Origin: Pyrobaculum islandicum DSM 4184
Lineage (GTDB): Archaea; Thermoproteota; Thermoprotei; Thermoproteales; Thermoproteaceae
Length of the DNA: 64,000 nucleotides
Assembly (NCBI RefSeq): GCF_000015205.1
Contig: NC_008701.1
Location: forward strand, 871,436 to 935,435
Direction of reading: 5' to 3'
Numbering within the stretch: the stretch's first letter is position 1; every line of letters begins with the position of its first letter. Positions 1 through 64,000 of the stretch are shown piece after piece. The position numbers and the translations under genes are program-made. The notes under the pieces were generated by a model. It saw only the letters and a program-made list of their open reading frames with translations. It did not search any database and had not been told where the DNA came from.

Positions 1-416
1 TCGCATATCCGTTAGGCAAAGCACAGGAAGTCGCAAAGTTATTTGGAACCAGAGCTGGAGCACACATCACGGTGGCAAGATATAATAGAGCCTTAGGTAT
101 TCCAACTGGCATGGAAAAAAATGTGGTAATAGTACCAAGCCTAAGGTCTGCGCCAACTGGGTATTTCAAGGTAGAGGTTAGTGGTTGGTATGCAGAAGAA
201 ACTACAAAGAGAGAAGCAGCTAAAAGGGGAGTATATGGAATCCCTTTAAGCGACCATAGCGATTTTCCCAGCCTAGTGGAATTTGTAACAGAGACGTCTC
301 CTAAATTAATATATACCGTTTATGGCTTCACGGAGAGATTTGCAAAACATCTTAGAAGACTTGGTTATAGGGCGTATACAATACCTGGCATTATGGGACT
401 TGCGAAATTTTTCTAA
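1..416 (+). CDS. MBL-fold (beta-CASP-like) nuclease, C-terminal part
   Basis: The reading frame is open from base 3 and has no start inside the window, so only the last ~137 codons are present. The motif YPLGKAQ near the beginning and a later SDHSDFPSL segment followed by a predicted beta strand and YG are typical of the C-terminal half of metallo-beta-lactamase-fold exonucleases of the mRNA 3'-end-processing / ligase-associated type. The His in SDHSD would be a metal-site residue in that family. The N-terminal HxHxDH motif lies outside the window. The family acts on RNA or DNA ends; the substrate cannot be told from this piece. Confidence 0.7.
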   Translation, partial: AYPLGKAQEVAKLFGTRAGAHITVARYNRALGIPTGMEKNVVIVPSLRSAPTGYFKVEVSGWYAEETTKREAAKRGVYGIPLSDHSDFPSLVEFVTETSPKLIYTVYGFTERFAKHLRRLGYRAYTIPGIMGLAKFF

Positions 417-521
417 TGTAACTATCTAAAACAGTCAAAATAACTGCAATAGAGGAGGTTCGTCACTAGGGAGGTGGAGAGCCTTGGCACCGCCGCCCGA
501 CGTGTAGAAACGGGGGTGTAG

Positions 522-722
522 AATCGCGGTCAGAAATCTGACCAGGAGGTCAAAGGACATGACGTAGACGATCCGGAGCTTAGAGATAGAATATACCGAG
601 CCGGTTTTAGGAACGTGCTTAGGGAGATCGTACAAAAGGCGAGGGAGGGGATGCCGGTGGTGGGGTGGACTCAGGGGAACCTCCTCTCTCTGCCCGCGGT
701 GCGGGAGGCTTGTGAGGAGTAA
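522..722 (+). pseudogene. Possible decayed gene fragment
   Basis: This is a 66-codon open stretch without a start, in a 546-base gap. It ends in a segment rich in charged helical residues (RDRIYRAGF, LREIVQKAREG) followed by GWTQGN and a stop at 720-722. The composition looks like protein rather than random sequence and is more GC-rich than the flanks. I do not recognise the family. It may be the tail of a gene lost by deletion. Confidence 0.25.
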
Positions 723-839
723 TGTCCCCGGCGCCCACGCCCGAGACATCTCAAATGTCGATGAGAGAGTAGGCGAGAAGAAAGTCCCTAGGCGTAGAGA
801 CAGACGATAACAGATATAATCTTCTGTTTCAGCAACTTC

Positions 840-889
840 GTGATGAGAATCATGCCCAAAGGCAAAATGCCTGATCCTGGGGTAGCTGA
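840..889 (+). ncRNA. Candidate C/D box sRNA (weak)
   Basis: A perfect box C (GTGATGA, 840-846) is followed 50 bases downstream (end to end) by CTGA (886-889). This is the same overall span as the two better candidates near 17.85 and 52.33 kb. The 11 bases before box D would be one guide. The internal D' and C' boxes are poor: a second CTGA lies at 871-874 but no clear C' follows it. It lies in noncoding sequence upstream of the importer operon. Targets were not identified. Confidence 0.3.
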
Positions 890-936
890 TCTTTAATAGT
901 TTACTTAATAAAGCTAAGAGACGCCGATAGGAAAGC

Positions 937-946
937 TTATATATGG
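937..946 (+). promoter_or_regulatory. TATA-like box of BMP importer operon
   Basis: The sequence cttatatatg is centred about 23 bases before the ATG at 964, the usual spacing for a leaderless crenarchaeal transcript. No ribosome binding site precedes the ATG. Confidence 0.5.
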
Positions 947-963
947 AATTAACTTTATGACTC

Positions 964-2262
964 ATGGCTACCAATAGAAGAGATTGGTTAAAAATTGTGG
1001 CTTCTTTCGTGGTAGGCGCCGTCTTAGGCTCCGGAGGCACATATTTGGCGCTACAAAGTATTAAGTCTACAGTTGAAAGAAGTACCGCCAGTGCTACTAC
1101 AACCAACGTTAGGGAAGCTGCACGTACGACAACAGGACTTCCCAAGATGAAGATACACTTTATATACGTAGGACCCATCGGCGATTACGGCTGGACTTAT
1201 GCACATGAAATGGGCAGGAGGTATCTCGAGAAGAAGCTGTGTCCAAATCCAAACAAATTATGTATCGTAGAAACAGCGTATACCGAGAACGTCCCTGAAG
1301 ACCAAGCATATGTCTATATAAAGAGAGCTGTCTCTGACGGCGCCCATATGGTATTTACCACCTCTTACGGTTTTATGGATGCCACAAAAAAGGCGGCAAG
1401 AGAATATCCAGATCGCTTCTTTGCCCATTGTTCTGGCTTCTTCAAAGACCAAGACGAGTGGGCTGCTCTCCCTAACTTTGCCGAATATTTCATAGACCTC
1501 TACGAGGCTTACTACTTAAACGGGATTGTTGCAGGGAAGATGACAAAGACAAATAAATTGGGTTACGTTGCCGCGTTTTTAATTCCAGAGGTAATACGTC
1601 ACATGAACGCCTTTTTAATAGGCGCTAGAGAGGTGAATCCAAAAGTGACCATGGACGTTATACAACTTGGTTCGTGGTATAATCCCCAGGGCGCGAAAAA
1701 AGCCGCAATAACGTTAGTCGAGTCTAACGGCGCAGATGTCTTAGCATTTACGGAAGATTCGCCCACTGTATTACAAACAGCTGAGGACTATCAAAAACAG
1801 GGGAGGACTGTGTGGTCTTTTTCACACTACAGCGATATGTCACAATATGGGCCAAAGGCCCATTTGACAGGCCAAATCGTAAACTGGGGACCTCTATATG
1901 TAGAGATGGCTATAAGAGCGTATCTCGCATGGGTCTCAGGCGAGATGTCTATATGGTCAGAGTGGCCGCCTGAGAGACCACGGGACTACTGGTGGAGTAT
2001 GAAGAATTCTTATACATACTACGATTACAGGAGAAATCCTGCAGATATTATTCTTCCGCTTAACTCAGCAGTACCCGACGATGTAAAAACCTATGTTGAA
2101 CAGAAGAGGAAAGAAATTATTGAAGGGGTCTGGGACCCCTTCACAGGCCCCGTTAGAGACATTAAGGGGGTAGTTAGAGTTCCAGATAGAAAACGGTTAA
2201 GCAAAGACGAGCTTTATAACATGGACTGGTTTGTAGAAGGCTACGGACAGCTACCGACCTAA
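964..2262 (+). CDS. BMP-family ABC importer substrate-binding protein
   Basis: The 432-aa protein is a PnrA/BMP-type extracellular binding protein, the family that feeds nucleosides (or related solutes) to YufNOPQ-like ABC importers. The N terminus carries a twin-arginine motif (NRRDWLK, residues 4-10) followed by a hydrophobic stretch, so Tat export with retention as a membrane anchor is likely; there is no lipobox Cys. A Ser/Thr-rich linker (about 36-55) precedes the binding domain, which opens with a strand and GPIGDYGWTYAHE, the family's hallmark start. The ATPase and two permeases follow within 4 bases or with overlap, so it is the first gene of the operon. The ligand class is inferred from the family only. 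Confidence 0.85.
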   Translation: MATNRRDWLKIVASFVVGAVLGSGGTYLALQSIKSTVERSTASATTTNVREAARTTTGLPKMKIHFIYVGPIGDYGWTYAHEMGRRYLEKKLCPNPNKLCIVETAYTENVPEDQAYVYIKRAVSDGAHMVFTTSYGFMDATKKAAREYPDRFFAHCSGFFKDQDEWAALPNFAEYFIDLYEAYYLNGIVAGKMTKTNKLGYVAAFLIPEVIRHMNAFLIGAREVNPKVTMDVIQLGSWYNPQGAKKAAITLVESNGADVLAFTEDSPTVLQTAEDYQKQGRTVWSFSHYSDMSQYGPKAHLTGQIVNWGPLYVEMAIRAYLAWVSGEMSIWSEWPPERPRDYWWSMKNSYTYYDYRRNPADIILPLNSAVPDDVKTYVEQKRKEIIEGVWDPFTGPVRDIKGVVRVPDRKRLSKDELYNMDWFVEGYGQLPT

Positions 2263-2265
2263 TTA

Positions 2266-3657
2266 ATGGTCTCTTTAAGGGCTATAGGAATTAGGAAGGT
2301 TTTCCCCGGTGTTATAGCACTAGACAACGTAGATTTTGAAGTTAAGAACGGCGAAGTCCATTGTCTCCTCGGCGAAAATGGAGCTGGAAAGTCCACTCTG
2401 TTGGCGATTCTCTATGGTGTGTACCTTCCCGATAGAGGTGAAATATATATTGACAATAGGAGAGTTGTTATAAAATCGCCACGTCACGCAACCGAGCTTG
2501 GAATTACGCTTATTTCTCAACACTTTGCGCTAGTGGAAACACTTACAGTAAGAGAAAACTTGAAATTGGCCGGCATAGACGTCTCAAAAGCTGAAAAAAT
2601 AAGCAAAGAATTTGGCATTGAAGTTCCTTTTGATAAATATATAGAAGAACTTACAGTTGGAGAGAGACAGAAAGTAGAAATAATTAAAGCGTTAGCTCGT
2701 AATAGCAAAATTCTGCTTATGGATGAGCCAACATCGCTCTTAAGCCCCAAGGAGACGAAAACGTTTCTGAAGACAATTAGGAAACTCGCCAACATGGGTA
2801 AAGCAGTTGTATTTGTGACTCATAAGATTAGAGAAGCTGTAGAAGTTGCAGATAGGATAACAGTCTTAAGAAGGGGGCAGAAGGTGGGAACATACGAAAA
2901 ACCGTTTGACGAAACGTCTCTTCTAGAAGCTATGTTTCAGGGTGTAGTAAAGAGGCGGTTGGATAAGCCGTCGGTCTCTGGTGAGGTGATATATAAAGCC
3001 GAAAGGCTGACAGGGGAGAAAGTACGTGAGGCCACAATAGAGTTAAGACGTGGCGAGCTTGTGGCTATTCTCGGCGTAGCAGGAAACGGACAAGAGGAGC
3101 TCATGGAGCTTCTCTCAGGGTTTAAAAAACCGAGGAGTGGAGACATATATATAGACGGAAGGAAGATAACTGGTATGCCGTTTTCGGAATTTCTAAAAAA
3201 TGGAATATCTTATCTACCTGAGGAGCGAAGTCGTGCATTAGCTAAAGACTTAAGTATACTAGATAATTTCAAAATTAGATGCATAGATCGTTGTATTGAA
3301 AAATTGTTAGAAGCAAAGGAGATTCTGGATATAGATTTTTCAGACCCTCATGCGAGGGCAGCTACATTATCCGGCGGCAACCAACAGAAGATGCTAATTG
3401 CGCGGGAGGTCTGGCTTAGGAGACCTTATATATTGGTAGCTTCATATCCTACACGTGGGCTTGACGTAGAAACGGCAGAAAAATTCTACTCATTTATAAG
3501 AGAGTATGTCAGAGGCGGCACAATTATAACTCTTGAAGATATAGAAGAGGCCGTGGAGAGAGCCGATAGAATTTACATAATCTCACGCGGCGAAATTGTT
3601 TCATCTTTCACGCCGCCCTTTGATATTGATGATATAGCTGAAGCCATGGCGACATGA
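2266..3657 (+). CDS. BMP/sugar-type ABC importer ATPase (two NBDs)
   Basis: This 463-aa protein has two tandem ABC domains, as in RbsA/YufO. The first NBD has a normal Walker A (GENGAGKST, residues 36-44), an LTVGERQ signature near 130 and Walker B ending MDEPTS. The second has a degenerate Walker A (LGVAGNGQEE), an LSGGNQQK signature and a Walker B lacking the catalytic Glu (ASYPTRG), which is the usual asymmetry of this family. It starts 3 bases after the binding-protein gene and overlaps the next permease by 4 bases. It powers import through the two permeases encoded downstream. Confidence 0.9.
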   Translation: MVSLRAIGIRKVFPGVIALDNVDFEVKNGEVHCLLGENGAGKSTLLAILYGVYLPDRGEIYIDNRRVVIKSPRHATELGITLISQHFALVETLTVRENLKLAGIDVSKAEKISKEFGIEVPFDKYIEELTVGERQKVEIIKALARNSKILLMDEPTSLLSPKETKTFLKTIRKLANMGKAVVFVTHKIREAVEVADRITVLRRGQKVGTYEKPFDETSLLEAMFQGVVKRRLDKPSVSGEVIYKAERLTGEKVREATIELRRGELVAILGVAGNGQEELMELLSGFKKPRSGDIYIDGRKITGMPFSEFLKNGISYLPEERSRALAKDLSILDNFKIRCIDRCIEKLLEAKEILDIDFSDPHARAATLSGGNQQKMLIAREVWLRRPYILVASYPTRGLDVETAEKFYSFIREYVRGGTIITLEDIEEAVERADRIYIISRGEIVSSFTPPFDIDDIAEAMAT

Positions 3658-4616
3658 GATTAATACAAAGGCCGTCCCCCTCTCCTATTTATTACGGAGT
3701 CGCAACTTTGGGCTCTTTAGCATTTATATTAGCTATAGTGTTGGCGTTTACAAGAGACGTGGGACAAACTATAAACGCCTTAACAACCATAGATCCTTAT
3801 TACATCTCTAGAGTTTTCCTAGTGGTAAATATCATCGGTATATCCGGCGTTGTCTCATATCGAGCCGGCCTATGGAATATCGGCCAGGAGGGACAAGCAA
3901 TCGTAGGAGCTTTGGCGGCCATAGCCGCAAGAGATCCCGCAATAGCGCTTATGTCTGCGCCAGCCAGCGCGGCGGCATGGACGTTACTGCCAGCGGCCCT
4001 GAGAACATTCGCTAATGTAAATGAGGCAGTTACCACATTTTTAATGTCTATAGTTGCCATATACGTCGCTCGCTACTTTGTAGAGGATATACTACGAGAT
4101 CCTGCTAAAAAAGGCTTTATTGTCACTGTGGAAGCCCCAGGTCTCGACATCTTTTCTGCTATGTTAACTACTACCGCAGTTATAACCTCTGTGATGTTCC
4201 TATATAAAACAAGGCTGGGTCTTGTCTTACGTCTTCTATCATCGGGAGAGGAGATTGTCAAATACGCGGGTAAATCGCCTAGATTCTACAGTTTTTTTGC
4301 ACTTATTCTTAGCGGAGCGATCGCAGGAGTGGGGGGCGCTGTTGAAATAATGACAAGAGAAACAGGCCACTATATGACACTACAACAGGTAAGCACAGGA
4401 TTTGGCCTCTATGGAATATCGGCGGCTTGGCTCGGCGGTCTCAACCCGCTGGGCGTTGTGGTAGCATCACTGTATATCGCATGGCTTTGCCAAATTGCGG
4501 TCAATCTAAAAACTATGGGTTTTTCCGCGCTTGTGGCCAATGCGCTAGTTGGTATTGCAATGGCTTGGGGTATCGCTGGATATGTTATGCATAAGTATAA
4601 GATAGTATGGCGCTAG
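3654..4616 (+). CDS. BMP-type ABC importer permease 1
   Basis: This 320-aa, strongly hydrophobic protein has about 8-9 membrane segments. It carries the permease motif YRAGLWNIGQEGQ (about residue 66), characteristic of the BPD_transp_2 family (RbsC/YufP-like). It overlaps the ATPase gene by 4 bases and the second permease by 10, so the subunits are probably translationally coupled. With its partner it forms the transmembrane channel. Confidence 0.88.
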   Translation: MRLIQRPSPSPIYYGVATLGSLAFILAIVLAFTRDVGQTINALTTIDPYYISRVFLVVNIIGISGVVSYRAGLWNIGQEGQAIVGALAAIAARDPAIALMSAPASAAAWTLLPAALRTFANVNEAVTTFLMSIVAIYVARYFVEDILRDPAKKGFIVTVEAPGLDIFSAMLTTTAVITSVMFLYKTRLGLVLRLLSSGEEIVKYAGKSPRFYSFFALILSGAIAGVGGAVEIMTRETGHYMTLQQVSTGFGLYGISAAWLGGLNPLGVVVASLYIAWLCQIAVNLKTMGFSALVANALVGIAMAWGIAGYVMHKYKIVWR

Positions 4617-5461
4617 AGCAGACTATTTCAATAACATACGAAGCTTTAAAAAGCGCAACGCCTATGTTATTAGCTACACTCGGCGCCATCGTCGGCCAGA
4701 GGGCTGGGGTTTTAAACCTAGGTCTTGAGGGCGTGGTTTATCTCTCGGCGGCGGTTGCTGTAATTACGGGACCGCCCTGGGGCTTCCTAACAGCAGTTAT
4801 AGTAGGTGCTCTATATAACCTCCTTTATTACGTGCTTTCAAATGACTTAGCTATGAATCAAATATTGTTAGGCTTTGCATTTACAATGGTGGGATATGGA
4901 GTGGGTTCGCAAATAGCTAAAGGCATGGTGGGAAAGCCTATAGAGAAGCCTATAGTTTCTGGAGTAGAGACTTATCTAGCTGCAGTAGCTGTGGCTGTGG
5001 CACTACACGTGTTTCTAAAGTCGAGAATAGGACTTGCCATAAGAGCCTCGGGCGACGATCCCGTCTCGTTGGACTTGATGGGCGTAGACGTTTATAAGGT
5101 AAGAAAAATGGTTGGATTTTTAGAGGGCGTATTGGCCTCTTTAGCTGGGGCATATCTAGTGTTGTTGTATTACGGTAGTTGGACAGAGCAATTAGTTATG
5201 GGATGGGGTTCTCTTGCTGTTGCGACCGCCATGATCTCGCTATGGTCACCTCTTTTAGCAACGGCATCCTCAATAATACCCTCGTTTTTTATCTCATTGA
5301 CATATATAATGCAGAGGTATATCTCTATTTCGCCACATATATTAAACACAGTTCCTTACGTTGTCTCCATAGCTGTTTTAGTTATCGCACAAAAAGCTGT
5401 AGGAAAGGCCAAAGCACCGCGGTGGCTTGCGAAACCGTACATAAGAGAAGAGAGAGCATGA
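4607..5461 (+). CDS. BMP-type ABC importer permease 2
   Basis: This 284-aa membrane protein belongs to the same permease family. It carries the matching loop QRAGVLNLGLEGVVYLSA near residue 27 (YufQ-like). It is the last gene of the importer operon and ends 42 bases before the convergent sugar kinase. The two permeases are expected to form a heterodimer. Confidence 0.88.
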   Translation: MALEQTISITYEALKSATPMLLATLGAIVGQRAGVLNLGLEGVVYLSAAVAVITGPPWGFLTAVIVGALYNLLYYVLSNDLAMNQILLGFAFTMVGYGVGSQIAKGMVGKPIEKPIVSGVETYLAAVAVAVALHVFLKSRIGLAIRASGDDPVSLDLMGVDVYKVRKMVGFLEGVLASLAGAYLVLLYYGSWTEQLVMGWGSLAVATAMISLWSPLLATASSIIPSFFISLTYIMQRYISISPHILNTVPYVVSIAVLVIAQKAVGKAKAPRWLAKPYIREERA

Positions 5462-5503
5462 TTTTACTAGTCCCTCTTACGCAACGCCCAACTCTTCCGA
5501 GGG

Positions 5504-6412
5504 CTAAGACTGGGAAGAGGCCGTAATGGGGTATCCGAACTTCTTTAAAGTATCAGGTGTTTTATAGGCTAAAGCAGCTGCACCTACAGCTACTTCATCA
5601 TCTCCAAAAGAGGCCTTTAAAATTTCTGGCTCTCGTAGGCTTAGATAATCCCTTAGCCTAGCGGGGAGTTCACGCGATATTATGTCCCAATTGTTCAACG
5701 CTATAGAGCCCCCTACTATGAGCAATTCGGGGTCGTAGGCAGCTACGACAGTAGCAATTCCGGCGGCTAACGCGTCTAGCCATAGATTTATAAACTTTCT
5801 GGCTTTTTCGTCGCCATGTCTATACCTTCTAAATATTTCCTCTGGGCTTGCCGGAGCGTCGCCAGTAGCCTCTTGATAAACCCTAGGTATATGCGCGCCG
5901 CCCACATAAGCTTCAAAATGGCCACGCCCCCCACAGCCGCATCTCCTCGCCGATTTAAAGTCTATAACCGCATGTCCAAGCTCATGGGCATTACCATCTT
6001 TGCCCAATAGCAAATTACCATTTACTATAGCGCCTACGCCAACTCCAGTAGATAGCGTTATATAAACCATATTTTCAACATTATACTTAAACACGTATTC
6101 GCCCCATACAGCTGCTACACAATCGTTGGCAACTACTATAGGTTTTCCAAGCTCTTTTAAAGGTTCCACCAGTGGAAATCTACGCGTTGGGGAGTTTGGC
6201 GAATTTACAACCCACCCGCTCTTAAGATCCAGCGGCCCTATAGACCCTACTCCCACGGCGTGAAATTGCCATCGCTTTACTATATCAACAACATCAGCAA
6301 TAGGATTTACACTAGTTTTAACTTTAACTCTATTTATTATATCACCATGTTCGTCTATTAATAAAGCCCTAGTCCAAGTAGCTCCTATATCTATTCCAAG
6401 AAATAGACGCAC
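5504..6412 (-). CDS. ROK-family sugar kinase (hexokinase-like)
   Basis: This is an ATP-dependent sugar kinase of the ROK family. It shows the N-terminal phosphate-binding motif LGIDIGATWTRAL, a later VYITLSTGVGVGA block, the ExGH motif (HELGHAVIDF) and the ROK zinc cluster CGCGGRGHFE. In Thermoproteus-type archaea, ROK enzymes serve as broad hexokinases opening glycolysis; the substrate here is inferred. I prefer the GTG at 6412 (VRLFLGIDIG) because a TATA-like run lies about 26 bases upstream; an in-frame ATG at 6451 would add 13 residues. It converges on the importer operon, so it may phosphorylate the imported solute. Confidence 0.85.
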   Translation of the reverse strand: MRLFLGIDIGATWTRALLIDEHGDIINRVKVKTSVNPIADVVDIVKRWQFHAVGVGSIGPLDLKSGWVVNSPNSPTRRFPLVEPLKELGKPIVVANDCVAAVWGEYVFKYNVENMVYITLSTGVGVGAIVNGNLLLGKDGNAHELGHAVIDFKSARRCGCGGRGHFEAYVGGAHIPRVYQEATGDAPASPEEIFRRYRHGDEKARKFINLWLDALAAGIATVVAAYDPELLIVGGSIALNNWDIISRELPARLRDYLSLREPEILKASFGDDEVAVGAAALAYKTPDTLKKFGYPITASSQS

Positions 6413-6490
6413 ATATACTTGTTTCAGCGCTGAATAAAAAAATTTGCCCACCGGTATATATAGATCTACATTTTAACTATGTAAATAAAT

Positions 6491-6500
6491 TTTTTAAATA
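6491..6500 (+). promoter_or_regulatory. TATA-like box of glutamate dehydrogenase gene
   Basis: The sequence tttttaaata is centred about 23 bases before the ATG at 6519. It sits in an A/T-rich stretch with purines at 6501-6508. This suits a leaderless or very short-leader transcript. Confidence 0.45.
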
Positions 6501-6518
6501 GGGAAGAAAAATATACCT

Positions 6519-7805
6519 ATGGTCTACATAACTGGTTCTTACATAATAAATGCGTTTCTTGAAAATACACTTATAACCATAAGACGCGGCGTAGAATTGG
6601 CGGGATTGCCTGTAGAACTATATGAGATCTTGTCTAGGCCTAGGCGTGTTTTGATTGTTAATATTCCTGTGAGGTTGGATGGTGGTGGTTTTGAGGTGTT
6701 TGAGGGTTATCGTGTGCAGCATTGTGATGTTCTCGGCCCGTATAAGGGTGGGGTTCGTTTTCATCCTGAGGTTACTCTTGCCGACGACGTCGCCTTGGCT
6801 ATTTTAATGACGTTGAAAAATAGCCTAGCTGGCTTGCCGTATGGCGGCGCTAAAGGCGCAGTACGTGTAGACCCTAAGAAACTCTCGCAGAGAGAACTTG
6901 AAGAGCTCTCTAGAGGATATGCCAGAGCCATAGCCCCCCTCATAGGCGACGTAGTCGACATCCCAGCGCCTGACGTTGGGACAAACGCCCAAATCATGGC
7001 GTGGATGGTAGACGAATATTCAAAAATAAAGGGCTACAACGTGCCCGGGGTATTCACCTCAAAACCACCAGAGCTATGGGGAAACCCAGTGAGAGAATAC
7101 GCCACAGGCTTTGGAGTAGCAGTAGCGACAAGAGAAATGGCAAAAAAACTATGGGGCGGAATAGAAGGAAAAACAGTAGCGATACAGGGTATGGGTAATG
7201 TGGGGAGGTGGACAGCGTATTGGCTAGAAAAAATGGGCGCTAAGGTGATAGCTGTGTCTGATATAAATGGCGTAGCTTATAGAAAGGAGGGACTTAATGT
7301 TGAATTGATACAAAAAAACAAGGGACTTACAGGGCCTGCTCTCGTAGAACTGTTTACGACAAAAGACAATGCCGAATTTGTTAAAAACCCAGATGCCATA
7401 TTTAAACTAGACGTCGACATTTTCGTCCCCGCCGCTATTGAGAATGTCATTAGGGGTGATAATGCTGGGCTTGTGAAGGCTAGGCTTGTTGTTGAGGGTG
7501 CTAATGGCCCTACTACTCCTGAGGCTGAGAGGATTTTGTATGAGAGGGGGGTTGTCGTAGTTCCTGATATCCTCGCCAACGCCGGCGGCGTGATTATGTC
7601 GTATTTAGAGTGGGTGGAGAATCTCCAGTGGTATATCTGGGACGAGGAGGAGACTAGAAAGAGACTTGAAAACATAATGGTAAACAACGTCGAGAGAGTA
7701 TACAAGAGATGGCAGAGAGAAAAAGGATGGACAATGAGAGACGCAGCAATAGTAACCGCATTAGAAAGAATATACAACGCCATGAAAATAAGAGGGTGGA
7801 TTTAG
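6519..7805 (+). CDS. gdhA: Glutamate dehydrogenase
   Basis: The 428-aa protein interconverts glutamate with 2-oxoglutarate and ammonia. The substrate-domain blocks [11 protein letters not shown] and [10 protein letters not shown] (with the catalytic Lys), then APDVGTN and the Rossmann motif GMGNVG, are all intact, and the length fits the hexameric archaeal enzymes. Pyrobaculum enzymes of this type use NAD. The first ~35 residues look less conserved in style than the rest. Codon use switches sharply within the gene: about 6650-6790 and 7440-7610 favour T-ending codons, while 6800-7190 and 7640-7805 favour A- and C-ending codons. This mosaic suggests gene conversion. Confidence 0.95.
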
Positions 7806-7952
7806 TAGCCTGAAACCTTTAACTGTTGCATTTATCAGTCTTCTGCGAAACGTGGGTTTTTCATCATATAGGGTCTTCGCGCAAGCCTTGTATATAGCCA
7901 GAAATCTAAGATTCTGTTAAAAGCTAGGACTATAAGAACTCCGTCCTTTAAA

Positions 7953-8683
7953 TCACCTAAAGGTCTCTATAGCATGTTCTATCGCTTTTTCCACGTTAAC
8001 GCTTATTCCTAAATCTCTTAGAGACGCGGCAATTACGGAAATTTCCGCATTGCTTGTCTAGCTACATGATGCCTTTGATATACAGAATCGAGACCTTCCT
8101 CGTATATTCTCCTTTATTATAATGATGTTATAAAAACGTCCGGCATTGTGCAGGGAAAACCACCTTTACCCAACCATTCCTTCCAGACTATGTAATTCAT
8201 AAGAAACAGTTTTTTCAGGAGTATCAAGAGACTGTTAGTATGTTAAAGCATTTGATTAACGCTTCGCAGAGCCAGGTTTATATTTGGGCCGGCGAGGCGA
8301 TGTTGGAGTTAGAAGCCACAGTTGCGAATTCTGTAAAGTCTGGTACAAAAGTTCTTGTTATTGATAACGGGGTCTGTGGCTCAGGGTCTGCGGAGTTTGT
8401 GAGAATGTATGGCGGGATCCTCAATAGGGGCTGACGAAATAAAGTTTGACCAGCGGGGAATTGGCGTATTAATAGGAGGGTCTCAAAAGGCCTTAAATTC
8501 GCCACCGGGATTGACAATAATGGCTGTCAGTAGGGACGCTTTAGATAGAGCGAAAGAGGTAGACAGGAAAAGTTGATCTAGGTCTAGGTTTGTAGTTTCC
8601 CTTACCAGAGCGACCTTGACGGCATGAGATATCTCAGAGGAGCCCGGGGTTGAAATTCTATGTTCGCTAAATCTCCTATACAT
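7953..8683 (-). pseudogene. Class V aminotransferase pseudogene with inverted middle
   Basis: The pieces together make a serine/alanine-glyoxylate-type aminotransferase. The N terminus (RISTPGSSEIS, VRETTNLDLD) reads on the minus strand from 8683 to about 8573. The next part (QEYQETVSMLKHL, SGTKVLVIDNG, then ADEIKFDQRG and IGGSQKALNSPPG with the PLP Lys) reads on the plus strand at about 8213-8575. The C-terminal part (MNYIVWKEWLG, GLDSVYQRHHVARQA, EISVIAASLRDLG) is back on the minus strand from about 8205 to 7953. One inversion of roughly 8.21-8.57 kb explains this. Stops, a frameshift and a deletion near 8430 show that the gene is dead. Confidence 0.75.
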
Positions 8684-9525
8684 TATCTCCTCTTTCTTGC
8701 CAGCATAAAAAGTATTAATGACATAGCAAACATCGCCACGCCGAGGAAAGCCAAGATTATGCTACGAAAGTCTATCTCTCTTATAAGTACCGTTTCTGTG
8801 TAGGCGCGTGTTGTTGTAATAGTCGCAGTTACAACCTCCCTCTCTGTAACAGTTTGTACCACTGTGTAGGTATACGTAGTAGTTACCGGGACGCTCACAG
8901 TTATTGTAGAGGTAGCGGTTTCAGTCTTTGTCACAGTTATCGCCGGCGTGTAGTTTCCAACAGCAGTAATTCTCCAGGGGGGATATACGCCATAGTAATA
9001 CAGCCTTATTACATAGTCATCACAGGGATTGAGATTTCGTATAGATATGACCCTCTCAACGCTGTAGTTGTATGCCTGGAAGTATACAGCGATGTTATTC
9101 ATCATTGTACTCTTTAGAGAGACGACAGCCATGGGAGGCTCTATAGACGATGTACGATTTATAACTCGGAGACTTGGCGTCACAACACAAGAGACGTTTG
9201 CAGGTCCTATGCCCCAGATCTCTATCCTATCCACCTCCCTGTCGCCTTGGATGAGAGAAAGCGCTATGGCTTTTACACCATATGGCACAGAACATATATT
9301 ATAGACCTCTACGCCGTTGCCAACGTTGCAAAAGCCCTTCCAACTGTCGTCATACCAATACAGTTTGAGGCCGACTGGCGGCTCGGCGTTTATATGAGCC
9401 CAGATATCTAGGTAGAGCCACTGTGGCGCCATACACAGACACTGTCTTAACGATATTGATAATTTATCAATATATCCAGCTGATAACAAAAGGGAAAGAA
9501 GGAGTAGGAGAATAAACTTGCGCAT
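8683..9525 (-). CDS. Surface protein with Thr-rich stalk and C-terminal anchor
   Basis: About 280 aa. An N-terminal signal peptide (MRKFILLLLLSLLLSAG) is followed by a ~180-residue extracellular domain with several Cys (including CLC) and N-glycosylation-type sites. Next comes a Thr/Val-rich stalk (about 200-250), a hydrophobic anchor and the tail ARKRR. This is the architecture of crenarchaeal cell-surface proteins. I do not recognise the globular domain. The start at 9525 fits the signal peptide best; an in-frame ATG at 9537 would add four residues. It lies just downstream of a small gene on the same strand (3-15 base gap), so the two may be cotranscribed. Confidence 0.7.
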   Translation of the reverse strand: MRKFILLLLLSLLLSAGYIDKLSISLRQCLCMAPQWLYLDIWAHINAEPPVGLKLYWYDDSWKGFCNVGNGVEVYNICSVPYGVKAIALSLIQGDREVDRIEIWGIGPANVSCVVTPSLRVINRTSSIEPPMAVVSLKSTMMNNIAVYFQAYNYSVERVISIRNLNPCDDYVIRLYYYGVYPPWRITAVGNYTPAITVTKTETATSTITVSVPVTTTYTYTVVQTVTEREVVTATITTTRAYTETVLIREIDFRSIILAFLGVAMFAMSLILFMLARKRR

Positions 9526-9540
9526 TAAAGTACACAATAG

Positions 9541-9750
9541 TTAGTTCTTATAAATTTGAAAAACTTCTTTTATTTGGTCTTCTAAAAACCACTCCAGCAC
9601 GTAGTCAAGCCTACTAGCTATATACAGAGCTTTTTTATACGCCTTTTCCCATGACGTGTGTTTCGCTATAAGTACCCAGCCGTCTTCAATAATTCTTTGT
9701 TTTGTCACAAGGACCCTCTCCTCCTTAGGGTTTAGATATACTCGGAACAT
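9541..9750 (-). CDS. Small hypothetical protein (69 aa)
   Basis: This is a charged, soluble 69-aa protein. The central GWVLIAKHTSWEKAYKKAL segment has a strand-helix pattern. It resembles in style another tiny protein of the window (53772-53939, GWVLIKNGYIVG), suggesting a small shared fold. A TATA-like run upstream (about 9770) fits a short-leader start. No function is proposed. Confidence 0.55.
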   Translation of the reverse strand: MFRVYLNPKEERVLVTKQRIIEDGWVLIAKHTSWEKAYKKALYIASRLDYVLEWFLEDQIKEVFQIYKN

Positions 9751-9838
9751 ATACGTATACGTACACAGGTTTATAACCCCCAGGTATTACAGCTTACAAT
9801 TATCCCCTAAGTATGTTGAAACTTTTTGTGAACTCTTG

Positions 9839-10639
9839 TCACGCCTTTTCAATATCGGTTATCTCATAGAGAGCCTCCGCCAGCGCTTTATAACTAGGGG
9901 ATACTACGGCTAGGTCTTTAGCTACATGAGCCGCCATAGAGAGAAGACCGGTTTCAATATAGTGTAGCAACTCTTGTTTCAGGGCGTTTACGTCGTTGTT
10001 TATTAACCATCTCACAAGTGGAGAATCTCTCCATTTAACTACTTGATCTTGGGTATAAACCCTGTGTCTCACCACGGGCGCAGTCTCTGAAAGGTCGGCG
10101 GACCTGTTGATGTTTTTTAACCAGACGGGATCTATCCCATGTCTCTCAGTAGATAAAAACGTTGTGTGTCCCAGCCTAAATATATCATCTATACGACTTC
10201 TCCTGACTCGCGCCAAAAAATCTAGTATTGTCTTCAACTCCGCAGGCGATGCCTTAAATACCGCAGATTCTACTCTCCCGTTGGGAAAAACCCATACTGA
10301 AAATGGCGTGTCTACCGTCAGTAGCTCTTCAAACACCTTTGGTTTTAGAAATGGCATATCGCAAGGCGCAAACAGAAGCTCATCGTCAAACAAATGCGTC
10401 GCAGAGTCTACAGCTGCTAGAGGCCCCGAGAATCTAGTGCTATCTGGTAGGACGGTTTCGCCGGGATAGAGATTTGCGTTACGGCCAGCTGCTATAACAA
10501 CGCGGTCTGCCACTTGTCGACCAACTTCAATAACGTAATCTATTAGGCGACGCTCTCTATATACAAACGTACATTTATCTCTACCAAATCTCGAAGAAAG
10601 GCCGCCGGCGAATATAACAAACAAAACCATACAACTCAT
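9839..10639 (-). CDS. mobA: Molybdenum cofactor guanylyltransferase-like protein
   Basis: This 266-aa nucleotidyltransferase begins with the NTP-binding loop AGGLSSRFGRDK and carries ALAAVD-like and LLFAPCDMPFL motifs, the last with the metal-binding Asp. MobA attaches GMP to molybdopterin to make the bis-MGD-type cofactor of Mo/W oxidoreductases. The C-terminal ~80 residues, rich in helices, go beyond the core and are unassigned. Two moeA genes lie about 8-10 kb away, so cofactor genes are dispersed here. Translation may start at this ATG or three codons later (MVLFVIFAGG). It is divergent from the GH57 gene with a 37-base gap holding both promoters. Confidence 0.85.
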   Translation of the reverse strand: MSCMVLFVIFAGGLSSRFGRDKCTFVYRERRLIDYVIEVGRQVADRVVIAAGRNANLYPGETVLPDSTRFSGPLAAVDSATHLFDDELLFAPCDMPFLKPKVFEELLTVDTPFSVWVFPNGRVESAVFKASPAELKTILDFLARVRRSRIDDIFRLGHTTFLSTERHGIDPVWLKNINRSADLSETAPVVRHRVYTQDQVVKWRDSPLVRWLINNDVNALKQELLHYIETGLLSMAAHVAKDLAVVSPSYKALAEALYEITDIEKA

Positions 10640-10649
10640 AGCATCTATC

Positions 10650-10658
10650 TTTAAAATA
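10650..10658 (+). promoter_or_regulatory. TATA-like box of GH57 gene
   Basis: The sequence tttaaaata lies about 23 bases before ATG 10677 and only about 10 before ATG 10665. This is why I prefer 10677 as the start. The opposite strand of the same A/T run probably serves mobA. Confidence 0.4.
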
Positions 10659-10676
10659 TGCTACATGGCCTACTAC

Positions 10677-13649
10677 ATGAGGCGGATAATTTTGTTTCTA
10701 GTCTTAGCTTTATTTCTGTTAGCCCAGCCAATGAATATAATATTTGTATTTCATAACCACCAGCCTTGGTATATAGACCTAGAAAAAGGCGAGTTACTAC
10801 TGCCATGGGTGAGAATACATTCTGTTGGAAATTATCTAAAAGTGCCCCTTCTTGTAAACCAAAGCGGCGTTTCCGTTGCATATACTCTTTCTGGGAGTTT
10901 AATTGAACAGATAAATTGGTACGCTAACAGAACTTACGTCGACGCTAGATATAAGATATCGCAAAAGATCGCAGAGGGGAAGCCTTTGACTCTGGAGGAG
11001 AAATACTCCATGTTGTTAGTGCCCGGGGGATTCTTTGATATAAATTGGCAAAATATTGTGTATAAACACCCAAGATACACTGTATTGTTAGGGATAAGAA
11101 ATGATGCATTTAGTAAATGTCCACCTGGAAATATAACATGCATCGTATCTAGGTTCAGCGAGCAAGACTTTATTGACCTAGCCACGCTTTTTAACCTTCT
11201 CTGGATAGACCCATACATAGCACGACAATACCCAGACGTTTGGGCTATGAGAAATAAAACCTCCTTTACGCGCAACGACCTTAAGAGAGTCTTAGAGGTA
11301 CACATGGACCTAATCTCAAAAGTTTTGCCTTTATATAGAGCTTTGGCACAACAGAAGAGGGTAGAGCTCGTGCTAGTGCCATACTCACATCCTCTAATGC
11401 CTCTTTTGGCAGACATGGGAGCTTTAGAAGACTTAAAAGTTCACATAAGACTCTCGCAGAATCTCTTTGAAAGATATTTAGGAGTTTCGCCCACGGGTGT
11501 TTGGCCTCCTGAACAAGCAGTTAACGATGATGTGCTCAGACTTTTTACAGAATCCGGCTTTTTATGGACTATAACAGACGAGGACGTATTGAAGGCAACC
11601 ATGCCCGGAGCTAGCCACTTCGGTCTTTACTATGTAGATTATGGAGGACGACGTATATACGTTTTCTTTAGAGATAAAACACTGTCTGACGGCCTAGGTT
11701 TTAGATACGCCTCTATGAAGCCAGAAGAGGCCTTGGCCGACTTTATGAATTATCTAAAGAGGGTGCCACGAGACGAGTGTTCAGTAGTCGTAGTTGCATT
11801 AGATGGCGAAAATCCGTGGGAAAACTATCCAAATTTTGGAGATGATTTTCTTATTAAATTCTTTGGAGGACTCGCACAGTTGGAGAAAAACGGCACCATC
11901 AAGCTATGGAAACCTACAGACTTTGTAAAGAGATGTAGCGAAAAAGCTACGCCATTACCACAACGTGAATTTGAATATTTCAACCTAAAAGTAGATATAT
12001 CCGTATATACCTCTATACGTGATCTACCAACCCGTATTGTCCAGGGTAGAATTGCAGAAGGCTCGTGGTCTAGTGGGGGTAGTTTAGCCATTTGGATTGG
12101 CGATGTAGACGAAAATGTTTGGTGGATGTGGCTAAAGAAGGCTAGAGAAGATGTAGGTCTAAATTTGAAGTGGGATGTACTTTTCCCATTGTTAGTAGCT
12201 GAAGCCAGTGACTGGCCGTTTTGGTACGGCGGCGAAATGGGTTCACCACAGACCTTTGACCCTGTTGCAAAATCTGCACTGATAGCATTTTACCGACGGG
12301 CTGGTTTACAGCCGCCTATGTATCTTTTCTCCTTGGCGTATCCCGGCGGGACTCCCCGCGAAATAGTTGGAAGGGGCGATGGAAAAGTAGCTCTCTACGA
12401 AGGGCTTACGGTTTATGTAAATACGACACATATATGGATAGAGGGCGCGGGGTGTGGCGTAGTCTATTTCTCAAATCCAACACTTCCGAGGTCGCCATAT
12501 TTCTTCAGAGGCGCTGTATATGGAATACATGGCGAGAAATTACACATATATGCCGATATGGCTATCGATAGCTGTAATAACACAGTATATCTCTCAGACG
12601 GCGGTAAGTTCTATCCAGTTGGGAAAGCGGCTAGATCGTACTTTATAGGCGCGCAACCTGGCGACAAACTCTACGTAGAGTTTAATGGCCTTGTATATGT
12701 GCTCACAATACCTGAAAGCCCAGTACAACAAAAATTGTTAATGGAAGTAGCTGATCCGCCTGGAGACGACTTTGGCACTGGTAAATACCGCTATCCTAAG
12801 AACCCCGTCTTCAAGCCCGGGGTTTTTGACCTATTAGGATTTACGCTATACGACCTGGGCGATAGGCTAAGGTTCATGTTTAGAGTGAGAGAATTTGGTG
12901 GAAACCCATGGAGCGGGCCTGCAGGATTTTCGTTACAGTTTTTCCACGTCTATATTAATAGAGGACGTGGAGAGAGAAATGACACACTTGGTCTAGGAGT
13001 GACTCTTTGTAAAGAGGCGATGTGGGATGTGGCCTTATTAATAGGCCCTGGTTGGAGCGGCGGTAATCGTATAGTTTATTCAGATGGCTCATTTATAGAT
13101 GATGCTATGGCTATAAGGCCAGGCCCTAATAATACAATTGTCGCAGATGTTCCCAAGAAGTACATTGGCGAGTTTGAAAAAAGTTGGAAATTAACTGTGT
13201 TTCTCACATCGTGGGACGGCTACGGCCCAGACAATATACGGAGATTTGGCGTAGTAGAAGATGAGTGGACTGTCGGCGGCGCAGATGCCGCCGCGGTGTT
13301 GGCAGGAGTGGCCCCGAGAGTGTTTGATGTGTTAGCGCCTACTGTAGATGCCCAGGTTAGGGCACTAACTTCCTACAAAGTGTCCAGACTGCCTAATGGC
13401 ACATACGTAGGCGCACCAGCCTCTGTGTGTATATTTTACACACAAGAAAAGCCAGCCGCGACAATTACTGCAACAATCACCACTACAGTAACACAGACAA
13501 GCCGTGAGACAGTTACTACAACACAGTACTTAACGGAAACTCAGAAAGAAACTGTAAGAGAAGTTAATTGGGTAGCTACAGCTATAGTCTCAGTGTTAGC
13601 TTTTATACTTGGTTTAACACCTAGCCTATTGGCAAAAAGAGAGCGGTAA
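10677..13649 (+). CDS. Secreted, membrane-anchored GH57 glucanase (amylopullulanase-like)
   Basis: This protein of about 990 aa starts with a signal peptide (MRRIILFLVLALFLLA). The GH57 catalytic domain opens with the family motif HNHQPW and includes TGVWPPEQA and VVALDGENPWENYP. After about residue 690, VADPPGDDFGTGKYRYP begins a glucodextranase-C/DOMON-like beta domain. A Thr-rich stalk, a hydrophobic anchor and KRER end the protein. GH57 enzymes with this layout cut alpha-1,4 and often alpha-1,6 links of starch or glycogen. The MalEFG-type importer follows 30 bases downstream, consistent with outside digestion and uptake of maltodextrins. Confidence 0.88.
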   Translation: MRRIILFLVLALFLLAQPMNIIFVFHNHQPWYIDLEKGELLLPWVRIHSVGNYLKVPLLVNQSGVSVAYTLSGSLIEQINWYANRTYVDARYKISQKIAEGKPLTLEEKYSMLLVPGGFFDINWQNIVYKHPRYTVLLGIRNDAFSKCPPGNITCIVSRFSEQDFIDLATLFNLLWIDPYIARQYPDVWAMRNKTSFTRNDLKRVLEVHMDLISKVLPLYRALAQQKRVELVLVPYSHPLMPLLADMGALEDLKVHIRLSQNLFERYLGVSPTGVWPPEQAVNDDVLRLFTESGFLWTITDEDVLKATMPGASHFGLYYVDYGGRRIYVFFRDKTLSDGLGFRYASMKPEEALADFMNYLKRVPRDECSVVVVALDGENPWENYPNFGDDFLIKFFGGLAQLEKNGTIKLWKPTDFVKRCSEKATPLPQREFEYFNLKVDISVYTSIRDLPTRIVQGRIAEGSWSSGGSLAIWIGDVDENVWWMWLKKAREDVGLNLKWDVLFPLLVAEASDWPFWYGGEMGSPQTFDPVAKSALIAFYRRAGLQPPMYLFSLAYPGGTPREIVGRGDGKVALYEGLTVYVNTTHIWIEGAGCGVVYFSNPTLPRSPYFFRGAVYGIHGEKLHIYADMAIDSCNNTVYLSDGGKFYPVGKAARSYFIGAQPGDKLYVEFNGLVYVLTIPESPVQQKLLMEVADPPGDDFGTGKYRYPKNPVFKPGVFDLLGFTLYDLGDRLRFMFRVREFGGNPWSGPAGFSLQFFHVYINRGRGERNDTLGLGVTLCKEAMWDVALLIGPGWSGGNRIVYSDGSFIDDAMAIRPGPNNTIVADVPKKYIGEFEKSWKLTVFLTSWDGYGPDNIRRFGVVEDEWTVGGADAAAVLAGVAPRVFDVLAPTVDAQVRALTSYKVSRLPNGTYVGAPASVCIFYTQEKPAATITATITTTVTQTSRETVTTTQYLTETQKETVREVNWVATAIVSVLAFILGLTPSLLAKRER

Positions 13650-13650
13650 C

Positions 13651-13659
13651 ATATAAAAA
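13651..13659 (+). promoter_or_regulatory. TATA-like box of maltodextrin importer operon
   Basis: The sequence atataaaaa is centred about 25 bases before the ATG at 13680. It lies directly after the GH57 stop codon, so the importer has its own promoter. Confidence 0.45.
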
Positions 13660-13679
13660 CTAAATATATCTCTTTAGAT

Positions 13680-15029
13680 ATGAATAGAAACTTGCTAATT
13701 GGTGTCGTAGCGATTGTAATCATTCTCTTGGGAATAGCCACTTATTATACAACTCAACCACCGCAAGTAACGCCTACGACTACGTCTGCGCCGCCGACTA
13801 CTACGCAAACTACGACACAAACAACACCTCAACAGATTACAACACCGACGTATACTCCTCCGCCAGAGACAACTACAAAAACAACGACTGTACCGCCGAC
13901 TACTACGCCATCACCTACACAAACCACTCCTGTTAAGAAAGTGATAGTTAGAATATGGCACGCTCTAACGCCAGAAGAAGAGGCCGTCTTTAAAGAGGTG
14001 GCTAGACTTTATATACAAAATCACCCAGACGTTCAGATAGTGTTTGAAAATAAATCTCCAGATCTCCAAACCGCTGTTCTTGCGGCTATATCTACAGGCG
14101 AGAAATTCGACTTGTTTATATGGGCACACGACTGGATAGGCCTTATGGTAGAGGCCGGAGTTTTGAAACCTGTCGATAATGAGGTTGCAGACGTAATACA
14201 GAGGTTCGCAGTGCCTATACCGCAGTATAAAGGACATATTTACGGCCTACCATTTACTGCCGAAACTGTCGCCCTTATATGCAATAGAAAAATAATACAA
14301 ACGCCGCCCAAAACTTTTGCAGACTTGGTCAAGATAATGCAACAGTTCTATAATCCTCCAAAGACATATGGCATAGCATATTTTGTAGACCCCTACTTCA
14401 TCTCTGCTTGGGTTCACGGGGCGGGTGGTTATTATTTTGATGATGCTACAGAAAAGCAAGGGTTGACAAATCCAAAAACAATTGCTGGTTTTGAGTTTTT
14501 CAAGAAGAACATAATGCCTTATATAGGGCCGAATCCCACCGATTATAATACTCAGATAAGTATCTTTCTTGCCGAGCAAGCCCCATGTATGGTAAACGGC
14601 CCCTGGAGTATAGGTACTGTGAAAAAAGCGGGTATAGACTTCTTCGTGACGCCATTACCGCCAGTTAACGACACATATGTGCCTAAGCCATACGGAGGCT
14701 TAAAGATGTTTTACGTCACTATATACGCCTCTAAGGAGGCTATAGACTTCATAAAGTGGTTTACCACAGATCCCCAAGTGGCCAAGGTATTAGTGGCAAA
14801 ACTAGGCTATATCCCCGTGATAAAAAACATAGATGTCCAAGACCCCGTAGTCCAAGGCTTTTATGAAGCTATTAAAAACGTACGCCTTATGCCAGTTTCT
14901 CCAAAAATGCAACCAGTGTGGGGAGCTGTCACTCTTGTAATACAGAACTCTATAGTGTCAGACCAAAAGACGATTAGGCAGGCTGCAGAAGACGCAGCAA
15001 AAGACCTTTGTGCAAGAGGGCTTTGTTAA
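13680..15029 (+). CDS. malE: Maltodextrin-type ABC importer binding protein (MalE-like)
   Basis: This 449-aa protein has an N-terminal hydrophobic anchor (residues 5-22) and a long Thr/Pro-rich linker to about residue 80. An extracellular solute-binding family 1 domain follows, opening with VIVRIWHALTPEEE and containing FDLFIWAHDW and PCMVNGPWSI. This is the MalE fold. A starch-degrading GH57 gene upstream and MalF/MalG genes downstream support maltodextrin as ligand (inference). The stop overlaps the next start (TAATG). No ATPase gene lies nearby, so a shared MalK must be encoded elsewhere. Confidence 0.88.
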   Translation: MNRNLLIGVVAIVIILLGIATYYTTQPPQVTPTTTSAPPTTTQTTTQTTPQQITTPTYTPPPETTTKTTTVPPTTTPSPTQTTPVKKVIVRIWHALTPEEEAVFKEVARLYIQNHPDVQIVFENKSPDLQTAVLAAISTGEKFDLFIWAHDWIGLMVEAGVLKPVDNEVADVIQRFAVPIPQYKGHIYGLPFTAETVALICNRKIIQTPPKTFADLVKIMQQFYNPPKTYGIAYFVDPYFISAWVHGAGGYYFDDATEKQGLTNPKTIAGFEFFKKNIMPYIGPNPTDYNTQISIFLAEQAPCMVNGPWSIGTVKKAGIDFFVTPLPPVNDTYVPKPYGGLKMFYVTIYASKEAIDFIKWFTTDPQVAKVLVAKLGYIPVIKNIDVQDPVVQGFYEAIKNVRLMPVSPKMQPVWGAVTLVIQNSIVSDQKTIRQAAEDAAKDLCARGLC

Positions 15030-15952
15030 TGCGGCCGCTATTATTAATACTCCCAGGCCTTTTTCTATTTCTCTTTTTCAACCTCTGGCCAATAATATAC
15101 TCAATTTACATATCTTTTACAAATGCCAATATCCGTAATTTTCCACCCCCACCGCCGTGGGCCCCTGAAGAGTTAAAACAAGCCCGGCCACCTCCAGATT
15201 TTGTCGGTCTAGCGAATTATGTTTCAATTTTTATAGGGCCGGCATCTCCTGGATTTCTAAACGCAATTATCTGGACTTTAATCTTCACAGCCATTTCTGT
15301 CCCTACAAAAATAGCCCTAGGCGTCTTTCTAGGTCTTTTGATGTCTTCTGAAAAAGTGTTAGGCAAATCTATAATGAGGACGCTGTTAATAGTGCCGTGG
15401 GCGTTGCCCCTAATACTCTCTGTAGTGGCTTGGCGCTATATTTTTGACCCGACATACGGTGTTGTAAACCAAATACTTTATACAATAGGAGTTTCTAAAC
15501 CCCCCGACTGGTTTGTAGATAAAGACTATGCATATATGGCAATGGTAGTGATAGAGACGTGGCTAGCTTATCCATTTATAATGACCGTTGTAATGGGAGC
15601 CCTTGCAAACATTCCTAGGGCGGCTTTCGAAGCTGCAGAAATAGACGGCGCTGGAAGATGGGCTATTTTTACAAAAATAACACTTCCGCTAATAAAAAGA
15701 CCTCTTATCTATGCTACTGTTATGACCACGGCGGCGTCATTACAATTTTTCCTAGTGGCATTTCTATGGAACTTTATACAGCTATATGACCGCTTCATGC
15801 TTACATATGGCTACTACTGGGCGTTCGGTTCACCATTTAGAGAATACGGATTAGCTGCAGCTATATTGACAATATCTGCGTTTTTAATCTCTATCTTTAT
15901 GGTATTAGCTATAAGAATTTCTGGATTAATGAGAGGCATGTATGAAAGTTAA
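15029..15952 (+). CDS. malF: Maltodextrin-type ABC importer permease (MalF-like)
   Basis: This ~307-aa protein has six or more membrane segments. It carries the EAA loop of binding-protein-dependent permeases (AAFEAAEIDGAGRWAIFTKITLPL), which contacts the ATPase. The ATG at 15029 overlaps the malE stop and is the natural coupled start. It overlaps malG by 11 bases. Confidence 0.88.
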   Translation: MRPLLLILPGLFLFLFFNLWPIIYSIYISFTNANIRNFPPPPPWAPEELKQARPPPDFVGLANYVSIFIGPASPGFLNAIIWTLIFTAISVPTKIALGVFLGLLMSSEKVLGKSIMRTLLIVPWALPLILSVVAWRYIFDPTYGVVNQILYTIGVSKPPDWFVDKDYAYMAMVVIETWLAYPFIMTVVMGALANIPRAAFEAAEIDGAGRWAIFTKITLPLIKRPLIYATVMTTAASLQFFLVAFLWNFIQLYDRFMLTYGYYWAFGSPFREYGLAAAILTISAFLISIFMVLAIRISGLMRGMYES

Positions 15953-16748
15953 ACTTTTCTATACTTTAACCGCCGCAACAGCCACATTTCTCTTGTTTTA
16001 CCCAGTACTTCAGATAGTGTTGCTTTCTTTAAACAAAATACCATATCTTAGGATAGGGGGTGAATTTATACCAACTATAGAGTCATTTCAATGGGTACTT
16101 CAACAACCAGACTTTTGGCGGGGGTTGCTCAATAGTATAATAGTTGCAGGAACCACTGTTGTAATCGTTATAGCCTTGGCATTACCTGCAGCATATGCAT
16201 TTAGCCGCTATAGTTTTAAAGGCCGTAACTCGCTTCTCTCGTTTTATGTGGTATTTACACAAGTTTCGGGAGGTTTGGGAATAGCTGGACTAATCGCGCT
16301 TTTTGCAATAGTATCAGCCTTAGGACTTAGAAATAATCTACTGGCGCTTGCGTTAATATATGCCGCCGGGGCAATTCCGTATCACACATGGTTGCTAAAG
16401 ACGTATATTGACACCGTGCCAAAATCTGCCGAAGAGGCGGCAATTATAGACGGTGCCGGCGTAATTACGCTACTTACCAGAGTTGTTTTTCCAATAATGG
16501 CGCCAGCCCTAGCAGTTTCTGCGATTCTGACCTTTATAGGGGCGTGGGGCGAATTAATACTTGCTAATCTCTTTCTGTCTGGCGAAAATAGGACGTTAAT
16601 ACTGTGGATATATTCTCTCATGCCAAATGTCTATTCTGTACAATGGAATAGATTCGCTGCAGCGGCACTTCTCTATGCTATTCCGCCTGTTGTACTCTAT
16701 GTGCTACTCCAGAGATTTCTCAAACGTGGCCTTACATACGTTTATTGA
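15942..16748 (+). CDS. malG: Maltodextrin-type ABC importer permease (MalG-like)
   Basis: This 268-aa membrane protein has the EAA motif SAEEAAIIDGAGVITLLTRVVFPI near residue 165 and the typical C-terminal permease segments. It pairs with the MalF-like subunit. It is the last gene of the operon and converges on htpX with only 5 bases between. Confidence 0.88.
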   Translation: MKVKLFYTLTAATATFLLFYPVLQIVLLSLNKIPYLRIGGEFIPTIESFQWVLQQPDFWRGLLNSIIVAGTTVVIVIALALPAAYAFSRYSFKGRNSLLSFYVVFTQVSGGLGIAGLIALFAIVSALGLRNNLLALALIYAAGAIPYHTWLLKTYIDTVPKSAEEAAIIDGAGVITLLTRVVFPIMAPALAVSAILTFIGAWGELILANLFLSGENRTLILWIYSLMPNVYSVQWNRFAAAALLYAIPPVVLYVLLQRFLKRGLTYVY

Positions 16749-16753
16749 AAAAA

Positions 16754-17797
16754 TTAAATTTGTAGTTGGTCGAGAAATCTAAGTCTCTTTGGAATGGGTG
16801 GATGTGTGGAAAATATCTCTTGGATTACTGAATAGCTAGACCGCTTAATTTCCTCTATCTCGCTTCTTGTCACAGTTATAAATGGATTAGCTACTGCATT
16901 TACAAGAGCATATATAAAGAGCGCTCTAAACTTGTCTCCGCTGATAATTTCATGAGCCTCCGGGTTAGAGAAGTAGAACTTATGGATCTTGGCTAGTGCA
17001 AATTGCATAGCCTCCTTGCCCGCTGCTTTTGCTCCAGCTGTGTCTGCGTAATACTCTCTTAGTCTACTAAAGGCGAGGACTAACAATTGCACTAAGAATG
17101 AGACGACAACTGCTAAAATGCCTACGGCTGCCAATAACATTGTGTTGTTATTTCTGTTGTTTGAAGAAGACAATGCAATACGTACAGAAGATACACCTAG
17201 GTAATACAGTATAGACGGCAATACTCCAAAGAGTAGCATTAGCGCATTATCTCTGTGAAGGTGATGGCCAATCTCATGCCCTATCACTGCCTCAAGCTCT
17301 CTCTTGTCTGTTAGAGCCAACATACTACTTGTGACCGCCACATATCTTCCAGTTAAGAAGTTGCCATATGCAAACGCGTTTGGGGGACCGTCTACTACCA
17401 CAGCTTTTATTCTAAACGGGGCGCCGAGTCTTGAAGCCACCGCATCTACGATTTCTTGTAATCTTGGGTCAGGCCTAGCGCCATATGTGACATTTATTAA
17501 AAACGGAGACGCAATATACGTGATTAAGTTCATGAGCACAACAAAGAAGATCATACCTAAGATAAACCCCCAGCCGTATTCTGCCAACGCAGGAGCCGCC
17601 ACTATTGCAATTAGGTATATAACAAACGCTGTGGTTAGTACTATAAGTACAGCAGTAAGTGCCATGGCGCCGTATAGAGTAAAACGTCCAGATATAGATG
17701 AAGCAACCTTAGGCGCGATAACCACAGCAACAATAATCATAACTATATAGCCTAGGAGGTATAAACCAAAGGCTATTGGGTCAAATATTGGAAACAT
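16754..17797 (-). CDS. htpX: HtpX-like M48 membrane metalloprotease
   Basis: The 347-aa protein has about four hydrophobic segments and the zinc motif HEIGHH near the middle. The third metal ligand is probably the Glu of REYYADTAGA. M48/HtpX proteases degrade damaged membrane proteins, with the active site on the cytoplasmic face. An N-terminal extension of two to three membrane segments makes it longer than bacterial HtpX (about 290 aa). A candidate C/D box sRNA lies just upstream on the same strand. Confidence 0.88.
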   Translation of the reverse strand: MFPIFDPIAFGLYLLGYIVMIIVAVVIAPKVASSISGRFTLYGAMALTAVLIVLTTAFVIYLIAIVAAPALAEYGWGFILGMIFFVVLMNLITYIASPFLINVTYGARPDPRLQEIVDAVASRLGAPFRIKAVVVDGPPNAFAYGNFLTGRYVAVTSSMLALTDKRELEAVIGHEIGHHLHRDNALMLLFGVLPSILYYLGVSSVRIALSSSNNRNNNTMLLAAVGILAVVVSFLVQLLVLAFSRLREYYADTAGAKAAGKEAMQFALAKIHKFYFSNPEAHEIISGDKFRALFIYALVNAVANPFITVTRSEIEEIKRSSYSVIQEIFSTHPPIPKRLRFLDQLQI

Positions 17798-17825
17798 GTT
17801 CCGCTTATCACGTTCAGCTTAAAAA

Positions 17826-17885
17826 CTTTTCAGCCGGTACGTGAAGTCTTCACGCATCAGAAACGGGGACTTTCGTCACGGGCTG
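17826..17885 (-). ncRNA. Candidate C/D box methylation-guide sRNA
   Basis: Read on the minus strand, box C (GTGACGA, at 17873-17879) is followed by a 12-base guide, D' (CTGA), a 4-base spacer, C' (TGAAGA), a 13-base guide and box D (CTGA, at 17830-17833). The C-to-D span of 50 bases and both internal boxes match archaeal dual-guide sRNAs that direct 2'-O-methylation with L7Ae, Nop5 and fibrillarin. The guides would pair with targets like AAACGGGGACTT and CCGGTACGTGAAG. I could not assign the target RNA. It sits in the gap upstream of htpX. Confidence 0.6.
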
Positions 17886-17929
17886 TCTGGACTATACAGT
17901 TTAATAAATGCAACTAAATGTGAAATACT

Positions 17930-18235
17930 ATGACTTGTGTAGATGAGCAGACTGCAGAAAAAGTTGCTAAAAGAAAGGCGTTAGGCAAGCTTGGCGTCCT
18001 TAGACGCTCGGTAAAAGTCTTTAGAATTAGAGTTGGCGACGATTGGATTTTTGGTTTTGTAAAACACAAATTTAGAGAGGGGGGCTTTCAAATAGCTGTA
18101 AAGCTTGTATATATCGACTGTAAGGGGTCTGCGCTTGAGAAAATACCACTTGATCTAGAGGAGAAGATTAGGAGATATATAGAGGAGGGCACCGCAGCGC
18201 TTTTAGAAAGAGAGCTGTCGAACATAGTTAGATGA
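17930..18235 (+). CDS. Hypothetical protein (101 aa) upstream of moeA
   Basis: This is a basic, soluble protein with a central beta-rich part (VFRIRVGDDWIFGFV, FQIAVKLVYIDCKG) and helical ends. It overlaps the MoeA-fusion gene by 4 bases, so the two are probably translated together. A role connected with molybdenum or tungsten cofactor is possible but rests only on this coupling. I recognise no family. Confidence 0.7.
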   Translation: MTCVDEQTAEKVAKRKALGKLGVLRRSVKVFRIRVGDDWIFGFVKHKFREGGFQIAVKLVYIDCKGSALEKIPLDLEEKIRRYIEEGTAALLERELSNIVR

Positions 18236-20145
18236 GGATAATCTTCCACAACCTGGTTACACTTGAACAAGCTATCGAGAGACTTTTGAAATTTGCAAAG
18301 CCTTTAGGAAGCGAGGAGGTAGATATTACAGAGGCCTATGGCAGAGTCTTAGCAACCGACATAGTCGCGCCTGTAGATGTACCTCCATTTGACAGATCTA
18401 CTGTAGATGGTTACGCCGTAATTGCCGAATCTACATATGGCGCATCAGAGCTTACGCCAGTAGAGCTAGAGCTTGTGGGGCGGGTAGAGGCTGGCGAGTG
18501 GCCAAGTGTCGAAGTACATATGGGAGAGGCTGTAGAAATCGCCACAGGGGCGCCATTGCCGCGGGGAGCAAACGCCGTCGTTATGGTTGAGTATTCACAG
18601 GAGAGAGACGGCAAAGTCCGTGTCTTCCGCTCTGTGGCGCCAGGAGAGAATGTTATGTCTGCTGGATCTGACATATCGGCAGGAGAAGTTGTTTTAAAAA
18701 AATGTACAAGACTAACGGCTAGAGAGATAGGCGTTTTAGCCGCCTTAGGCATTAGAAGAGTCTCTGTAATTAAGAAGCCACGTGTCTCTATTATATCTAC
18801 AGGCAACGAACTGATACCCCCCGGCGCGACGCTTAGCTTTGGTAAACTATACGATGTAAATAGCTATTCTCTTGCAGCTGCTGTAAGAGAGGCTGGCGGT
18901 ATACCGATTTTACACGGCATCGTTAAAGACGACGAAAAAGAGTATAGAACTGCATTACAAAAAGCTCTTTTAACAAGCGACGTTGTTTTAATAAGCGGGG
19001 GTACCTCGGCGGGAGTCGCAGATCTAACATATAGAGTGTTGGGAGAGCTTGGCGAAGTGCTTTTTCACGGGATTATGGTTAAACCTGGAAAACCGACTCT
19101 GGCGGCTGTTGTTAACGATAAGGTAGTAGTGGGGTTGCCTGGGTATCCCTCCTCTGCTTTAATGATCTTCCATATAATAGTACGGCCATATCTCTTACAA
19201 TTACAATGTCTAGAGCCAGAGTCGGCGATGGTAGTGAGGGCAAAACTCGCATATAGTATAGAGGGTGCCAAAGGTAGACGTGCACTTTACCCCGTAGTGT
19301 TAGTTATGAGGGACAATGAATATAGAGCATACCCTCTATATGCTGAATCTGGAGCCATATCTGTCCTAGCTAGATCTGATGGATATATTACAGTGCCAGA
19401 AAATGTAGAGTTTCTACAAGAGGGCGAAGAAGTAGAGGTATATCTATTCGAGCGGTATAAACCAGCAGAGCTATATTTCATAGGTAGCCACGACCCGCTT
19501 CTAGATTCTATACTTGCAAAACATAACGTCAAAGCTGTATATGTAGGCTCTATGGGCGGCTTAATGGCGTTAAAACGCGGAGAGGCAGATATTGCCGGTT
19601 GCCATATATACGACCCAGAGACGGGAGTTTACAACATCCCGTTTGTAAAAAAATTGGGGATTAGGAATGTGGCTGTTGTAGGCCTTTTCGAACGTGAACA
19701 AGGCTTAATATTACAAAAAGGCAATCCCAAGAGTGTTAGGGGTATAGAGGATTTCATACGTCCAGACATAGTAATTGTAAATAGGCCAAGAGGCACAGGC
19801 ACAAGGGCGTTATTAGACGCTCTATTAGACAGCCTAGCCAAGAAATTAAACATGCCACTTGAAGAACTTACGAAAAAGATAAAGGGTTATACGTATGAAG
19901 TTAAAACACATACAGCTGTAGCTGCCGCTGTAGCGCAGGGTAGAGCGGATGTAGGCATAGGCGTAAGATTTGCTGCTGAGCTTTACGGCCTTGAGTTTAT
20001 GCCGTTGGGTTGGGAGCAATACGACTTGGTCGTAAAGAGAGATGTCTTAGATAAAACTCTTGATATAGTAGAGGAAGTGTTACAAAATCTACCGCCTGGC
20101 TATAGGAGATACGAATGGTCAAACAAAATAAAGTTTGAAAATTAG
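18232..20145 (+). CDS. moeA: MoeA molybdopterin molybdenumtransferase fused to PBP-like domain
   Basis: This 637-aa protein has a MoeA part (about 1-405) with VDVPPFDRSTVDGYAV, GAPLPRGANAVV, ISTGNEL, SGGTSAG and VGLPGYPSSA motifs. A C-terminal domain (about 415-637) begins YFIGSHDPLLD and contains NRPRGTGTRALLD, typical of the periplasmic-binding-protein-like domain found in some archaeal MoeA and ModE-like regulators. MoeA inserts Mo or W into adenylated molybdopterin; the extra domain may bind the oxyanion or a ligand. It converges on a second, single-domain moeA. Confidence 0.9.
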   Translation: MRIIFHNLVTLEQAIERLLKFAKPLGSEEVDITEAYGRVLATDIVAPVDVPPFDRSTVDGYAVIAESTYGASELTPVELELVGRVEAGEWPSVEVHMGEAVEIATGAPLPRGANAVVMVEYSQERDGKVRVFRSVAPGENVMSAGSDISAGEVVLKKCTRLTAREIGVLAALGIRRVSVIKKPRVSIISTGNELIPPGATLSFGKLYDVNSYSLAAAVREAGGIPILHGIVKDDEKEYRTALQKALLTSDVVLISGGTSAGVADLTYRVLGELGEVLFHGIMVKPGKPTLAAVVNDKVVVGLPGYPSSALMIFHIIVRPYLLQLQCLEPESAMVVRAKLAYSIEGAKGRRALYPVVLVMRDNEYRAYPLYAESGAISVLARSDGYITVPENVEFLQEGEEVEVYLFERYKPAELYFIGSHDPLLDSILAKHNVKAVYVGSMGGLMALKRGEADIAGCHIYDPETGVYNIPFVKKLGIRNVAVVGLFEREQGLILQKGNPKSVRGIEDFIRPDIVIVNRPRGTGTRALLDALLDSLAKKLNMPLEELTKKIKGYTYEVKTHTAVAAAVAQGRADVGIGVRFAAELYGLEFMPLGWEQYDLVVKRDVLDKTLDIVEEVLQNLPPGYRRYEWSNKIKFEN

Positions 20146-20155
20146 TCCACTAGCT

Positions 20156-20197
20156 CCCCTTTTGTCACGCCGGCCTTCCCCGGGGAGCTCGGGACAT
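20156..20197 (-). repeat. Inverted 3'-end fragment of the GC-rich element
   Basis: Read on the minus strand this matches the last ~40 bases of the GC-rich element family: the CGAGCTCC..GGGGA hairpin, a GCCGG block and the terminal aaaaggggagc. It lies head-on to the longer plus-strand copy that follows, so both ends of the 20.15-20.38 kb block carry the element's 3' terminus pointing outward. Confidence 0.5.
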
Positions 20198-20376
20198 GTC
20201 CGGAGCCGTGGCCCCGGCCTTGGGGACCCGGCCGGTTGCTACATTTGACGCGCCCGTACGCCCGGGCACGGCCGTGCCCCTCTCGTCTCCGCCCCGCCCG
20301 TTAAGGGCGTCTGGCGGAGGCGGGCTAAACCCTTGCCCCCGGGAGAGGGCCGGGCGTTGCCGCTAAAAGGGGGCAC
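20198..20376 (+). ncRNA. Solo GC-rich structured element (omega-RNA-like, copy D)
   Basis: This copy has no tnpB beside it and lies between the two convergent moeA genes. It shares the landmarks of the family: CTTGGGGACCCGGCC near the start, a central hairpin (20287-20293 pairs with 20313-20319, inner stem 20295-20299 with 20305-20309), a GGGAGAGGGCC block and the terminal aaaaggggg. It is closest to the copy at 31.3 kb. Composition is far above the neighbouring genes in GC. Confidence 0.6.
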
Positions 20377-20404
20377 AAAGGAGCGCGGACTAAATAACCC
20401 CTTT

Positions 20405-21643
20405 TTAATCCACTGGGCCGAGAAGTATTACCTCTACTTCTTCACCCTCGTCATATCCCTCACGGTTCTCTGGCACGATTAATAACGCATTACCTTTTGT
20501 CAGGGTTGACAATATTCCGCTTCCTGTAACTGCCAGAGGCTCTGCGTAAAGACGCCCGCCCTCTTTGTATACTCTCACACGTACAAAACTTCTGACGTTA
20601 ATTGGAGTTGTTACTCTTCTAGTAAGTACAGCTCTTGCCGTTGGGAGAGGTTCTTCTCTTGCGCCAACCATTTTTAAAATTATGGGCTTTACAAAAACCT
20701 CAAACCCGACAATAGATGCCACTGGGAATCCAGACAACATAACTATGGGCTTCCCGCCTACAACTGCGGCACTGTTGGGTCTGCCCGGCCTAGCCGCTAT
20801 GCCATGTATTAACACCTCAGGCTTTAGATGAGACACCGCCTTTATTACATAGTCAGGCTCTCCGACTGATACACCGCCTGTAGTTATGACTATATCAAAG
20901 CGGTTTAACGCCTCTTTTATAGCTCTATATATTATCTCTTCGTCATCTGGCACAATGCCCATGTAGTATACGTCAACGCCGAACTCCTTGAGGATTGCTG
21001 TTATCACGTGACGAGTGCTATTTATTACTTTGCCAGGAGGAGGAGAGGCCTCTTCTAACTCCACAAGTTCGCTGCCGGTGGATATTAACGCGGCAGTTAT
21101 CTTATAAACATAGACTTGTCTCACGCCTACTGACGCCAAAACACCTAAATCCCAAGGTTTTATCTTCTTTCCACGTCTTAAGACTACCTCCCCCGCTGCA
21201 ATATCCTCTCCCCTCCTAGAGACGTAGTAAAAACGTGGGACTGGCCTATACACCTCTAGGTAGCCATCTCTTTTTACCGCCTCTTCATATGGAACTACCG
21301 CATCTGCACCTTCGGGAAGCGGAGCCCCCGTAGCAATTTCTACAGCTTCGCCCGGTTTTAACACGTTTGTATATGGAGAATTAGGCAACGACTTACCCAC
21401 AATTCTTAATAAAATGGGATTTGTACGAGATGCGCCCAACGTATCTTCAGACCGCACTGCATAGCCGTCAAACGCCGCTCTATCAAACGGAGGTACATCT
21501 ATGGAAGATATTATATCTCTAGACGCATATAGACCAAGAGACTCCGGAAGCGCAACTAAAGCCTCCTGGGGGACATGTGTTATTGCGTTAAGGACAATTC
21601 TCTGCGCCTCTGCGATAGGCGTCAAACTTTTAAACCCTCTCAC
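20405..21643 (-). CDS. moeA: MoeA molybdopterin molybdenumtransferase, single-domain
   Basis: This 412-aa protein has the whole MoeA motif set (IDVPPFDRAAFDGYAV, GAPLPEGADAVV, ISTGSELVE, TTGGVSVGEPD, LSGFPVAS) and no C-terminal extra domain. Two MoeA paralogs are common in archaea that use both Mo and W, and one may prefer each metal (inference). The GC-rich solo element lies beyond its 3' end. Its start is 46 bases from the divergent gene at 21689. Confidence 0.9.
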   Translation of the reverse strand: MRGFKSLTPIAEAQRIVLNAITHVPQEALVALPESLGLYASRDIISSIDVPPFDRAAFDGYAVRSEDTLGASRTNPILLRIVGKSLPNSPYTNVLKPGEAVEIATGAPLPEGADAVVPYEEAVKRDGYLEVYRPVPRFYYVSRRGEDIAAGEVVLRRGKKIKPWDLGVLASVGVRQVYVYKITAALISTGSELVELEEASPPPGKVINSTRHVITAILKEFGVDVYYMGIVPDDEEIIYRAIKEALNRFDIVITTGGVSVGEPDYVIKAVSHLKPEVLIHGIAARPGRPNSAAVVGGKPIVMLSGFPVASIVGFEVFVKPIILKMVGAREEPLPTARAVLTRRVTTPINVRSFVRVRVYKEGGRLYAEPLAVTGSGILSTLTKGNALLIVPENREGYDEGEEVEVILLGPVD

Positions 21644-21688
21644 ATTAGGCGGAATCTCGTTTATTTAAATAGGTTGGAGGATATAAAC

Positions 21689-22690
21689 GTGGATCCGATG
21701 TTAATCGAGGCGCGTTATCAACGGGCCGTCTTTCGCGGAGCTGAAGAAACAATACTTAGAGATTTCCAGCTTAGATATGGCGAAATGTGGCGTAGTATGT
21801 GGGACGCCTCTGCTAATGTATCTGAAGAAGATGTTCAAACTGCCGAGAAAAACGCCGATGTTCTCATAGAGTTGGTAAAATCAAGAATAGACGACATAGA
21901 TACAGCAGCGCTATACGCAGCCTTTGGGAGAAATCTCTCGCTAGAGAAGGAGCTAGAGCTAGGGCTAGAACTATTGGAACGTCCCGGCGGTTTAGAAAAA
22001 CTCTTGCAGTGGGGTTTGATAATGCATTACGACGACGAAGTAGTAGCTGCACCGCCCTATTTAGCAAAGTTGTTAATTTATCTCACACAGAGGACGCCAT
22101 CTTTACAATACGACATTAGAGAAGAGCTAGAGCCTTACTCCAACGACGGCGCTACAATGGCGTTTTTAGAAGGCTTATTAGTTGGCGACTTTAATATAGA
22201 GCTACATAGAGAGTTTTATGGAGAGCCGCCTCGCAGAATAAAAATCGGAAGAGCGGCCATATATCGCAGCGACGTCGGACTTGTCGTAAACCCAGCCTAC
22301 TCTTCCGACGAGGTGTTAAACGCGATACTCCAGATAAAAGAAAGGAGGGCCGAGGCACTTGCCAGAGCGCTTTCATTACATGGCGAGTATGAATTCAGTA
22401 AGGAGTATAGATGTGGTCTCCAGTATCTCTCGATAGACGGCACTGCGGAAAAAAGCGGTGTCATAGCGATATGTCCCTGGCTATCCTATAGACGGAAGCT
22501 GTGGAAAATACACAACCTAATTTTGGTAGTAGAGGGGAAAAGACCAACACCCCAGCCACAGACGAGAATAGGAATTATATTTATAAAGGGGGGCGAGGCT
22601 GAAGTTGTAAAGCCACCAGTAAAGTCGAAGTTGTTTGAATACATAGTAGATACGTTATATAGCACCGGCTTTTCAGTATTAGAAGACTAA
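21689..22690 (+). CDS. Hypothetical protein (333 aa)
   Basis: A GTG at 21689 (VDPMLIEARYQ) follows a GGTTGGAGG run by about 8 bases, an unusually clear ribosome site; an ATG at 21698 is the alternative. The protein is acidic and mostly helical in its first half (LEKELELGLELLERPGGLEKLL, shown in part), with a WLSYRRKLWKIHNLILVVEG segment near the end. It has no membrane segments or metal motifs. I do not recognise it. Its 3' end overlaps the convergent amidotransferase gene by 12 bases. Confidence 0.7.
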   Translation: MDPMLIEARYQRAVFRGAEETILRDFQLRYGEMWRSMWDASANVSEEDVQTAEKNADVLIELVKSRIDDIDTAALYAAFGRNLSLEKELELGLELLERPGGLEKLLQWGLIMHYDDEVVAAPPYLAKLLIYLTQRTPSLQYDIREELEPYSNDGATMAFLEGLLVGDFNIELHREFYGEPPRRIKIGRAAIYRSDVGLVVNPAYSSDEVLNAILQIKERRAEALARALSLHGEYEFSKEYRCGLQYLSIDGTAEKSGVIAICPWLSYRRKLWKIHNLILVVEGKRPTPQPQTRIGIIFIKGGEAEVVKPPVKSKLFEYIVDTLYSTGFSVLED

Positions 22691-23338
22691 ATAGGTGCCG
22701 TTTTCTAACTCTCTCCCTGGCAGATCTATATGTCTCATCAATGTAGATGAAACAACTGCTTTGGCATCCTTTGTCTCTATTAAATAGAGCGCATAGTACT
22801 CCCTAGAGCCTTTGTAAAAAGTATATACATGAGCCTTAAGACTGGGAAACTCAAGCACTGCTACGTTAAGAGCCGTCTTCGCGTAGAGGAGAGCCTCTTC
22901 AAAAGCTCTCTGCGGCAAATGCCACCGCCTTGCGATAAATAGCGCTAGGATATAGCTGTCGGTATAAAGAGATGGGTCAACGCTTATTTCAGCTGCCATA
23001 GCGTTTTTATCCACCGAGCCGTTGTGAGCCACGAAGAGGATGCGACCATCTGGCGTATATACAAGATATGGATGCGCATGAGCTGGGCCTTTGGGCTCGC
23101 CAAGAGAGGCCGCTCTTACATGCGCCAAGACAGCCTCTTTCATAGGCACTACAACGGGGTCCTCCCACGCCGGACGCCCCGATTTATAATGTATAAAGTC
23201 GGTGGCAGATGCCGCCACAAAGCCCCAGCCATCTCCGTGTTGTTTTTTCTCGTCTTGTTTATAGGGGTCATATTTGGCGGCGAGTTTCAACGCAGCGGAT
23301 AAATCCAGAGGGCCCTTGGAGATGAAAAATCTACACAC
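22679..23338 (-). CDS. Class II glutamine amidotransferase
   Basis: The 219-aa protein starts MCRFF, so processing would expose the catalytic Cys2 of an N-terminal-nucleophile glutaminase. GDGWGF, HVRAAS and HNGSVD match the glutamine-binding loops of the YafJ/DUG3-like class II family. It has no synthetase domain, so the ammonia acceptor is unknown. It shares its start region with the end of the RAM-domain gene upstream on the same strand, suggesting one transcript. Confidence 0.85.
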   Translation of the reverse strand: MCRFFISKGPLDLSAALKLAAKYDPYKQDEKKQHGDGWGFVAASATDFIHYKSGRPAWEDPVVVPMKEAVLAHVRAASLGEPKGPAHAHPYLVYTPDGRILFVAHNGSVDKNAMAAEISVDPSLYTDSYILALFIARRWHLPQRAFEEALLYAKTALNVAVLEFPSLKAHVYTFYKGSREYYALYLIETKDAKAVVSSTLMRHIDLPGRELENGTYLVF

Positions 23339-23595
23339 TACGCATAAGGTGGGGACCTCTTGGTATACGATTTAGCAACGATTAATGTCGTAGTTGATCT
23401 AATGCCCTCTATCTTTCTAATTTTTTCCCTTACTATATTTCTAATTTTTTCTATATCTTCGGCATCTATTTTAACTATTATATCATAAGGACCATAGACG
23501 AAGTATACTGCTTTTACCTCTGGAATAGAGACAAGTCTTTCCATCACATTATCCTCAGAACCTATGTCTACATTTAGGAACACAATAGCTTCCAT
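23338..23595 (-). CDS. Stand-alone Lrp/AsnC ligand-binding (RAM) protein
   Basis: The 85-aa protein is only the alpha-beta RAM domain of Lrp/AsnC regulators (AIVFLNVDIGSEDNV, VYGPYDIIVKIDAED, TTLIVAKSY) with no DNA-binding helix-turn-helix. Such proteins bind amino acids or heterooligomerise with full-length Lrp proteins; one is encoded at 24015-24518. It abuts the amidotransferase gene, hinting at an amino-acid sensing role. Confidence 0.85.
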   Translation of the reverse strand: MEAIVFLNVDIGSEDNVMERLVSIPEVKAVYFVYGPYDIIVKIDAEDIEKIRNIVREKIRKIEGIRSTTTLIVAKSYTKRSPPYA

Positions 23596-23624
23596 AATAT
23601 TTAATTCGCTAAACTATTTAAAGC

Positions 23625-23924
23625 TTATCTACTTCTTGATTCTAAGTACCTCCTGATAACTACGGCGGTAGATAGATCAACTTTATGCTTTTCCGTAAGT
23701 CCCGTATCGGTATCTGTAAACTCAACTATATACTCAATGCCATCGCCTTCTCCTTTGTAAACCTTAATTAGAGTGTTTGGCTTACACATAGCTGTGAGAG
23801 AGGTGGCGTTCTTTTCTACTATCGAGCAGTCTACATACTTAAACACCTTAGCCTCTACTGGAGTTCTGCTTATCGGCCCTATTGGCGTCTCCTCATAATA
23901 GTACATTTTACGTCTCCTACTCAC
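23625..23924 (-). CDS. Hypothetical protein (99 aa)
   Basis: A small beta-rich protein with a basic start (MSRRRKMYYYEE) and strands such as TLIKVYKGEGDGIEYIVEF. An alternative start is the ATG six codons later (MYYYEETP). It may share a transcript with the RAM and amidotransferase genes 29 bases downstream. No family recognised. Confidence 0.6.
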   Translation of the reverse strand: MSRRRKMYYYEETPIGPISRTPVEAKVFKYVDCSIVEKNATSLTAMCKPNTLIKVYKGEGDGIEYIVEFTDTDTGLTEKHKVDLSTAVVIRRYLESRSR

Positions 23925-24014
23925 GCCACACCACTAAAACCCCTATAAAAATCTTGACCCAGACTGGATATATACAGTTTAAACAAATCCTCATAGGCCC
24001 TATTTCGTAACTGA

Positions 24015-24518
24015 CTATATAGTTGAAGGGGGCATTACCCGCTTCCGCCAGTCGTCTACAATCTCTAGAACAATAAACGTCTCAGTACGTTGGATATCTT
24101 GGTTTGAGGCTAGATAGGTTACTAGAAACGTAGAGAGCTGTTTAATATCTCTCGCCCAGACTTTGAAAAGGAGGTCGTAGGGTCCTGTTATAATATAGGC
24201 CTCTTCTACAAACGGCATCCCTCTCTCGCCGTTGCATTCTGCAAGCACTCTTTCGGCAACTTCAAGTTGTAGCGGCTTATTCTCCTTGTGAGCAACGCCT
24301 CTCCGTACGCTAACTAACACAAAAGCCAACAACTTATAACCTAATGTAAACGGGTTTATCACAGCCTTATAGCCCATTATGATGCCTTCACTTTCTAACT
24401 TTTTTATACGGGCTGCAATTGTAGTTTTAGGTTTCTTTAATTCTTCGCTTAGTTCTTGTAATGTCTTTCTACCATCTGCCTGTAATAATACTACTAACCT
24501 GCGGTCTATCTCATCCAC
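24015..24518 (-). CDS. Lrp/AsnC-family transcription regulator
   Basis: This 167-aa protein has an N-terminal winged helix-turn-helix (IDRRLVVLLQADGRK, LKKPKTTIAARIKKLE) followed by a RAM ligand-binding domain with AYIITGPYDLLFKVWARD. Lrp proteins form octamers that control amino-acid metabolism genes in response to amino acids. The neighbouring RAM-only protein and amidotransferase are plausible partners or targets. Confidence 0.9.
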   Translation of the reverse strand: MDEIDRRLVVLLQADGRKTLQELSEELKKPKTTIAARIKKLESEGIIMGYKAVINPFTLGYKLLAFVLVSVRRGVAHKENKPLQLEVAERVLAECNGERGMPFVEEAYIITGPYDLLFKVWARDIKQLSTFLVTYLASNQDIQRTETFIVLEIVDDWRKRVMPPSTI

Positions 24519-24597
24519 AAGATTAGGGAAAGTCCTGGGAATTATAGTTTACTTCTCAAGGATAAGTATACATCAAATGGGAATTTTTTCCTAGTCG

Positions 24598-25350
24598 CTA
24601 TAGAGTTTCCCGTGGTTGAAGAGTGTGATTACTTAGTATTCTTGAAACCAGAAGCCCAACGGTCCTTAGATATTGTCTGTTTATCTTAGCTAGGCGATGT
24701 GCTAATCTAAGCCTAATGGGATATCTTCTAAAAAGAGGACATAAATAACTTGCCGATAGATTTTTTGGAAATTCCACATAGAGCACCCAGTCAGACTTAA
24801 AAAATGTGCCGTAGAGTCCGCCTAGATCTACAGGTACTAGATAAGAACCTGGTGGCGATTGTGCTAGCAATACGCTAGCGACTTCTCTCTCCCCTATGGA
24901 TTTCGCTAATTTTACAAATATCTCTCTCTTGTCTTTATCTGGTATCCTAGGCCCGTACCTAATGAGACGAGGATCTTTAGAAACGCCTACTACTTTTGTT
25001 ATATTTGCATATGGAGTTATAGGTCCGTCCACTAATATCACCTCTGCATCTAATGTCTCCGCAAACTGTAGCTCGTTCTTCCTGGCCTCTATATGTGGAT
25101 CTTCCCCGATTCTTCGTATATAGAACCTCCTTTTGATATCTTTGCCGACCGCCACTATTGACTGTACTAAGACATCTATGTTACTTATGCGTCTTACTAA
25201 ATAGCCTGAGTCTACGGCATAATAGTCGAAATTTCCCTCTCCCTCGCACGGAATTACCAACTTCTTTAATTCCTCTGGTATACCAATTATGGTTTGTGCA
25301 TGTTCTAATTCTGCAAATTTTAGGACTTCAGAAAGTAGCTGATACATCAA
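24598..25350 (-). CDS. nurA: NurA-like nuclease
   Basis: The 250-aa protein has the NurA (RNase H-like) layout: an early acidic motif YYAVDSGY (Asp47), VILVDGP near 105-110 (Asp108) and a C-terminal LAHRLAKINRQYL helix. NurA is a 5'-3' exonuclease/endonuclease normally paired with the HerA translocase in end resection. Here no HerA is present. Instead it ends an operon with an unknown protein and a 963-aa P-loop ATPase, overlapping the middle gene by 4 bases. A function in DNA end processing or defence is inferred. Confidence 0.75.
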   Translation of the reverse strand: MMYQLLSEVLKFAELEHAQTIIGIPEELKKLVIPCEGEGNFDYYAVDSGYLVRRISNIDVLVQSIVAVGKDIKRRFYIRRIGEDPHIEARKNELQFAETLDAEVILVDGPITPYANITKVVGVSKDPRLIRYGPRIPDKDKREIFVKLAKSIGEREVASVLLAQSPPGSYLVPVDLGGLYGTFFKSDWVLYVEFPKNLSASYLCPLFRRYPIRLRLAHRLAKINRQYLRTVGLLVSRILSNHTLQPRETL

Positions 25351-25859
25351 TACAGCTCTTCGACAAGACGGTTGAAGAGTCTCTGTAATTCCTCACGGCT
25401 CAAGCCCCCCACTATATCCGCTATATGTGGAGGTAATGAATCAATTTGACCAACAACGTATTGACTGATTAAAGTCAGAGTAGGAGATCGCTTATATTTA
25501 CGTCTCTCGGCAATCACAAGCTCTTTTAATTTTTTAAGTACGGCGTCTGTAGCGATATTTGTTTTAGTTAAGGTCTCAATTAGTTCTCTTTCTAAAAGAC
25601 CGCTCTCTTCATATAACGTAAGTGGTATACCTCTTATATAAACTCTCCCCATTACAACCGCCGCAACAGGTTTCCTAGTGTACTTCCCTAGGCCTATCGG
25701 AACTCCCTCACTTACTGTCCCAATAGCAACTATAGACCTCAGTTCTCGTCCGCTTAATATTATAACGTCGTAAAATTGTGGCTTCCCTCTGGCATCTATA
25801 ATAACATCTCCTTGGGCTATATCGCTATCCCCCCTAATTATGCTAATCTTAAGCAACAT
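25347..25859 (-). CDS. Unknown protein between NurA and ATPase
   Basis: About 170 aa when started at the ATG at 25859 (MLLKISIIRGDSD), which overlaps the end of the ATPase gene by 11 bases. The first ~100 residues look like a small beta-barrel (GDVIIDARGKPQFYDVII, PVAAVVMGRVYIRGIPL) and the last ~70 are helical. A barrel of the HAS type joined to HerA-like ATPases is one possibility, but this is only a pattern. Tight overlaps on both sides say that it works with the nuclease and the ATPase. Confidence 0.65.
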   Translation of the reverse strand: MLLKISIIRGDSDIAQGDVIIDARGKPQFYDVIILSGRELRSIVAIGTVSEGVPIGLGKYTRKPVAAVVMGRVYIRGIPLTLYEESGLLERELIETLTKTNIATDAVLKKLKELVIAERRKYKRSPTLTLISQYVVGQIDSLPPHIADIVGGLSREELQRLFNRLVEELY

Positions 25860-28740
25860 ATTTTTTCTCCACTGCCCCAACTTTGTGAAGTCTCTCTAAA
25901 TATTCCTCTACGCTGGGTTTTTCAAGTCCTACTTCTTTAGCTAATTCCTCTACGTCTAAGACAGCGCCTTTACCTCTACGGGCTACTGCTTCCAAAAGTC
26001 TTGCGTTTATGCCCAATTTCGACGCAATTGTGACAATAGCTTTCTCTAAGTCGTCACCAACATCTCCGAATTTAGCTTTTAACCACTCCAATGCAGTCTT
26101 TCTTTCCCTCTCTAGTTGTATAATCTTTTCATACCGTTTAGATATCTCAAAGGCGTAGAGCCTTAGAGTTGAAATGTAGTCATCAAGCCAAGGCTCGGGG
26201 AGTTCTAACAATATTTCTAAATCTCTTTCTACATCTATCTTCGACCGAATGTATTTCGCCATATGTTTGATCTCACCCCAGATTTTCAAAACCTCTTCAA
26301 CCTTTTGAACTAATGTTTCTTCTCTCTCAACGTCTTGTGGTCTGATTTTCACAACATCGATAAATTTCGATCTCTGAGGATATCTTTCTAATATTGTCGA
26401 AATTCTCCTCAGAAGTTTTGCCCTCTCTTCGGCTTCGCGCTCTAGTTCTCTCCTTATTTCTTCATACCTCTCCTTTGCTTCTATAAGCTTTTGTAACGCT
26501 TCTCTAAGAGCCTTGGCATAAGTCTTTCTATCCTCAAAACTAGCTCTCACTTCGGTGACGTCTATTTTCTTAGACAACCTAATTGTGCCTAGTGGCGTTT
26601 GTTTCTCTATTACGACCTCGCTAAAAGATTTTATCTGATCTAATATATTTCCAAGATAGCGACGCGCGAGCTCCTCGTTAAACTTGTAGAGATAGTCGCC
26701 GTTAGGTATCAAGACGCCTCTAAGTTTCATCAACTCAATTACGTCGTCTTCTCTAATCTCTCTCCACAGATTGGTGGGAAACAGCGCAACAATTATCGAC
26801 CTTAATTCTTTTTCATGGATAGACTCTTCAAACGTGTTTAGTAAAATTTCTTCTATAAGCCTATACGACTTGAAGCCCTCGACTTCTTGACCCTCGTCAA
26901 GCGCTTCCGCTACTTTGATCAACGCTGATTGTTTTTTCTCTTTACTCTTTCTCAAAGCTAGTGTATAACGTATGATGTTTTCTCTAGCTTTTTCTCTACC
27001 TAAACGAATCACATCTACAAACTCTGGGAATTTAGAGCTACGCCTTAGTAATTTATTTATTTCAAATTTGATAACTTCATGTTTTAGCTTTTCAATCCTA
27101 TCTGCACCATATATCTGTATTGTGACATAATTGGCAGCAGGCTCTGGATAGTATCTTTTCCAGTACGCAGACATTAGGGGCATCACTGCGGCTTGGATAG
27201 TCTCGCTAAGTAAAACTCTGCTTGTTATAAATATATTCATATAGTCTATAACATATCCACCTACGGCGCCTTGTGCTATTATGTTTGTTAGATCACCTAT
27301 TACTTTTTTCAGCTCGTCTTCTCTATCGACGTGGATAAAGATATAGCTCTCACGTATTCCCATGTTATTTTGCCATATGGCATATCCGCAACAAATCCGT
27401 AGACGTATACCATCTATACCTATTATGTGTTCAACCTCCTCTAGTAGAGACATATAATTCTCCAACTTCTGGCTTAGCTCTCTTGTAAGCGTAGCCACAG
27501 ACTGTACCTCATCTATTCCCACGAGTTTTGCTATATCGTCTAAAACCAGATATTTCTTTCCAATCAAATATTTTGATATATCTAAGCTATCTTCTGTAAA
27601 TACATATATATATAATTTTCCATGTTCAATTAGTGAATAGTAAAAATATGGCTCATATGAGACGTTTTTGGGATCTTTTAAATCTATGTCTTTGCCCCTG
27701 GTTAGTAAATACTCTCTAACTGTCACTAAAGCCTCTTTGTCTTCATATGGCACTCTATAGACATAAACCTCTTTAGAAATTGGAGTCTTCTTTTCAAAAG
27801 AAATTCCCGCAAACGCCAGCTCTAAAACTTCGTCATCTAAATCAGGGTTTATACCCTCTTCTCTTAGTAGATACGCTAGCCTTCCACCTTCTTTCTTAAG
27901 TTGGAAAAGCCTCGCGGTTAACTTCATAAGAGACCTTGGCGTCACTTCGCCTTTTCTCTTGGCCAAGTGATACAGAGCCGCTAGTTCATGCAACGTAAAT
28001 GGGCTAAGGGGGTCGATATCTCCTTTCTCTATTTTTCTTAAGCGTTCTTGCGACGAATAAGCTGAAAGCCTTTGTTTTACGGTTTCTACAAATTGCCAAA
28101 AAGGATAGCGGGTATCTAGTACAATCTCTTTATAGACTCTTCCGCTAGTTATGTCAAATACATCCGGTATTACGTTTTTTAGTATTGTATAGTAAAGCTG
28201 AGGCGTAAGAGCTATGATTATTGCTATTTTGTTAAATCTCTCTGGATCGCCTAACATATGGCGGTACGAGCGGGGTTCTAACAACGCTCTTATATATGTC
28301 GCCACTTTCTGAATCATTTTTACAAACTTTTCGTCACTTAAAGCACCAAGTTTATGTACTGCCGCAATACGTGATATCTCATCTGCCTCATCTATTAATA
28401 CTAACATAGGCTTGTTTTTTTCCTTGGCAATAGTCTGCGTCAAAAACTCACTATCTAGTGAAAGCGCGAATCTGACGATCGCAAAACCCTCCTCGGCTGC
28501 AAGTTTTTCAACCTCGTCTAGCAGTTCACTTTTGCCCCATCCATATGGCGCAATTATAACAGCTAGGACGTTGATATTTCCCTCCTTGACAACTTTTAGC
28601 ACATCGGCGACTTCTTGCAACTCTTTTTCAAACCCTACACTCCTGTGAAGCCTTACAAGGTGAGTAACTCCGCTGGGGCTAAACGGCATATCAACGAAGG
28701 CATACACATTTGTAATGGGGCCCCCTGTATATATTTGCAA
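25849..28740 (-). CDS. Large P-loop/AAA ATPase with coiled coil and winged helix
   Basis: The 963-aa protein has an N-terminal AAA-like ATPase with Walker A APYGWGKSE (residues 64-72) and Walker B VLIDEADE (114-121), in the style of ORC/Cdc6-like or DUF499-type ATPases. The middle ~450 residues are unassigned. Residues about 740-900 are long charged helices (probable coiled coil), and the end (LDVEELAKEVGLEKPSVEEY) looks like a winged helix. It is the first gene of the operon with the unknown protein and NurA. It may load or drive the nuclease on DNA. Confidence 0.75.
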   Translation of the reverse strand: MQIYTGGPITNVYAFVDMPFSPSGVTHLVRLHRSVGFEKELQEVADVLKVVKEGNINVLAVIIAPYGWGKSELLDEVEKLAAEEGFAIVRFALSLDSEFLTQTIAKEKNKPMLVLIDEADEISRIAAVHKLGALSDEKFVKMIQKVATYIRALLEPRSYRHMLGDPERFNKIAIIIALTPQLYYTILKNVIPDVFDITSGRVYKEIVLDTRYPFWQFVETVKQRLSAYSSQERLRKIEKGDIDPLSPFTLHELAALYHLAKRKGEVTPRSLMKLTARLFQLKKEGGRLAYLLREEGINPDLDDEVLELAFAGISFEKKTPISKEVYVYRVPYEDKEALVTVREYLLTRGKDIDLKDPKNVSYEPYFYYSLIEHGKLYIYVFTEDSLDISKYLIGKKYLVLDDIAKLVGIDEVQSVATLTRELSQKLENYMSLLEEVEHIIGIDGIRLRICCGYAIWQNNMGIRESYIFIHVDREDELKKVIGDLTNIIAQGAVGGYVIDYMNIFITSRVLLSETIQAAVMPLMSAYWKRYYPEPAANYVTIQIYGADRIEKLKHEVIKFEINKLLRRSSKFPEFVDVIRLGREKARENIIRYTLALRKSKEKKQSALIKVAEALDEGQEVEGFKSYRLIEEILLNTFEESIHEKELRSIIVALFPTNLWREIREDDVIELMKLRGVLIPNGDYLYKFNEELARRYLGNILDQIKSFSEVVIEKQTPLGTIRLSKKIDVTEVRASFEDRKTYAKALREALQKLIEAKERYEEIRRELEREAEERAKLLRRISTILERYPQRSKFIDVVKIRPQDVEREETLVQKVEEVLKIWGEIKHMAKYIRSKIDVERDLEILLELPEPWLDDYISTLRLYAFEISKRYEKIIQLERERKTALEWLKAKFGDVGDDLEKAIVTIASKLGINARLLEAVARRGKGAVLDVEELAKEVGLEKPSVEEYLERLHKVGAVEKKYVA

Positions 28741-28782
28741 CAGCTAAAAACCACGTTTAATAGCAGCAAAACGCATCTCTGT

Positions 28783-29247
28783 GTGCTAAGGAGGTGTCAG
28801 TCGTCAGACATACCGGGTATATATGAGGTTGAGGTAAAATCGTTTAAACAAGATGATATCTATAGCATAGAGCTATTGAAATTTCTATGTTCCTATTGTG
28901 GCGAGAATTCCTATGTTTATATAGTTGGCGGCAAAGTCGCGGGTTACATAATAACATGTGTAGAGACTAATGCAGCACATATAATATCAATTGCTGTCGC
29001 GCCAGAATATAGAGGATTGGGCATAGGTAAGATGCTACTTTGTACAGCACTTAAGCTCTTGACAGAATGTAAAACCTCTGAAGTATTTCTTGAGGTTAGA
29101 GTTTCAAATACGCCTGCGTTAAGACTTTACGAATCCGCCGGTTTCCAACTGGTCGAAGTATTGAAGAATTACTACAGCGATGGTGAAGACGGATATAGGA
29201 TGTCGCTGAAAGATAAGAAAAAAGCTCGCGAATTTTGTAAACATTAA
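28783..29247 (+). CDS. GNAT N-acetyltransferase (RimI-like)
   Basis: About 154 aa from the GTG at 28783 (VLRRCQSSDIPGIYEVE), the point where the GNAT domain normally starts. A longer frame reaches back into the divergent ATPase gene and is unlikely. Motif A (AVAPEYRGLGIGKMLL) binds acetyl-CoA, and VRVSNTPALRLYESAGF is the typical motif B. Archaeal RimI-type enzymes acetylate protein N termini. The promoter must lie in the 42-base gap shared with the ATPase operon. Confidence 0.85.
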   Translation: MLRRCQSSDIPGIYEVEVKSFKQDDIYSIELLKFLCSYCGENSYVYIVGGKVAGYIITCVETNAAHIISIAVAPEYRGLGIGKMLLCTALKLLTECKTSEVFLEVRVSNTPALRLYESAGFQLVEVLKNYYSDGEDGYRMSLKDKKKAREFCKH

Positions 29248-29372
29248 CTAAAAACGTGGATAATTCTATAAATAATGTACTTAAGGTAGTTCTTCTTCTT
29301 CAGATAGTACATCCTTATGTATTCCTCCAGTGTTATTTCGCCTATGATGTATTTCTTTTCCACTATACTCAT
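29244..29372 (-). CDS. Possible 42-aa protein (SHOCT-like)
   Basis: A short minus-strand frame from an ATG at 29372 has a coding-like sequence (IVEKKYIIGEITLEEYIRMY) reminiscent of SHOCT-type oligomerisation helices. The frame stays open about 30 codons further upstream without a clear start, so it may be the tail of a broken gene. It overlaps the end of the GNAT gene by 4 bases. Confidence 0.3.
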   Translation of the reverse strand: MSIVEKKYIIGEITLEEYIRMYYLKKKNYLKYIIYRIIHVFS

Positions 29373-29521
29373 AAAGTGATTATCAATTCCTAAATGCTTA
29401 CTCCTAAAGCTCTCGATAGACTTGGCGAAAATCCTAAAATGTAGAAAATTGCACCTCCATAATCGGAAGTCTCGTCCTCTAGGGGCGAGGAGGAGCGCTT
29501 ATTTTCTATGTATGACACGCT

Positions 29522-30106
29522 ATGGCTAAAATTCGCCACACGGCAGAAGAGCCCATATGTTTCTCAACCCTAAAGCGGGTTTTAATTGAGAAGAATAAAA
29601 GCGTGGACATTTGTATAACAAGTGGCGCAAAGGGCGGGACTGGGAAAACTACTTTTGCTAATGTATTTGCGTATACATATCACATCTTAACGGGAACTTC
29701 AACAAGAGTAGTAAAACCGCTAGATAGTTACCAAGGTATTGAAATTGCTATTGTGGACTTCCCAGCGTTTCAACTGACAGATAAAAAATATTTGAAACGT
29801 CTCCTAAGATGTGACGCCGTATTGTACATCGTTGAGGAAGACTTTGAAACACTACGTGCAATAGAAATTCTACATATGCTAATTAAGGCAGAGGTACTTG
29901 GCGTTGTTATAAATAAAGTACTAGAAAAACCAAGTAAAGAATTTATAAGTATATATAGTAGATTTGGTAAAGTATATATTATACATTTCGATAAGAAGCT
30001 AGCAATACATAAGAGCGTAGGCATACCACCGTATAGACTAAGGTCAATAGCCACATTAGAAATAGCTAAAGCCGCAGTAGATATAATTAGGAAAATAGAG
30101 GTGTAG
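29522..30106 (+). CDS. ParA/MinD-like P-loop ATPase
   Basis: The 194-aa protein has a deviant Walker A (KGGTGKTT, residues 37-44) and a Walker B-like IAIVDFPAF near 80, defining the SIMIBI ParA/MinD class. It is shorter than MinD (about 260 aa) and has no ParB partner beside it. It lies at the edge of the tnpB graveyard. A role in partition, positioning or cofactor assembly cannot be chosen from the sequence. Confidence 0.8.
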   Translation: MAKIRHTAEEPICFSTLKRVLIEKNKSVDICITSGAKGGTGKTTFANVFAYTYHILTGTSTRVVKPLDSYQGIEIAIVDFPAFQLTDKKYLKRLLRCDAVLYIVEEDFETLRAIEILHMLIKAEVLGVVINKVLEKPSKEFISIYSRFGKVYIIHFDKKLAIHKSVGIPPYRLRSIATLEIAKAAVDIIRKIEV

Positions 30107-30182
30107 TTGAGATATCACAACACTGTTTTATTCTCTGTCACGAAAAATCTCACTCTTTACAAACAACATCTCCTTACTTGGC

Positions 30183-30302
30183 GCCGAACTCTCTCCTAGG
30201 CCCAAGACTGTGAGAGTCAAGGGCTTAGACATAGAGCGCTGAAGCGGTCACACTAGACGCCACAATATTTCCACCTTTGGCATCCTGTAGACTTGGCTCA
30301 TG
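30183..30302 (-). pseudogene. tnpB N-terminal remnant
   Basis: Read on the minus strand from an ATG at 30302, the start (MSQVYRMPKVEILWRLV, then a stop) matches the N terminus of the intact TnpB (YRTLRIEIPWRLVEERPD). A degenerate GLG-like continuation follows to about 30183. The 40 bases before the ATG match the leader of the mini-tnpB at 59.0 kb. The rest of the gene is missing. Confidence 0.65.
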
Positions 30303-30849
30303 GACACATGCGGCACGGAGGGGAAAACTAGTTGGAGACGCGCCTACTCTCGTCCCTAAGAAGCACCACGATAGTTACAATGGAAAGCGTTGATATAGTT
30401 GACATTGCGACGAGCGCCCGGAGAACGGTCTCGGAGCGCAAAGGCGGTGTACTACGTCGCGGTCGTGACCCCCAACTACCGTGGCCAAAGACGCGACCAG
30501 AATCCGCATCCCGTCGGGAGAGAAAGGCGAGCGTGCAACACGTTCGGCTTTCGGGGTCGCCGAAAGTCAATTTATCGTTAACTTGATACAAGCCAACCTA
30601 GGGGAAGTGGGTTAGAAACGGGTTTACGGCGGTTCTCACGGCGTCGCCGCCAACGCCACGATGGGTATTGTCAATTGAACAAGACTTGGGGTGGCAACGG
30701 CGGCGTATGACGCCGGCGAGGTCGGCAAGTTGCTAGCGACGGCTCTGGCTGCGAAGGTCAACAACATGCCTCCCAACGCCGCCTTTACGACGGCGCCGCT
30801 CAGCGCCACCGCTGCCGTGGCCAACACGGCGGGCGTCGCGTATATGGCC
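30303..30849. other. Decayed sequence between tnpB fragments
   Basis: Bases 30303-30345 are the conserved tnpB leader (minus strand). From about 30640 to 30900 both strands have long Ala/Val-rich open frames, which on either strand would be hydrophobic; they may be the remains of a small membrane protein gene like the one at 59.0-59.5 kb, but the similarity is only compositional apart from the last dozen codons near 30340. No intact gene is supported. Confidence 0.4.
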
Positions 30850-31215
30850 GTCTCTAGTTGGCTCGTACTGGAAGGGGCAACGCCGCCCGCGAGATCATAA
30901 AGCTGGCCAGAGAACGTCAAGCCGTGATCGTAGTAGACACAATGGAGGACGACACGTACCGAGAGTTGAAGGAGGGGAACGGAGAGAAGAAACACCTCTA
31001 CGACGGCCTCGGCCAGCTGAGGAGGCGCAGTGGTACGGCATTCCATATGTAGAGGTGCGACTCTACAGCACGGTCTGCCCCCGTTGTGGAGCCAAGATGG
31101 AAGAGGGGTCGCGTAATGCGTTGCCCCACCTGCGGCTTCTCGAACTATAGGGATCGGATCCCCTGTTGCGGACAAAGAGGAGGTGCCGGGAACTCCTCCA
31201 AGAGACAAAACAACC
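30850..31215 (+). pseudogene. tnpB C-terminal remnant (copy C)
   Basis: The segment encodes the RuvC-II region (VIVVDTMEDDTYRELKE) and KKHLYDGLGQLRRR. After a 16-base deletion and a frameshift come QWYGIPYVE and the first zinc knuckle CPRCGAKM, then further shifts through the second knuckle. The same 16-base deletion is in the copy at 32.9 kb. The N-terminal half is absent. The GC-rich element follows at 31275. Confidence 0.85.
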
Positions 31216-31274
31216 AGCTTTTTCCCCGTCCAGACAATCATCTTACTTTTAAACTCGTAAAACATTCCTTTCCA

Positions 31275-31432
31275 TGTACCAACCAGCCCTGGGGACCCGG
31301 CCGGCTGTTGAAGTCCGCCAAGCCCATCCGCCCGGACACGGCCAGACCCCCCACGTCCCGGGTTGCCCAGCGCGACTCGGGTGCGTGCCCCGAACTCCCC
31401 CGGGGGAGGGCCGACGCCATAAAAGGAGAGCC
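31275..31432 (+). ncRNA. GC-rich structured element after decayed tnpB (copy C)
   Basis: It lies directly downstream of the tnpB remnant, like copy A after the intact gene. Landmarks are CCCTGGGGACCCGG, a central hairpin with ten pairs (31357-31366 with 31372-31381, five-base loop), a CCCCCGGGGGAGGG hairpin and the terminal aaaaggagagcc. The bases of the central stem differ from copies A, B and D but pairing is kept. Confidence 0.6.
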
Positions 31433-31447
31433 TAACAGACAATACGT

Positions 31448-31696
31448 CTATGAAAGCGATTTTACAGTTTTGGCAACATAGTTGTCGCACTGCTTCTTAA
31501 ATGTACAAAAATTGCACGCAAGGGGGTTCTCGCCTCTTAACCTACGCTCGACAACTCTACATAAGTTCTTTATATAGTACTGCGGAAAACAGTCCTTACA
31601 TACAAATATGTTTTCACGTATGTACGCGACGTTCTTAAAATTGACCTCTCTCCCACATACTGCACAATAGGGCACAGATAGTCGTAAATAACGCAT
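31448..31696 (-). CDS. Small zinc-binding protein
   Basis: The 82-aa protein has CAVCGR and CKDC knuckles (about residues 11-36) and a second Cys set (ACNFCTFKKQC) near the end, so it probably binds zinc or an Fe-S cluster. It is divergent from the AMMECR1 gene with 24 bases between. A role in nucleic-acid or protein binding is possible; none can be assigned. Confidence 0.65.
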   Translation of the reverse strand: MRYLRLSVPYCAVCGREVNFKNVAYIRENIFVCKDCFPQYYIKNLCRVVERRLRGENPLACNFCTFKKQCDNYVAKTVKSLS

Positions 31697-31720
31697 TAAT
31701 AAACATGTACCAAAATCTTC

Positions 31721-32386
31721 GTGTTTCGCCCATACACAATAGAAGAGGGGGCCTATCTAGTCAAACTCGCAAGATCAACTGTAGAAACATTTCTCAAAAC
31801 GGGCAAGATAATAATCCCAGAGAGCCCGCCACAAAGACTTCTTATAGATAACTATGGGGTATTTACAACAATAGAAACGGTCTCGGGCGATAGATATGAG
31901 CTACGCGGATGTATAGGATATCCAGAGGGATATAAAAATACACTATATGCAACTATCTACAGCGCCATAGGCGCGTGTTGTCAAGATCCACGCTTCCCAG
32001 CCCTACGCATAGACGAACTCCCCCATGTAATATTTGAAGTGAGCATTTTAAGTCCATTGACCCTTCTACAAGACGACCCTAGGAAATACCCAGAGCTTAT
32101 TCAAGTAGGCCGTCACGGCTTAGTTGTCAGAAGAGGCCCCTATGCTGGTTTATTACTACCTCAAGTAGCTGTAGAAGAGTGTTGGGACGCAGAAGAGTTT
32201 TTATTACATGTATGTATGAAGGCGTGGTTGCCTGGCGATTGTTGGCTAGACCGTAGAACTAAGCTCTATATATACGAGGCGCAGATATTCCGCGAAAAAA
32301 CGCCTGGCGGCGAAATATACGAGCGTAACCTCGTCGCCGAAACTGCTAAATGTAGTCCAAAAACTCGTAGAGAAAACGAACAGTAA
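31721..32386 (+). CDS. AMMECR1-family protein
   Basis: The 221-aa protein carries the family signature LRGCIGYPEG near residue 70, ACCQDPRFPAL and the C-terminal EECWDAEEFLLHVCMKAWLP. AMMECR1-domain proteins are conserved from archaea to humans; their biochemical activity is unsettled. It starts with GTG. The last ~15 codons overlap the convergent gene by 41 bases. The gene sits between two tnpB remnants in the same orientation. Confidence 0.9.
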   Translation: MFRPYTIEEGAYLVKLARSTVETFLKTGKIIIPESPPQRLLIDNYGVFTTIETVSGDRYELRGCIGYPEGYKNTLYATIYSAIGACCQDPRFPALRIDELPHVIFEVSILSPLTLLQDDPRKYPELIQVGRHGLVVRRGPYAGLLLPQVAVEECWDAEEFLLHVCMKAWLPGDCWLDRRTKLYIYEAQIFREKTPGGEIYERNLVAETAKCSPKTRRENEQ

Positions 32387-32831
32387 GATAATCCAAGTAC
32401 TGATTGCCCACTGCTACAAGTTTTTTCTCGCCTCTCTTTATGACATATACATAGAAATCTCCTATCTTAGCCTGTAGAAAATCTGTCTCTAACTCCTCGA
32501 GCCTATCAACCTCCGGAGGCCTTCCGCCTAGCTCTTTCTCGCCGAGCTTAATATACGTAAATCCCAACAGGTCTTTTAACTCCTCAAGAGAAGACGGGAT
32601 ATAGCCAACTTTCCCATATGGCGGGATTATCTTCTCCAACCTCTCCCTAATCTCGCCTATTTGTTTAATAATTTCTTGTTCGCCGGGGGTATATCTGGCA
32701 ACAACATCTTGAGGTGGAGGTGGCTGTCTACGCGATATAAACAACACAATTAAGACGAGAGCAACTACGGCAATAACCAACAGGGACAACTCCAGCACTT
32801 GGAGATACATGAGATGTAGTACAAGTAACAT
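32346..32831 (-). CDS. Membrane-anchored hypothetical protein (161 aa)
   Basis: One N-terminal membrane helix (about residues 8-32, ending FISRRQPPPP) is followed by a charged helical region (GEQEIIKQIGEIRERLEKI) and a soluble domain with FYVYVIKRGEKKLVAVGNQ. A single-pass anchor with a cytoplasmic domain is likely from the basic residues after the helix. No family recognised. Several possible starts exist within the first ten codons. Confidence 0.6.
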   Translation of the reverse strand: MLLVLHLMYLQVLELSLLVIAVVALVLIVLFISRRQPPPPQDVVARYTPGEQEIIKQIGEIRERLEKIIPPYGKVGYIPSSLEELKDLLGFTYIKLGEKELGGRPPEVDRLEELETDFLQAKIGDFYVYVIKRGEKKLVAVGNQYLDYLTVRFLYEFLDYI

Positions 32832-32892
32832 TATATAATAGTTACAGCTAAATATCGTTATATAATTAATATAATTACAGACGCACGTGCGG

Positions 32893-33345
32893 ACGAGGAC
32901 AGGGATCGCGCAAGGCCCTCGACCTCCAGAGACAACTGTGGAAGCTTAAGACGAAGCGCTACGGCGTAATCCGCGAGGTCGTAGTAGACGCGACGCGTGA
33001 AGTCATAAAACTGGCGAGAGAGAGCCAAGCCGCGATCGTAGTAGACACGATGGGGACGAGACGTATTTGGCGAAGAAGCAAAGCGGCGAAAACGGCAGTA
33101 AGAAACACCTCTACGACGGCCTCGGCCAACTGAGGAGGCGCAGTGGTACGGCTTGCCCTATGTGGAGGAGCGGCGGTATTCAACAGTCTGTCCAAAGCGC
33201 GACGCAAAGGTGGTAGAGGAGAGGGGTCGCGTAATGCATTGCCCCGCCTGCGGCTTCAGAGCGCACCGCGACAACGCCCCCATGACATGGCGGAGAAGAG
33301 GTACTGGGGGCTACTCCAGAAACAACCCCCTCGGCGACCACCACC
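32893..33345 (+). pseudogene. tnpB C-terminal remnant (copy E)
   Basis: It encodes a region aligning with about residue 275 of the intact TnpB onward (ATREVIKLARESQAAIVVDTM), then frameshifts. KKHLYDGLGQLRRR is followed by the same 16-base deletion as copy C, then QWYGLPYVEERR, one damaged zinc knuckle (CPKRDAK) and a preserved second one (CPACGFRAHRDN). The gene is clearly dead. A degenerate GC-rich element follows. Confidence 0.85.
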
Positions 33346-33369
33346 TAACCCCCCAACTACACCTCCCAC

Positions 33370-33508
33370 ATGAACAACGCCGGCCCCAGGCGGCAGACAA
33401 AGAAAATCGACGACCTACGGCCACATAAGACCCACCCCCCGCCCCGGCACACCCAAAACAGACCCCCAAGCCCCCCGGGAAGGGCCAAGAAAGAGTTAAG
33501 GGGGACGC
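33370..33508 (+). ncRNA. Degenerate GC-rich element after decayed tnpB (copy E)
   Basis: It begins with GCCGGCCCCAGGCGG, comparable with the family's CCGGCCCTGGGGC. It ends with the CCCCCCGGGAAGGGCC hairpin and a terminal ttaagggggacgc, but the central covarying hairpin is eroded. It is probably no longer functional. Its end overlaps the last codons of the TrmB-like gene on the other strand. Confidence 0.45.
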
Positions 33509-34227
33509 AAACTAGAGGCCTTTTGCCATACGTGGATAAAGTAAGTACGTGCTATTTCTATCATAAAGCGGTCATTTGAATACGCACCAGATATTTCTCC
33601 GCTGTATTTAACATAAATTACGACAGCTCCCCCTATCGCGCCACCGCCGAACATCTCAGCTACTGTCTTAACTTCAACGCGTGGAGGGAGGTTAAGCCTA
33701 TGTATAAGCTCTTCTGTAACAAGCATTTTTATTGGTATACGTTTTGACTCTTCTATAAGCGTATCTACTATCTGTGGCGTAATTAACTCTGGAAATGGAA
33801 ATGCGAGATAAGCCACATCTTCTGAAGACTTCAAAATCTCTACTATAAGCTCGCCCACTCTATCAGAGCCGCGGACTAGAGTTAGAAAAGTTGGAGCTGT
33901 TGCATATCGGCTTTCGTAAATTGTTTGGAGATTATCAAATATTGGCTTTAAAGTTTTTAACGTTACTGAAAGTATATTAACAAGAGATCTATATATATCT
34001 ATAGGTGGAGAAGCTTTAAATTTTACAGGACGAGATTTCTCATTTCGTGTAATAAATCCTAACTTAATAAGTTTATCAAGGTATATATAAGTCTTTGTAT
34101 ACGGAATTTTTAAAATATCTGCAATATCTCTAGCAGTAAGCTCTCCTTTTTCTACAAGCGTTATATATATGTCTATCTCTCTCTGGCCAAGTCCTAAAAG
34201 TTTAGACACTTTCTTTAACTGCTCCAC
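33496..34227 (-). CDS. TrmB-family transcription regulator
   Basis: The 243-aa protein has an N-terminal winged helix (LGLGQREIDIYITLVEKGELTAR, quoted in part, and KIPYTKTYIYLDKLIKLGF) and a C-terminal TrmB-type phospholipase-D-like effector domain. TrmB proteins repress or activate sugar and central-metabolism genes in response to sugars. It is divergent from the radical SAM gene and may control it or itself. The C-terminal codons run into the degenerate GC-rich element and may have been altered by the insertion. Confidence 0.85.
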   Translation of the reverse strand: MEQLKKVSKLLGLGQREIDIYITLVEKGELTARDIADILKIPYTKTYIYLDKLIKLGFITRNEKSRPVKFKASPPIDIYRSLVNILSVTLKTLKPIFDNLQTIYESRYATAPTFLTLVRGSDRVGELIVEILKSSEDVAYLAFPFPELITPQIVDTLIEESKRIPIKMLVTEELIHRLNLPPRVEVKTVAEMFGGGAIGGAVVIYVKYSGEISGAYSNDRFMIEIARTYFIHVWQKASSLRPP

Positions 34228-34304
34228 AGAGAATAACGGGCAGTAATTAACTTTTTTTCGGTAATTTAGTTAAAATGTTTAAATCTCCATAACCCTTGGG
34301 GGCT

Positions 34305-36026
34305 ATGACTGTACAGGCGGTGCTAGAGAAGCCTGTCAAGTTGGTAGATCTTTCAAAATACAATCTGCCCGATAGGTATAGGTCTACACTTACAAATGAG
34401 AAATGGCAACAGACGTTAAAAAAACAGTATGGGTTACCAGAAAGCGCAAGAGTAGTCAAAGCAACACTATCTCTATGTCCAGTATGCGGCAGGAGGATAC
34501 CCGCAGTGGTATATGAAGAAAATGGAGCTATCTGGATGAGAAAAAGATGTCGAGAACACGGCGTGTTTGAAGACCTCTATTGGGGCGATGCTGAGATGTA
34601 CTACTATTTCCTCCAGTGGGATAGGCCAGAGTATATAGCAAAGGGCCTGGCTAATCCATATACAGACCTAGAATTTTATAAAGAAGCCGGCGAGTGTCCA
34701 AACGGTTGCGGCCTTTGTCCAGTGCACAAGTCTAACACCGTCTTGGCGATAATAGATGTCACAAATAGATGCAATATGGCTTGTCCAATATGTTTTGCCA
34801 ACGCCGGAGCTGCAGGCTACGTATATGAGCCCACGCTTGAACAGATAGAGTATATGTTGAGGACCTTAAGAGCGCAAAAGCCCTGGGCTCCAAACGCAGT
34901 ACAATTATCCGGAGGAGAGCCGACGCTTAGAGACGACTTGCCCGAGATCATTAGAATTGCCAAAAGGCTAGGATTCGTACATGTAGAAGTTAATACAAAT
35001 GGCATAAGACTTGCCAATGATATTGAGTATTACAAGGCGTTGTTAGACGCAGGTCTTTCGACATTATATCTACAGTTTGATACTATTGACGAAAAGAACG
35101 AAGGCGTATGGAGACATAGAATGTATCACCCCAAGGCGTATAAAATAATAAGGGAGAAGGTTATTGAAAATGCAAGAAAATTAGGTCATCGATCTATTGT
35201 ACTTGTGGTTACACTAGCTAGGAACTATAACGATAAGGACCTTGGAAAGATAGTAGATTTTGCAATTCAAAACAGAGATGTAGTTAGATGGATTAATATC
35301 CAACCCGTCAGTTTCGCTGGCCGTGCCAAGCTCTATAGCAAGGAGGAGCTTAGGAAGCTTCGTATTACAATACCGGACACCATCATAGAAATTGAGAAAC
35401 AGACAGGTGGAGCGATAAGCAGGTGGGATTGGAGACCCACCAACTGGCCAGTAGCTGTGGCCAAGATGGTGGAGGCGCTAACAGACTCACCAAAGCCCTT
35501 GTTCTCCATGAATCCCATATGCGGCGCCGCCACCTTCATATACTACGACGAGGACGAGAAGCGCATATACCCAATCACCAAGCTTGTAGATGTAGACGCC
35601 TTTGAGAAAGGGGCATGGGACGTCTACTACACGGCGGCGAAGGGTGGCATATATAAGCATGTTGCCAAGGTGAAGGCGCTGAAGCTCCTGAAGGCCGTGA
35701 AACATAAGAGGGTGAGGGATTTGATATACGACTTCCTGGTCAAGAAGGACTACGACTCGTTAGGCCGCTTCTTTTTCAACGTGGTGGGGATAGGCATCAT
35801 GCACTTCATGGACACCATGAACTATGACATAGAGCGTGTTCAGCGTTGCGATATACACTACGCAACGCCCGACGGCCGCGTGTTCCCATTCTGTACCTAC
35901 AACGTGGTGGGCCACCGCGAGAAGGTAGAAAGCTCGTTTAAGATAGACGCAAAAACCTGGACAAAGATCACGGGACTATCTCTAACTGGTTGGAGCAGAC
36001 AGAAATTCATAGAGCTGAGGGCATAA
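34305..36026 (+). CDS. Radical SAM protein, tetraether-lipid-synthase-like
   Basis: The 573-aa protein has a Cys-rich N-terminal part (CPVCGRR, CREHG, CPNGCGLCPVH) and the radical SAM cluster motif CNMACPIC at about residues 156-163, then QLSGGEPTL. The extra N-terminal Cys set and length resemble the Tes/MJ0619 family, which joins lipid tails to make tetraether membrane lipids. Assignment to Tes rather than a paralog is by resemblance. ATG 34305 fits a TATA-like run (34277-34284); a TTG at 34296 is less likely. GC rises sharply from about 35.4 kb inside the gene. Confidence 0.7.
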   Translation: MTVQAVLEKPVKLVDLSKYNLPDRYRSTLTNEKWQQTLKKQYGLPESARVVKATLSLCPVCGRRIPAVVYEENGAIWMRKRCREHGVFEDLYWGDAEMYYYFLQWDRPEYIAKGLANPYTDLEFYKEAGECPNGCGLCPVHKSNTVLAIIDVTNRCNMACPICFANAGAAGYVYEPTLEQIEYMLRTLRAQKPWAPNAVQLSGGEPTLRDDLPEIIRIAKRLGFVHVEVNTNGIRLANDIEYYKALLDAGLSTLYLQFDTIDEKNEGVWRHRMYHPKAYKIIREKVIENARKLGHRSIVLVVTLARNYNDKDLGKIVDFAIQNRDVVRWINIQPVSFAGRAKLYSKEELRKLRITIPDTIIEIEKQTGGAISRWDWRPTNWPVAVAKMVEALTDSPKPLFSMNPICGAATFIYYDEDEKRIYPITKLVDVDAFEKGAWDVYYTAAKGGIYKHVAKVKALKLLKAVKHKRVRDLIYDFLVKKDYDSLGRFFFNVVGIGIMHFMDTMNYDIERVQRCDIHYATPDGRVFPFCTYNVVGHREKVESSFKIDAKTWTKITGLSLTGWSRQKFIELRA

Positions 36027-36082
36027 CTTCTCTAGCTTTCTCTACGGCGAGTTATGGTAGCCACCGTTTTATACCTAACCCT

Positions 36083-36262
36083 GGCCCCCCTTTTGCGGCT
36101 CCCGGCCCTCTCCGGGAGGGCTCGGGGCCCGCCCGCGGAGACGCCTTTTGGGCGACCGCGGGCGAGGGGGCTCGGGTCGTTGGGGGCTGGCTGTGCCCCC
36201 TGGTCGCCGGGCCCCCAGACCGGGGATTTCGTGTCCTGAAGCGGAGGATACATGCGCTAGGT
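36083..36262 (-). ncRNA. Solo GC-rich structured element (omega-RNA-like, copy B)
   Basis: Read on the minus strand it matches copy A nearly throughout, including remains of the last tnpB codons (a short LT-stop) at its 5' end near 36259. Hairpin 2 pairs 36182-36187 with 36195-36200 around the conserved loop ACAGCCA. Hairpin 3 pairs 36131-36138 with 36156-36163 perfectly, although its bases differ from copy A. The element ends near 36083 (aaaaggggggcc). No tnpB body is present. It fills the gap between two convergent genes. Confidence 0.7.
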
Positions 36263-36275
36263 CAAGACGGGGCGA

Positions 36276-38126
36276 CTACCGTAGTTGTCGTAGCTTTTCC
36301 CTCCGCCGTAGGGCTAGAAACATGACGGCGGCCACCATAACTACTGCAATCAACACAAAGGCAGAATGCTGAAGCTCAGCCATAGGCTTTTGACTCGCCT
36401 GGTGACCCATGGAGGGAAGGGTAAAAGTTATGTTTTCCACGACTATGGGAAGCTGTATGTAATACTGTAGCTCGACTCTGGAAACGTTGACGACGTTGTA
36501 GTACCTCTTCAATGCCGCCGTCTGTATCTCAATGACTTTCCTCTCCCTCTCCACAGCCTCTGTGAGGTTGTAGACTGTGGATTCCACATAGCCAAGCTTG
36601 GGCAAAGCCCTCAGCTGTTCCTTCCTGTAGCTTTCTAGGGCGTAGGCGGATTCCACAAGTTGTCTTCCCAGATCCCGCAGAAGGCGAGAGGCGTTGTGGA
36701 GCGGAGCGACTAATCTGTAGACCTCGTCTGCCGTCTTGTATAGGTTGTCTGCCACTGCGAGAAGGTTCTTCGAAGCGTTGAGAAGGATCTGTGGCATGTC
36801 CCTCTTAAGCACGGTGGCATTAGCACGGGTTGAAGATGCCGTATTGTTAAGTAGCGGGGCCAGCTCTCCCAAGCTCCTTCTTATCGCGTCGAGCATAGCA
36901 ATTGTAGAGTCAACTGTGGAAATAAGTGTGTCAACGGTTGATATGTAAGAGTCTACGGCTGCTCGTACCGCGACTAGTTGCGTCTCGGTTGCGTCTAGCA
37001 GAGAAATCGTGAAGTTTACCGCCTGCTTCGCCTCCCTCGTGGTGACGTTGAGCGCGTTCAATCTCCTCTTGGCCTCTTCCACGTTTTTGATCGAGGTGTC
37101 CAGTTGTTGTCGCGCGGTAACGAGGTTAGATCTGACCGTATACAGCTGACTACGGGTGTTAACAAGGCTTTTCTCCGCCTCGCCGGCGGCGGCGTTGTAA
37201 AAGCTCAACGCGGCCGACTGCACCTCAAGGAGGTTTGCGGCCGTGATTAAAGCCGTGTATTGGTAATCGACTAGGAGGAGACTTTGGTTAAGTGTCGTGG
37301 CGACGCCGCGCGCGGCATCACTAAGGGCAAACATCTGCCGCCTTAGGGCCTCCACGGCATAAGTGGAGACGTTGACGGCAACGGCTCCCTGTTCCATCGC
37401 GGCGCCGGTCGCGTTTAGGATCTGGACTAGACGTGTGAGGTTCTGGATCTGGCCGTAGACCACATCGGTAAATGTGGACACGGCCCTTGTGAAGTTCCTA
37501 AGCTGTGCCAAAGCTCCCTCTAGGCTCCGTCTACGTGCCTCTAGGGATTCAACAGTCTTGTCTATGTCCAACACGGTGACTACAGACACCGTGGGCATTC
37601 TAACCGCGCCGAAGCTACCGAACTGCCTTACCCTCAGCCTTATCCGGAACTCCGTGTAATTCTCCACGAGGAGACTCCAGTAGTAGACTGTGGTCCCTGA
37701 CACCTGGGATATAGAGGAGGGGGGCTCGCCGTAGAGGAGAGCCACCTTGTCGTCCACGGGGATAGAAACCATCACAGGCACAGCCGCCGGCAGGAGGCTA
37801 TGCATCCTCAGCGTAAGATCTATGGCAGTCCCCCTATTCCCAACCAGCGTCCCTTCTGAAAGCGTTCCGTTGACGTAACGTACGTCGATGTCGATCCTTA
37901 GGAAGGGCGGGTAGAGGTTCCCCACGGGCCGCTCCACAACCACCGCCGAGTAGGGGGGCACCACCACCCCGGAGAAGTTGAGGGGGGCCGAGCCGTTGTT
38001 TATAACCACCTCCCTGACTGCGGCCTCCGCCGATATCGCTCCCCCAGGCTTCACAGTGTATGTGACAACGAGGGTAGACGCCGCTAGTAGATACGCCAAG
38101 ACAAGCGCGTAAACTAGCGCCTTCAT
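36276..38126 (-). CDS. Secreted coiled-coil protein with C-terminal anchor
   Basis: The 616-aa protein has a signal peptide (MKALVYALVLAYLLAAS) and a beta-rich N-terminal domain to about 200. A very long helical/coiled-coil region with many Asn-glycosylation sites follows (about 205-540), then a membrane helix and RRREKLRQLR. It is the last gene of an operon with a MacB-like ABC transporter (4-base overlap). The layout suggests a periplasm-like adaptor or substrate-capturing subunit, analogous to MacA but not homologous by eye. Confidence 0.75.
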   Translation of the reverse strand: MKALVYALVLAYLLAASTLVVTYTVKPGGAISAEAAVREVVINNGSAPLNFSGVVVPPYSAVVVERPVGNLYPPFLRIDIDVRYVNGTLSEGTLVGNRGTAIDLTLRMHSLLPAAVPVMVSIPVDDKVALLYGEPPSSISQVSGTTVYYWSLLVENYTEFRIRLRVRQFGSFGAVRMPTVSVVTVLDIDKTVESLEARRRSLEGALAQLRNFTRAVSTFTDVVYGQIQNLTRLVQILNATGAAMEQGAVAVNVSTYAVEALRRQMFALSDAARGVATTLNQSLLLVDYQYTALITAANLLEVQSAALSFYNAAAGEAEKSLVNTRSQLYTVRSNLVTARQQLDTSIKNVEEAKRRLNALNVTTREAKQAVNFTISLLDATETQLVAVRAAVDSYISTVDTLISTVDSTIAMLDAIRRSLGELAPLLNNTASSTRANATVLKRDMPQILLNASKNLLAVADNLYKTADEVYRLVAPLHNASRLLRDLGRQLVESAYALESYRKEQLRALPKLGYVESTVYNLTEAVERERKVIEIQTAALKRYYNVVNVSRVELQYYIQLPIVVENITFTLPSMGHQASQKPMAELQHSAFVLIAVVMVAAVMFLALRRREKLRQLR

Positions 38127-38887
38127 ATCCCAATCAGCTCGTCTATGTGTTTCAACTTCTCATACACCGCGGCCGCCCGCTCGACGTCTACCTTGAGCTC
38201 CCTCCTGGGAGGCTCCACGGTCTCGTAGAGCTTGCCGCCTCTTATATACACCAGCCTGGTGGCTATGCGTGCCACCTCGGGATCGTGCGTGGCTATAAAT
38301 ACAGTGGATTTAAACAGCTTGTTGACCACATAGATAAGGCCGAGGACTTGCGAGGCGTTGTCGGGATCCACATTGGAGGTCGGCTCGTCTAGGATGAGGA
38401 TAGGCGGGTTAGCCGCCAAAGCTCTCGCCACGGCGACCCTCTGTTGCATACCGCCGGACATCTGATGGGGGTAGAGCGCGGCCGCCTTTTCAAGACCCAC
38501 CAGCTCTAGAAGTAGCCGCGCCTTAAGCAAGGCGAGCTCCTTCTTAACCCCCAGCGTGACTAGAGGAAGAGCCACGTTCTGCTCCGCCGTGAGGTAAGGT
38601 ACTAGGTTGTAGCTCTGGAAGAGGTAACCTATGTTACGCAGGCGGAATCTCTCCAGCTTCCTCTCCGGCATCTTCGCTACGTCAACCCCCAGCACGTACA
38701 CCTCCCCGCTGGTCGGCCTATCAAGCGTAGCGATTATGTTCAACAGCGTCGTTTTGCCAGACCCCGAAGGCCCCATTAGGACAACCGCCTCGCCTTGAGT
38801 AACACTAAGCGAAACGTCGTCTAACGCCACCGTCTTAACGCTGCCGTTGCCGTATACCTTAGTTACGTTTTTCAGCTCTACCGCCAT
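38123..38887 (-). CDS. MacB/LolD-type ABC transporter ATPase
   Basis: The 254-aa ATPase has Walker A GPSGSGKTT, the family signature LSGGMQQRVAVARAL-like block (MSGGMQQR) and Walker B ILILDEPTSNVD. The LolD/MacB/FtsE subgroup couples ATP hydrolysis to mechanotransmission through an FtsX-fold permease rather than classic transport. It overlaps the permease gene by 10 bases and the coiled-coil gene by 4. Confidence 0.92.
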   Translation of the reverse strand: MAVELKNVTKVYGNGSVKTVALDDVSLSVTQGEAVVLMGPSGSGKTTLLNIIATLDRPTSGEVYVLGVDVAKMPERKLERFRLRNIGYLFQSYNLVPYLTAEQNVALPLVTLGVKKELALLKARLLLELVGLEKAAALYPHQMSGGMQQRVAVARALAANPPILILDEPTSNVDPDNASQVLGLIYVVNKLFKSTVFIATHDPEVARIATRLVYIRGGKLYETVEPPRRELKVDVERAAAVYEKLKHIDELIGI

Positions 38888-40020
38888 AGTTGTATGATCT
38901 CAAGCGGCCTTAACTTGGCCACCTTGTAGAGGGGGGCAACAGCACCAAGCAGAGCCACAGCCAGAGAAGTAGCCATACCCAGAAGAACGTACTGCGGCCT
39001 GAAGGCTATAGACACGTTGAAATTAACCCCCATGCCCACCAGCGCCTCCTTAACTGCGTTTGCCCCAAAGTAGCCCGCCAGAACTCCCACGGCCCCCGCC
39101 ACCGCGGCTATTATGAAAACCTCTATGAGAACAGAGAGCGTAAGATCGCGGGACGGAACTCCCATGGCCTTGATGAGACCGAACTCCCTCAGACGCTCCC
39201 TGACAGTTATAGACATGACGGCGAAGGTGGTTATGGCGGCGGTCGCCAGCGCCGCGCCGCTTATGGCAGAGAAGACAAAGTTCAAGGCGTTGAAGACTTG
39301 TGTAACGGTCTGGAGCAGGTTCTCCTGCGTGTAGACCTGGGCATCTCCATACGTTTCCTTCAAGGCTTGGTAGAGGGGAGCCACGTAGGATTTATCCCTC
39401 GCCGTGATCAACACCGCGTTGACGAAGGGCCCAGTGCCCAGTCTGTTTTGTAGCCAGTCGAGGGGCACCACCACAAGGTTTAGCCTAAAAGCCCCTATAA
39501 ACCCCCGTAGGAAGCTCCTCATCACCCCCACGACCTTCACCCTAATGGTCTTCTCGCCGCCGGACACTCCGTAGATCTTTATTTCCATATCGTCGCCCGG
39601 CTTAACGCCCAGAGACTCCTCAACGACAGCCTCTCCGTCTGACGCAGGTAGTCGCCCCGCGGCGAGGTCGACAGCGAAGTAGTCCACGTCCCTAAGAGGT
39701 ATCCCAACTATGGAGACAACCTTCCCCCGGTAGACGCCCGTCGTTATTATTATGCCCTCAGCCGTCTGAACGAGGGGATACCCCCTTAGGTAGTCTACGA
39801 GACGTATGGGGATATTTATAGACTCCGAATACAGCATGATGTCAGCTGGGTACAGCCTCAGGAGGGTCTGTTGTATATACTCCCTTGTGGCGTCGCTCAC
39901 GGCCGTCAGGGCGACTAGGAGGGCGACGCTAACCCCTATGGCCAAGGCCGTGAGTATGTAGCGGACGGCCCGCGCTTTGAAGTCGCCCATGGCAATCATG
40001 AAGATGTGTTCCACAGCCAA
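38878..40020 (-). CDS. MacB/FtsX-type ABC permease
   Basis: The 380-aa protein has one N-terminal membrane helix, a large external MacB-like domain (about 40-230) and three C-terminal helices with the FtsX signature (MSITVRERLREFGLIKAMG). With the downstream ATPase and coiled-coil protein it forms a mechanotransmission or export unit. The first gene of the operon is divergent from the MMPL gene with a 35-base gap containing both promoters. Confidence 0.9.
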   Translation of the reverse strand: MAVEHIFMIAMGDFKARAVRYILTALAIGVSVALLVALTAVSDATREYIQQTLLRLYPADIMLYSESINIPIRLVDYLRGYPLVQTAEGIIITTGVYRGKVVSIVGIPLRDVDYFAVDLAAGRLPASDGEAVVEESLGVKPGDDMEIKIYGVSGGEKTIRVKVVGVMRSFLRGFIGAFRLNLVVVPLDWLQNRLGTGPFVNAVLITARDKSYVAPLYQALKETYGDAQVYTQENLLQTVTQVFNALNFVFSAISGAALATAAITTFAVMSITVRERLREFGLIKAMGVPSRDLTLSVLIEVFIIAAVAGAVGVLAGYFGANAVKEALVGMGVNFNVSIAFRPQYVLLGMATSLAVALLGAVAPLYKVAKLRPLEIIQLWR

Positions 40021-40055
40021 TACCCGCTGTTGATATATAATTTTAAATAGGTAAA

Positions 40056-42638
40056 GTGCCTACCTGCGTGAACAAGACGGTTGTAGCCGCGCTTGTCCTC
40101 CTGGCAGTTTACATATACCTGGCTAGCCATGCGTCACGGGTCTTTGACATATTGATCTACGACGAGTCTAAGCTCATGCCGCCGGACATCGAGCCGAAGA
40201 AGGTTGAGTCGATAATAGGGGCTGGGGACAGGGGCAAGGCTGTGCCTGTAGTGATCTGGGGGCCTCACATCGAGGAGAAAGCAAGAAACCTAACGCGGCT
40301 TTACCCAAACGCCATAACCGCGTGGACAATCTTAGACGCTGCGATGAAGATCTACAGAGAGAGGATAGACGCAGCTGTAGACAACGCTACCATGCGCTTC
40401 AGAGAGGCCGCCCTCCTCATATCCAACTCGACGAGGGATATGTGTAATAAGCTTGAGAGTCTAGAGAGAGTCTACGTAGAGACCAAAGAGGCGGCAAGAC
40501 GCCTTATCCTCGCCACATACGGCGTTGCGGCCTCGGGGAGGGCGTTTGACAACAAGACGAAGAAATTCCTAGAGGCATATGCGAGATACGCGGCGATCTA
40601 CGATGTGGATACCGCCGTCAGAAGGGCGGCTGATGAAGCATACGGCAACGTCTCGATGTACTTAACCAACGTGACCTGGAAGACCTGGGCGAGCGAGAGG
40701 GCGGTGGAAAACGTCACATACGCCATACTCGGGAGCAAGCTGAACTCCACCGCCTTGGAGATCGCCCAAGTGGTAGCTACGGTGGGGGTGAGGCAATACG
40801 TGTACCTCTTAGTCTTGAATAAAACCCCGCCGATTCTCAGACCCTACCTGCCTCAGCTGGTGTGCGGGGGAGATGTGGAGAGGGCCGTGTCGATGTTTAG
40901 AGAGGAACTTATACGGAATTTAACCGCGCATTTCCCGCCGCCTACTATATACACAATAGAAGCGGCGGCGAAGTTAGTCTGCCAAGGCAGATATGCCCTG
41001 GCGATAGTGGAGACAAACCAAACGCCTAGTGTGCCACGTGAGCTTGGGGTCCCCGTTTCCTCGGCCCTCCTGCTGAAGAGCTTTACCAACGTGGTGACCG
41101 AAGACGTCTCTAAGATAGACAGAGCGACTGCTGCGTCTCTCTTCGTGGTACTCCTCTACGTCATGGGCACTCTCCTCACCCCAGCTCTGATAGTATCGGC
41201 TGTGGGGTTGACATATCTGGCGGTTCTAGGCTTCTTCTACCAGATACACGGCATTCAGAAGATCTACTACATCACTGTGTATATGGCGGCACCGGTGGTC
41301 TTCGCCATAGGCGTCGACTACATGTTGTTGATGGCCAGCAGATACGCGGAGGAGCGCGCCCTGGGGAAGGAGAAGGACGAGGCTATAGCGTCAGTGAGGC
41401 GCTACGCCAACAGAGCCATAGCAGCCAGCGCCGCGGTGGTCGCCACATCTCTCGGCTCCTTCGCCCTATCCCGCATGCCCTTTATGCAGACGATAGGAAT
41501 AGGCTATCTCATAACTACCGCCTTCGTCGTAGCGACCGTGTTTCTGATCTTCCCAGCCCTCCTCTACCTCCTCGGCGATAGGATATTCTGGCCTAAAAAG
41601 ACCGTCTCCCACGTCGGCAGATCGCGGATAATGGAGAAGGCCGTGGTAGCGGCCCTCAGAAGGCCCTTCCTCGTGGTGGCTCTCGCGGCGTTTGCCACCG
41701 CCCTCTCCGCCCTCTACTTGGCAACCAGCCTGAAAATAACGACGAACCCTGTCGTGGCGATGCCAGAGACAGAGTACAAAAGAGCGCTTGAGATAGCCAC
41801 TACCTACTTCCCCAACGTCACAGCGATATCTACGACGTACATAGCAATGAAGGATCCCCCACCGCCGGGCCTACTACAGGAGGTGGAGAAGCTACCTCAC
41901 TACGTTAACTACACGGTCGAGAAAAGGGGGGAGTGGTACATCGTATCGATAAAGCTGTCTGTGGAAGACACGTCGGATGCCCTCCTGGAGATATACCATA
42001 GGCTTGACGAGCTTAGGCAGAGGTACGGCCCCTACCTGATTGGAGGGTCGGCCTCCTGGAAAAATGTGATCTTTAGCGAGATATACGTTAGGTTCTGGAG
42101 CTTTCAGGTCTACGTGGTCGTGGTAGCCGCCTTCATGGTACTGGCGCTCCTTCTCAGGAGCTTCATAATACCGCTACGTCTAATTGCCACAGTCTTGATG
42201 TCTATCGCATGGAGCCTAGCCGCAGAGGTCGCGCTATTTCAAGATCTAATGGCACAGCCAACTTACTGGCTGGTCCCCATAATACTCTTCTCCTTCCTAA
42301 TGGCGGTGGGGACAGACTACGACATCTTCATAGTCACGAGGATAAGAGAGGAGCTAGAGCAAGGCTACGACGAGAGAGAGGCCATCCGGAGGGCCGTAGT
42401 CACGACGGGCCCCATTATCACCGGCGCTGCGATAATACTCGCCACAGCCTTCTCAACCCTAGCCCTCTCACAGATCCTGCTACTGAAGCAAGTGGGCTTC
42501 ACCATAGCGCTGGCGGCCCTGATAGACGCCTTTGTCGTCAGACCCTTCGTGGTGCCGGCGTTGATGGTGTTAGCAGGCAGATACAACTGGCTCTGGATCG
42601 GTGGATACAGCGTGGCATATCACCGCGTTGAACCGTAA
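40056..42638 (+). CDS. MMPL/RND-family membrane exporter
   Basis: The 860-aa protein has two repeats, each an external domain followed by about five membrane helices, 12 in all. GVDYMLLMASRYAEE and VGTDYDIFIVTRIREE are the matched RND/MMPL motifs after TM4 and TM10, with the Asp residues of the proton relay. Such pumps export lipids, siderophores or other envelope compounds. It is divergent from the MacB-like operon and shares its high GC, so the two may form one envelope-export system. Start is GTG. Confidence 0.9.
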   Translation: MPTCVNKTVVAALVLLAVYIYLASHASRVFDILIYDESKLMPPDIEPKKVESIIGAGDRGKAVPVVIWGPHIEEKARNLTRLYPNAITAWTILDAAMKIYRERIDAAVDNATMRFREAALLISNSTRDMCNKLESLERVYVETKEAARRLILATYGVAASGRAFDNKTKKFLEAYARYAAIYDVDTAVRRAADEAYGNVSMYLTNVTWKTWASERAVENVTYAILGSKLNSTALEIAQVVATVGVRQYVYLLVLNKTPPILRPYLPQLVCGGDVERAVSMFREELIRNLTAHFPPPTIYTIEAAAKLVCQGRYALAIVETNQTPSVPRELGVPVSSALLLKSFTNVVTEDVSKIDRATAASLFVVLLYVMGTLLTPALIVSAVGLTYLAVLGFFYQIHGIQKIYYITVYMAAPVVFAIGVDYMLLMASRYAEERALGKEKDEAIASVRRYANRAIAASAAVVATSLGSFALSRMPFMQTIGIGYLITTAFVVATVFLIFPALLYLLGDRIFWPKKTVSHVGRSRIMEKAVVAALRRPFLVVALAAFATALSALYLATSLKITTNPVVAMPETEYKRALEIATTYFPNVTAISTTYIAMKDPPPPGLLQEVEKLPHYVNYTVEKRGEWYIVSIKLSVEDTSDALLEIYHRLDELRQRYGPYLIGGSASWKNVIFSEIYVRFWSFQVYVVVVAAFMVLALLLRSFIIPLRLIATVLMSIAWSLAAEVALFQDLMAQPTYWLVPIILFSFLMAVGTDYDIFIVTRIREELEQGYDEREAIRRAVVTTGPIITGAAIILATAFSTLALSQILLLKQVGFTIALAALIDAFVVRPFVVPALMVLAGRYNWLWIGGYSVAYHRVEP

Positions 42639-42713
42639 TTATCGTCCTATGATCTATCCCATCGTAAATAGTGCACACGCAGTTGGACTTATGTATTCTC
42701 TTCCACATACCCC

Positions 42714-42962
42714 ATGGCGATTAAACGACAGCAATACGTTATAAGGGAAAGTATAAGAATTTCAATTTATACGACACACGTGGAGACTCTGCATAAGATA
42801 TTAATACGGTTGGGAAGAGAGGCGGATTTGGAAACTATAATAGACGAGGCTTTAAAAATCGGCATTCCGCCGCCTATTGCAAGTAGATATTTAATGCGTC
42901 TCGTAGAAAGAGGTAGGGTGAAGATAGTCTGTGGCCCCTCGCTTCAGTATCGCGCTGTATGA
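42714..42962 (+). CDS. Small putative DNA-binding protein
   Basis: The 82-aa basic protein has the look of a small winged helix (HKILIRLGREADLETII, IASRYLMRLVERGRVKIV). It overlaps the HAD-like gene by 4 bases, so they form an operon. No family assigned. Confidence 0.6.
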   Translation: MAIKRQQYVIRESIRISIYTTHVETLHKILIRLGREADLETIIDEALKIGIPPPIASRYLMRLVERGRVKIVCGPSLQYRAV

Positions 42963-43570
42963 ATTACATACTCAGCTTCTGGGGTCTTCTAGTCGATAGG
43001 TTAGACTTTTGGGAGATATGGCGTAGCGTATTAGGCCGTAGCGATTTTGTAAACGAGATATCTCATTTTGTAAATGAAGTGAATATGGCCGGTTTTGAAA
43101 TCCCCCTAAAGGCAGTCGCCCGTATATTTGCGTCTAAAACTGGCAAGAATCCAACAGAATTAACAAGGAGGTTTATAGAGAAGACAATGTCGCAATTGAC
43201 GCCGAAGCCTTGTGTTATTGATTTCCTTAGATCGATAAAGGGAGATGGCAAAGTCGCTATTTTGTCAAATACCCCGTGTAGATGTTTTATAGAGCTGTTT
43301 CTCTCAAAATGGAGTGTAGAGGCGGATTTAGTTATTACGTCAGACATAATATTGAGAAGAAAACCGTCAAGAGCCGTCTTTAAATACGCCCTGCGTAGGT
43401 TAGGCACAGAGCCTCATGAAGTTATATATATAGGCGATAGCGAAGAAGATCTAGGTGCAATGGGAGTAGGGCTTTTTACAATAATTGTAGGATCATACGG
43501 AGGGCATGTCAACTTCCCCTCTTTATGCGAATTACAAAATTGGCTTATCGAAAATTTAGGCAAAAATTAA
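42959..43570 (+). CDS. HAD-fold protein lacking the catalytic Asp motif
   Basis: The 203-aa protein has HAD motif II (VAILSNTP), motif III Lys (RRKPSRAVF) and motif IV (YIGDSEEDLGAM). At motif I, where the family has DxDGTLxD, it reads ILSFWGLLVD: the nucleophile and the acid/base Asp are replaced by Ser and Trp. It is probably not a classical phosphatase and may bind a phosphorylated ligand or be a regulator. The start cannot be moved to restore the motif. Confidence 0.75.
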   Translation: MNYILSFWGLLVDRLDFWEIWRSVLGRSDFVNEISHFVNEVNMAGFEIPLKAVARIFASKTGKNPTELTRRFIEKTMSQLTPKPCVIDFLRSIKGDGKVAILSNTPCRCFIELFLSKWSVEADLVITSDIILRRKPSRAVFKYALRRLGTEPHEVIYIGDSEEDLGAMGVGLFTIIVGSYGGHVNFPSLCELQNWLIENLGKN

Positions 43571-43594
43571 TATACACATAGCGTGATATTATAG

Positions 43595-43816
43595 GTGATC
43601 ACATGTCCACGTTGTGGTTTACCCGAGTGGGAGGCTTTACCAGCACCATATACATACCGTCATAAAGGGCCGGAAAACACTGTAATGATAGCTAGATGTA
43701 AAAACTGTGGACTAGTCTTCTATATATTTAGAACCCCTTTAGATACTTTCACTCTAGAGATCGAAAAAGCAGAACGAAAACATGGGACAATACCACATAT
43801 AAACCTAGAGAAATAG
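43595..43816 (+). CDS. Zinc-ribbon protein (73 aa)
   Basis: Two CxxC knuckles (CPRCG near the start, CKNCG at about 35) form a small zinc ribbon with an aromatic-rich middle. It begins with GTG and follows the HAD-like gene by 24 bases. Function unknown; nucleic-acid or complex binding is typical of such small archaeal ribbons. Confidence 0.7.
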   Translation: MITCPRCGLPEWEALPAPYTYRHKGPENTVMIARCKNCGLVFYIFRTPLDTFTLEIEKAERKHGTIPHINLEK

Positions 43817-43900
43817 CGGTGAAGATCTGCCTGATCTGTCGGAAGAACCGGCACCACGCGGAGAGGTCTTCGCAACCAACTTTTCTAAGCGGTATATAAT

Positions 43901-44893
43901 ATGACGATTTGTCAACGCTGCGGTAAAAGACCGGCGCAGTACCTACGTGTAGTAAGCGGCGAAAGACTTTGTCTCCGTTGTCTTTTTAATTCCGTGGAGG
44001 ATAAAGTGCTTAAGACAATTAGAAGATACAGACTCATTAAACCGGGCGACTATGTAGCGGTGGCAATATCCGGCGGCAAAGACAGCTTAGTTCTCCTCTA
44101 CATACTTGGTAAATTTCTACAGCGCAACTTATTGAAAGATGTAAAAATAGAAGCCTTTACGATTAATGAGGGACATCCGTATAGCTGTTTCTATAGAATG
44201 TCAAAGCGTGAATATGTAAAAGAGCTAGCTTCAAAATTCGGCATAGAATATAACGTCTACCACTTCAAGGATATATTTGGAGTGACCGCAATAGAGCTTG
44301 CGGAAAGCTTGTCTAAAAGAGGCCACGAAGTCCACATGTGTACTATTGATGGAGTTTTGAGACGTCGCGCAATGAATATAATTGGAAGGAGGAGAGGGTG
44401 GACAAAAATAGCAACAGCACATAACCTTGACGATGAGGCACAGACTGTGCTTATGAATGTCCTAATGGGAAACCTTTCCCGCCTTAGTTGGTATGGGCTA
44501 TACGAAGATGCCGAAGAAAAAGACCTTATACCAAGGATAAAGCCTCTTAAATACATAAGAGAGGAGGAGATAGCCATATATGCATACTACCACGGCATCC
44601 CGCTCATGGAACTCGAGTGTCCCTATGTTGTAACTAACCCTAGGTACAACCTAAAATTTACACTAGCTACACTAGAAAAAGAGATGCCATCGGTTAAATA
44701 TAACCTTGTATCATTTGGCGAAAAACTTTCGGCTATTCTACGAACGTCGATGCAACAAGAATCTCTAAGGCGCTGTAGATACTGCGGCGCTACATCGGCG
44801 AGAGATGTGTGTAGAGTTTGTGAGCTTTTTGAAAAGGCAGGGCTTTTAGAACATTACTTAGAAAAAACCAGATCGTTAAGTCTCCAGTCTTAG
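43901..44893 (+). CDS. ttuA: tRNA thiolation enzyme (TtuA/TtcA-like)
   Basis: The 330-aa protein has N- and C-terminal zinc knuckles (CQRCG, CLRC; CRYCG, CRVC) around a PP-loop ATPase (SGGKDS, residues 57-62). TtuA makes 2-thiouridine at position 54 of tRNA in thermophiles, using an Fe-S cluster held by CxxC plus a later Cys. Here the CxxC is CTID (147-150), so one ligand is Asp; the later Cys is Cys240 (ELECP). The overall match is strong. It overlaps the end of the convergent ACT-domain gene by 18 bases. Confidence 0.85.
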   Translation: MTICQRCGKRPAQYLRVVSGERLCLRCLFNSVEDKVLKTIRRYRLIKPGDYVAVAISGGKDSLVLLYILGKFLQRNLLKDVKIEAFTINEGHPYSCFYRMSKREYVKELASKFGIEYNVYHFKDIFGVTAIELAESLSKRGHEVHMCTIDGVLRRRAMNIIGRRRGWTKIATAHNLDDEAQTVLMNVLMGNLSRLSWYGLYEDAEEKDLIPRIKPLKYIREEEIAIYAYYHGIPLMELECPYVVTNPRYNLKFTLATLEKEMPSVKYNLVSFGEKLSAILRTSMQQESLRRCRYCGATSARDVCRVCELFEKAGLLEHYLEKTRSLSLQS

Positions 44894-45469
44894 GCAAGTC
44901 CCCTCATCTATGACCTTGGCCTGAACCCCTAGCTCTTTGAAAAAGGTTTCAAAATATCTCCGCGCCAACGGCTGTGCCAAGTTGCAAACTCTAGCGACAA
45001 GTCTTCCGTCTTTAATCGCGGAACTCTCTACCACGGCAAGCCCCCTTAGTTGAGCTATGTAAAGCGCTTCTTCTAAAACCACCGCGTTTATTACAGAAAC
45101 AAGTTCTTTCACAGTCTTTGCATCTCTTCTGGCGATCTCTTCGGCGAGTTTTACAAGATCGCCTAGGTAGCCCACAAGTTCTTTTTCAACAGCTAGGCTG
45201 GGCTTGCCGTTAATTACATGTGTAATCCACCTTGGGACAAAAACTGGCGCTGTAGCAACTCTGTGTTTAACCCTTTTGACAAAGGCAAACATTTGCAACT
45301 GTTTTAAAATCTCTTGTAACTGATCCTCAGAAATCATGGTTAGATCCGTTATAAAGTGGAGATGCTGACGTAGTCCATCTATGGCTATATTTATTATATT
45401 GACGTCGTGTTCTGCAAAGATATTAGAAAGAGTGGCCAGGATACCTGGCTGGTCAAAATTTAACTCCAC
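44876..45469 (-). CDS. ACT-domain regulatory protein
   Basis: The 197-aa protein opens with an ACT fold (ELNFDQPGILATLSNIFAE, then INIAIDGLRQ). The rest (about 80-197) is similar in layout to acetolactate-synthase-small-subunit-like or homoserine-dehydrogenase-linked regulatory proteins but I cannot assign it. ACT domains bind amino acids. It is divergent from valS. Confidence 0.7.
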   Translation of the reverse strand: MELNFDQPGILATLSNIFAEHDVNIINIAIDGLRQHLHFITDLTMISEDQLQEILKQLQMFAFVKRVKHRVATAPVFVPRWITHVINGKPSLAVEKELVGYLGDLVKLAEEIARRDAKTVKELVSVINAVVLEEALYIAQLRGLAVVESSAIKDGRLVARVCNLAQPLARRYFETFFKELGVQAKVIDEGTCLRLET

Positions 45470-45561
45470 GAGAAACTCCCCAACCTATTGCCTGCGCCAT
45501 TGACAATTAGGTAGATCTCACGGTTAAGCATTATGCGCAACTTAAAGAATATTTAAAATGT

Positions 45562-48003
45562 TTGTCCCTAACTCAACTTAAAAACTCTTTGAGTTCTGCT
45601 TCTGTGGCACATAAATTACCTACTAGATGGGATATAAGGTGGGAAGAAGAGTTGCTTAAAACTTGGGAGAACGAAGGCAGATTTAAGACAAAAATCTCAG
45701 GCTCTAAGCCGATATTTGTAATAGATACGCCACCCCCTTATCTCTCTAGCAATAGGCCACACATCGGTCAAACCGCGTCTTATGCACATTTCGACATGAT
45801 AGCTCGATTTTTAAGAATGCGTGGCTTTGATGTTGTATTCCCCTTCTACCTAGACCGGAACGGACTTCCAATAGAGGTGCAGGTGGAAAAGAAATACAAC
45901 ATCGTAGCACACGAGATACCCCGAGAAAAATTCTTACAACTATGTAAAGAGGAGCTAGACAGATACGAGAAAGAGTTTGTAACAGCTCTAAGGAGGTGGG
46001 GTCTCTCCTTCGACTACTGGCCTCAGGGTACGGACAGCCCAGAGTATAGGCGGATGACGCAGAAGACATTCATAGAACTTTGGCACAGAGGTCTAATATA
46101 CGAGGCCGAGAGACCCACGCCTTGGTGTCCTCGTTGTCGTACGGCGCTTGCAGAGCCAGAGATCGAGTATAAGGAGGAGGAGACATACCTCAACTACATA
46201 AAGTTTAAAGTCCAGGAGACAGGCGAAGACATAGTCATAGCCACGACGAGACCTGAGCTTCTGCCAGCCACAGTTGCCGTTATATTCCACCCGGAGGACG
46301 AGCGGTACAAAAAACTAGAGGGGAAACACGCGATTGTGCCGCCCGAGGGCCAGGTGGTGCCCATACTCCCACACAGAGCCGCTAACCCCAAGTTCGGCAC
46401 AGGTCTCGTTATGATATCCACCTTCGGAGACACGAGAGACCTCATGATCGTTAACGAGCTTAAACTACCAACTAGGATCATAATAGACGAGGCGGGGCGT
46501 ATCAAGACCGGCAGATACGCTGGTCTCACAGTTAGGGAGGCCAGGGCTAAGATCATCGAAGACCTCAAGGCGGAGGGTCTGTTAGTAAGGCAGGAAAGGC
46601 TGTCTCACAACGTGCCCGTCTGCTGGCGCTGTAAAACCCCCTTAGAGATCATAGTCACTAGGGAGCTCTTTGTAAAACAGGTAGAGTTTAAAGACAAGCT
46701 TGTGGAGTTAGCACATAGGATGGAGTTCTACCCGCCCGAGTACCGCCAGGTCCTCATAGACTGGATAAGGTCGCTGGAGTTGGACTGGCCCGTGTCCAGG
46801 CGCCGCTACTACGCCACAGAGGTCCCCATATGGTGGTGCGTTAAGCCTAACGGCGACCGCGTCCCGCTTGTGCCAAAGGGAGGCGAGTACTACGTGCCGT
46901 GGAGAGATGAGCCGCCTCCCGAGGTTAAGGAGGCATGTAAAGACGGGAGACTAGAGGGCGACACGAGGGTGTTAGACACTTGGTTCGACTCATCAATCTC
47001 CTGGATGTACGCCTCGGGGGTGACCAAGGACTTCAACGTTTTCCCGAGGGTGTACCCCCACTCCATATTGAGACCCCAAGGCTACGACATAATTAGGACG
47101 TGGCTGTACTACGCCCTTCTAAGGGCCTATCTGCTGTTTGGAGATGTGCCCTTCCGATATGTGAGGATTAACGGCATGGGGCTAGACGAGAAGGGCGAGG
47201 CAATGCATAAGTCAAAGGGCAACGTCATAGACCTGTTGTTGCCCGTTGAGAAATACGGCGCCGACCCCGTGAGGTTCTGGGCTGCCGCAGCGGGGAGGCT
47301 GGGGAGCGACTACCGCTACAACGAGAACATGATTAGAGAGGGAAAGGAGTTTGTGACCAAGGTCTGGAACATATCACGGTTCGTCCTCTCCTTCCCAGAG
47401 CCTCAGTCTAAGCCGGCGTTGACACCAGTGGACAAGGCGGTGCTGGCCCGGCTATACGGAGTTGCCAAAAGGGCGATCTCCGCGTACAACAAATTCGACG
47501 TTTACGAGCCGGCCCACACCCTCTACAACTTCATATGGCACGAGTTCGCCGACCACTACATAGAGCTGGTTAAGTCGCGCGCCTACAACCGCGACGGCTC
47601 TTACACAAGGGATGAGCAAAACGCCGCAGTGTGGACCCTATATACGGTGCTGAAGTACAGTCTGAAGCTACTGGCGCCAATCATGCCATTTGTCACAGAC
47701 AAGATCTGGCGTGAGGCCTTCGGGAGATCTATACACGACGAGAGGCTGGAGGACCCGCCGGAGGAGTGGAAAGAGGGTGACGAAAAGTTGTTTGAGCTCA
47801 TCAAGAAGATAAACAGCGCGGTGTGGCGCTATAAGAACAGGAGAGGCATGAGTCTCGCGGATCCGCTTGACGCGGTGCTCTACGTGCCAGACGCCGCGCT
47901 ACAGGCCGCCAAGGATCTGAAACACATGCACAAGGTGAGGGAGGTGAAGGCGGGCCGCGGAGTTGAGCAGATAGACGACGAGGGCCTCGTCTGGCTAGGC
48001 TAG
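45562..48003 (+). CDS. valS: Valyl-tRNA synthetase
   Basis: The 813-aa class Ia synthetase fits ValS in length and layout. It has the signature pair HIGQ (residues 67-70, in place of HIGH) and AMHKSKG (547-553, in place of KMSKS), the CP1 editing domain with ATTRPELLPA and GTGLVMIS, DTWFDSS, and CPRC and CWRCK zinc knuckles. It charges tRNA-Val and edits Thr-tRNA. The start is uncertain: TTG 45562 or a GTG near 45604. GC is low for about the first 300 bases and then high to the end. It overlaps the helicase gene by 9 bases. Confidence 0.88.
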   Translation: MSLTQLKNSLSSASVAHKLPTRWDIRWEEELLKTWENEGRFKTKISGSKPIFVIDTPPPYLSSNRPHIGQTASYAHFDMIARFLRMRGFDVVFPFYLDRNGLPIEVQVEKKYNIVAHEIPREKFLQLCKEELDRYEKEFVTALRRWGLSFDYWPQGTDSPEYRRMTQKTFIELWHRGLIYEAERPTPWCPRCRTALAEPEIEYKEEETYLNYIKFKVQETGEDIVIATTRPELLPATVAVIFHPEDERYKKLEGKHAIVPPEGQVVPILPHRAANPKFGTGLVMISTFGDTRDLMIVNELKLPTRIIIDEAGRIKTGRYAGLTVREARAKIIEDLKAEGLLVRQERLSHNVPVCWRCKTPLEIIVTRELFVKQVEFKDKLVELAHRMEFYPPEYRQVLIDWIRSLELDWPVSRRRYYATEVPIWWCVKPNGDRVPLVPKGGEYYVPWRDEPPPEVKEACKDGRLEGDTRVLDTWFDSSISWMYASGVTKDFNVFPRVYPHSILRPQGYDIIRTWLYYALLRAYLLFGDVPFRYVRINGMGLDEKGEAMHKSKGNVIDLLLPVEKYGADPVRFWAAAAGRLGSDYRYNENMIREGKEFVTKVWNISRFVLSFPEPQSKPALTPVDKAVLARLYGVAKRAISAYNKFDVYEPAHTLYNFIWHEFADHYIELVKSRAYNRDGSYTRDEQNAAVWTLYTVLKYSLKLLAPIMPFVTDKIWREAFGRSIHDERLEDPPEEWKEGDEKLFELIKKINSAVWRYKNRRGMSLADPLDAVLYVPDAALQAAKDLKHMHKVREVKAGRGVEQIDDEGLVWLG

Positions 48004-50229
48004 GGCCCCCGCCTTTGGGATCTCCCTCACCGCGGGCGTCCCCGACTTGTTAAGCACCGCTTCTAGAACCTTGATGGCGTTTCTCCGTGACAACATCTTA
48101 TTGTTGTTTCCACAATATGGCGAATAGACACATTTAGGGCAACCGTCTACACAGTCGCAACCCTTTACTATCTTGAGCGCTATCTCGGCTACTCTTCTGA
48201 AGTTTTTCAATAGGAGACGTGCAGTGCCATTGCCGCCTATATGCGAATCGTATATTACAATTACGCCATCTGGATAACTAATGCCGCCCAGGTCGGTCTT
48301 AGAGGCGCCTATTGCGATCTCCGTCGCAGATATTAACACATGTTCTGTGGCGTGATAACCCTTAGTTCTTGCCTCCCAGTCAATTGTGTCATTTGTACTA
48401 AAGCGTATATACGGCATATAAAAAACGACACCCTTTGTCTCAAACTCATAGGAGAGCGGCTCTATGTTATACTCTCCAAGAGTCTCCTCTGTGGTAAAAC
48501 GTTTGAGAGCATACCCATATACCGTTATCTTTATTCTTAGACGACCAAATTGATAAGGCACGCCCTCCGTTATCCCCTCTTCATATACCTCTATAATTTC
48601 CGGCTCCATATCTTCCAATGCCTGAGTCACTAAGTCTTCTGCATCTACAGGCTTAACTACAGCAATGCGACGTGTCAAATCAAGCAACTCGGATACATAT
48701 GTCCTTCCCCCATGCATATATATAGCCTCTGGATGTAACTCATAAAGCGCTAATGGGAGCTCCCTCTCGCCTATTACGCTTCCATCTACCGTCTTTATCT
48801 TAACCACATGAGGCGACCCTCTAAGACTAAGGGATGAAAGCATCTCCCGTCCCTCTTTTGTGATTCTCAAAAAATTACCCACCCTTTTGAGTCGACCTCT
48901 TTTTAGTAGGTTTTCCGCCAGCTCCTGTTCAAATGGTGTGAGTTCCCCCATTTTCAACGGCATGTCTGTTGCAGCAGCTAATAAATGGAGCGACGCTATG
49001 TCTTCATTCTCTTTTTCAAATCCAAGCGGTTCAAGCGATCTCGAAAAAAATTCGTGTGGGTAGTTACGATAGTATTGAGAAATAGGGTCGTTCCCCAATA
49101 TTTGCACCACATAGCCAGTTTGACCCCGTCTTCCCACTCTGCCAATGCGCTGAAGATATCTATTGTAAGAAGGCGGTATTGATGCTAATATTGCCGCGTC
49201 TATATCGCCTATATCTATACCTAGTTCTAACGTCGGCGTTGAAATAACTACATTTACATCGCCTCTCTTAAACGCCTCCTCTACATTTTTTCTCTCCTCG
49301 GGCTCGAGACCTGCTCTATGAACTGCTACTTTATCTCCATAGCCCCCCATCTTTAAAGCTCTGTATATAATCTCGCTATATCTATGGCTATCTGTAAAGA
49401 CAATACACTTAAGCCCGTTTTCTATACATAGGGAAGAAAGGCGAGCAGCCTCAGCCCACTTAGATCTAAACTTCGGCCTTACAAGTACTTGTATTAACCG
49501 TCCCCTCCTGCCCAACGGTCCCCAAACGACGTTTATTTTATTACTATCAAAGAGGGCTTGGGCAAATTCCGCCGGGTTTCCTACAGTGGCGCTCGTCGCA
49601 ATAAAAACAGGTCTTGTAAATCGCTTAAGCCGTCTCAGGAGGTAATACATATGCGAGCCAAAAACGCCGCTATAGACGTGGAAATCATCTAAGACAACGT
49701 ATTTCAATCGTTTTACAAGCTCTCTAAATTTTGCCACGTGCATAAGGGCAAGGCTGACCATGTCGGGATTGCTAATTATTATATGCGGCGGCATTTCATA
49801 TAGAATTCGTCTCTCTCTTTGCGGAGTGTCACCGTCATACACCATGACTCTTACTCCAAGCTTGTCTGCAAATTTTCTAAATCTGGCAAACTGATCCCGA
49901 GCCAACGCCTTAGTGGGATATAGCACAAGCGCCACCGGTCCTCCTAGCGACTCTAGAGACGTCTCAAAAAGCGGAGCTAAAAAAGCCTCGGTCTTACCCA
50001 TACCTGTTCCAGCAACAATTACGGTATCTCTATTACTCCTAATGCTTTGAATAGCGTCATATTGATACCTATATAGATGGGAAATTCCAACAGCTTCAAA
50101 GACTTTTGCAACAACTGGCATAAGCACTTGGTGTACACTACAACACTTTTCAACGACCTCAGCTTCATCTGTCTTTATATAAACAACCTCTCTACCAGAG
50201 TCGCTTAATATTTGTTCGAGAAAACTCAC
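47995..50229 (-). CDS. Hrq1/YprA-type superfamily 2 helicase
   Basis: The 744-aa protein has two RecA-like domains with Walker A GTGMGKT (74-80), motif II LDDFH (180-184, where the family has LDEAH) and motif VI YLQRIGRVGRRG. The C-terminal DUF1998 region holds four Cys (CDCVDGCPKCVYSPYCG). This is the Hrq1 (RecQ4-related) group, a 3'-5' DNA helicase implicated in crosslink repair. The Glu-to-Asp change in motif II may slow ATP hydrolysis. It heads toward valS and is preceded on its strand by the MFS gene with a 4-base overlap. Confidence 0.88.
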   Translation of the reverse strand: MSFLEQILSDSGREVVYIKTDEAEVVEKCCSVHQVLMPVVAKVFEAVGISHLYRYQYDAIQSIRSNRDTVIVAGTGMGKTEAFLAPLFETSLESLGGPVALVLYPTKALARDQFARFRKFADKLGVRVMVYDGDTPQRERRILYEMPPHIIISNPDMVSLALMHVAKFRELVKRLKYVVLDDFHVYSGVFGSHMYYLLRRLKRFTRPVFIATSATVGNPAEFAQALFDSNKINVVWGPLGRRGRLIQVLVRPKFRSKWAEAARLSSLCIENGLKCIVFTDSHRYSEIIYRALKMGGYGDKVAVHRAGLEPEERKNVEEAFKRGDVNVVISTPTLELGIDIGDIDAAILASIPPSYNRYLQRIGRVGRRGQTGYVVQILGNDPISQYYRNYPHEFFSRSLEPLGFEKENEDIASLHLLAAATDMPLKMGELTPFEQELAENLLKRGRLKRVGNFLRITKEGREMLSSLSLRGSPHVVKIKTVDGSVIGERELPLALYELHPEAIYMHGGRTYVSELLDLTRRIAVVKPVDAEDLVTQALEDMEPEIIEVYEEGITEGVPYQFGRLRIKITVYGYALKRFTTEETLGEYNIEPLSYEFETKGVVFYMPYIRFSTNDTIDWEARTKGYHATEHVLISATEIAIGASKTDLGGISYPDGVIVIYDSHIGGNGTARLLLKNFRRVAEIALKIVKGCDCVDGCPKCVYSPYCGNNNKMLSRRNAIKVLEAVLNKSGTPAVREIPKAGALA

Positions 50230-51308
50230 ATTTTCCGCTTATGTAATGCATATATAAACAGAGTCCCCATGTTTGCTAAAAGAAGTAGTGGCACATAGTA
50301 TAAAACGCCATAGCCAAAATGTTCTACTAGCACGCCTGCAAAAATTGGCCCAATGATCGACCCCAAATCCCAACCCATGGTATAAACAGCACTAGCAAGA
50401 CCTGCGTTTCTACTACCAGCAAGAGCCAATATTTGATATGTAACAACAACGGCGCCTTGCCCCAGGCCGTATATCGCCCCGGCCACTGAAAAAAGAGGTA
50501 GATCCCATGCCACAGCTACAAGCGCTAAACCAGCCATTGTTATAGCAGATGCAAGTCCGGCAGTAATATAATTAACAAACCCCATCCTAAGTAAAAAAGC
50601 CCGAGGTATTAGGCTAGAAATTGCTGCAATTGAAGAAAAAAGACCCCAGTAGGTTATTGGCAACCCCTCGTCTTTTAAACGAAGTGGCGTAAAAGTAGAA
50701 ATGCCCATATAGACAGTTGCATAAATTGTTAACAACGCCGTGAAGAAAAATACACGTGTCTCAGGCATAAGTATGTCCCCTCCCTTACCCCGAGCTTCTG
50801 TAGATACGGCCCCATTTATAAAAAACCAATTGATTGTATGTAAGAGTAATGCCACCGTGATGGATAGACGGCCCCCGCCAAGGTCGTATAATATGGAACC
50901 TATAAGGGGGCCTACTACGTTTCCGATACCAACAGCTAAAGAGCGTGTTGCCATGGCTTTGGCTCCCTCTGTGACTGAAATAGCTATAGACATCGGAAGA
51001 AAAGTTCCTATTGCAAAACCATGAAAAACTCTGCCAATTTGAACCCATAGCGGGTTGCTAAGTAGATACATAATTTGCGACATAACAGCAAAGACAACGC
51101 CTATCCTCATCACTTTTACATAACCCACTTTATCTCCTATAAAGCCGCTTAACGGCCTTACTATAACGGAGACGAAAAACGCCGTAGATATTATTGTGCC
51201 TATCGTAGATTCGCTGATCACTCCTAAGTCGCGTAAATAGGGTGGAATAGCAACTACAACTATACCGTTAGCTATGAAAAAAAGGAGAGTTGCGAAGTTT
51301 ATTCTCAA
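50226..51308 (-). CDS. MFS transporter
   Basis: The 360-aa protein has about 11-12 membrane helices and the MFS loop motif [18 protein letters not shown] between helices 2 and 3. The substrate is unknown. It overlaps both neighbours on its strand by 4 bases, so adenosine-kinase-like gene, transporter and helicase may be one transcript. Confidence 0.88.
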
Positions 51309-51799
51309 AGCTTATACTTAACTACGTCTCTTAGGAATTTTTTCCTTTCCTCCCTATCTTTCTCCGTCTCTACGCCAAGCGGCGAGTGGCCATCAACAAC
51401 TCCAACTACGCCGCGTCTCTCTGGCTCTACCTCTGCGACTATCACTTTTAGCGGGTTCGCGGTGGCGGCAAAGATCCGTACTACCTCTTGCACATTTTTT
51501 ATAGCATTTAGGACGTTAATGGGCCAAGCGTTGCGTAAATATATAACAAAGACGTGCCCAGCGGCTATTTTTTTACACACTTCAATCGCTAAGTTTCTGA
51601 GTTCCTCGTCGTTTGCCTCATGTCTAATAAGCCTCTTACCAGAGGCCTCGCAAAAAGCTATGGCAAATTTAGCTCCAGGTACTGACGTTACAAGTACTTC
51701 GTAGAGGTCCTCTACCGTTTTTATGAAGTGGGCCTGGCCGATAATAACATTAGCCCCCTGGGGAATAGGCACGTCAATAACATCGAATTTGACAGACAT
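51305..51799 (-). CDS. Adenosine-specific kinase family protein
   Basis: The 164-aa protein matches the family known from Pyrobaculum aerophilum PAE2307 (COG1839/PF04008), with [29 protein letters not shown] and [14 protein letters not shown] blocks. The family binds adenosine/AMP and was named a kinase from structure; catalysis is poorly established. It is first in the transcript with the MFS and helicase genes and is divergent from the Fur gene. Confidence 0.9.
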
Positions 51800-51873
51800 A
51801 GAGTCCCATAAAACAACTGCCTTTTATATTTACCTTAGAAGAGAATTAAATTTTTATATTAATAAGAAATTTA

Positions 51874-52275
51874 ATGTATATGGAAATCTCACAAATGACA
51901 CAAGCCCTCAAAGAGAGGGGCTATCGCATAACGCCACAGAGACTTGAGGTTATAAACATAGTAATGGAGAAATTAGCCAAGAAAGAACACCCGACATTTA
52001 ACGATATCCTAAATGAAGTAAAGCAAAAGATGCCATCTATAAGCGCCAGCACAGTCTACTCCGTCCTTAAGCTGTTAGAAGACGGGGGCTACATTGTCTC
52101 TTTTGAACACAACGGGCGTACATACTATGACAGCACAACTCCACATATAAACGTCGTATGTACAAACGTAAACAAAGTCATAGATTTAGACAACAGAGAA
52201 ATCATAGAGATGCTGAAAAAACAGGGAATATTCCCCACCTCAATAGTAGTTAAAGCTATTTGCGCCGAAAAGTAA
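51874..52275 (+). CDS. Fur/PerR-family regulator
   Basis: The 133-aa protein has a winged helix (ERGYRITPQRLEVINIV, SASTVYSVLKLLEDGGYI) and a short Fur dimerisation domain with HINVVCTNVNKV. The usual CxxC structural zinc site is reduced to a single Cys, so it is a zinc-site-less variant. Metal or peroxide sensing is inferred from the family. TATA-like A/T runs precede the start. Confidence 0.85.
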   Translation: MYMEISQMTQALKERGYRITPQRLEVINIVMEKLAKKEHPTFNDILNEVKQKMPSISASTVYSVLKLLEDGGYIVSFEHNGRTYYDSTTPHINVVCTNVNKVIDLDNREIIEMLKKQGIFPTSIVVKAICAEK

Positions 52276-52297
52276 TCGCAAAAGATAGCAATTGTCT

Positions 52298-52358
52298 AAG
52301 TTCAGCTGTGGACTCTCATATCACATCTCATCGGCGCGGTTTACCTCATCACGTAAGC
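52298..52358 (-). ncRNA. Candidate C/D box sRNA
   Basis: On the minus strand a perfect box C (GTGATGA, at 52346-52352) is followed by a 12-base guide, a D'-like CCGA, a C'-like TGATATGA, a 10-base guide (GAGTCCACAG) and box D (CTGA, at 52302-52305). The span of 51 bases is normal. D' and C' are imperfect. It lies in the 248-base gap between fur and the FAD gene, with no coding explanation. Target unknown. Confidence 0.45.
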
Positions 52359-52524
52359 TACAACTAGTATTTGACAATCTACGAAGAGAAAACCATAAGG
52401 GATTAAAAATTAGCCTCACAAAACCGTTACCGTTTTTATTTGCTAGACGTACTATATAGTCATATAACCATGAAGTGTACAACACCTCTTTTAACTGATA
52501 TATAGTGGTATTTATCTAGATACT

Positions 52525-53775
52525 ATGTACGATTATGTAATTGTCGGCGCCGGTGTTATAGGTATGTCCATCGCATATCACCTTAAACGTCTCTCTCCAC
52601 GTTCAAAGGTACTAGTAGTAGACCAATATGCGGGAGTTGGAATGGGCGATACGGCTAAATCCGCCGCGGCTTTTAGAACAATTTTTACATCTCAGATAAA
52701 TAGGGTATTGTCTAAAACTAGTATAGACTTTTACCGCGATATACAAAAAAGTGGAGTTGACCTTAACATGAGGTTTGTTGGTTACCTATTTCTTGTACCT
52801 AAAGAAAATGCCGAAACTATGCGCGCAATCGCACAAGAGCTAGGCAAAATAGGCGTAACAGTCGATCTTTTTGAAAGATTAAACATGCCGCTTAGGTTTA
52901 AAGTAACAGATGACGAAGAGGCTAGAGAGATGGGCTTACCAGATATAGCCTTGGGGCTACTAGTTAAAGAAGCCGGAATTATAGATCCCGAAAAGCTCGT
53001 ACGGTATTATTATGAAGCTTATACCAAAGAGGGGGGCGAAGTCCTATTTAACGTCAAAGTAGAGTCCGTGAGTTTTAGACCAAAGAAACCTCTCAATATC
53101 CCTGGCGAACCATTTACGTGGCAAGATGTGAAAGTAGCTGGGCTAGAGACGTCGGCGGGCTATTTAGAGGCTAGAAACGTTATTTTTGCCACAGGTGCTT
53201 GGACCGAACAGCTTATGAATATGGCCGGCTTTGGCCTGCCTCTTAAGCCAAGAAAGAGACAAGTCTTTGTAGTTAGAGCTGATGGAGAACTAGACGATTT
53301 ACTTAAGTCTGGCTTAGCAGATAGGGAGTACGCGCCTATGATAATATTACCTAAGGGTATATATGTGAGGCCAGAGCCAAACGAGAAGACCTTCTGGGTT
53401 GGGGTAGCTGACAGAAGGCCCTTCCGTTTTGAAGAAAAACCAGAGCCGGAGGAGGCGTTGTGGCGTTATGGCATTTACCCAGTGTTGACAAAATACATCC
53501 CGGCGTTTGAAGGCCGCATGCCACAAAACGCTTGGGCTGGACACTACGATGAAAACATAGTAGACTATCAGCCTATTGTAGATAGACTTGCCGAGGGGCT
53601 TTATGTCGCCGCTGGAACATCAGGCTCGGGTATTATGAAAGCAGACGCAGTTGGTAGAATAGCGGCATATCTTGCCATGGGGTATGAGAAAGCGGAGCTC
53701 TACGGCGGCGTTATAGTTGAAAGCAATATGTTAAGGCGTAATAGATGTTTTGAGGAGGAGAGGCTAGTAATATGA
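52525..53775 (+). CDS. FAD-dependent amino-acid/sarcosine oxidase-like oxidoreductase
   Basis: The 416-aa DAO-family protein begins with a dinucleotide fold (YVIVGAGVIGMSIAYHL), and TGAWTEQL and GTSGSGIMKADAVGR are typical of the FAD domain's later parts. The family oxidises secondary or D-amino acids, or related hydroxy acids; the substrate is not evident. It overlaps a 55-aa gene by 4 bases, which may encode a small partner. Confidence 0.85.
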   Translation: MYDYVIVGAGVIGMSIAYHLKRLSPRSKVLVVDQYAGVGMGDTAKSAAAFRTIFTSQINRVLSKTSIDFYRDIQKSGVDLNMRFVGYLFLVPKENAETMRAIAQELGKIGVTVDLFERLNMPLRFKVTDDEEAREMGLPDIALGLLVKEAGIIDPEKLVRYYYEAYTKEGGEVLFNVKVESVSFRPKKPLNIPGEPFTWQDVKVAGLETSAGYLEARNVIFATGAWTEQLMNMAGFGLPLKPRKRQVFVVRADGELDDLLKSGLADREYAPMIILPKGIYVRPEPNEKTFWVGVADRRPFRFEEKPEPEEALWRYGIYPVLTKYIPAFEGRMPQNAWAGHYDENIVDYQPIVDRLAEGLYVAAGTSGSGIMKADAVGRIAAYLAMGYEKAELYGGVIVESNMLRRNRCFEEERLVI

Positions 53776-53939
53776 TAGAAGAGGTGCTACAGAGGTGGAC
53801 AGAAGTTGCAATAAAAAGCGGAAAGAAAGGCTGGGTTTTGATAAAAAACGGGTATATAGTTGGTACTTTTAGAGAAAGAAAAGACGCAATTTTAGCTGCC
53901 AGAGAGCCCGGCATATATCTTTTGATATTTGTTGAATAG
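53772..53939 (+). CDS. Small protein (55 aa) coupled to FAD oxidoreductase
   Basis: The ATG overlaps the stop of the oxidoreductase (ATGA). The sequence has GWVLIKNGYIVGTFRERK and ends LLIFVE. It resembles in style the 69-aa protein at 9541-9750 (GWVLIAKH). The tight overlap makes it a likely real gene, perhaps a small subunit or an independent DUF. Confidence 0.65.
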   Translation: MIEEVLQRWTEVAIKSGKKGWVLIKNGYIVGTFRERKDAILAAREPGIYLLIFVE

Positions 53940-53964
53940 ACTTTGGGCACCAAGCTTACAAAGA

Positions 53965-53974
53965 ATATTTTATA
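53965..53974 (+). promoter_or_regulatory. TATA-like box of sucCD operon
   Basis: The sequence atattttata lies about 25 bases before the ATG at 53995, which supports that start over the longer in-frame start at 53929. Confidence 0.5.
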
Positions 53975-53994
53975 GCTTAGATTCTTTGTACTTT

Positions 53995-55143
53995 ATGAAA
54001 CTACATGAATATGAGGCTAAAGAGCTCTTCCTAAGATATGGAGTTAAAATACCCCCTGGCAAATTAGCCCTAACTCCAGATGAGGTACGCAAAATCGCAG
54101 AGGAAATAGGCACGCCTGTAGTTTTAAAGGCACAGGTAGTTGTAGCAGGCAGGGGTAAGGCAGGCGGTATAAAGATAGCTCAGACCCCAGAGGAGGCATA
54201 TGAACTTTCAAAAAAGATGTTTGGCATGAACATAAAGGGGCTTGTAGTGAGGAAGCTTTATGTGACTAAATACGTAGAGGTCGAACGGGAGATGTACCTT
54301 TCGCTTATCATCGATAGAGCTTCTCGTAGATATCTATTCCTAGCCTCTCCAATAGGTGGGGTAGACATCGAGGAAATAGCCAAAACAAGCCCAGAAAAGA
54401 TTAAGAAGGTATATGTGGATCCCTCTATTGGTTTAAGAGACTATCACATTAGGTCTATAATATCATGGCTCGGCTTTAAACCTGGGTCGCAACAGTGGCA
54501 ACAAACCGCTTCAGTTATACAAGCAATGTATAGAATAATGGTAGATTATGACGCTGAGCTAGTTGAGACGAACCCGCTTGCGTTATCAAAAGAGGGCGAG
54601 GTAATACCCCTTGATGCAAGGGTGATAGTTGACGACAACGCTCTCTTTAAACACCCAGATCTTGAGAAGGCGTTGGAAGAGGATCCACGTGATATAACAG
54701 AATTTGAGGCGTATGCAAAAAAGATAGGATTTCACTATGTGGAATTAGATGGAGATATTGGAATTATTGGAAACGGCGCTGGTTTGACCATGGCGACAAT
54801 GGATCTCGTATATCACTTCGGCGGTAGACCTGCGAACTTTCTCGATATAGGCGGTGGCGCAAGTAGAGAAGTTGTTAAGGAGGCCGTCAAAGTATTGCTT
54901 AACCATCCCAGGGTCAAAGTTATATTTGTCAACATATTTGGAGGAATAACGCGTGCAGATGAGGTAGCGCTGGGCATAAAAGATGCGCTTGCAGAGGTTA
55001 AAGAACATACAAAGAAAATTGTAGTGAGAATAAAGGGCACAAATGAGGAACAGGGCAAGGCAATACTCTCAGAAATTGGAATACCGTTGTTTGAAAACGC
55101 AGAGGAGGCGGCAAAAAAAGCTGTAGAATTGGCGAAGATATGA
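53995..55143 (+). CDS. sucC: Succinyl-CoA synthetase beta subunit
   Basis: The 382-aa protein starts MKLHEYEAKELFLRYGVK, an ATP-grasp start typical of SucC, and has GRGKAGGIKIA, VETNPLAL and NIFGGITRADEVA. It binds nucleotide and succinate and with the alpha subunit makes succinyl-CoA or, in reverse, ATP. It overlaps the sucD start by 4 bases. In Pyrobaculum it serves the citric-acid cycle or the autotrophic dicarboxylate/hydroxybutyrate route. Confidence 0.95.
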   Translation: MKLHEYEAKELFLRYGVKIPPGKLALTPDEVRKIAEEIGTPVVLKAQVVVAGRGKAGGIKIAQTPEEAYELSKKMFGMNIKGLVVRKLYVTKYVEVEREMYLSLIIDRASRRYLFLASPIGGVDIEEIAKTSPEKIKKVYVDPSIGLRDYHIRSIISWLGFKPGSQQWQQTASVIQAMYRIMVDYDAELVETNPLALSKEGEVIPLDARVIVDDNALFKHPDLEKALEEDPRDITEFEAYAKKIGFHYVELDGDIGIIGNGAGLTMATMDLVYHFGGRPANFLDIGGGASREVVKEAVKVLLNHPRVKVIFVNIFGGITRADEVALGIKDALAEVKEHTKKIVVRIKGTNEEQGKAILSEIGIPLFENAEEAAKKAVELAKI

Positions 55144-56021
55144 CCGTGTTAGTAAGTCCTAAGACAAGAGTAGTTGTACAAGGCGCCACAGGCCGCGAGG
55201 GCTCTTTCCATCTTCTAAGGATGTTAGAATACGGCACAAAAGTCGTCGCGGGAGTTACCCCTGGCAAAGGCGGTACATCAGTACACGGTGTACCTGTGTA
55301 TGACACAGTAGAGGAAGCTGTAAAAAAACAAGGGGCCAACGCCAGTGTGGTGTTTGTGCCTGCGAGATTTGCTGCAGACGCTGTACTTGAAGCCGTAGAC
55401 GCAGGCATAGAGCTTATAACTGTTATAACCGAACATATACCAATACACGACACTTTGAGAGTTGTAAATTACGCTAGGGCTAGAGGAGTTACAGTCATAG
55501 GGCCCAATTGTCCTGGCATAGTGGCGCCGCCTCTTAAAACGAAACTAGGGATAATGCCAAATAGTATATACCAAACGCCTGGGAGAATTGCTATAGTGAG
55601 CAGATCTGGGACTTTAACATACGAAATATCGTATCAACTTATAAGAGCGGGCTTTGGTATAAATATAGCTATAGGTGTAGGCGGAGATCCAATAGTAGGG
55701 CTAGACCTTATGGAGGCCACTCTCAAAGTAGCAGAAGATCCAGAAGTAGAGGGCATAGTTGTAATAGGCGAAGTAGGCGGTGACGCTGAAGAAAGAATAG
55801 CAAAATTATATGCAGAAGGTGCTTTTAACAAGCCTATTGTAGCATATGTCGCCGGACGTACAGCGCCGCCGGGCAAACGCATGGGACATGCCGGTGCAAT
55901 AGTGATGATGGGCACAGGCGACGCTAGAAGTAAGATAGAGGCGTTTAGATCAGTTGGTATACCAGTTGCCGAAACTCCCTTCGAAGTTCCGCAACTGCTC
56001 TCGAAGTTGCTTAAGAAATAA
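55140..56021 (+). CDS. sucD: Succinyl-CoA synthetase alpha subunit
   Basis: The 293-aa protein has the CoA-binding Rossmann start (VVQGATGREGSFH), GPNCPGIVAP and GHAGAIV with the phosphorylated His. It pairs with the SucC product. It is directly followed, 7 bases later, by a small zinc protein gene. Confidence 0.95.
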   Translation: MTVLVSPKTRVVVQGATGREGSFHLLRMLEYGTKVVAGVTPGKGGTSVHGVPVYDTVEEAVKKQGANASVVFVPARFAADAVLEAVDAGIELITVITEHIPIHDTLRVVNYARARGVTVIGPNCPGIVAPPLKTKLGIMPNSIYQTPGRIAIVSRSGTLTYEISYQLIRAGFGINIAIGVGGDPIVGLDLMEATLKVAEDPEVEGIVVIGEVGGDAEERIAKLYAEGAFNKPIVAYVAGRTAPPGKRMGHAGAIVMMGTGDARSKIEAFRSVGIPVAETPFEVPQLLSKLLKK

Positions 56022-56028
56022 TTCCACA

Positions 56029-56292
56029 GTGATAAAATGCCAAATATGTGGTTTTGAAGAGACGGAGTTTAAATGTCCAAAATGTGGAAGACTTGTATGT
56101 CGTTACGATTGGGCTGGAAAATACTGCATAGTTTGTGAAACCTCTCTTTGCAAAATTTGTAGGAGAAACTTTTCTATATCTACGTGTATTATATGTGGGA
56201 GAACCGTATGCGACAAATGTAGTATAAAGAGAGGATTGGGAAGAGTATGTATTAATTGTGCAAAAGCCTTAACTCATGACTCTGATATATAA
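56029..56292 (+). CDS. Small Cys-rich zinc protein
   Basis: From the GTG at 56029 the 87-aa protein has many Cys pairs (CQICG, CPKCG, CIVCE, CKICR, CIICG, CDKC, CINC), enough for three or four zinc sites, like a B-box/ZPR or FYVE-like array. A longer in-frame reading starts inside sucD and is unlikely. It may be cotranscribed with sucCD. Function unknown. Confidence 0.75.
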   Translation: MIKCQICGFEETEFKCPKCGRLVCRYDWAGKYCIVCETSLCKICRRNFSISTCIICGRTVCDKCSIKRGLGRVCINCAKALTHDSDI

Positions 56293-56296
56293 ATAA

Positions 56297-56306
56297 GTTT
56301 ATATAG
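56297..56306 (+). promoter_or_regulatory. TATA-like box of aminotransferase gene
   Basis: The sequence tttatataga, following an ataaata run, lies about 24 bases before the ATG at 56326. Confidence 0.45.
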
Positions 56307-56325
56307 AAGTAAGAACTCTATTGGC

Positions 56326-57525
56326 ATGAAAGTAGATAGTATACTTGCGTCGCGCACAAAATTTATGACTGCAAGTGAAATAAGAGAGTTGCTCAAATGG
56401 ATAACCTCCGACGTTATATCTTTTGGAGGTGGACTACCTGATCCCTCCACATTTCCCGTTGACGAAATTTCTAAAGTAGTAGCGTACGTGTTAGAGGCCT
56501 ATCCGCAAAGAGCGTTACAATACGGCTCTACCGAGGGTGTCGCAGAACTCCGCGAAGAACTTGCTAAGTTTGTAGACTCTTACGCCGGCATTAAGGCAAG
56601 ACCGGAAAATGTATTTATCACAGTAGGTAGCCAAGAGGCTCTTGAGCTCTTGGGGCGTGTGTTTATAGACCAAGGAGATGTAATTATTACAGAAAACCCC
56701 ACATATATAGCAGCGTTACAAGCGTGGAGAGTATACCAGCCGAGGTTAATTGGCATACCAATGGACGAACATGGCATGGTTGTAGAGAAACTGGAGGATA
56801 CAATCAGAAAACTCAAGGCAGAGGGCGCTAAAATAAAGTTTATCTACACAATCCCAACGGCACAAAACCCCAGCGGCTTAACAATGTCTCAAGAGAGAAG
56901 AAAATATCTTCTTGAGATTGCTGAAAAATATGATCTGTTGATAGTGGAGGACGACCCATATTCCTACTTTCTCTTCGAGCCTATACAAGTTACGCCTATT
57001 AAGACACTAGACAGATCAGGAAGGGTGATATATCTCTCTACTGCATCTAAGATATTCGCGCCTGGCTTCCGTTTGGGCTGGGTTATAGCAGATAAGGAAA
57101 TCCTAGATTGGTTTAATCTAGCTAAACAATCCTTAAATCTACACACTTCTACATTTGCACAATACGTACTCCTAGAGGGGCTCAGACGCAATATAATCTT
57201 AAAGAATCTGCCACGCGTAAAAGAACTTTATAGACGGAAACGCGACGCCATGCTAACCGCATTAGAGACTTATATGCCGCCTGGTGTAAGTTGGACGAAA
57301 CCAAGCGGCGGCATGTTTATATGGGCCACCGTGCCGCCACATATAGATACGAGGGAGTTGCTAGTCACTGCAATCACTAAATATAAGGTGGCTTTTGTGC
57401 CAGGCCACGGCTTCTCTGTGGATCAATCGCTTACAAACGCTATGCGTTTAAATTTCACCTATCCAACTTTCGAACAAATTGAAGAGGGCATCCGCCGTCT
57501 TGCAATGGCAATAAAAAGTGCATGA
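56326..57525 (+). CDS. Class I/II PLP aminotransferase (LysN/ARO8-like)
   Basis: The 399-aa fold-type I aminotransferase has GGLPDPSTFP, QYGSTEGVAELREEL, an NP-containing substrate loop (PTAQNPSGLTMS) and the PLP-Lys region TASKIFAPGFRLGW. It resembles the 2-aminoadipate/multisubstrate (LysN, ARO8) group. It overlaps ilvA by 4 bases; the dehydratase makes 2-oxobutyrate that this enzyme family can transaminate. Confidence 0.88.
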   Translation: MKVDSILASRTKFMTASEIRELLKWITSDVISFGGGLPDPSTFPVDEISKVVAYVLEAYPQRALQYGSTEGVAELREELAKFVDSYAGIKARPENVFITVGSQEALELLGRVFIDQGDVIITENPTYIAALQAWRVYQPRLIGIPMDEHGMVVEKLEDTIRKLKAEGAKIKFIYTIPTAQNPSGLTMSQERRKYLLEIAEKYDLLIVEDDPYSYFLFEPIQVTPIKTLDRSGRVIYLSTASKIFAPGFRLGWVIADKEILDWFNLAKQSLNLHTSTFAQYVLLEGLRRNIILKNLPRVKELYRRKRDAMLTALETYMPPGVSWTKPSGGMFIWATVPPHIDTRELLVTAITKYKVAFVPGHGFSVDQSLTNAMRLNFTYPTFEQIEEGIRRLAMAIKSA

Positions 57526-58730
57526 TATTACTAGAAGAGGCACTTTCAGTAATAAGAGAAAAACAGAAAGAGGGTAAGATTCACCGCACTCCTACCCTAC
57601 GCTCTGAGTCGCTTTCTAGAATATCTGGAGGCGATGTATATCTAAAGTTGGAATCTCTGCAGAAGACGGGTAGTTTCAAAATTAGGGGAGCTTACTTCGC
57701 CATGTACAAATATATGCAAGAGGGGTATAGAGAGTTTATAACTGCGTCTTCAGGAAACCACGCACAGGGAGTTGCATATGCCGCACAATTACATGGAGTG
57801 AAGGCGACTGTGGTAATGCCAGAGACTACGCCTTGGCTTAAGGTAAAGAAGACACAAGACTATGGCGCATCTGTAATACTATATGGCGAGAGTTACTACG
57901 AAGCAGAGAAGAAGGCTTATGAGCTTTTAAAAAGTGATGCAAAATTCCTTCACGCATATAATGATTATTACGTCATATCAGGACAAGCTACATTAGGAGT
58001 TGAAATAGTAGAAGATGTAAAGGATGTAGATGTTGTCATAGTTCCCGTAGGAGGCGGCGGGTTAATCTCCGGCGTAGCATATGCCGTCAAAAAAATGAGA
58101 CCAAACGCAAAGATAATAGGGGTTCAAGCCAGCGGAGCACCTGCTGTATATCTTTCACTTAAAGAGGGGAAGCCTGTCTTAATTGAGCGAGTTGACACAA
58201 TAGCCGACGGCATTGCTGTAAAACGGCCAGGAGACATCACGTTAAAAATAATCCAGGAGTATGTAGACGATGTGGTACTAGTAGACGATAACGAAATCGC
58301 CGATGCTATATTTTTACTGCTAGAAAGGACGAGAGTAATAGCGGAAGGCGCAGGAGCTGTGGCAGTTGCAGCTCTAATGTCCGGTAAGGTAAATGTAAGA
58401 GGGAAGAAGGCCGTTGCTGTAGTGTCGGGAGGTAATATTGACGCGCCTATTTTAATGCGTGTGTTAATGAAAGCTTTAGCAAGACAGAGACGTATCATAA
58501 AACTAGTCGGCGAAGTACCCGACAGGCCGGGTACGCTAGCTAAAGCCTCATCTATTCTGGCGTCTCATAATGTAAACATACTTGAAGTTTACCATGAACG
58601 CTACGACCCTGAACAAAGACCCAACTACGTCCGCCTTGTCTTCATAGTGGAGGTACCCGGCACATTAGATATGTCAAAACTTCTAGATGAACTTGAAAAA
58701 AACGGCTTCTACTTTAAAGTAACGGCTTAA
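57522..58730 (+). CDS. ilvA: Threonine ammonia-lyase with ACT domain
   Basis: The 402-aa protein has the PLP-Lys motif KTGSFKIRGA, SSGNHAQGVAY and the Gly-rich phosphate loop VGGGGLISG. A C-terminal ACT domain (VGEVPDRPGTLAKASSIL and on) is present. It deaminates threonine to 2-oxobutyrate for isoleucine synthesis or catabolism, with the ACT domain likely giving feedback control. Its end overlaps the mini-tnpB on the other strand by 17 bases. Confidence 0.93.
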   Translation: MILLEEALSVIREKQKEGKIHRTPTLRSESLSRISGGDVYLKLESLQKTGSFKIRGAYFAMYKYMQEGYREFITASSGNHAQGVAYAAQLHGVKATVVMPETTPWLKVKKTQDYGASVILYGESYYEAEKKAYELLKSDAKFLHAYNDYYVISGQATLGVEIVEDVKDVDVVIVPVGGGGLISGVAYAVKKMRPNAKIIGVQASGAPAVYLSLKEGKPVLIERVDTIADGIAVKRPGDITLKIIQEYVDDVVLVDDNEIADAIFLLLERTRVIAEGAGAVAVAALMSGKVNVRGKKAVAVVSGGNIDAPILMRVLMKALARQRRIIKLVGEVPDRPGTLAKASSILASHNVNILEVYHERYDPEQRPNYVRLVFIVEVPGTLDMSKLLDELEKNGFYFKVTA

Positions 58731-59004
58731 TGTTGTACAGCTTCTTGGCCCATACTATGGGGATGTTGTCTCTGTTGTCTGAGAAGCCGCATGTTAGACA
58801 ACGCATAATACGGTTCTTCTCCTCAACCATCTTAGCTCCACAACGGGGGCAGACGGTTGAATGCAACCTCTCTTCTAGATACGGAATGCCGTACCATTGC
58901 GCCAATTCCTTCAACTTACGCACCGCTAGGTCGAGGACGTTTGCTCGCTCCTTGACAAGTCTGTGAGGTAGTCTGATCTTCAACGTCCTGTAGACTTGGT
59001 TCAT
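58714..59004 (-). CDS. Mini-TnpB with in-frame internal deletion
   Basis: The 96-aa reading frame joins the TnpB N terminus (VYRTLKIRLPHRLVKERANVL, quoted in part) directly to the C-terminal zinc finger (QWYGIPYLEERL, CPRCGAKM, CLTCGFSDNRDN). Compared with the intact TnpB at 60025, residues about 30-345 are gone, including RuvC-I and RuvC-II, yet the frame is open. The leader before the ATG is conserved with two other tnpB copies. No GC-rich element follows; the end is inside ilvA. It could be a dead remnant or a zinc-finger peptide. Confidence 0.75.
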   Translation of the reverse strand: MNQVYRTLKIRLPHRLVKERANVLDLAVRKLKELAQWYGIPYLEERLHSTVCPRCGAKMVEEKNRIMRCLTCGFSDNRDNIPIVWAKKLYNIKPLL

Positions 59005-59047
59005 GTGCGCATGCGGCGAGGGAGAGAAATGCTAGTTGGGAGGGCGT
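59005..59047 (-). repeat. Conserved tnpB leader / putative left end
   Basis: On the minus strand the ~40 bases before the mini-tnpB ATG, starting ..CTCCCAACTAGC, match 30303-30345 (before the tnpB remnant) and more loosely the bases before the intact tnpB (about 59985-60024, starting CCAACAG). This marks the likely left end or promoter of the element. Confidence 0.5.
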
Positions 59048-59499
59048 ATTGAGATTGTCCTCTCATATACTTGCGACACACTATGGACGTTGGTCGTCGA
59101 GTTTGAGAAAAAACAGTTATCTCTCAAGTAAGCAGTGATGGTTAGTATCCGCCCGGCGGCGTTTGTGATGCATATGGCGGTTTCCATTGGCGTGAGGGAT
59201 TCAAGTTTCATAAACATGGCGATTACGGCGGCGGCCGTAGCAGACATGCCACGTACATACAGCGTAATTACATCACATGGGTCGTCGAGACCCTGTCTGG
59301 GATCTATAAACGATATGAGAATTGCTACACCGAGGCCGGACAGAAGTGTGTCAAGTACCGCGATGTATATAGAAGCAAAGTCATGCGCCTGAAGCTTAGC
59401 CGCCGCGCCGGTAGTCGCGGCGTAAATAACGGGCGAAAACAACACAATGTCGCTGATGATGACAGCGGCGAGTCCAACCGCAAGCAACCGTACGCCCAT
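59032..59499 (-). CDS. Small membrane protein next to tnpB
   Basis: From the ATG at 59499 (MGVRLLAVGLAAVII) the protein is about 155 aa with three to four hydrophobic segments and a Cys-containing C-terminal half (CDVITLYVRG, AICITNAAGRI). A longer GTG start at 59553 is possible. Its last codons lie in the conserved leader of the mini-tnpB; a similar tail remains near 30340. No family recognised. It may belong to the mobile element or just flank it. Confidence 0.5.
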   Translation of the reverse strand: MGVRLLAVGLAAVIISDIVLFSPVIYAATTGAAAKLQAHDFASIYIAVLDTLLSGLGVAILISFIDPRQGLDDPCDVITLYVRGMSATAAAVIAMFMKLESLTPMETAICITNAAGRILTITAYLRDNCFFSNSTTNVHSVSQVYERTISIRPPN

Positions 59500-59554
59500 G
59501 TCCCACCCACCACAGATGTGAAAAGTCAGAAACACTCTTTCAACTCCTTTCACA

Positions 59555-59587
59555 CACCTGCCTGACAGCGACGTCGTCAGGCAGGTG
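59555..59587. repeat. Perfect 12-bp inverted repeat
   Basis: The sequence cacctgcctgac (59555-59566) is repeated perfectly inverted at 59576-59587, with a 9-base loop holding the palindrome GACGTC. It lies upstream of the membrane-protein gene. It could be an operator, a terminator-like hairpin or a transposon end signal. Confidence 0.6.
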
Positions 59588-60024
59588 AACCGAGGTAGTA
59601 GAAAGAGGTGTGCGGGGTTGGCGGAAGACGTGGTGGGCGTTGAAAAAGGGGCTAGGGTTTTAGGAGGTAGGAGACGAGGCGGTGGGGGCGTAGATAAGGC
59701 CGTAGAGCTCTTGGACGTGTGGCGGCTTGGCTCTTATCGTTATTTCCGGGTATTCCGGAGGTTTTGCATATAGGAGTACGGCCGTAGTTATATCAGCCCT
59801 GAAGTGGACGTAGAGCCCCTCTGGCCGGCTCTCGGTAATCGTGGCGACTATGGTCAACACCGCCGCGTATGTCGCAGTCCCGGGGGAGGGGTCGGTGTTT
59901 CGCCAGCTCTGAGGAGAGGCGGGGCACAACGTCGGGGCCGTGGGTTTGTCTTGTGAAACTTTTGGCTTGCCCCCGTGTGTCTTCTATAACCAACAGAGAT
60001 TTCAGCCCCACCACATATACACAC
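59588..60024. other. Gap upstream of intact tnpB
   Basis: A minus-strand frame (59660-59929, 89 codons) reads like protein in its last 60 residues (EGLYVHFRADITTAVLLYA) but has no family match I recognise and no good start. The last ~40 bases before 60025 match the tnpB leader. Nothing else is supported. Confidence 0.4.
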
Positions 60025-61275
60025 ATGTACGTATACAGAACGCTGAGGATAGAGATACCTTGGCGCCTTGTCGAAGAGAGACCGGACGTCCTCGGCCTCG
60101 CCGTAAGGATGCGCCTAGCGGTGGAGGAGTACGCCAGAAGGCTGTTAAAGGAGTTGACGGGGCAAGAGGAGCCCAAGCTCGCGCCGGAGGAGCTTGTCTG
60201 CTTGCTTACTCCCGACAGACGGGAGCTGGCACGGCGGATTATCGAGGAGGTGTTTCCCAAGTACGGACTTAAGAGATATATCGCAGAGTGGGCTAAGTTC
60301 TTCTGGCGCGACGTAGTGTTCCACAGGGCGGTTCCGCTCAACGCCCAACTTAGAGTTGGGAACGAAAGAGACATAAGTATGGCGGTCTTTGTCGACCTAA
60401 AGAGCGGTATTGTTAGAGTAAGAAAACTCGGCATACCGCCTTTCGCCGTCGAGTTGAAGAAGAACAACATAGTTTGGATAAGGGAGAGACTAGAAGAGGG
60501 CGCCAAATTGAAGTTGGCGTTCCTCGGCATAGAGAGACAGAGGGGCAAGGAGCCGACCTACGGCAAGCTCTACGTCGCCCTCGTCTTCGCCCGCGAAGTT
60601 CAACAGATAAAGCCCAGGGCCGTTGTTGTCGTTGACGTGAACCGTCTCGACAACGGCGTCACGGCGGGTCTCCTCGTGGATGGAAAACTGAGACAGACGT
60701 TGAGACTTCCCGACGAGAGCGCGGTAAGAGAACTGAGGAGACTCCACGAGGAGATAAGCCGTCTTGACGGAAAAGCCGCTAGGGAGGCGGATCCCGTCAG
60801 AAGGAGACGTCTCGAAGACAGAGCACGTTATCTCGCGTCTAAGCGGTTTAGGAAGATAAGGGGCATTGTGGCGCATATCGCTAGAGAAATAATCGAGCTC
60901 GCCAAGACGTACAGCGCCGCCGTCGTGGTGGACACAATGGAGGACGAAACATATCGAGAGCTCAAAGAAAGGAACAGTAGCGGAGTGAAGAAACACTTTC
61001 TAGACGGGTTGGGCCAACTGAGGAGGCGCCTACAACACTTGGCACAGTGGTACGGCTTGCCGTATTTGGAGGAGCGGCTGTATTCGACCATCTGCCCCCG
61101 CTGTGGCGCGAAGATGAAAGAGCTGAATAACAGGCGAATGCGGTGTCCCGTCTGCGGCTTCAACAACAACCGAGACAACGTGCCGCTGATATGGGCAAAG
61201 AGAAGGTACTGGGAAATCCTCCAAAAGACAAAACAACCCGCTTTTTCAGCGACCACCACACTTTTAACCTCGTAA
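60025..61275 (+). CDS. tnpB: TnpB RNA-guided nuclease-family protein (IS605/IS1341 type)
   Basis: From the ATG at 60025 the protein is 416 aa (an in-frame start 52 codons earlier is unlikely, since other copies begin at VYRTL). RuvC-I Asp204 (VVVDVNR), RuvC-III Asp384 (NNNRDN) and a zinc finger (Cys357, 360, 374, 377) are present. At RuvC-II, where TnpB has Glu in VxxE, this reads VVVDTMED (Asp303, Glu306). TnpB proteins cut DNA guided by an RNA from the element's 3' end. No tnpA lies nearby. A GC-rich structured element follows the stop. Confidence 0.9.
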   Translation: MYVYRTLRIEIPWRLVEERPDVLGLAVRMRLAVEEYARRLLKELTGQEEPKLAPEELVCLLTPDRRELARRIIEEVFPKYGLKRYIAEWAKFFWRDVVFHRAVPLNAQLRVGNERDISMAVFVDLKSGIVRVRKLGIPPFAVELKKNNIVWIRERLEEGAKLKLAFLGIERQRGKEPTYGKLYVALVFAREVQQIKPRAVVVVDVNRLDNGVTAGLLVDGKLRQTLRLPDESAVRELRRLHEEISRLDGKAAREADPVRRRRLEDRARYLASKRFRKIRGIVAHIAREIIELAKTYSAAVVVDTMEDETYRELKERNSSGVKKHFLDGLGQLRRRLQHLAQWYGLPYLEERLYSTICPRCGAKMKELNNRRMRCPVCGFNNNRDNVPLIWAKRRYWEILQKTKQPAFSATTTLLTS

Positions 61276-61439
61276 GTCTCCTCATTTCATGAGCCACATC
61301 CCCGGCCCTGGGGCCCGGCGACCAAGGGGGGCAAAGCCAGCCCCCTATGACCCGAGCCCTCTCGTCTGGGGTTGCCGAAAGGCGGCCCCGGACGGGCCCC
61401 GAGCTCCCCCGGGGAGGCCGGGAGCCGCAAAGGGGAGCC
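61276..61439 (+). ncRNA. Putative omega-RNA / right end of intact tnpB element (copy A)
   Basis: It begins at the tnpB stop. Hairpin 2 (61325-61346) has the loop AAAGCCA. Hairpin 3 pairs 61364-61376 with 61381-61393 (13 pairs, GAAA tetraloop). Hairpin 4 is at 61404-61416. The end is gcaaaggggagcc. Position right after tnpB, structure and recurrence after other tnpB copies match the omega-RNA scaffold; the guide would then be the bases from about 61440. The omega-RNA often includes the end of the tnpB coding sequence. Confidence 0.65.
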
Positions 61440-61614
61440 AAACAGGGTAGAAACCAAAGACGTGTATATCGCCACTTCCACATTTTTGTCAACATGCCAT
61501 CTGTCTCATGGACAAGAGGACGTAACCGGCGTTGGTATCGTCTACCTTCGCTTGACCTGAGAGTCCTTTTGTCCTAAAGAAAGGGCTCTCGTGTAACTGT
61601 CTGAAACTTGATGT

Positions 61615-61836
61615 TCACGGTATACCCCTCTTAGCCAACAGAGACCTCACCTCGCCATAATACATAATCATGAACTCCAACGGAAGACAGACAGAGACTG
61701 CCGACGGCCACGCTCTAGCCCGGTCTCTACGTAAGCCACTCCTTCGCCCTACGGATCTCCGAGTCTCTCAGGAGGGGCCGGAAAAGATAGTGGAAGGTCT
61801 TCTCATGTAGGTCGCTAAGTTTCTCGCTTTTCGAAG
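61615..61836 (-). pseudogene. Decayed gene fragment
   Basis: On the minus strand a frame (EKLSDLHEKTFHYLFRPLL, then a stop and frameshift, then ARAWPSAVSVCLPLEFMIMYY and LLAKRGIP-stop) looks like the C-terminal part of a helical protein. A HEPN/nucleotidyltransferase-type protein is one guess only. It lies in the gap between the tnpB element and alaX. Bases 61440-61614 hold nothing I can assign. Confidence 0.35.
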
Positions 61837-61915
61837 ATATTATATAAATTCACCAAAGAGGTGCAGAAGTCAGGGAGAGGGGTTAAAGATTAAAAGTACA
61901 AACTCGGAGCCTTGT

Positions 61916-62632
61916 ATGAGAACTAGGCTACTTTACCAAGAGGACTCCTACATCCGGGAATTTGAAGCATCTGTATTAGAGGTAATTGGCAACGAAGTTA
62001 TCTTAGATAAAACAGCTTTTCATGACGGTACTGGCGGATTACAGGCGGATAGCGGGTTTATAATCTACAGAAGTGAGAAATATAGTACAGTGGCCTCCCA
62101 CAAAGGCGGCGAGGTAGTCCACATACTAGATAGAGCGCCGGCTTTTAAACCAGGTGATGTAGTCACAGGAATACTAGATTGGGAAAAAAGGTATAGGAAG
62201 ATGCGCTTACACACAGCGGCCCATATATTATCTGCCGTACTTTACAAGAGATATAACGCCCTTATTACAGGTGGGGATATAACGCCGGAGTATGCTAGAG
62301 ACGACTTTAATATCGAAGGCGATATGGCGACCGTTAGAAAGGCGTTTGAAGAGGCTGTGGCAGAAGCAAATGAAATAGCCCAAAGAGGAATTGAGGTAAA
62401 GATCTACTGGTTGCCTAGAGAAGAGGCTTTGAAAATCCCTGGAGTAGTGAAGTTAGCAGAAAAAATGCCGCCCGACATACCCCAGCTCCGGATTGTAGAA
62501 ATACCGGGTGTAGATCTACAAGCAGACGGCGGCCCTCATGTCAGAAATACCCGCGAAATAGGCACGATCAAAATTTTGAAGGTAGAAAATAGGGGGAAAG
62601 GCAAGAAGAGACTTTACTACACTGTAGACTAG
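61916..62632 (+). CDS. alaX: AlaX-type alanyl-tRNA editing protein
   Basis: The 238-aa protein has the HxxxH metal motif (HTAAH, residues 99-103) and the C-terminal block VDLQADGGPHVRNT. AlaX hydrolyses Ser- or Gly-mischarged tRNA-Ala. The usual CGGTH zinc motif is DGGPH here (Asp204, His208), so one zinc ligand is changed. It overlaps the antiporter gene by 1 base. Confidence 0.85.
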   Translation: MRTRLLYQEDSYIREFEASVLEVIGNEVILDKTAFHDGTGGLQADSGFIIYRSEKYSTVASHKGGEVVHILDRAPAFKPGDVVTGILDWEKRYRKMRLHTAAHILSAVLYKRYNALITGGDITPEYARDDFNIEGDMATVRKAFEEAVAEANEIAQRGIEVKIYWLPREEALKIPGVVKLAEKMPPDIPQLRIVEIPGVDLQADGGPHVRNTREIGTIKILKVENRGKGKKRLYYTVD

Positions 62633-64000
62633 TGAATTCTCCGCTTGGCGAAATTTCGATAACTATTCTCCTTGGCGTATTATTTGCCTATCTATTTGAT
62701 CGCGTAGGTTTTCCACCTTTTCTCGGGTTTTTTCTCGCAGGCGCTATAGTAGGGAAGCTAGGCGCGGTAAATCTCCCTGATGTCTACTTACAGATTTTGC
62801 TATCTCTAGTAGCATTTGAGGTGGGCCGCGGTTTAGGCATAAGTGGGCTTTCGCCAGCCGCATTTTTTGCCGTAATACTAGAAAGTGCGCTTATCATTAG
62901 TCTGTCTATGCTACTTTTTAAACTAATAGGGCTTACGCTGACAGAGGTTTTAATTATCGCTATCATGATGCTTAGCTCCTCAAGTATTCTTGTTAATAGA
63001 TTTGCCCAAGTTCTGCCAACAGAAGCCAGAGCTATTGCGCTTTCAATAACCACACTTGAAGACGCTGTGCTCTTCTTTGCAATAAGTCTCCTTTTCGGTA
63101 AAACGACTATTGAAAACCTGCCGGTAAATATTGTAGTCGTAACTGCGGTCAGCGTAGTAGCTTTGGCAGTGTTTAGATATGTATACAGACTGATAATCGG
63201 CCGCGAATACGCTATACCTTTTGCGCTCGCCATAGCCTTCGGTTTTGTTTATGTTGTTCAATACTTCCAAATAGCTTCGCCTTTTCTCGGGGCATTTATA
63301 GGAGGTTACATATTTTCGCGAGCCGACACCCACGGTGTTCACATAAAAGAGGCTACAGCCCTTTCCAGCCTAATAATATACCTATATATGCTAGTCGTTG
63401 GATTTTCGATTCCAATGCCAGCGGTAAATCCGCTATTTATCGCCTTAAGTTTAGCCACAGCATTACTAGCAGTATTTGTTAGAGTAACAGCTGTCTTCCT
63501 AAGCGCACTTTTCACCACAGGACAGCCGAGGTTTTCTATTAACGTTGCGACGGCGACGGCGCATATCTCGGAGCTCTCTATAACTATTCCAATAGTTGCA
63601 TATAGGTTAGGCGTCTTGAAAAATGCGGAGTTAGCTTTCGCGTTATCTACCACGCCCATACTGACGCTTTTTCTAGCACCACTGTTCTGGAGACAGCGTA
63701 GCCTACTGGAGAAATATGTGGCCAAACGTATAAGGGAATTAAAAATAGCTGTCGCATATGAAAAGCTGTATAAGGTTGTAACACACTTCTTTATAACAAC
63801 GGCGAAGCTTGTAGTTTTCACTCTCGTTATAGCTATTGTAGTATCTTACCTTGGCATTTTCTCATTAGTACTACTCATACCAACAATCTACTATCTAATT
63901 AAATATTCTAGGTATATATACATAGACTTATTATTAGCACTTAGAGAAATTGAACAAGCCCGCTACGTAAGTATAATGGTTCTAGTATTGACTTTTGCCC
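62632..64000 (+). CDS. CPA2/Kef-type cation:proton antiporter, 5' part
   Basis: Starting at a GTG (62632) that overlaps the alaX stop, the frame is open to the window end (456 codons). It has about 12 membrane segments with VGFPPFLGFFLAGAIVG, LLVAFEVGRGL and a Leu/Ser-rich helix (IMMLSSSSILVNRF), the Na+/H+ exchanger fold of the KefB/NapA type. It would exchange K+ or Na+ for protons. The last ~100 codons shown extend past the usual 11-12 helices, so a C-terminal domain is probably cut off. Confidence 0.8.
   Translation, partial: MNSPLGEISITILLGVLFAYLFDRVGFPPFLGFFLAGAIVGKLGAVNLPDVYLQILLSLVAFEVGRGLGISGLSPAAFFAVILESALIISLSMLLFKLIGLTLTEVLIIAIMMLSSSSILVNRFAQVLPTEARAIALSITTLEDAVLFFAISLLFGKTTIENLPVNIVVVTAVSVVALAVFRYVYRLIIGREYAIPFALAIAFGFVYVVQYFQIASPFLGAFIGGYIFSRADTHGVHIKEATALSSLIIYLYMLVVGFSIPMPAVNPLFIALSLATALLAVFVRVTAVFLSALFTTGQPRFSINVATATAHISELSITIPIVAYRLGVLKNAELAFALSTTPILTLFLAPLFWRQRSLLEKYVAKRIRELKIAVAYEKLYKVVTHFFITTAKLVVFTLVIAIVVSYLGIFSLVLLIPTIYYLIKYSRYIYIDLLLALREIEQARYVSIMVLVLTFA

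Follow-up and report, generated by a model that had tools for sequence, protein, structure and literature searches.

The GC-rich element that follows an intact tnpB gene in Pyrobaculum islandicum DSM 4184 is very probably the omega-RNA (reRNA) belonging to a tnpB-only mobile element whose copies have proliferated in this genome. The window, that is, the whole 64-kb stretch of DNA that was analysed, comprises bases 871436-935435 of the complete 1,826,402-base genome. The initial annotation had put the element forward as a candidate omega-RNA, and this proposal is supported by a link to tnpB, co-distribution with one TnpB subfamily, a covarying pseudoknot next to the expected guide, and an element boundary read from an empty site. 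The features shared with omega-RNAs are a location on the tnpB strand, at the 3' end of the gene and the right end of the element, a scaffold that ends at the boundary, the guide-proximal pseudoknot, and a covarying structure that is weaker in the B-type copies. Position, boundary, fold, pseudoknot covariation, co-distribution, and insertion polymorphism were all computed here.

Five copies had been claimed in the window, and five places were matched by covariance models. The copies belong to two related types, A (20153, 31249, 36085, and 61264) and B (33362):

20153-20374, both strands (minus 20154-20268, plus 20203-20374): 222-bp element with an inverted RNA end on each side, without tnpB
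31249-31430, plus strand: A-type RNA copy behind a decayed tnpB (30879-31169); covariance model and feature map
33362-33509, plus strand: B-type RNA copy behind a decayed tnpB (32906-33322); B-type covariance model and feature map
36085-36250, minus strand: A-type RNA copy without tnpB, missing in the related genome G004; covariance model and genome comparison
59869-61275, plus strand: intact tnpB, 468-aa open reading frame with RuvC and TNB zinc finger; Pfam, NCBIfam, and AlphaFold2/Foldseek
61264-61438, plus strand: GC-rich structured RNA, candidate omega-RNA, from the end of tnpB to the element's right end; scaffold core 61298-61438

The covariance models were built from family copies mostly outside the window; the copies at 36085 and 61298 were among the ten model sequences, and their scores of 128.8 bits (36085-36227, minus strand, E 2e-26) and 127.6 bits (61298-61438, plus strand) are to be read as those of sequences within the model. 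The plus-strand matches at 20210-20373, 31281-31430, and 33378-33509 scored 27.7, 23.8, and 23.2 bits, respectively, the last with the B-type model. The copy reported at 20198 exists, but it is not a single copy: it is the 222-bp element with an RNA 3' end on each side, the inverted second end of which matches at 20154-20268 on the minus strand (27.2 bits). Three copies had been described as lying directly behind tnpB, and those at 31249, 33362, and 61264 indeed follow a decayed, a decayed, and an intact gene. The common start, the A(A/C)AGCCA hairpin loop (61333-61339), and the aaaagggg-type end were likewise all found. At gathering thresholds, Rfam gave no match anywhere in the 64-kb window, including for the sotRNA families RF02656 and RF02657.

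The conserved part of the protein encoded by the intact gene starts at 60025 (MYVYRTL...) and spans 416 aa. It matches Pfam PF07282 (E 6e-9) and the NCBIfam model guided_TnpB (E 6e-19, below the curated cut-off), and its AlphaFold2 model (pLDDT 82.6) matches Cas12f/TnpB structures in Foldseek (E 1.6e-11). Profile, alignment, and predicted structure thus all place a RuvC-TNB fold and a four-cysteine zinc finger in this TnpB. The RuvC triad consists of D204, D303, and D384 (numbering from 60025) instead of the canonical D-E-D, since D303 occupies, in the alignment, the position of the Glu in another TnpB family encoded by this genome. An Asp at this RuvC-II position is invariant in 19 of 19 aligned clade members, including homologues of 37-40% identity from other Thermoproteaceae; judging from the alignment, DNA cleavage is not assured. 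When GTDB genomes were scanned for the wider TnpB clade, all records returned were from Thermoproteaceae.

This substitution raises the question of whether TnpB and its RNA form a non-cutting pair, in which the RuvC-II Asp would belong to a guided repressor (TldR-like or Cas12m-like) and solo RNAs would act as extra guides in trans. Such a repressor would use the same omega-RNA and is thus compatible with the omega-RNA explanation. The invariance of D303 opposite the Glu of the other TnpBs is consistent with it, as are the solo RNAs that retain an intact fold (for instance at 1795243, with 168 bits in the covariance model) and the precedent of Cas12m2, which has an H-D-D triad and binds DNA without cutting it (PMC10442227). 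However, Asp is still an acidic metal ligand with which cutting is possible, the copies are dispersed and decaying in the manner of a transposon, and, apart from a few matches of 14-17 nt, no second targets of the guides were seen in the approximately 425 kb covered. A repressor role is therefore considered unlikely.

The association of the omega-RNA candidate with tnpB extends over the whole genome. Searches with the window TnpB (tblastn) revealed about 20 near-full-length tnpB copies and more than 100 fragments, and blastn with the RNA copy behind the intact tnpB matched about 50 places, far above chance. Whole-genome covariance searches gave 40 (B model) and 44 (A model) matches, partly at the same places. 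In all near-full-length tnpB copies of the family (20 copies read), the RNA lies directly 3' of the stop codon and terminates in AAAGGGGGC, AAAGGGGAGC, ATAGGGGGAC, or close variants, and the sequences beyond these 3' ends have nothing in common between copies. When two profiles were applied to fetched stretches, 54 of 81 RNA copies, and 50 of the 63 full ones, were found directly behind tnpB or its remains, fractions that are biased upward because the stretches had been selected for the presence of tnpB or RNA hits. A 3'-end profile search of the same stretches gave 102 RNA ends, about 60 of them with tnpB, which is likewise not a census; ends without tnpB make up about 40% of the approximately 100 in 1.83 Mb.

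The 27 of 81 copies (fetched stretches) that are not behind tnpB would be expected of a generic GC-rich repeat, or of a transcription terminator, located at tnpB 3' ends by chance. However, in those solo copies that were inspected by eye, the final 30-60 nt of tnpB are usually retained, so that they look like shortened elements. The boundary is sharp and the fold covaries, and the nine genomes without this TnpB subfamily yielded no B-model match and one marginal A-model match. A chance association is thus extremely improbable.

The last of these points comes from a covariance-model search of Pyrobaculum genomes, which the initial annotation had suggested as a check. Eleven genomes were searched with the A and B models. 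The B model matched only P. islandicum (40) and G004 (4), a 1,769,823-base genome that we take to be P. neutrophilum; the A model matched P. islandicum (44) and G004 (5), and gave one marginal match in a further genome, G009 (E 8e-4). Similarly, the TnpB subfamily at at least 65% identity is present only in P. islandicum and G004, the others having TnpBs of about 33-46% identity or no TnpB. The RNA is clearly found in only two of the 11 Pyrobaculum genomes, and both carry the TnpB subfamily. Together with the 54 of 81 copies behind tnpB in the upward-biased sample, this co-distribution indicates that the element does not occur mostly away from tnpB. Additionally, two distant TnpB genes (L128 and L220) end, by eye, in a similar loop and terminus design, CAGCCCCCGGAG ... 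GAAGGGGGGC.

Comparison of the two genomes that carry the RNA, which are 92-95% identical in the region compared, also defines where the element ends. P. islandicum 1331553-1333416 is missing from the matching region of G004. The right junction reads ...GAAGGGGAGC|TATGACGTTGATC in P. islandicum, with a flank that starts TATGACG, and ...GCCGCCGGCA|TATGACGTTGATC in G004. Because the junction of the empty site falls at this point, the insertion ends, by genome comparison, at the RNA 3' end, and a guide would have to come from the flank. This supports the earlier proposal that the guide would start right after the common end, and gives for the window copy:

61439-61454, plus strand: expected guide, CAAACAGGGTAGAAAC, placed from the boundary, with an assumed length of 16 nt taken from ISDra2 TnpB (PMC8612924)

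The left junction of the same insertion lies inside the element's leader and not at a recognised left end; this is the one empty site fixed to the base on both sides. The sequence before the target is ...GCCGCCGGCA at this site and ...CGCCGCGGCC at a second site, which has an adjoining deletion, and two sites do not allow a TAM to be defined. Two window copies also vary between genomes. The interval that holds the copy at 20153 measures 39-124 bp in four other Pyrobaculum species versus 309 bp in P. islandicum, and the copy at 36085 is missing from G004. These two copies are therefore polymorphic insertions, as known from interval comparison rather than from base-exact junctions.

Several other loci show how varied the insertions and their surroundings are. 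In place of the unit at 1319382-1322250 (L147), an unrelated 2.27-kb sequence is found in G004 that by eye is nad (NAD synthesis)-like, and either the arrival of the unit or a later loss would have removed nad-like genes at that place. One G004 unit has an RNA end on both sides (L133, 1738-1922 minus and 3270-3443 plus), and its plus-side flank is 98% identical to the flank of the P. islandicum copy at 395408. Insertions lie directly behind tRNA genes in L058 and L078, and at 558257 the right flank repeats the CACCA(AA) of the tRNA 3' end.

The RNA family, with a GC content of about 77%, comprises three subtypes (A1, A2, and B) with one shared fold, which consists in order of a closing helix (H0), an inner helix with its hairpin, a central hairpin, and a last hairpin. 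A single consensus for all A-type copies (MAFFT/RNAalifold) was poor, with 13 pairs, because the subtypes differ in whole helices, and it was discarded in favour of the three separate ones. Of 200 dinucleotide shuffles of the 61298-61438 sequence, 199 fold less well than the original (z -3.15). The following segments were assigned in this window copy:

61301-61307, plus strand: H0 5' strand CCCGGCC, which pairs with GGCCGGG at 61416-61422
61403-61409, plus strand: hairpin-loop segment GCTCCCC, the pseudoknot 5' strand, complementary to the terminus
61432-61438, plus strand: terminal motif GGGGAGC at the right end, the pseudoknot 3' strand; covariation, and the equivalent junction from another copy's empty site

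The last 6-7 nt of the RNA pair with the upstream hairpin loop and covary with it, in three matched forms: GCUCCCC/GGGGAGC, GCCCCC/GGGGGC, and GUCCCCC/GGGGGAC. Because the 3' strand of H0 lies between loop and terminus, this pairing is a pseudoknot. Of 76 copies, 46 have a terminus that is fully complementary to their own loop, whereas shuffling the ends among copies gives 21.9 +/- 3.2; within type A, the figures are 24 of 44 and 13.6 +/- 2.3. Since the copies are related by descent, these counts should not be taken as true probabilities. Both sides are changed in 13 of the 43 pairs of the A2 subtype (8.1 when shuffled), and its covariation score is 0.162 compared to 0.093 for the shuffles (0 of 500 reach it) and a maximum of 0.092 when slid. 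The B-type helices vary little, and their doubly changed pairs are not above chance (297 of 500 shuffles). Additionally, G-U pairs exceed A-C pairs by 121 to 74, which favours the tnpB-sense strand of the element as the RNA strand. At L084 1555-1733 and L056 1048-1217, about 30 nt of the RNA 5' hairpin seem to be inverted in place.

Palindromic blocks at element ends could also be mere DNA transposition ends, bound by a transposase and folded as DNA hairpins without any RNA function. The block does lie exactly at the element's right end, it is rich in palindromes, its reverse complement also folds well (-85 versus -91 kcal/mol), and inverted ends occur in some copies that lack tnpB. However, a length of about 140 nt with several covarying helices, a pseudoknot that joins the end to an internal loop, the G-U over A-C excess on the tnpB-sense strand, and the match to known omega-RNA architecture all point to an RNA. 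A role as a DNA end alone thus seems highly unlikely, and the roles as DNA end and as RNA are compatible, not exclusive.

The omega-RNA candidate sits in elements with a distinctive layout. Where two tnpB copies or fragments lie within 1.2 kb of each other (31 neighbouring pairs), the arrangement is head-to-head in 23, tandem in 5, and convergent in 3. The intact window copy is also one of such a pair:

58735-59001, minus strand: decayed partner tnpB, head-to-head with the intact copy
59555-59587, no strand assigned: palindrome CACCTGCCTGACAGCGACGTCGTCAGGCAGGTG between the divergent tnpB copies; pattern search and feature map

The palindrome, CACCTGCCTGAC...GTCAGGCAGGTG, has 15 exact copies in the genome by pattern, compared to 0 for a reversed-pattern control. 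The copies adjoin tnpB or its remains (feature map) and are flanked by leaders of unequal length, one long and one short. Beyond some of them, a non-tnpB gene has a similar leader (L054, 237915; L059, 587571; L075, 1285240), as if the control region served host genes. By eye, small hydrophobic reading frames (e.g. MGVRLLAVGLAAVIISDIVLFSPVIYAATTG) begin next to the palindrome, in the window at about 59350-59554 on the minus strand and in similar leaders elsewhere.

RNA is present at both outer ends in a few units, and not in most. An interpretation of the RNA ends as conventional terminal inverted repeats that duplicate their target was rejected: an inverted partner lies within 6 kb of about one quarter of the 102 ends, and target duplication is absent in four two-ended units. 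The central palindrome was also rejected as a general left end, as the resolved insertion reaches approximately 340 bp beyond it. No Y1 transposase TnpA was detected in the genome (PF01797, E <= 0.001), while the same search was positive in 5 of 14 control genomes. Similarly, no IS607-type serine recombinase with an N-terminal HTH lies beside tnpB; the one serine recombinase in the genome (718980) has an N-terminal catalytic domain and is outside the tnpB copies. As a tentative model, which we regard as rather doubtful, the elements may be twin mobile units, in which a divergent tnpB pair with D-D-D RuvC surrounds a shared palindromic control region and has an omega-RNA at each outer end. Guides from both flanks would then target the empty site from both sides, and internally deleted, RNA-only units would rely on TnpB in trans.

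In the omega-RNA reading, the last part of the tnpB transcript would give rise to the RNA. Its scaffold would extend from about the tnpB stop codon to the element's right end, a guide derived from the flank would come next, and the RNA would presumably be released by processing. The closing helix H0 would enclose three hairpins, and the last 6-7 nt before the guide would join the loop of the last hairpin in a pseudoknot of the kind held by TnpB and Cas12 proteins. TnpB and the RNA may then recognise the flank sequence in DNA that lacks the element, and thereby keep the element in place.

These results describe, in searchable form, an omega-RNA family from hyperthermophilic Thermoproteales, for which Rfam yields no match in this window, and a TnpB clade with a Glu to Asp change and about 100 RNA-bearing loci in 1.83 Mb, without a recognised transposase for the element. 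The movement of tnpB-only elements, the action of solo omega-RNAs in trans, and cutting by a D-D-D TnpB thus become testable, and a hyperthermophilic TnpB with a base-defined candidate RNA is a practical start for biochemistry.

The type of RNA is already known, whereas the family, its copy number, and the paired gene layout look unusual. The ISDra2 omega-RNA derives from the tnpB 3' end and the right end, and its guide consists of about 16 nt of flanking sequence (PMC8612924); a pseudoknot immediately precedes this guide (PMC10097598). The Pyrobaculum RNA resembles it in origin, in a scaffold of about 115-140 nt that ends at the boundary, in a pseudoknot just before the guide, and, probably, in a guide taken from the flank. 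In contrast to ISDra2, in which the pseudoknot has 3 pairs plus non-canonical ones, that of Pyrobaculum has 6-7 G-C-rich pairs between the terminus and the last hairpin loop; the RNA has a GC content of about 77%, the RuvC triad is D-D-D and not D-E-D, and a Y1 TnpA was not found in the genome. In halobacterial omega-RNAs, a hairpin loop pairs with a terminal transposon-encoded motif (PMC12558985). The halobacterial sotRNAs and omega-RNAs (RF02656 and RF02657) are likewise archaeal RNAs at tnpB 3' ends with a loop and terminal-motif pseudoknot, although the Pyrobaculum window has no Rfam match at the gathering threshold. As with Cas12m2 and nuclease-dead TnpB relatives, the RuvC triad is non-canonical with Asp at the second position, but unlike Cas12m2, which is H-D-D and CRISPR-associated, the Pyrobaculum TnpB keeps the first Asp and is encoded in a mobile element. 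Finally, the tnpB without tnpA is reminiscent of IS1341-type (tnpB-only IS200/IS605) elements, from which the Pyrobaculum elements differ in that tnpB occurs in head-to-head pairs around a shared palindrome, each gene with an RNA at its outer end.

Follow-up and report, generated by a model that had tools for sequence, protein, structure and literature searches.

The hairpin at positions 61361-61396 of the window, a 64,000-nt stretch of the Pyrobaculum islandicum genome, is very probably the central stem of a TnpB omega-RNA (reRNA), a scaffold of ~145-155 nt that lies directly behind tnpB and is present in ~95 copies in this 1.83 Mb genome. Judged from its sequence, this RNA is shown to have linkage to tnpB, a sharp 3′ boundary, co-occurrence with one TnpB clade, and a covarying outer stem (P1), central hairpin and pseudoknot; it is guide-RNA-like by anatomy, and the family belongs to one TnpB clade in this archaeal family. 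The guide-RNA scaffold is previously uncatalogued. No Rfam family, sotRNA RF02656 and RF02657 included, was found on the window at the gathering threshold, a permissive search at E up to 5 in the region of copy A returned one chance miRNA match far under threshold, and titles and abstract openings of the open-access papers searched yielded no description of this RNA.

The hairpin, its host RNA and the neighbouring tnpB

Direct reading located all four central-hairpin stems of the original prediction at the positions given for them, namely in copy A (GTCTGGGG, 61364-61371, with CCCCGGAC, 61386-61393, plus strand), copy B (GCCCGCGG, 36163-36156, with CCGCGGGC, 36138-36131, minus strand), copy C (CCCGGGTTGC, 31357-31366, with GCGACTCGGG, 31372-31381, plus strand) and copy D (CTCCGCC, 20287-20293, with GGCGGAG, 20313-20319, plus strand). 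The pairing proposed for copy A is present, whereas its extent had been set too short, as the helix read directly and taken through the covariation and arm-swap tests below comprises 16 bp (61361-61376 with 61381-61396, plus strand) around a GAAA loop. Between copies A and B, both bases have changed in two pairs of the stem (T-A to C-G, G-C to C-G) and a single base in one pair (T-G to C-G). The statement that sequence differs while pairing holds is correct for all four copies, but their stems do not correspond column by column, since C and D belong to another subtype with central hairpins of a different construction. Compared with dinucleotide shuffles, the whole-copy fold was better for A (z -3.4) and B (z -3.2), weakly better for D (z -1.7) and not better for C (z -0.4), so that folding energy alone is insufficient to support the claim.

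Copy A is a type 1 omega-RNA with a scaffold at 61290-61438 on the plus strand (match of the CM R1 at contig positions 932732-932873, 126 bits), the 5′ end being placed approximately. Its outer stem P1 pairs 61301-61307 with 61416-61422 (plus strand; type 1 covariation, P1 swap test and direct reading), and a pseudoknot helix, read directly and supported by covariation, joins GCTCCCC (61403-61409) to GGGGAGC (61432-61438) on the same strand. This helix crosses P1, as the 3′ arm of P1 sits between its two strands. The presumed guide region follows at 61439-61458 (plus strand), where the flank is not common to the copies; a length of 20 nt is assigned to it by analogy. A TATA-like box read directly as TTTTAA lies inside the last tnpB codons (61262-61267, plus strand), ~25-30 nt ahead of the start of the RNA core. 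Genome-wide, such a box was present 28-52 nt upstream of 29/36 tnpB-linked versus 5/24 unlinked copies, and it may possibly act as the omega-RNA's own promoter.

The gene upstream of copy A (59869-61275, plus strand) is an intact tnpB encoding a RuvC-like nuclease with a C-terminal zinc ribbon, as assigned by Pfam, NCBIfam and an AlphaFold model. Its open frame of 468 aa likely starts at the ATG at 60025, giving a protein of 416 aa. The protein matched Pfam Cas12f1-like_TNB (36.3 bits) and NCBIfam guided_TnpB (E 8e-19), the latter at 68 bits and hence under the curated cut-off of 100. The top PDB matches of the AlphaFold model (pLDDT 75.5) in Foldseek were Cas12f and TnpB proteins, the best being AsCas12f (E 2e-10); TM-scores were moderate (best 0.53), and ISFba1 TnpB (8iaz) was among the best fold matches. 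Eleven further near-full-length copies in the genome are 65-82% identical to the window protein. In the numbering of the 416 aa form, D204 and D384 are invariant, as is D303 in 12/12 proteins. The canonical RuvC triad is Asp, Glu, Asp, with Glu as the RuvC-II acid of canonical TnpB; in the present model Asp303, assigned by strand position only, appears to take the place of this Glu. Scans of genome contigs and viral contigs with the TnpB protein gave no confirmed relative.

Three decayed tnpB genes were identified in the window by tblastn. One, at 58735-59037 on the minus strand, faces away from the intact gene as its divergent partner, and divergent head-to-head pairs of this kind, here 58735-59037(-) with 59869-61275(+), usually consist of one intact and one truncated gene. 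Another (30738-31231, plus strand) precedes copy C, a type 2-like omega-RNA found by CM search 48 nt behind it (31277-31432, plus strand), and no omega-RNA was detected behind the last (32897-33322, plus strand). Copies B and D are solo: neither has a tnpB match in the 1.7 kb before it. Copy B (36083-36230, minus strand) is of type 1 and holds the best R1 score of all copies (143 bits). Copy D (20207-20376, plus strand; CM search and gene annotation) is of type 2 and joined to the inverted 3′ half of another omega-RNA (20152-20208, minus strand, locus L020), which together form an element of ~220 bp with inverted ends. The two moeA-like genes between which D lies (18232-20145, plus, and 20405-21643, minus) face each other. 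MITE-like short solos with inverted omega-RNA 3′ ends on both sides were observed at D (20152-20376), L025, L016, L123 and L087. Prokaryotic MITEs are short non-coding elements with inverted ends, which D and L025 resemble; unlike in MITEs, the ends here are inverted copies of the omega-RNA scaffold. Most simply, solo copies such as B and D are remnants of elements after loss of tnpB.

Genome-wide census, linkage and distribution

The host, a hot-spring archaeon, has a genome of 1,826,402 bp in a single contig. The CM R1, built from 12 type 1 copies, gave 84 matches in it at E<=1, and two extra models, R2 (type 3) and R3 (type 2), added copies; the non-overlapping union of R1 at E<=0.01 with R2 and R3 at E<=1e-4 amounts to 95 copies. 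The tnpB protein matched 150 places in the genome, 116 of which were chained into 88 loci, and 18 single matches begin no later than aa 50 and extend to at least aa 455, some of them with an internal stop. When a tnpB end was defined as a match reaching aa 440 or later, and these 116 places were used, 49/95 omega-RNAs had a tnpB C-terminal end on the same strand within 150 nt upstream, compared with 2/95 having tnpB within 150 nt downstream in the control; 46/95 copies are without a detected tnpB 3′ end nearby.

The same association is found beyond P. islandicum. R1 detected the omega-RNA in 3/61 genomes, and R2 and R3 found it in the same three among 31. TnpB matches above 700 bits occur in exactly these three genomes, whereas 14 of the other 58 have TnpB at 266 bits or less. 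When linkage required a tnpB match that reached at least aa 440 and lay no more than 250 nt away, the C-terminal end of tnpB lies just upstream of 4/13 and 5/18 omega-RNAs of the two relatives.

Neighbouring tnpB loci within 1.5 kb of each other are divergent in 17 cases, convergent in 3 and in tandem in 4 across the genome, and a single serine recombinase domain (PF00239) was detected, at 718980-719435. A palindrome, TTCACCTGCCTGAC...GTCAGGCAGGTGAA, recurs ahead of tnpB starts, upstream of several genes, and is a possible left end of the element; an exact search for it in the 64-kb window gave no match.

Sorting by regular expression divided 81 copies into classes of 37, 18 and 26, a division that is rough because the first class also took truncated and type 2-like copies, C included. 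The typical P1 is CCCGGCCC/GGGCCGGG in type 1, CCGGCCTT/AAGGCCGG in type 2 and CTTGGCCCC/GGGGCCAAG in type 3.

Covariation of the stems and the pseudoknot at the 3′ boundary

The wider sample comprised 81 copies from the P. islandicum genome together with copies of two related genomes, and kinship among copies inflates all the covariation and swap tests made on it. For type 1, 24 copies from three genomes were aligned to R1, 12 of them being R1 seeds and the alignment being fitted to the structure. Paired cells made up 93.6% of this alignment versus 89.6% in shuffles and 45-57% in slid versions; double changes occurred in 16/32 pairs and, within the central stem, in 4/9, and 0/500 shuffles equalled the observed value on any of five measures. 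An arm-swap test of the central hairpin, which uses no alignment columns and drew on 39 distinct hairpins from 54 copies, showed that own arms pair at -23.2 kcal/mol versus -17.8 kcal/mol for swapped arms (0/20000), and this was also seen within type 1 (19/20000) and type 2 (0/20000). The 11 distinct type 3 hairpins gave no covariation (9402/20000), since this stem is nearly invariant, with a C-A mismatch in many copies. On MAFFT columns, type 2 reached 0/500 for the score and for double-change cells, 142/500 for pairs with a double change and 475/500 for further pair types, the count being weak for the central stem because the alignment mixes differently built central hairpins. The wider sample thus shows covariation at the central stem in two of three subtypes, type 3 excepted. 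Diverged copies also keep more pairs than the divergence of their unpaired sites would predict: six copies labelled solo keep 160/178 versus 120 expected, and 18 others labelled linked, a group that took in relatives' rows unchecked and of which L093, L094 and L096 were later found to be without tnpB, keep 502/529 versus 379 expected.

Swapping the arms of P1 and scoring contiguous runs gave 11/20000 overall and 235/20000 within type 2; the difference was not significant within type 1 (5176/20000) or type 3, and by duplex energy own arms were not separable from foreign ones. Automatic RNAalifold structures of the subtypes contained pairings of GC runs with hardly any covariation and were dropped for types 1 and 2, for which hand-drawn structures were used; the type 3 model R2 kept its automatic structure, for searching only.

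At the 3′ end, the scaffold closes with 7 nt (such as GGGGAGC, GGGGGGC or GGGGGAC) that directly precede the variable flank and are complementary to GCTCCCC, GCCCCCC or GTCCCCC located ~25 nt further upstream. Among 74/81 copies with the 3′ end tied to the CM match (7 were dropped, and a few ends are visibly wrong), own partners formed 5.89 paired bases versus 5.30 for swapped ones (0/20000 permutations). The result was similar within type 1 (14/20000) and type 2 (11/20000), type 3 lent no support (5619/20000), and with 3′ ends that were wrong in many copies the values were 5.26 versus 5.02 (40/20000). In the 58/81 copies with a recognised end, information drops from 1.4-2.0 bits over the final three positions of the scaffold to ~0.1 bit at most flank positions; the first flank position is higher (0.5 bit in type 1, 1.0 bit in type 3). 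The 3′ flanks at L025, L056 and L126 resemble pieces of another tnpB 3′ end, which suggests that these copies inserted beside another element or recombined with one.

Taken together, covariation at the central stem in two of three subtypes and the covarying pseudoknot support the original prediction that selection acts on an RNA or DNA hairpin. Of these, RNA is favoured because the hairpin lies behind tnpB, the 3′ boundary is sharp and the pseudoknot abuts this boundary.

Proposed function, alternative readings and known systems

The scaffold's 3′ end coincides with the end of the mobile element, and the unrelated flanking DNA beyond it would serve as guide. The RNA would be transcribed, perhaps from a promoter of its own located within the 3′ end of tnpB, and bound by the neighbouring TnpB; the flank would then guide cutting of DNA lacking the element, and repair would keep the element in place. 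For ISDra2 TnpB, guide-directed cutting of element-free DNA with retention of the element by repair has been proposed (PMC8612924).

Besides being remnants, solo copies might be kept as trans-acting guide RNAs for intact TnpB, perhaps to the benefit of the host, a reading that would add to the omega-RNA interpretation and that we consider doubtful. It would accommodate the 46/95 copies without a detected tnpB 3′ end nearby and the top CM score of copy B, as well as the pairing kept in the six diverged copies labelled solo (160/178 pairs versus 120 expected). However, this pairing may have been fixed prior to loss of tnpB, many solos are truncated, the TATA-like box stands at its usual place in few of the unlinked copies (5/24, as against 29/36), and a genome-wide search with the 16 nt that follow B, allowing up to two mismatches, gave no further site. 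Carried further, there is a small chance that dozens of solo omega-RNAs constitute a dispersed bank of flank-derived guides serving near-intact TnpB in trans, in a genome where Y1 transposase was not detected and where a family of RNA-guided nucleases has expanded in the form of divergent tnpB pairs that carry omega-RNAs on their outer sides.

Alternatively, the folding element could be a DNA hairpin, that is, a transposon end read as single-stranded DNA by a transposase and devoid of RNA function. The repeats do sit at element ends, and several solos, among them D, L025, 1097678 and 1133041, are near-palindromic with inverted ends and MITE-like. Yet Y1 transposase, the enzyme known for reading transposon-end hairpins, was not detected: the Y1 TnpA model PF01797 had 0 matches in the genome at E<=0.01, while the same model matched 6/14 control genomes. 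Furthermore, the window element stands behind an intact tnpB, and several helices with a pseudoknot by the variable flank exceed what an end hairpin needs. The balance of G-U over A-C appositions favours the sense RNA strand in the type 1 central hairpin (33 vs 8) but not in type 2 helices (12 vs 22), and as this test is mixed, quite unlikely is the most that we would say of the DNA alternative. Finally, an unrelated structured RNA or repeat flanked by tnpB elements through chance, to which the absence of an Rfam match and the roughly half of copies not beside a detected tnpB might point, is highly improbable in view of the asymmetric linkage (49/95 versus 2/95), its recurrence in two relatives (strictly 4/13 and 5/18) and the exact co-occurrence with the same TnpB clade.

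As a TnpB omega-RNA, the scaffold resembles that of ISDra2 in forming the right end of the element behind tnpB, in its variable 3′ guide, in its similar size (116-nt scaffold in the ISDra2 structure) and in having stems and a pseudoknot just before the guide (PMC8612924, PMC10097598); in the cryo-EM study of ISDra2 TnpB, the pseudoknot beside the guide is described as conserved among Cas12 guide RNAs (PMC10097598). The pseudoknot partner, however, lies ~25 nt upstream across P1 here and ~100 nt upstream in ISDra2 (PMC8612924, PMC10097598). Also unlike ISDra2, the Pyrobaculum scaffold is very GC-rich and has no Rfam sequence match, and the search of its genome for Y1 TnpA was negative. The haloarchaeal sotRNAs RF02656 and RF02657 are likewise archaeal, located at the tnpB 3′ end and since recognised as omega-RNAs (PMC12558985), but the window matches neither these nor any other Rfam family. 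A conserved scaffold immediately behind tnpB is also shared with RAGATH-18, the reRNA of IS607 TnpB (PMC11061315). Since 64% of RAGATH-18 RNAs, 97.8% of whose strains are Firmicutes, adjoin an IS607 tnpB (PMC11061315), unlinked copies are known for that RNA too; it is nonetheless a different RNA family, and the tnpB of the window has no serine recombinase seen next to it.

According to PMC3396285, P. islandicum has only a type III-A CRISPR module without cas1-cas2, and a link between this and the expansion of tnpB is speculation. Small-RNA reads of this organism exist (PMC3396285), so that expression can be checked without new wet work. Overall, these results add an omega-RNA family from a hyperthermophile, in which the scaffold has diverged naturally into three subtypes and the pseudoknot is backed by covariation. 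The family can be used in structure-function studies of TnpB guide RNAs, and the genome itself poses the question of how ~88 tnpB loci and 95 omega-RNAs accumulated without a detected Y1 transposase.
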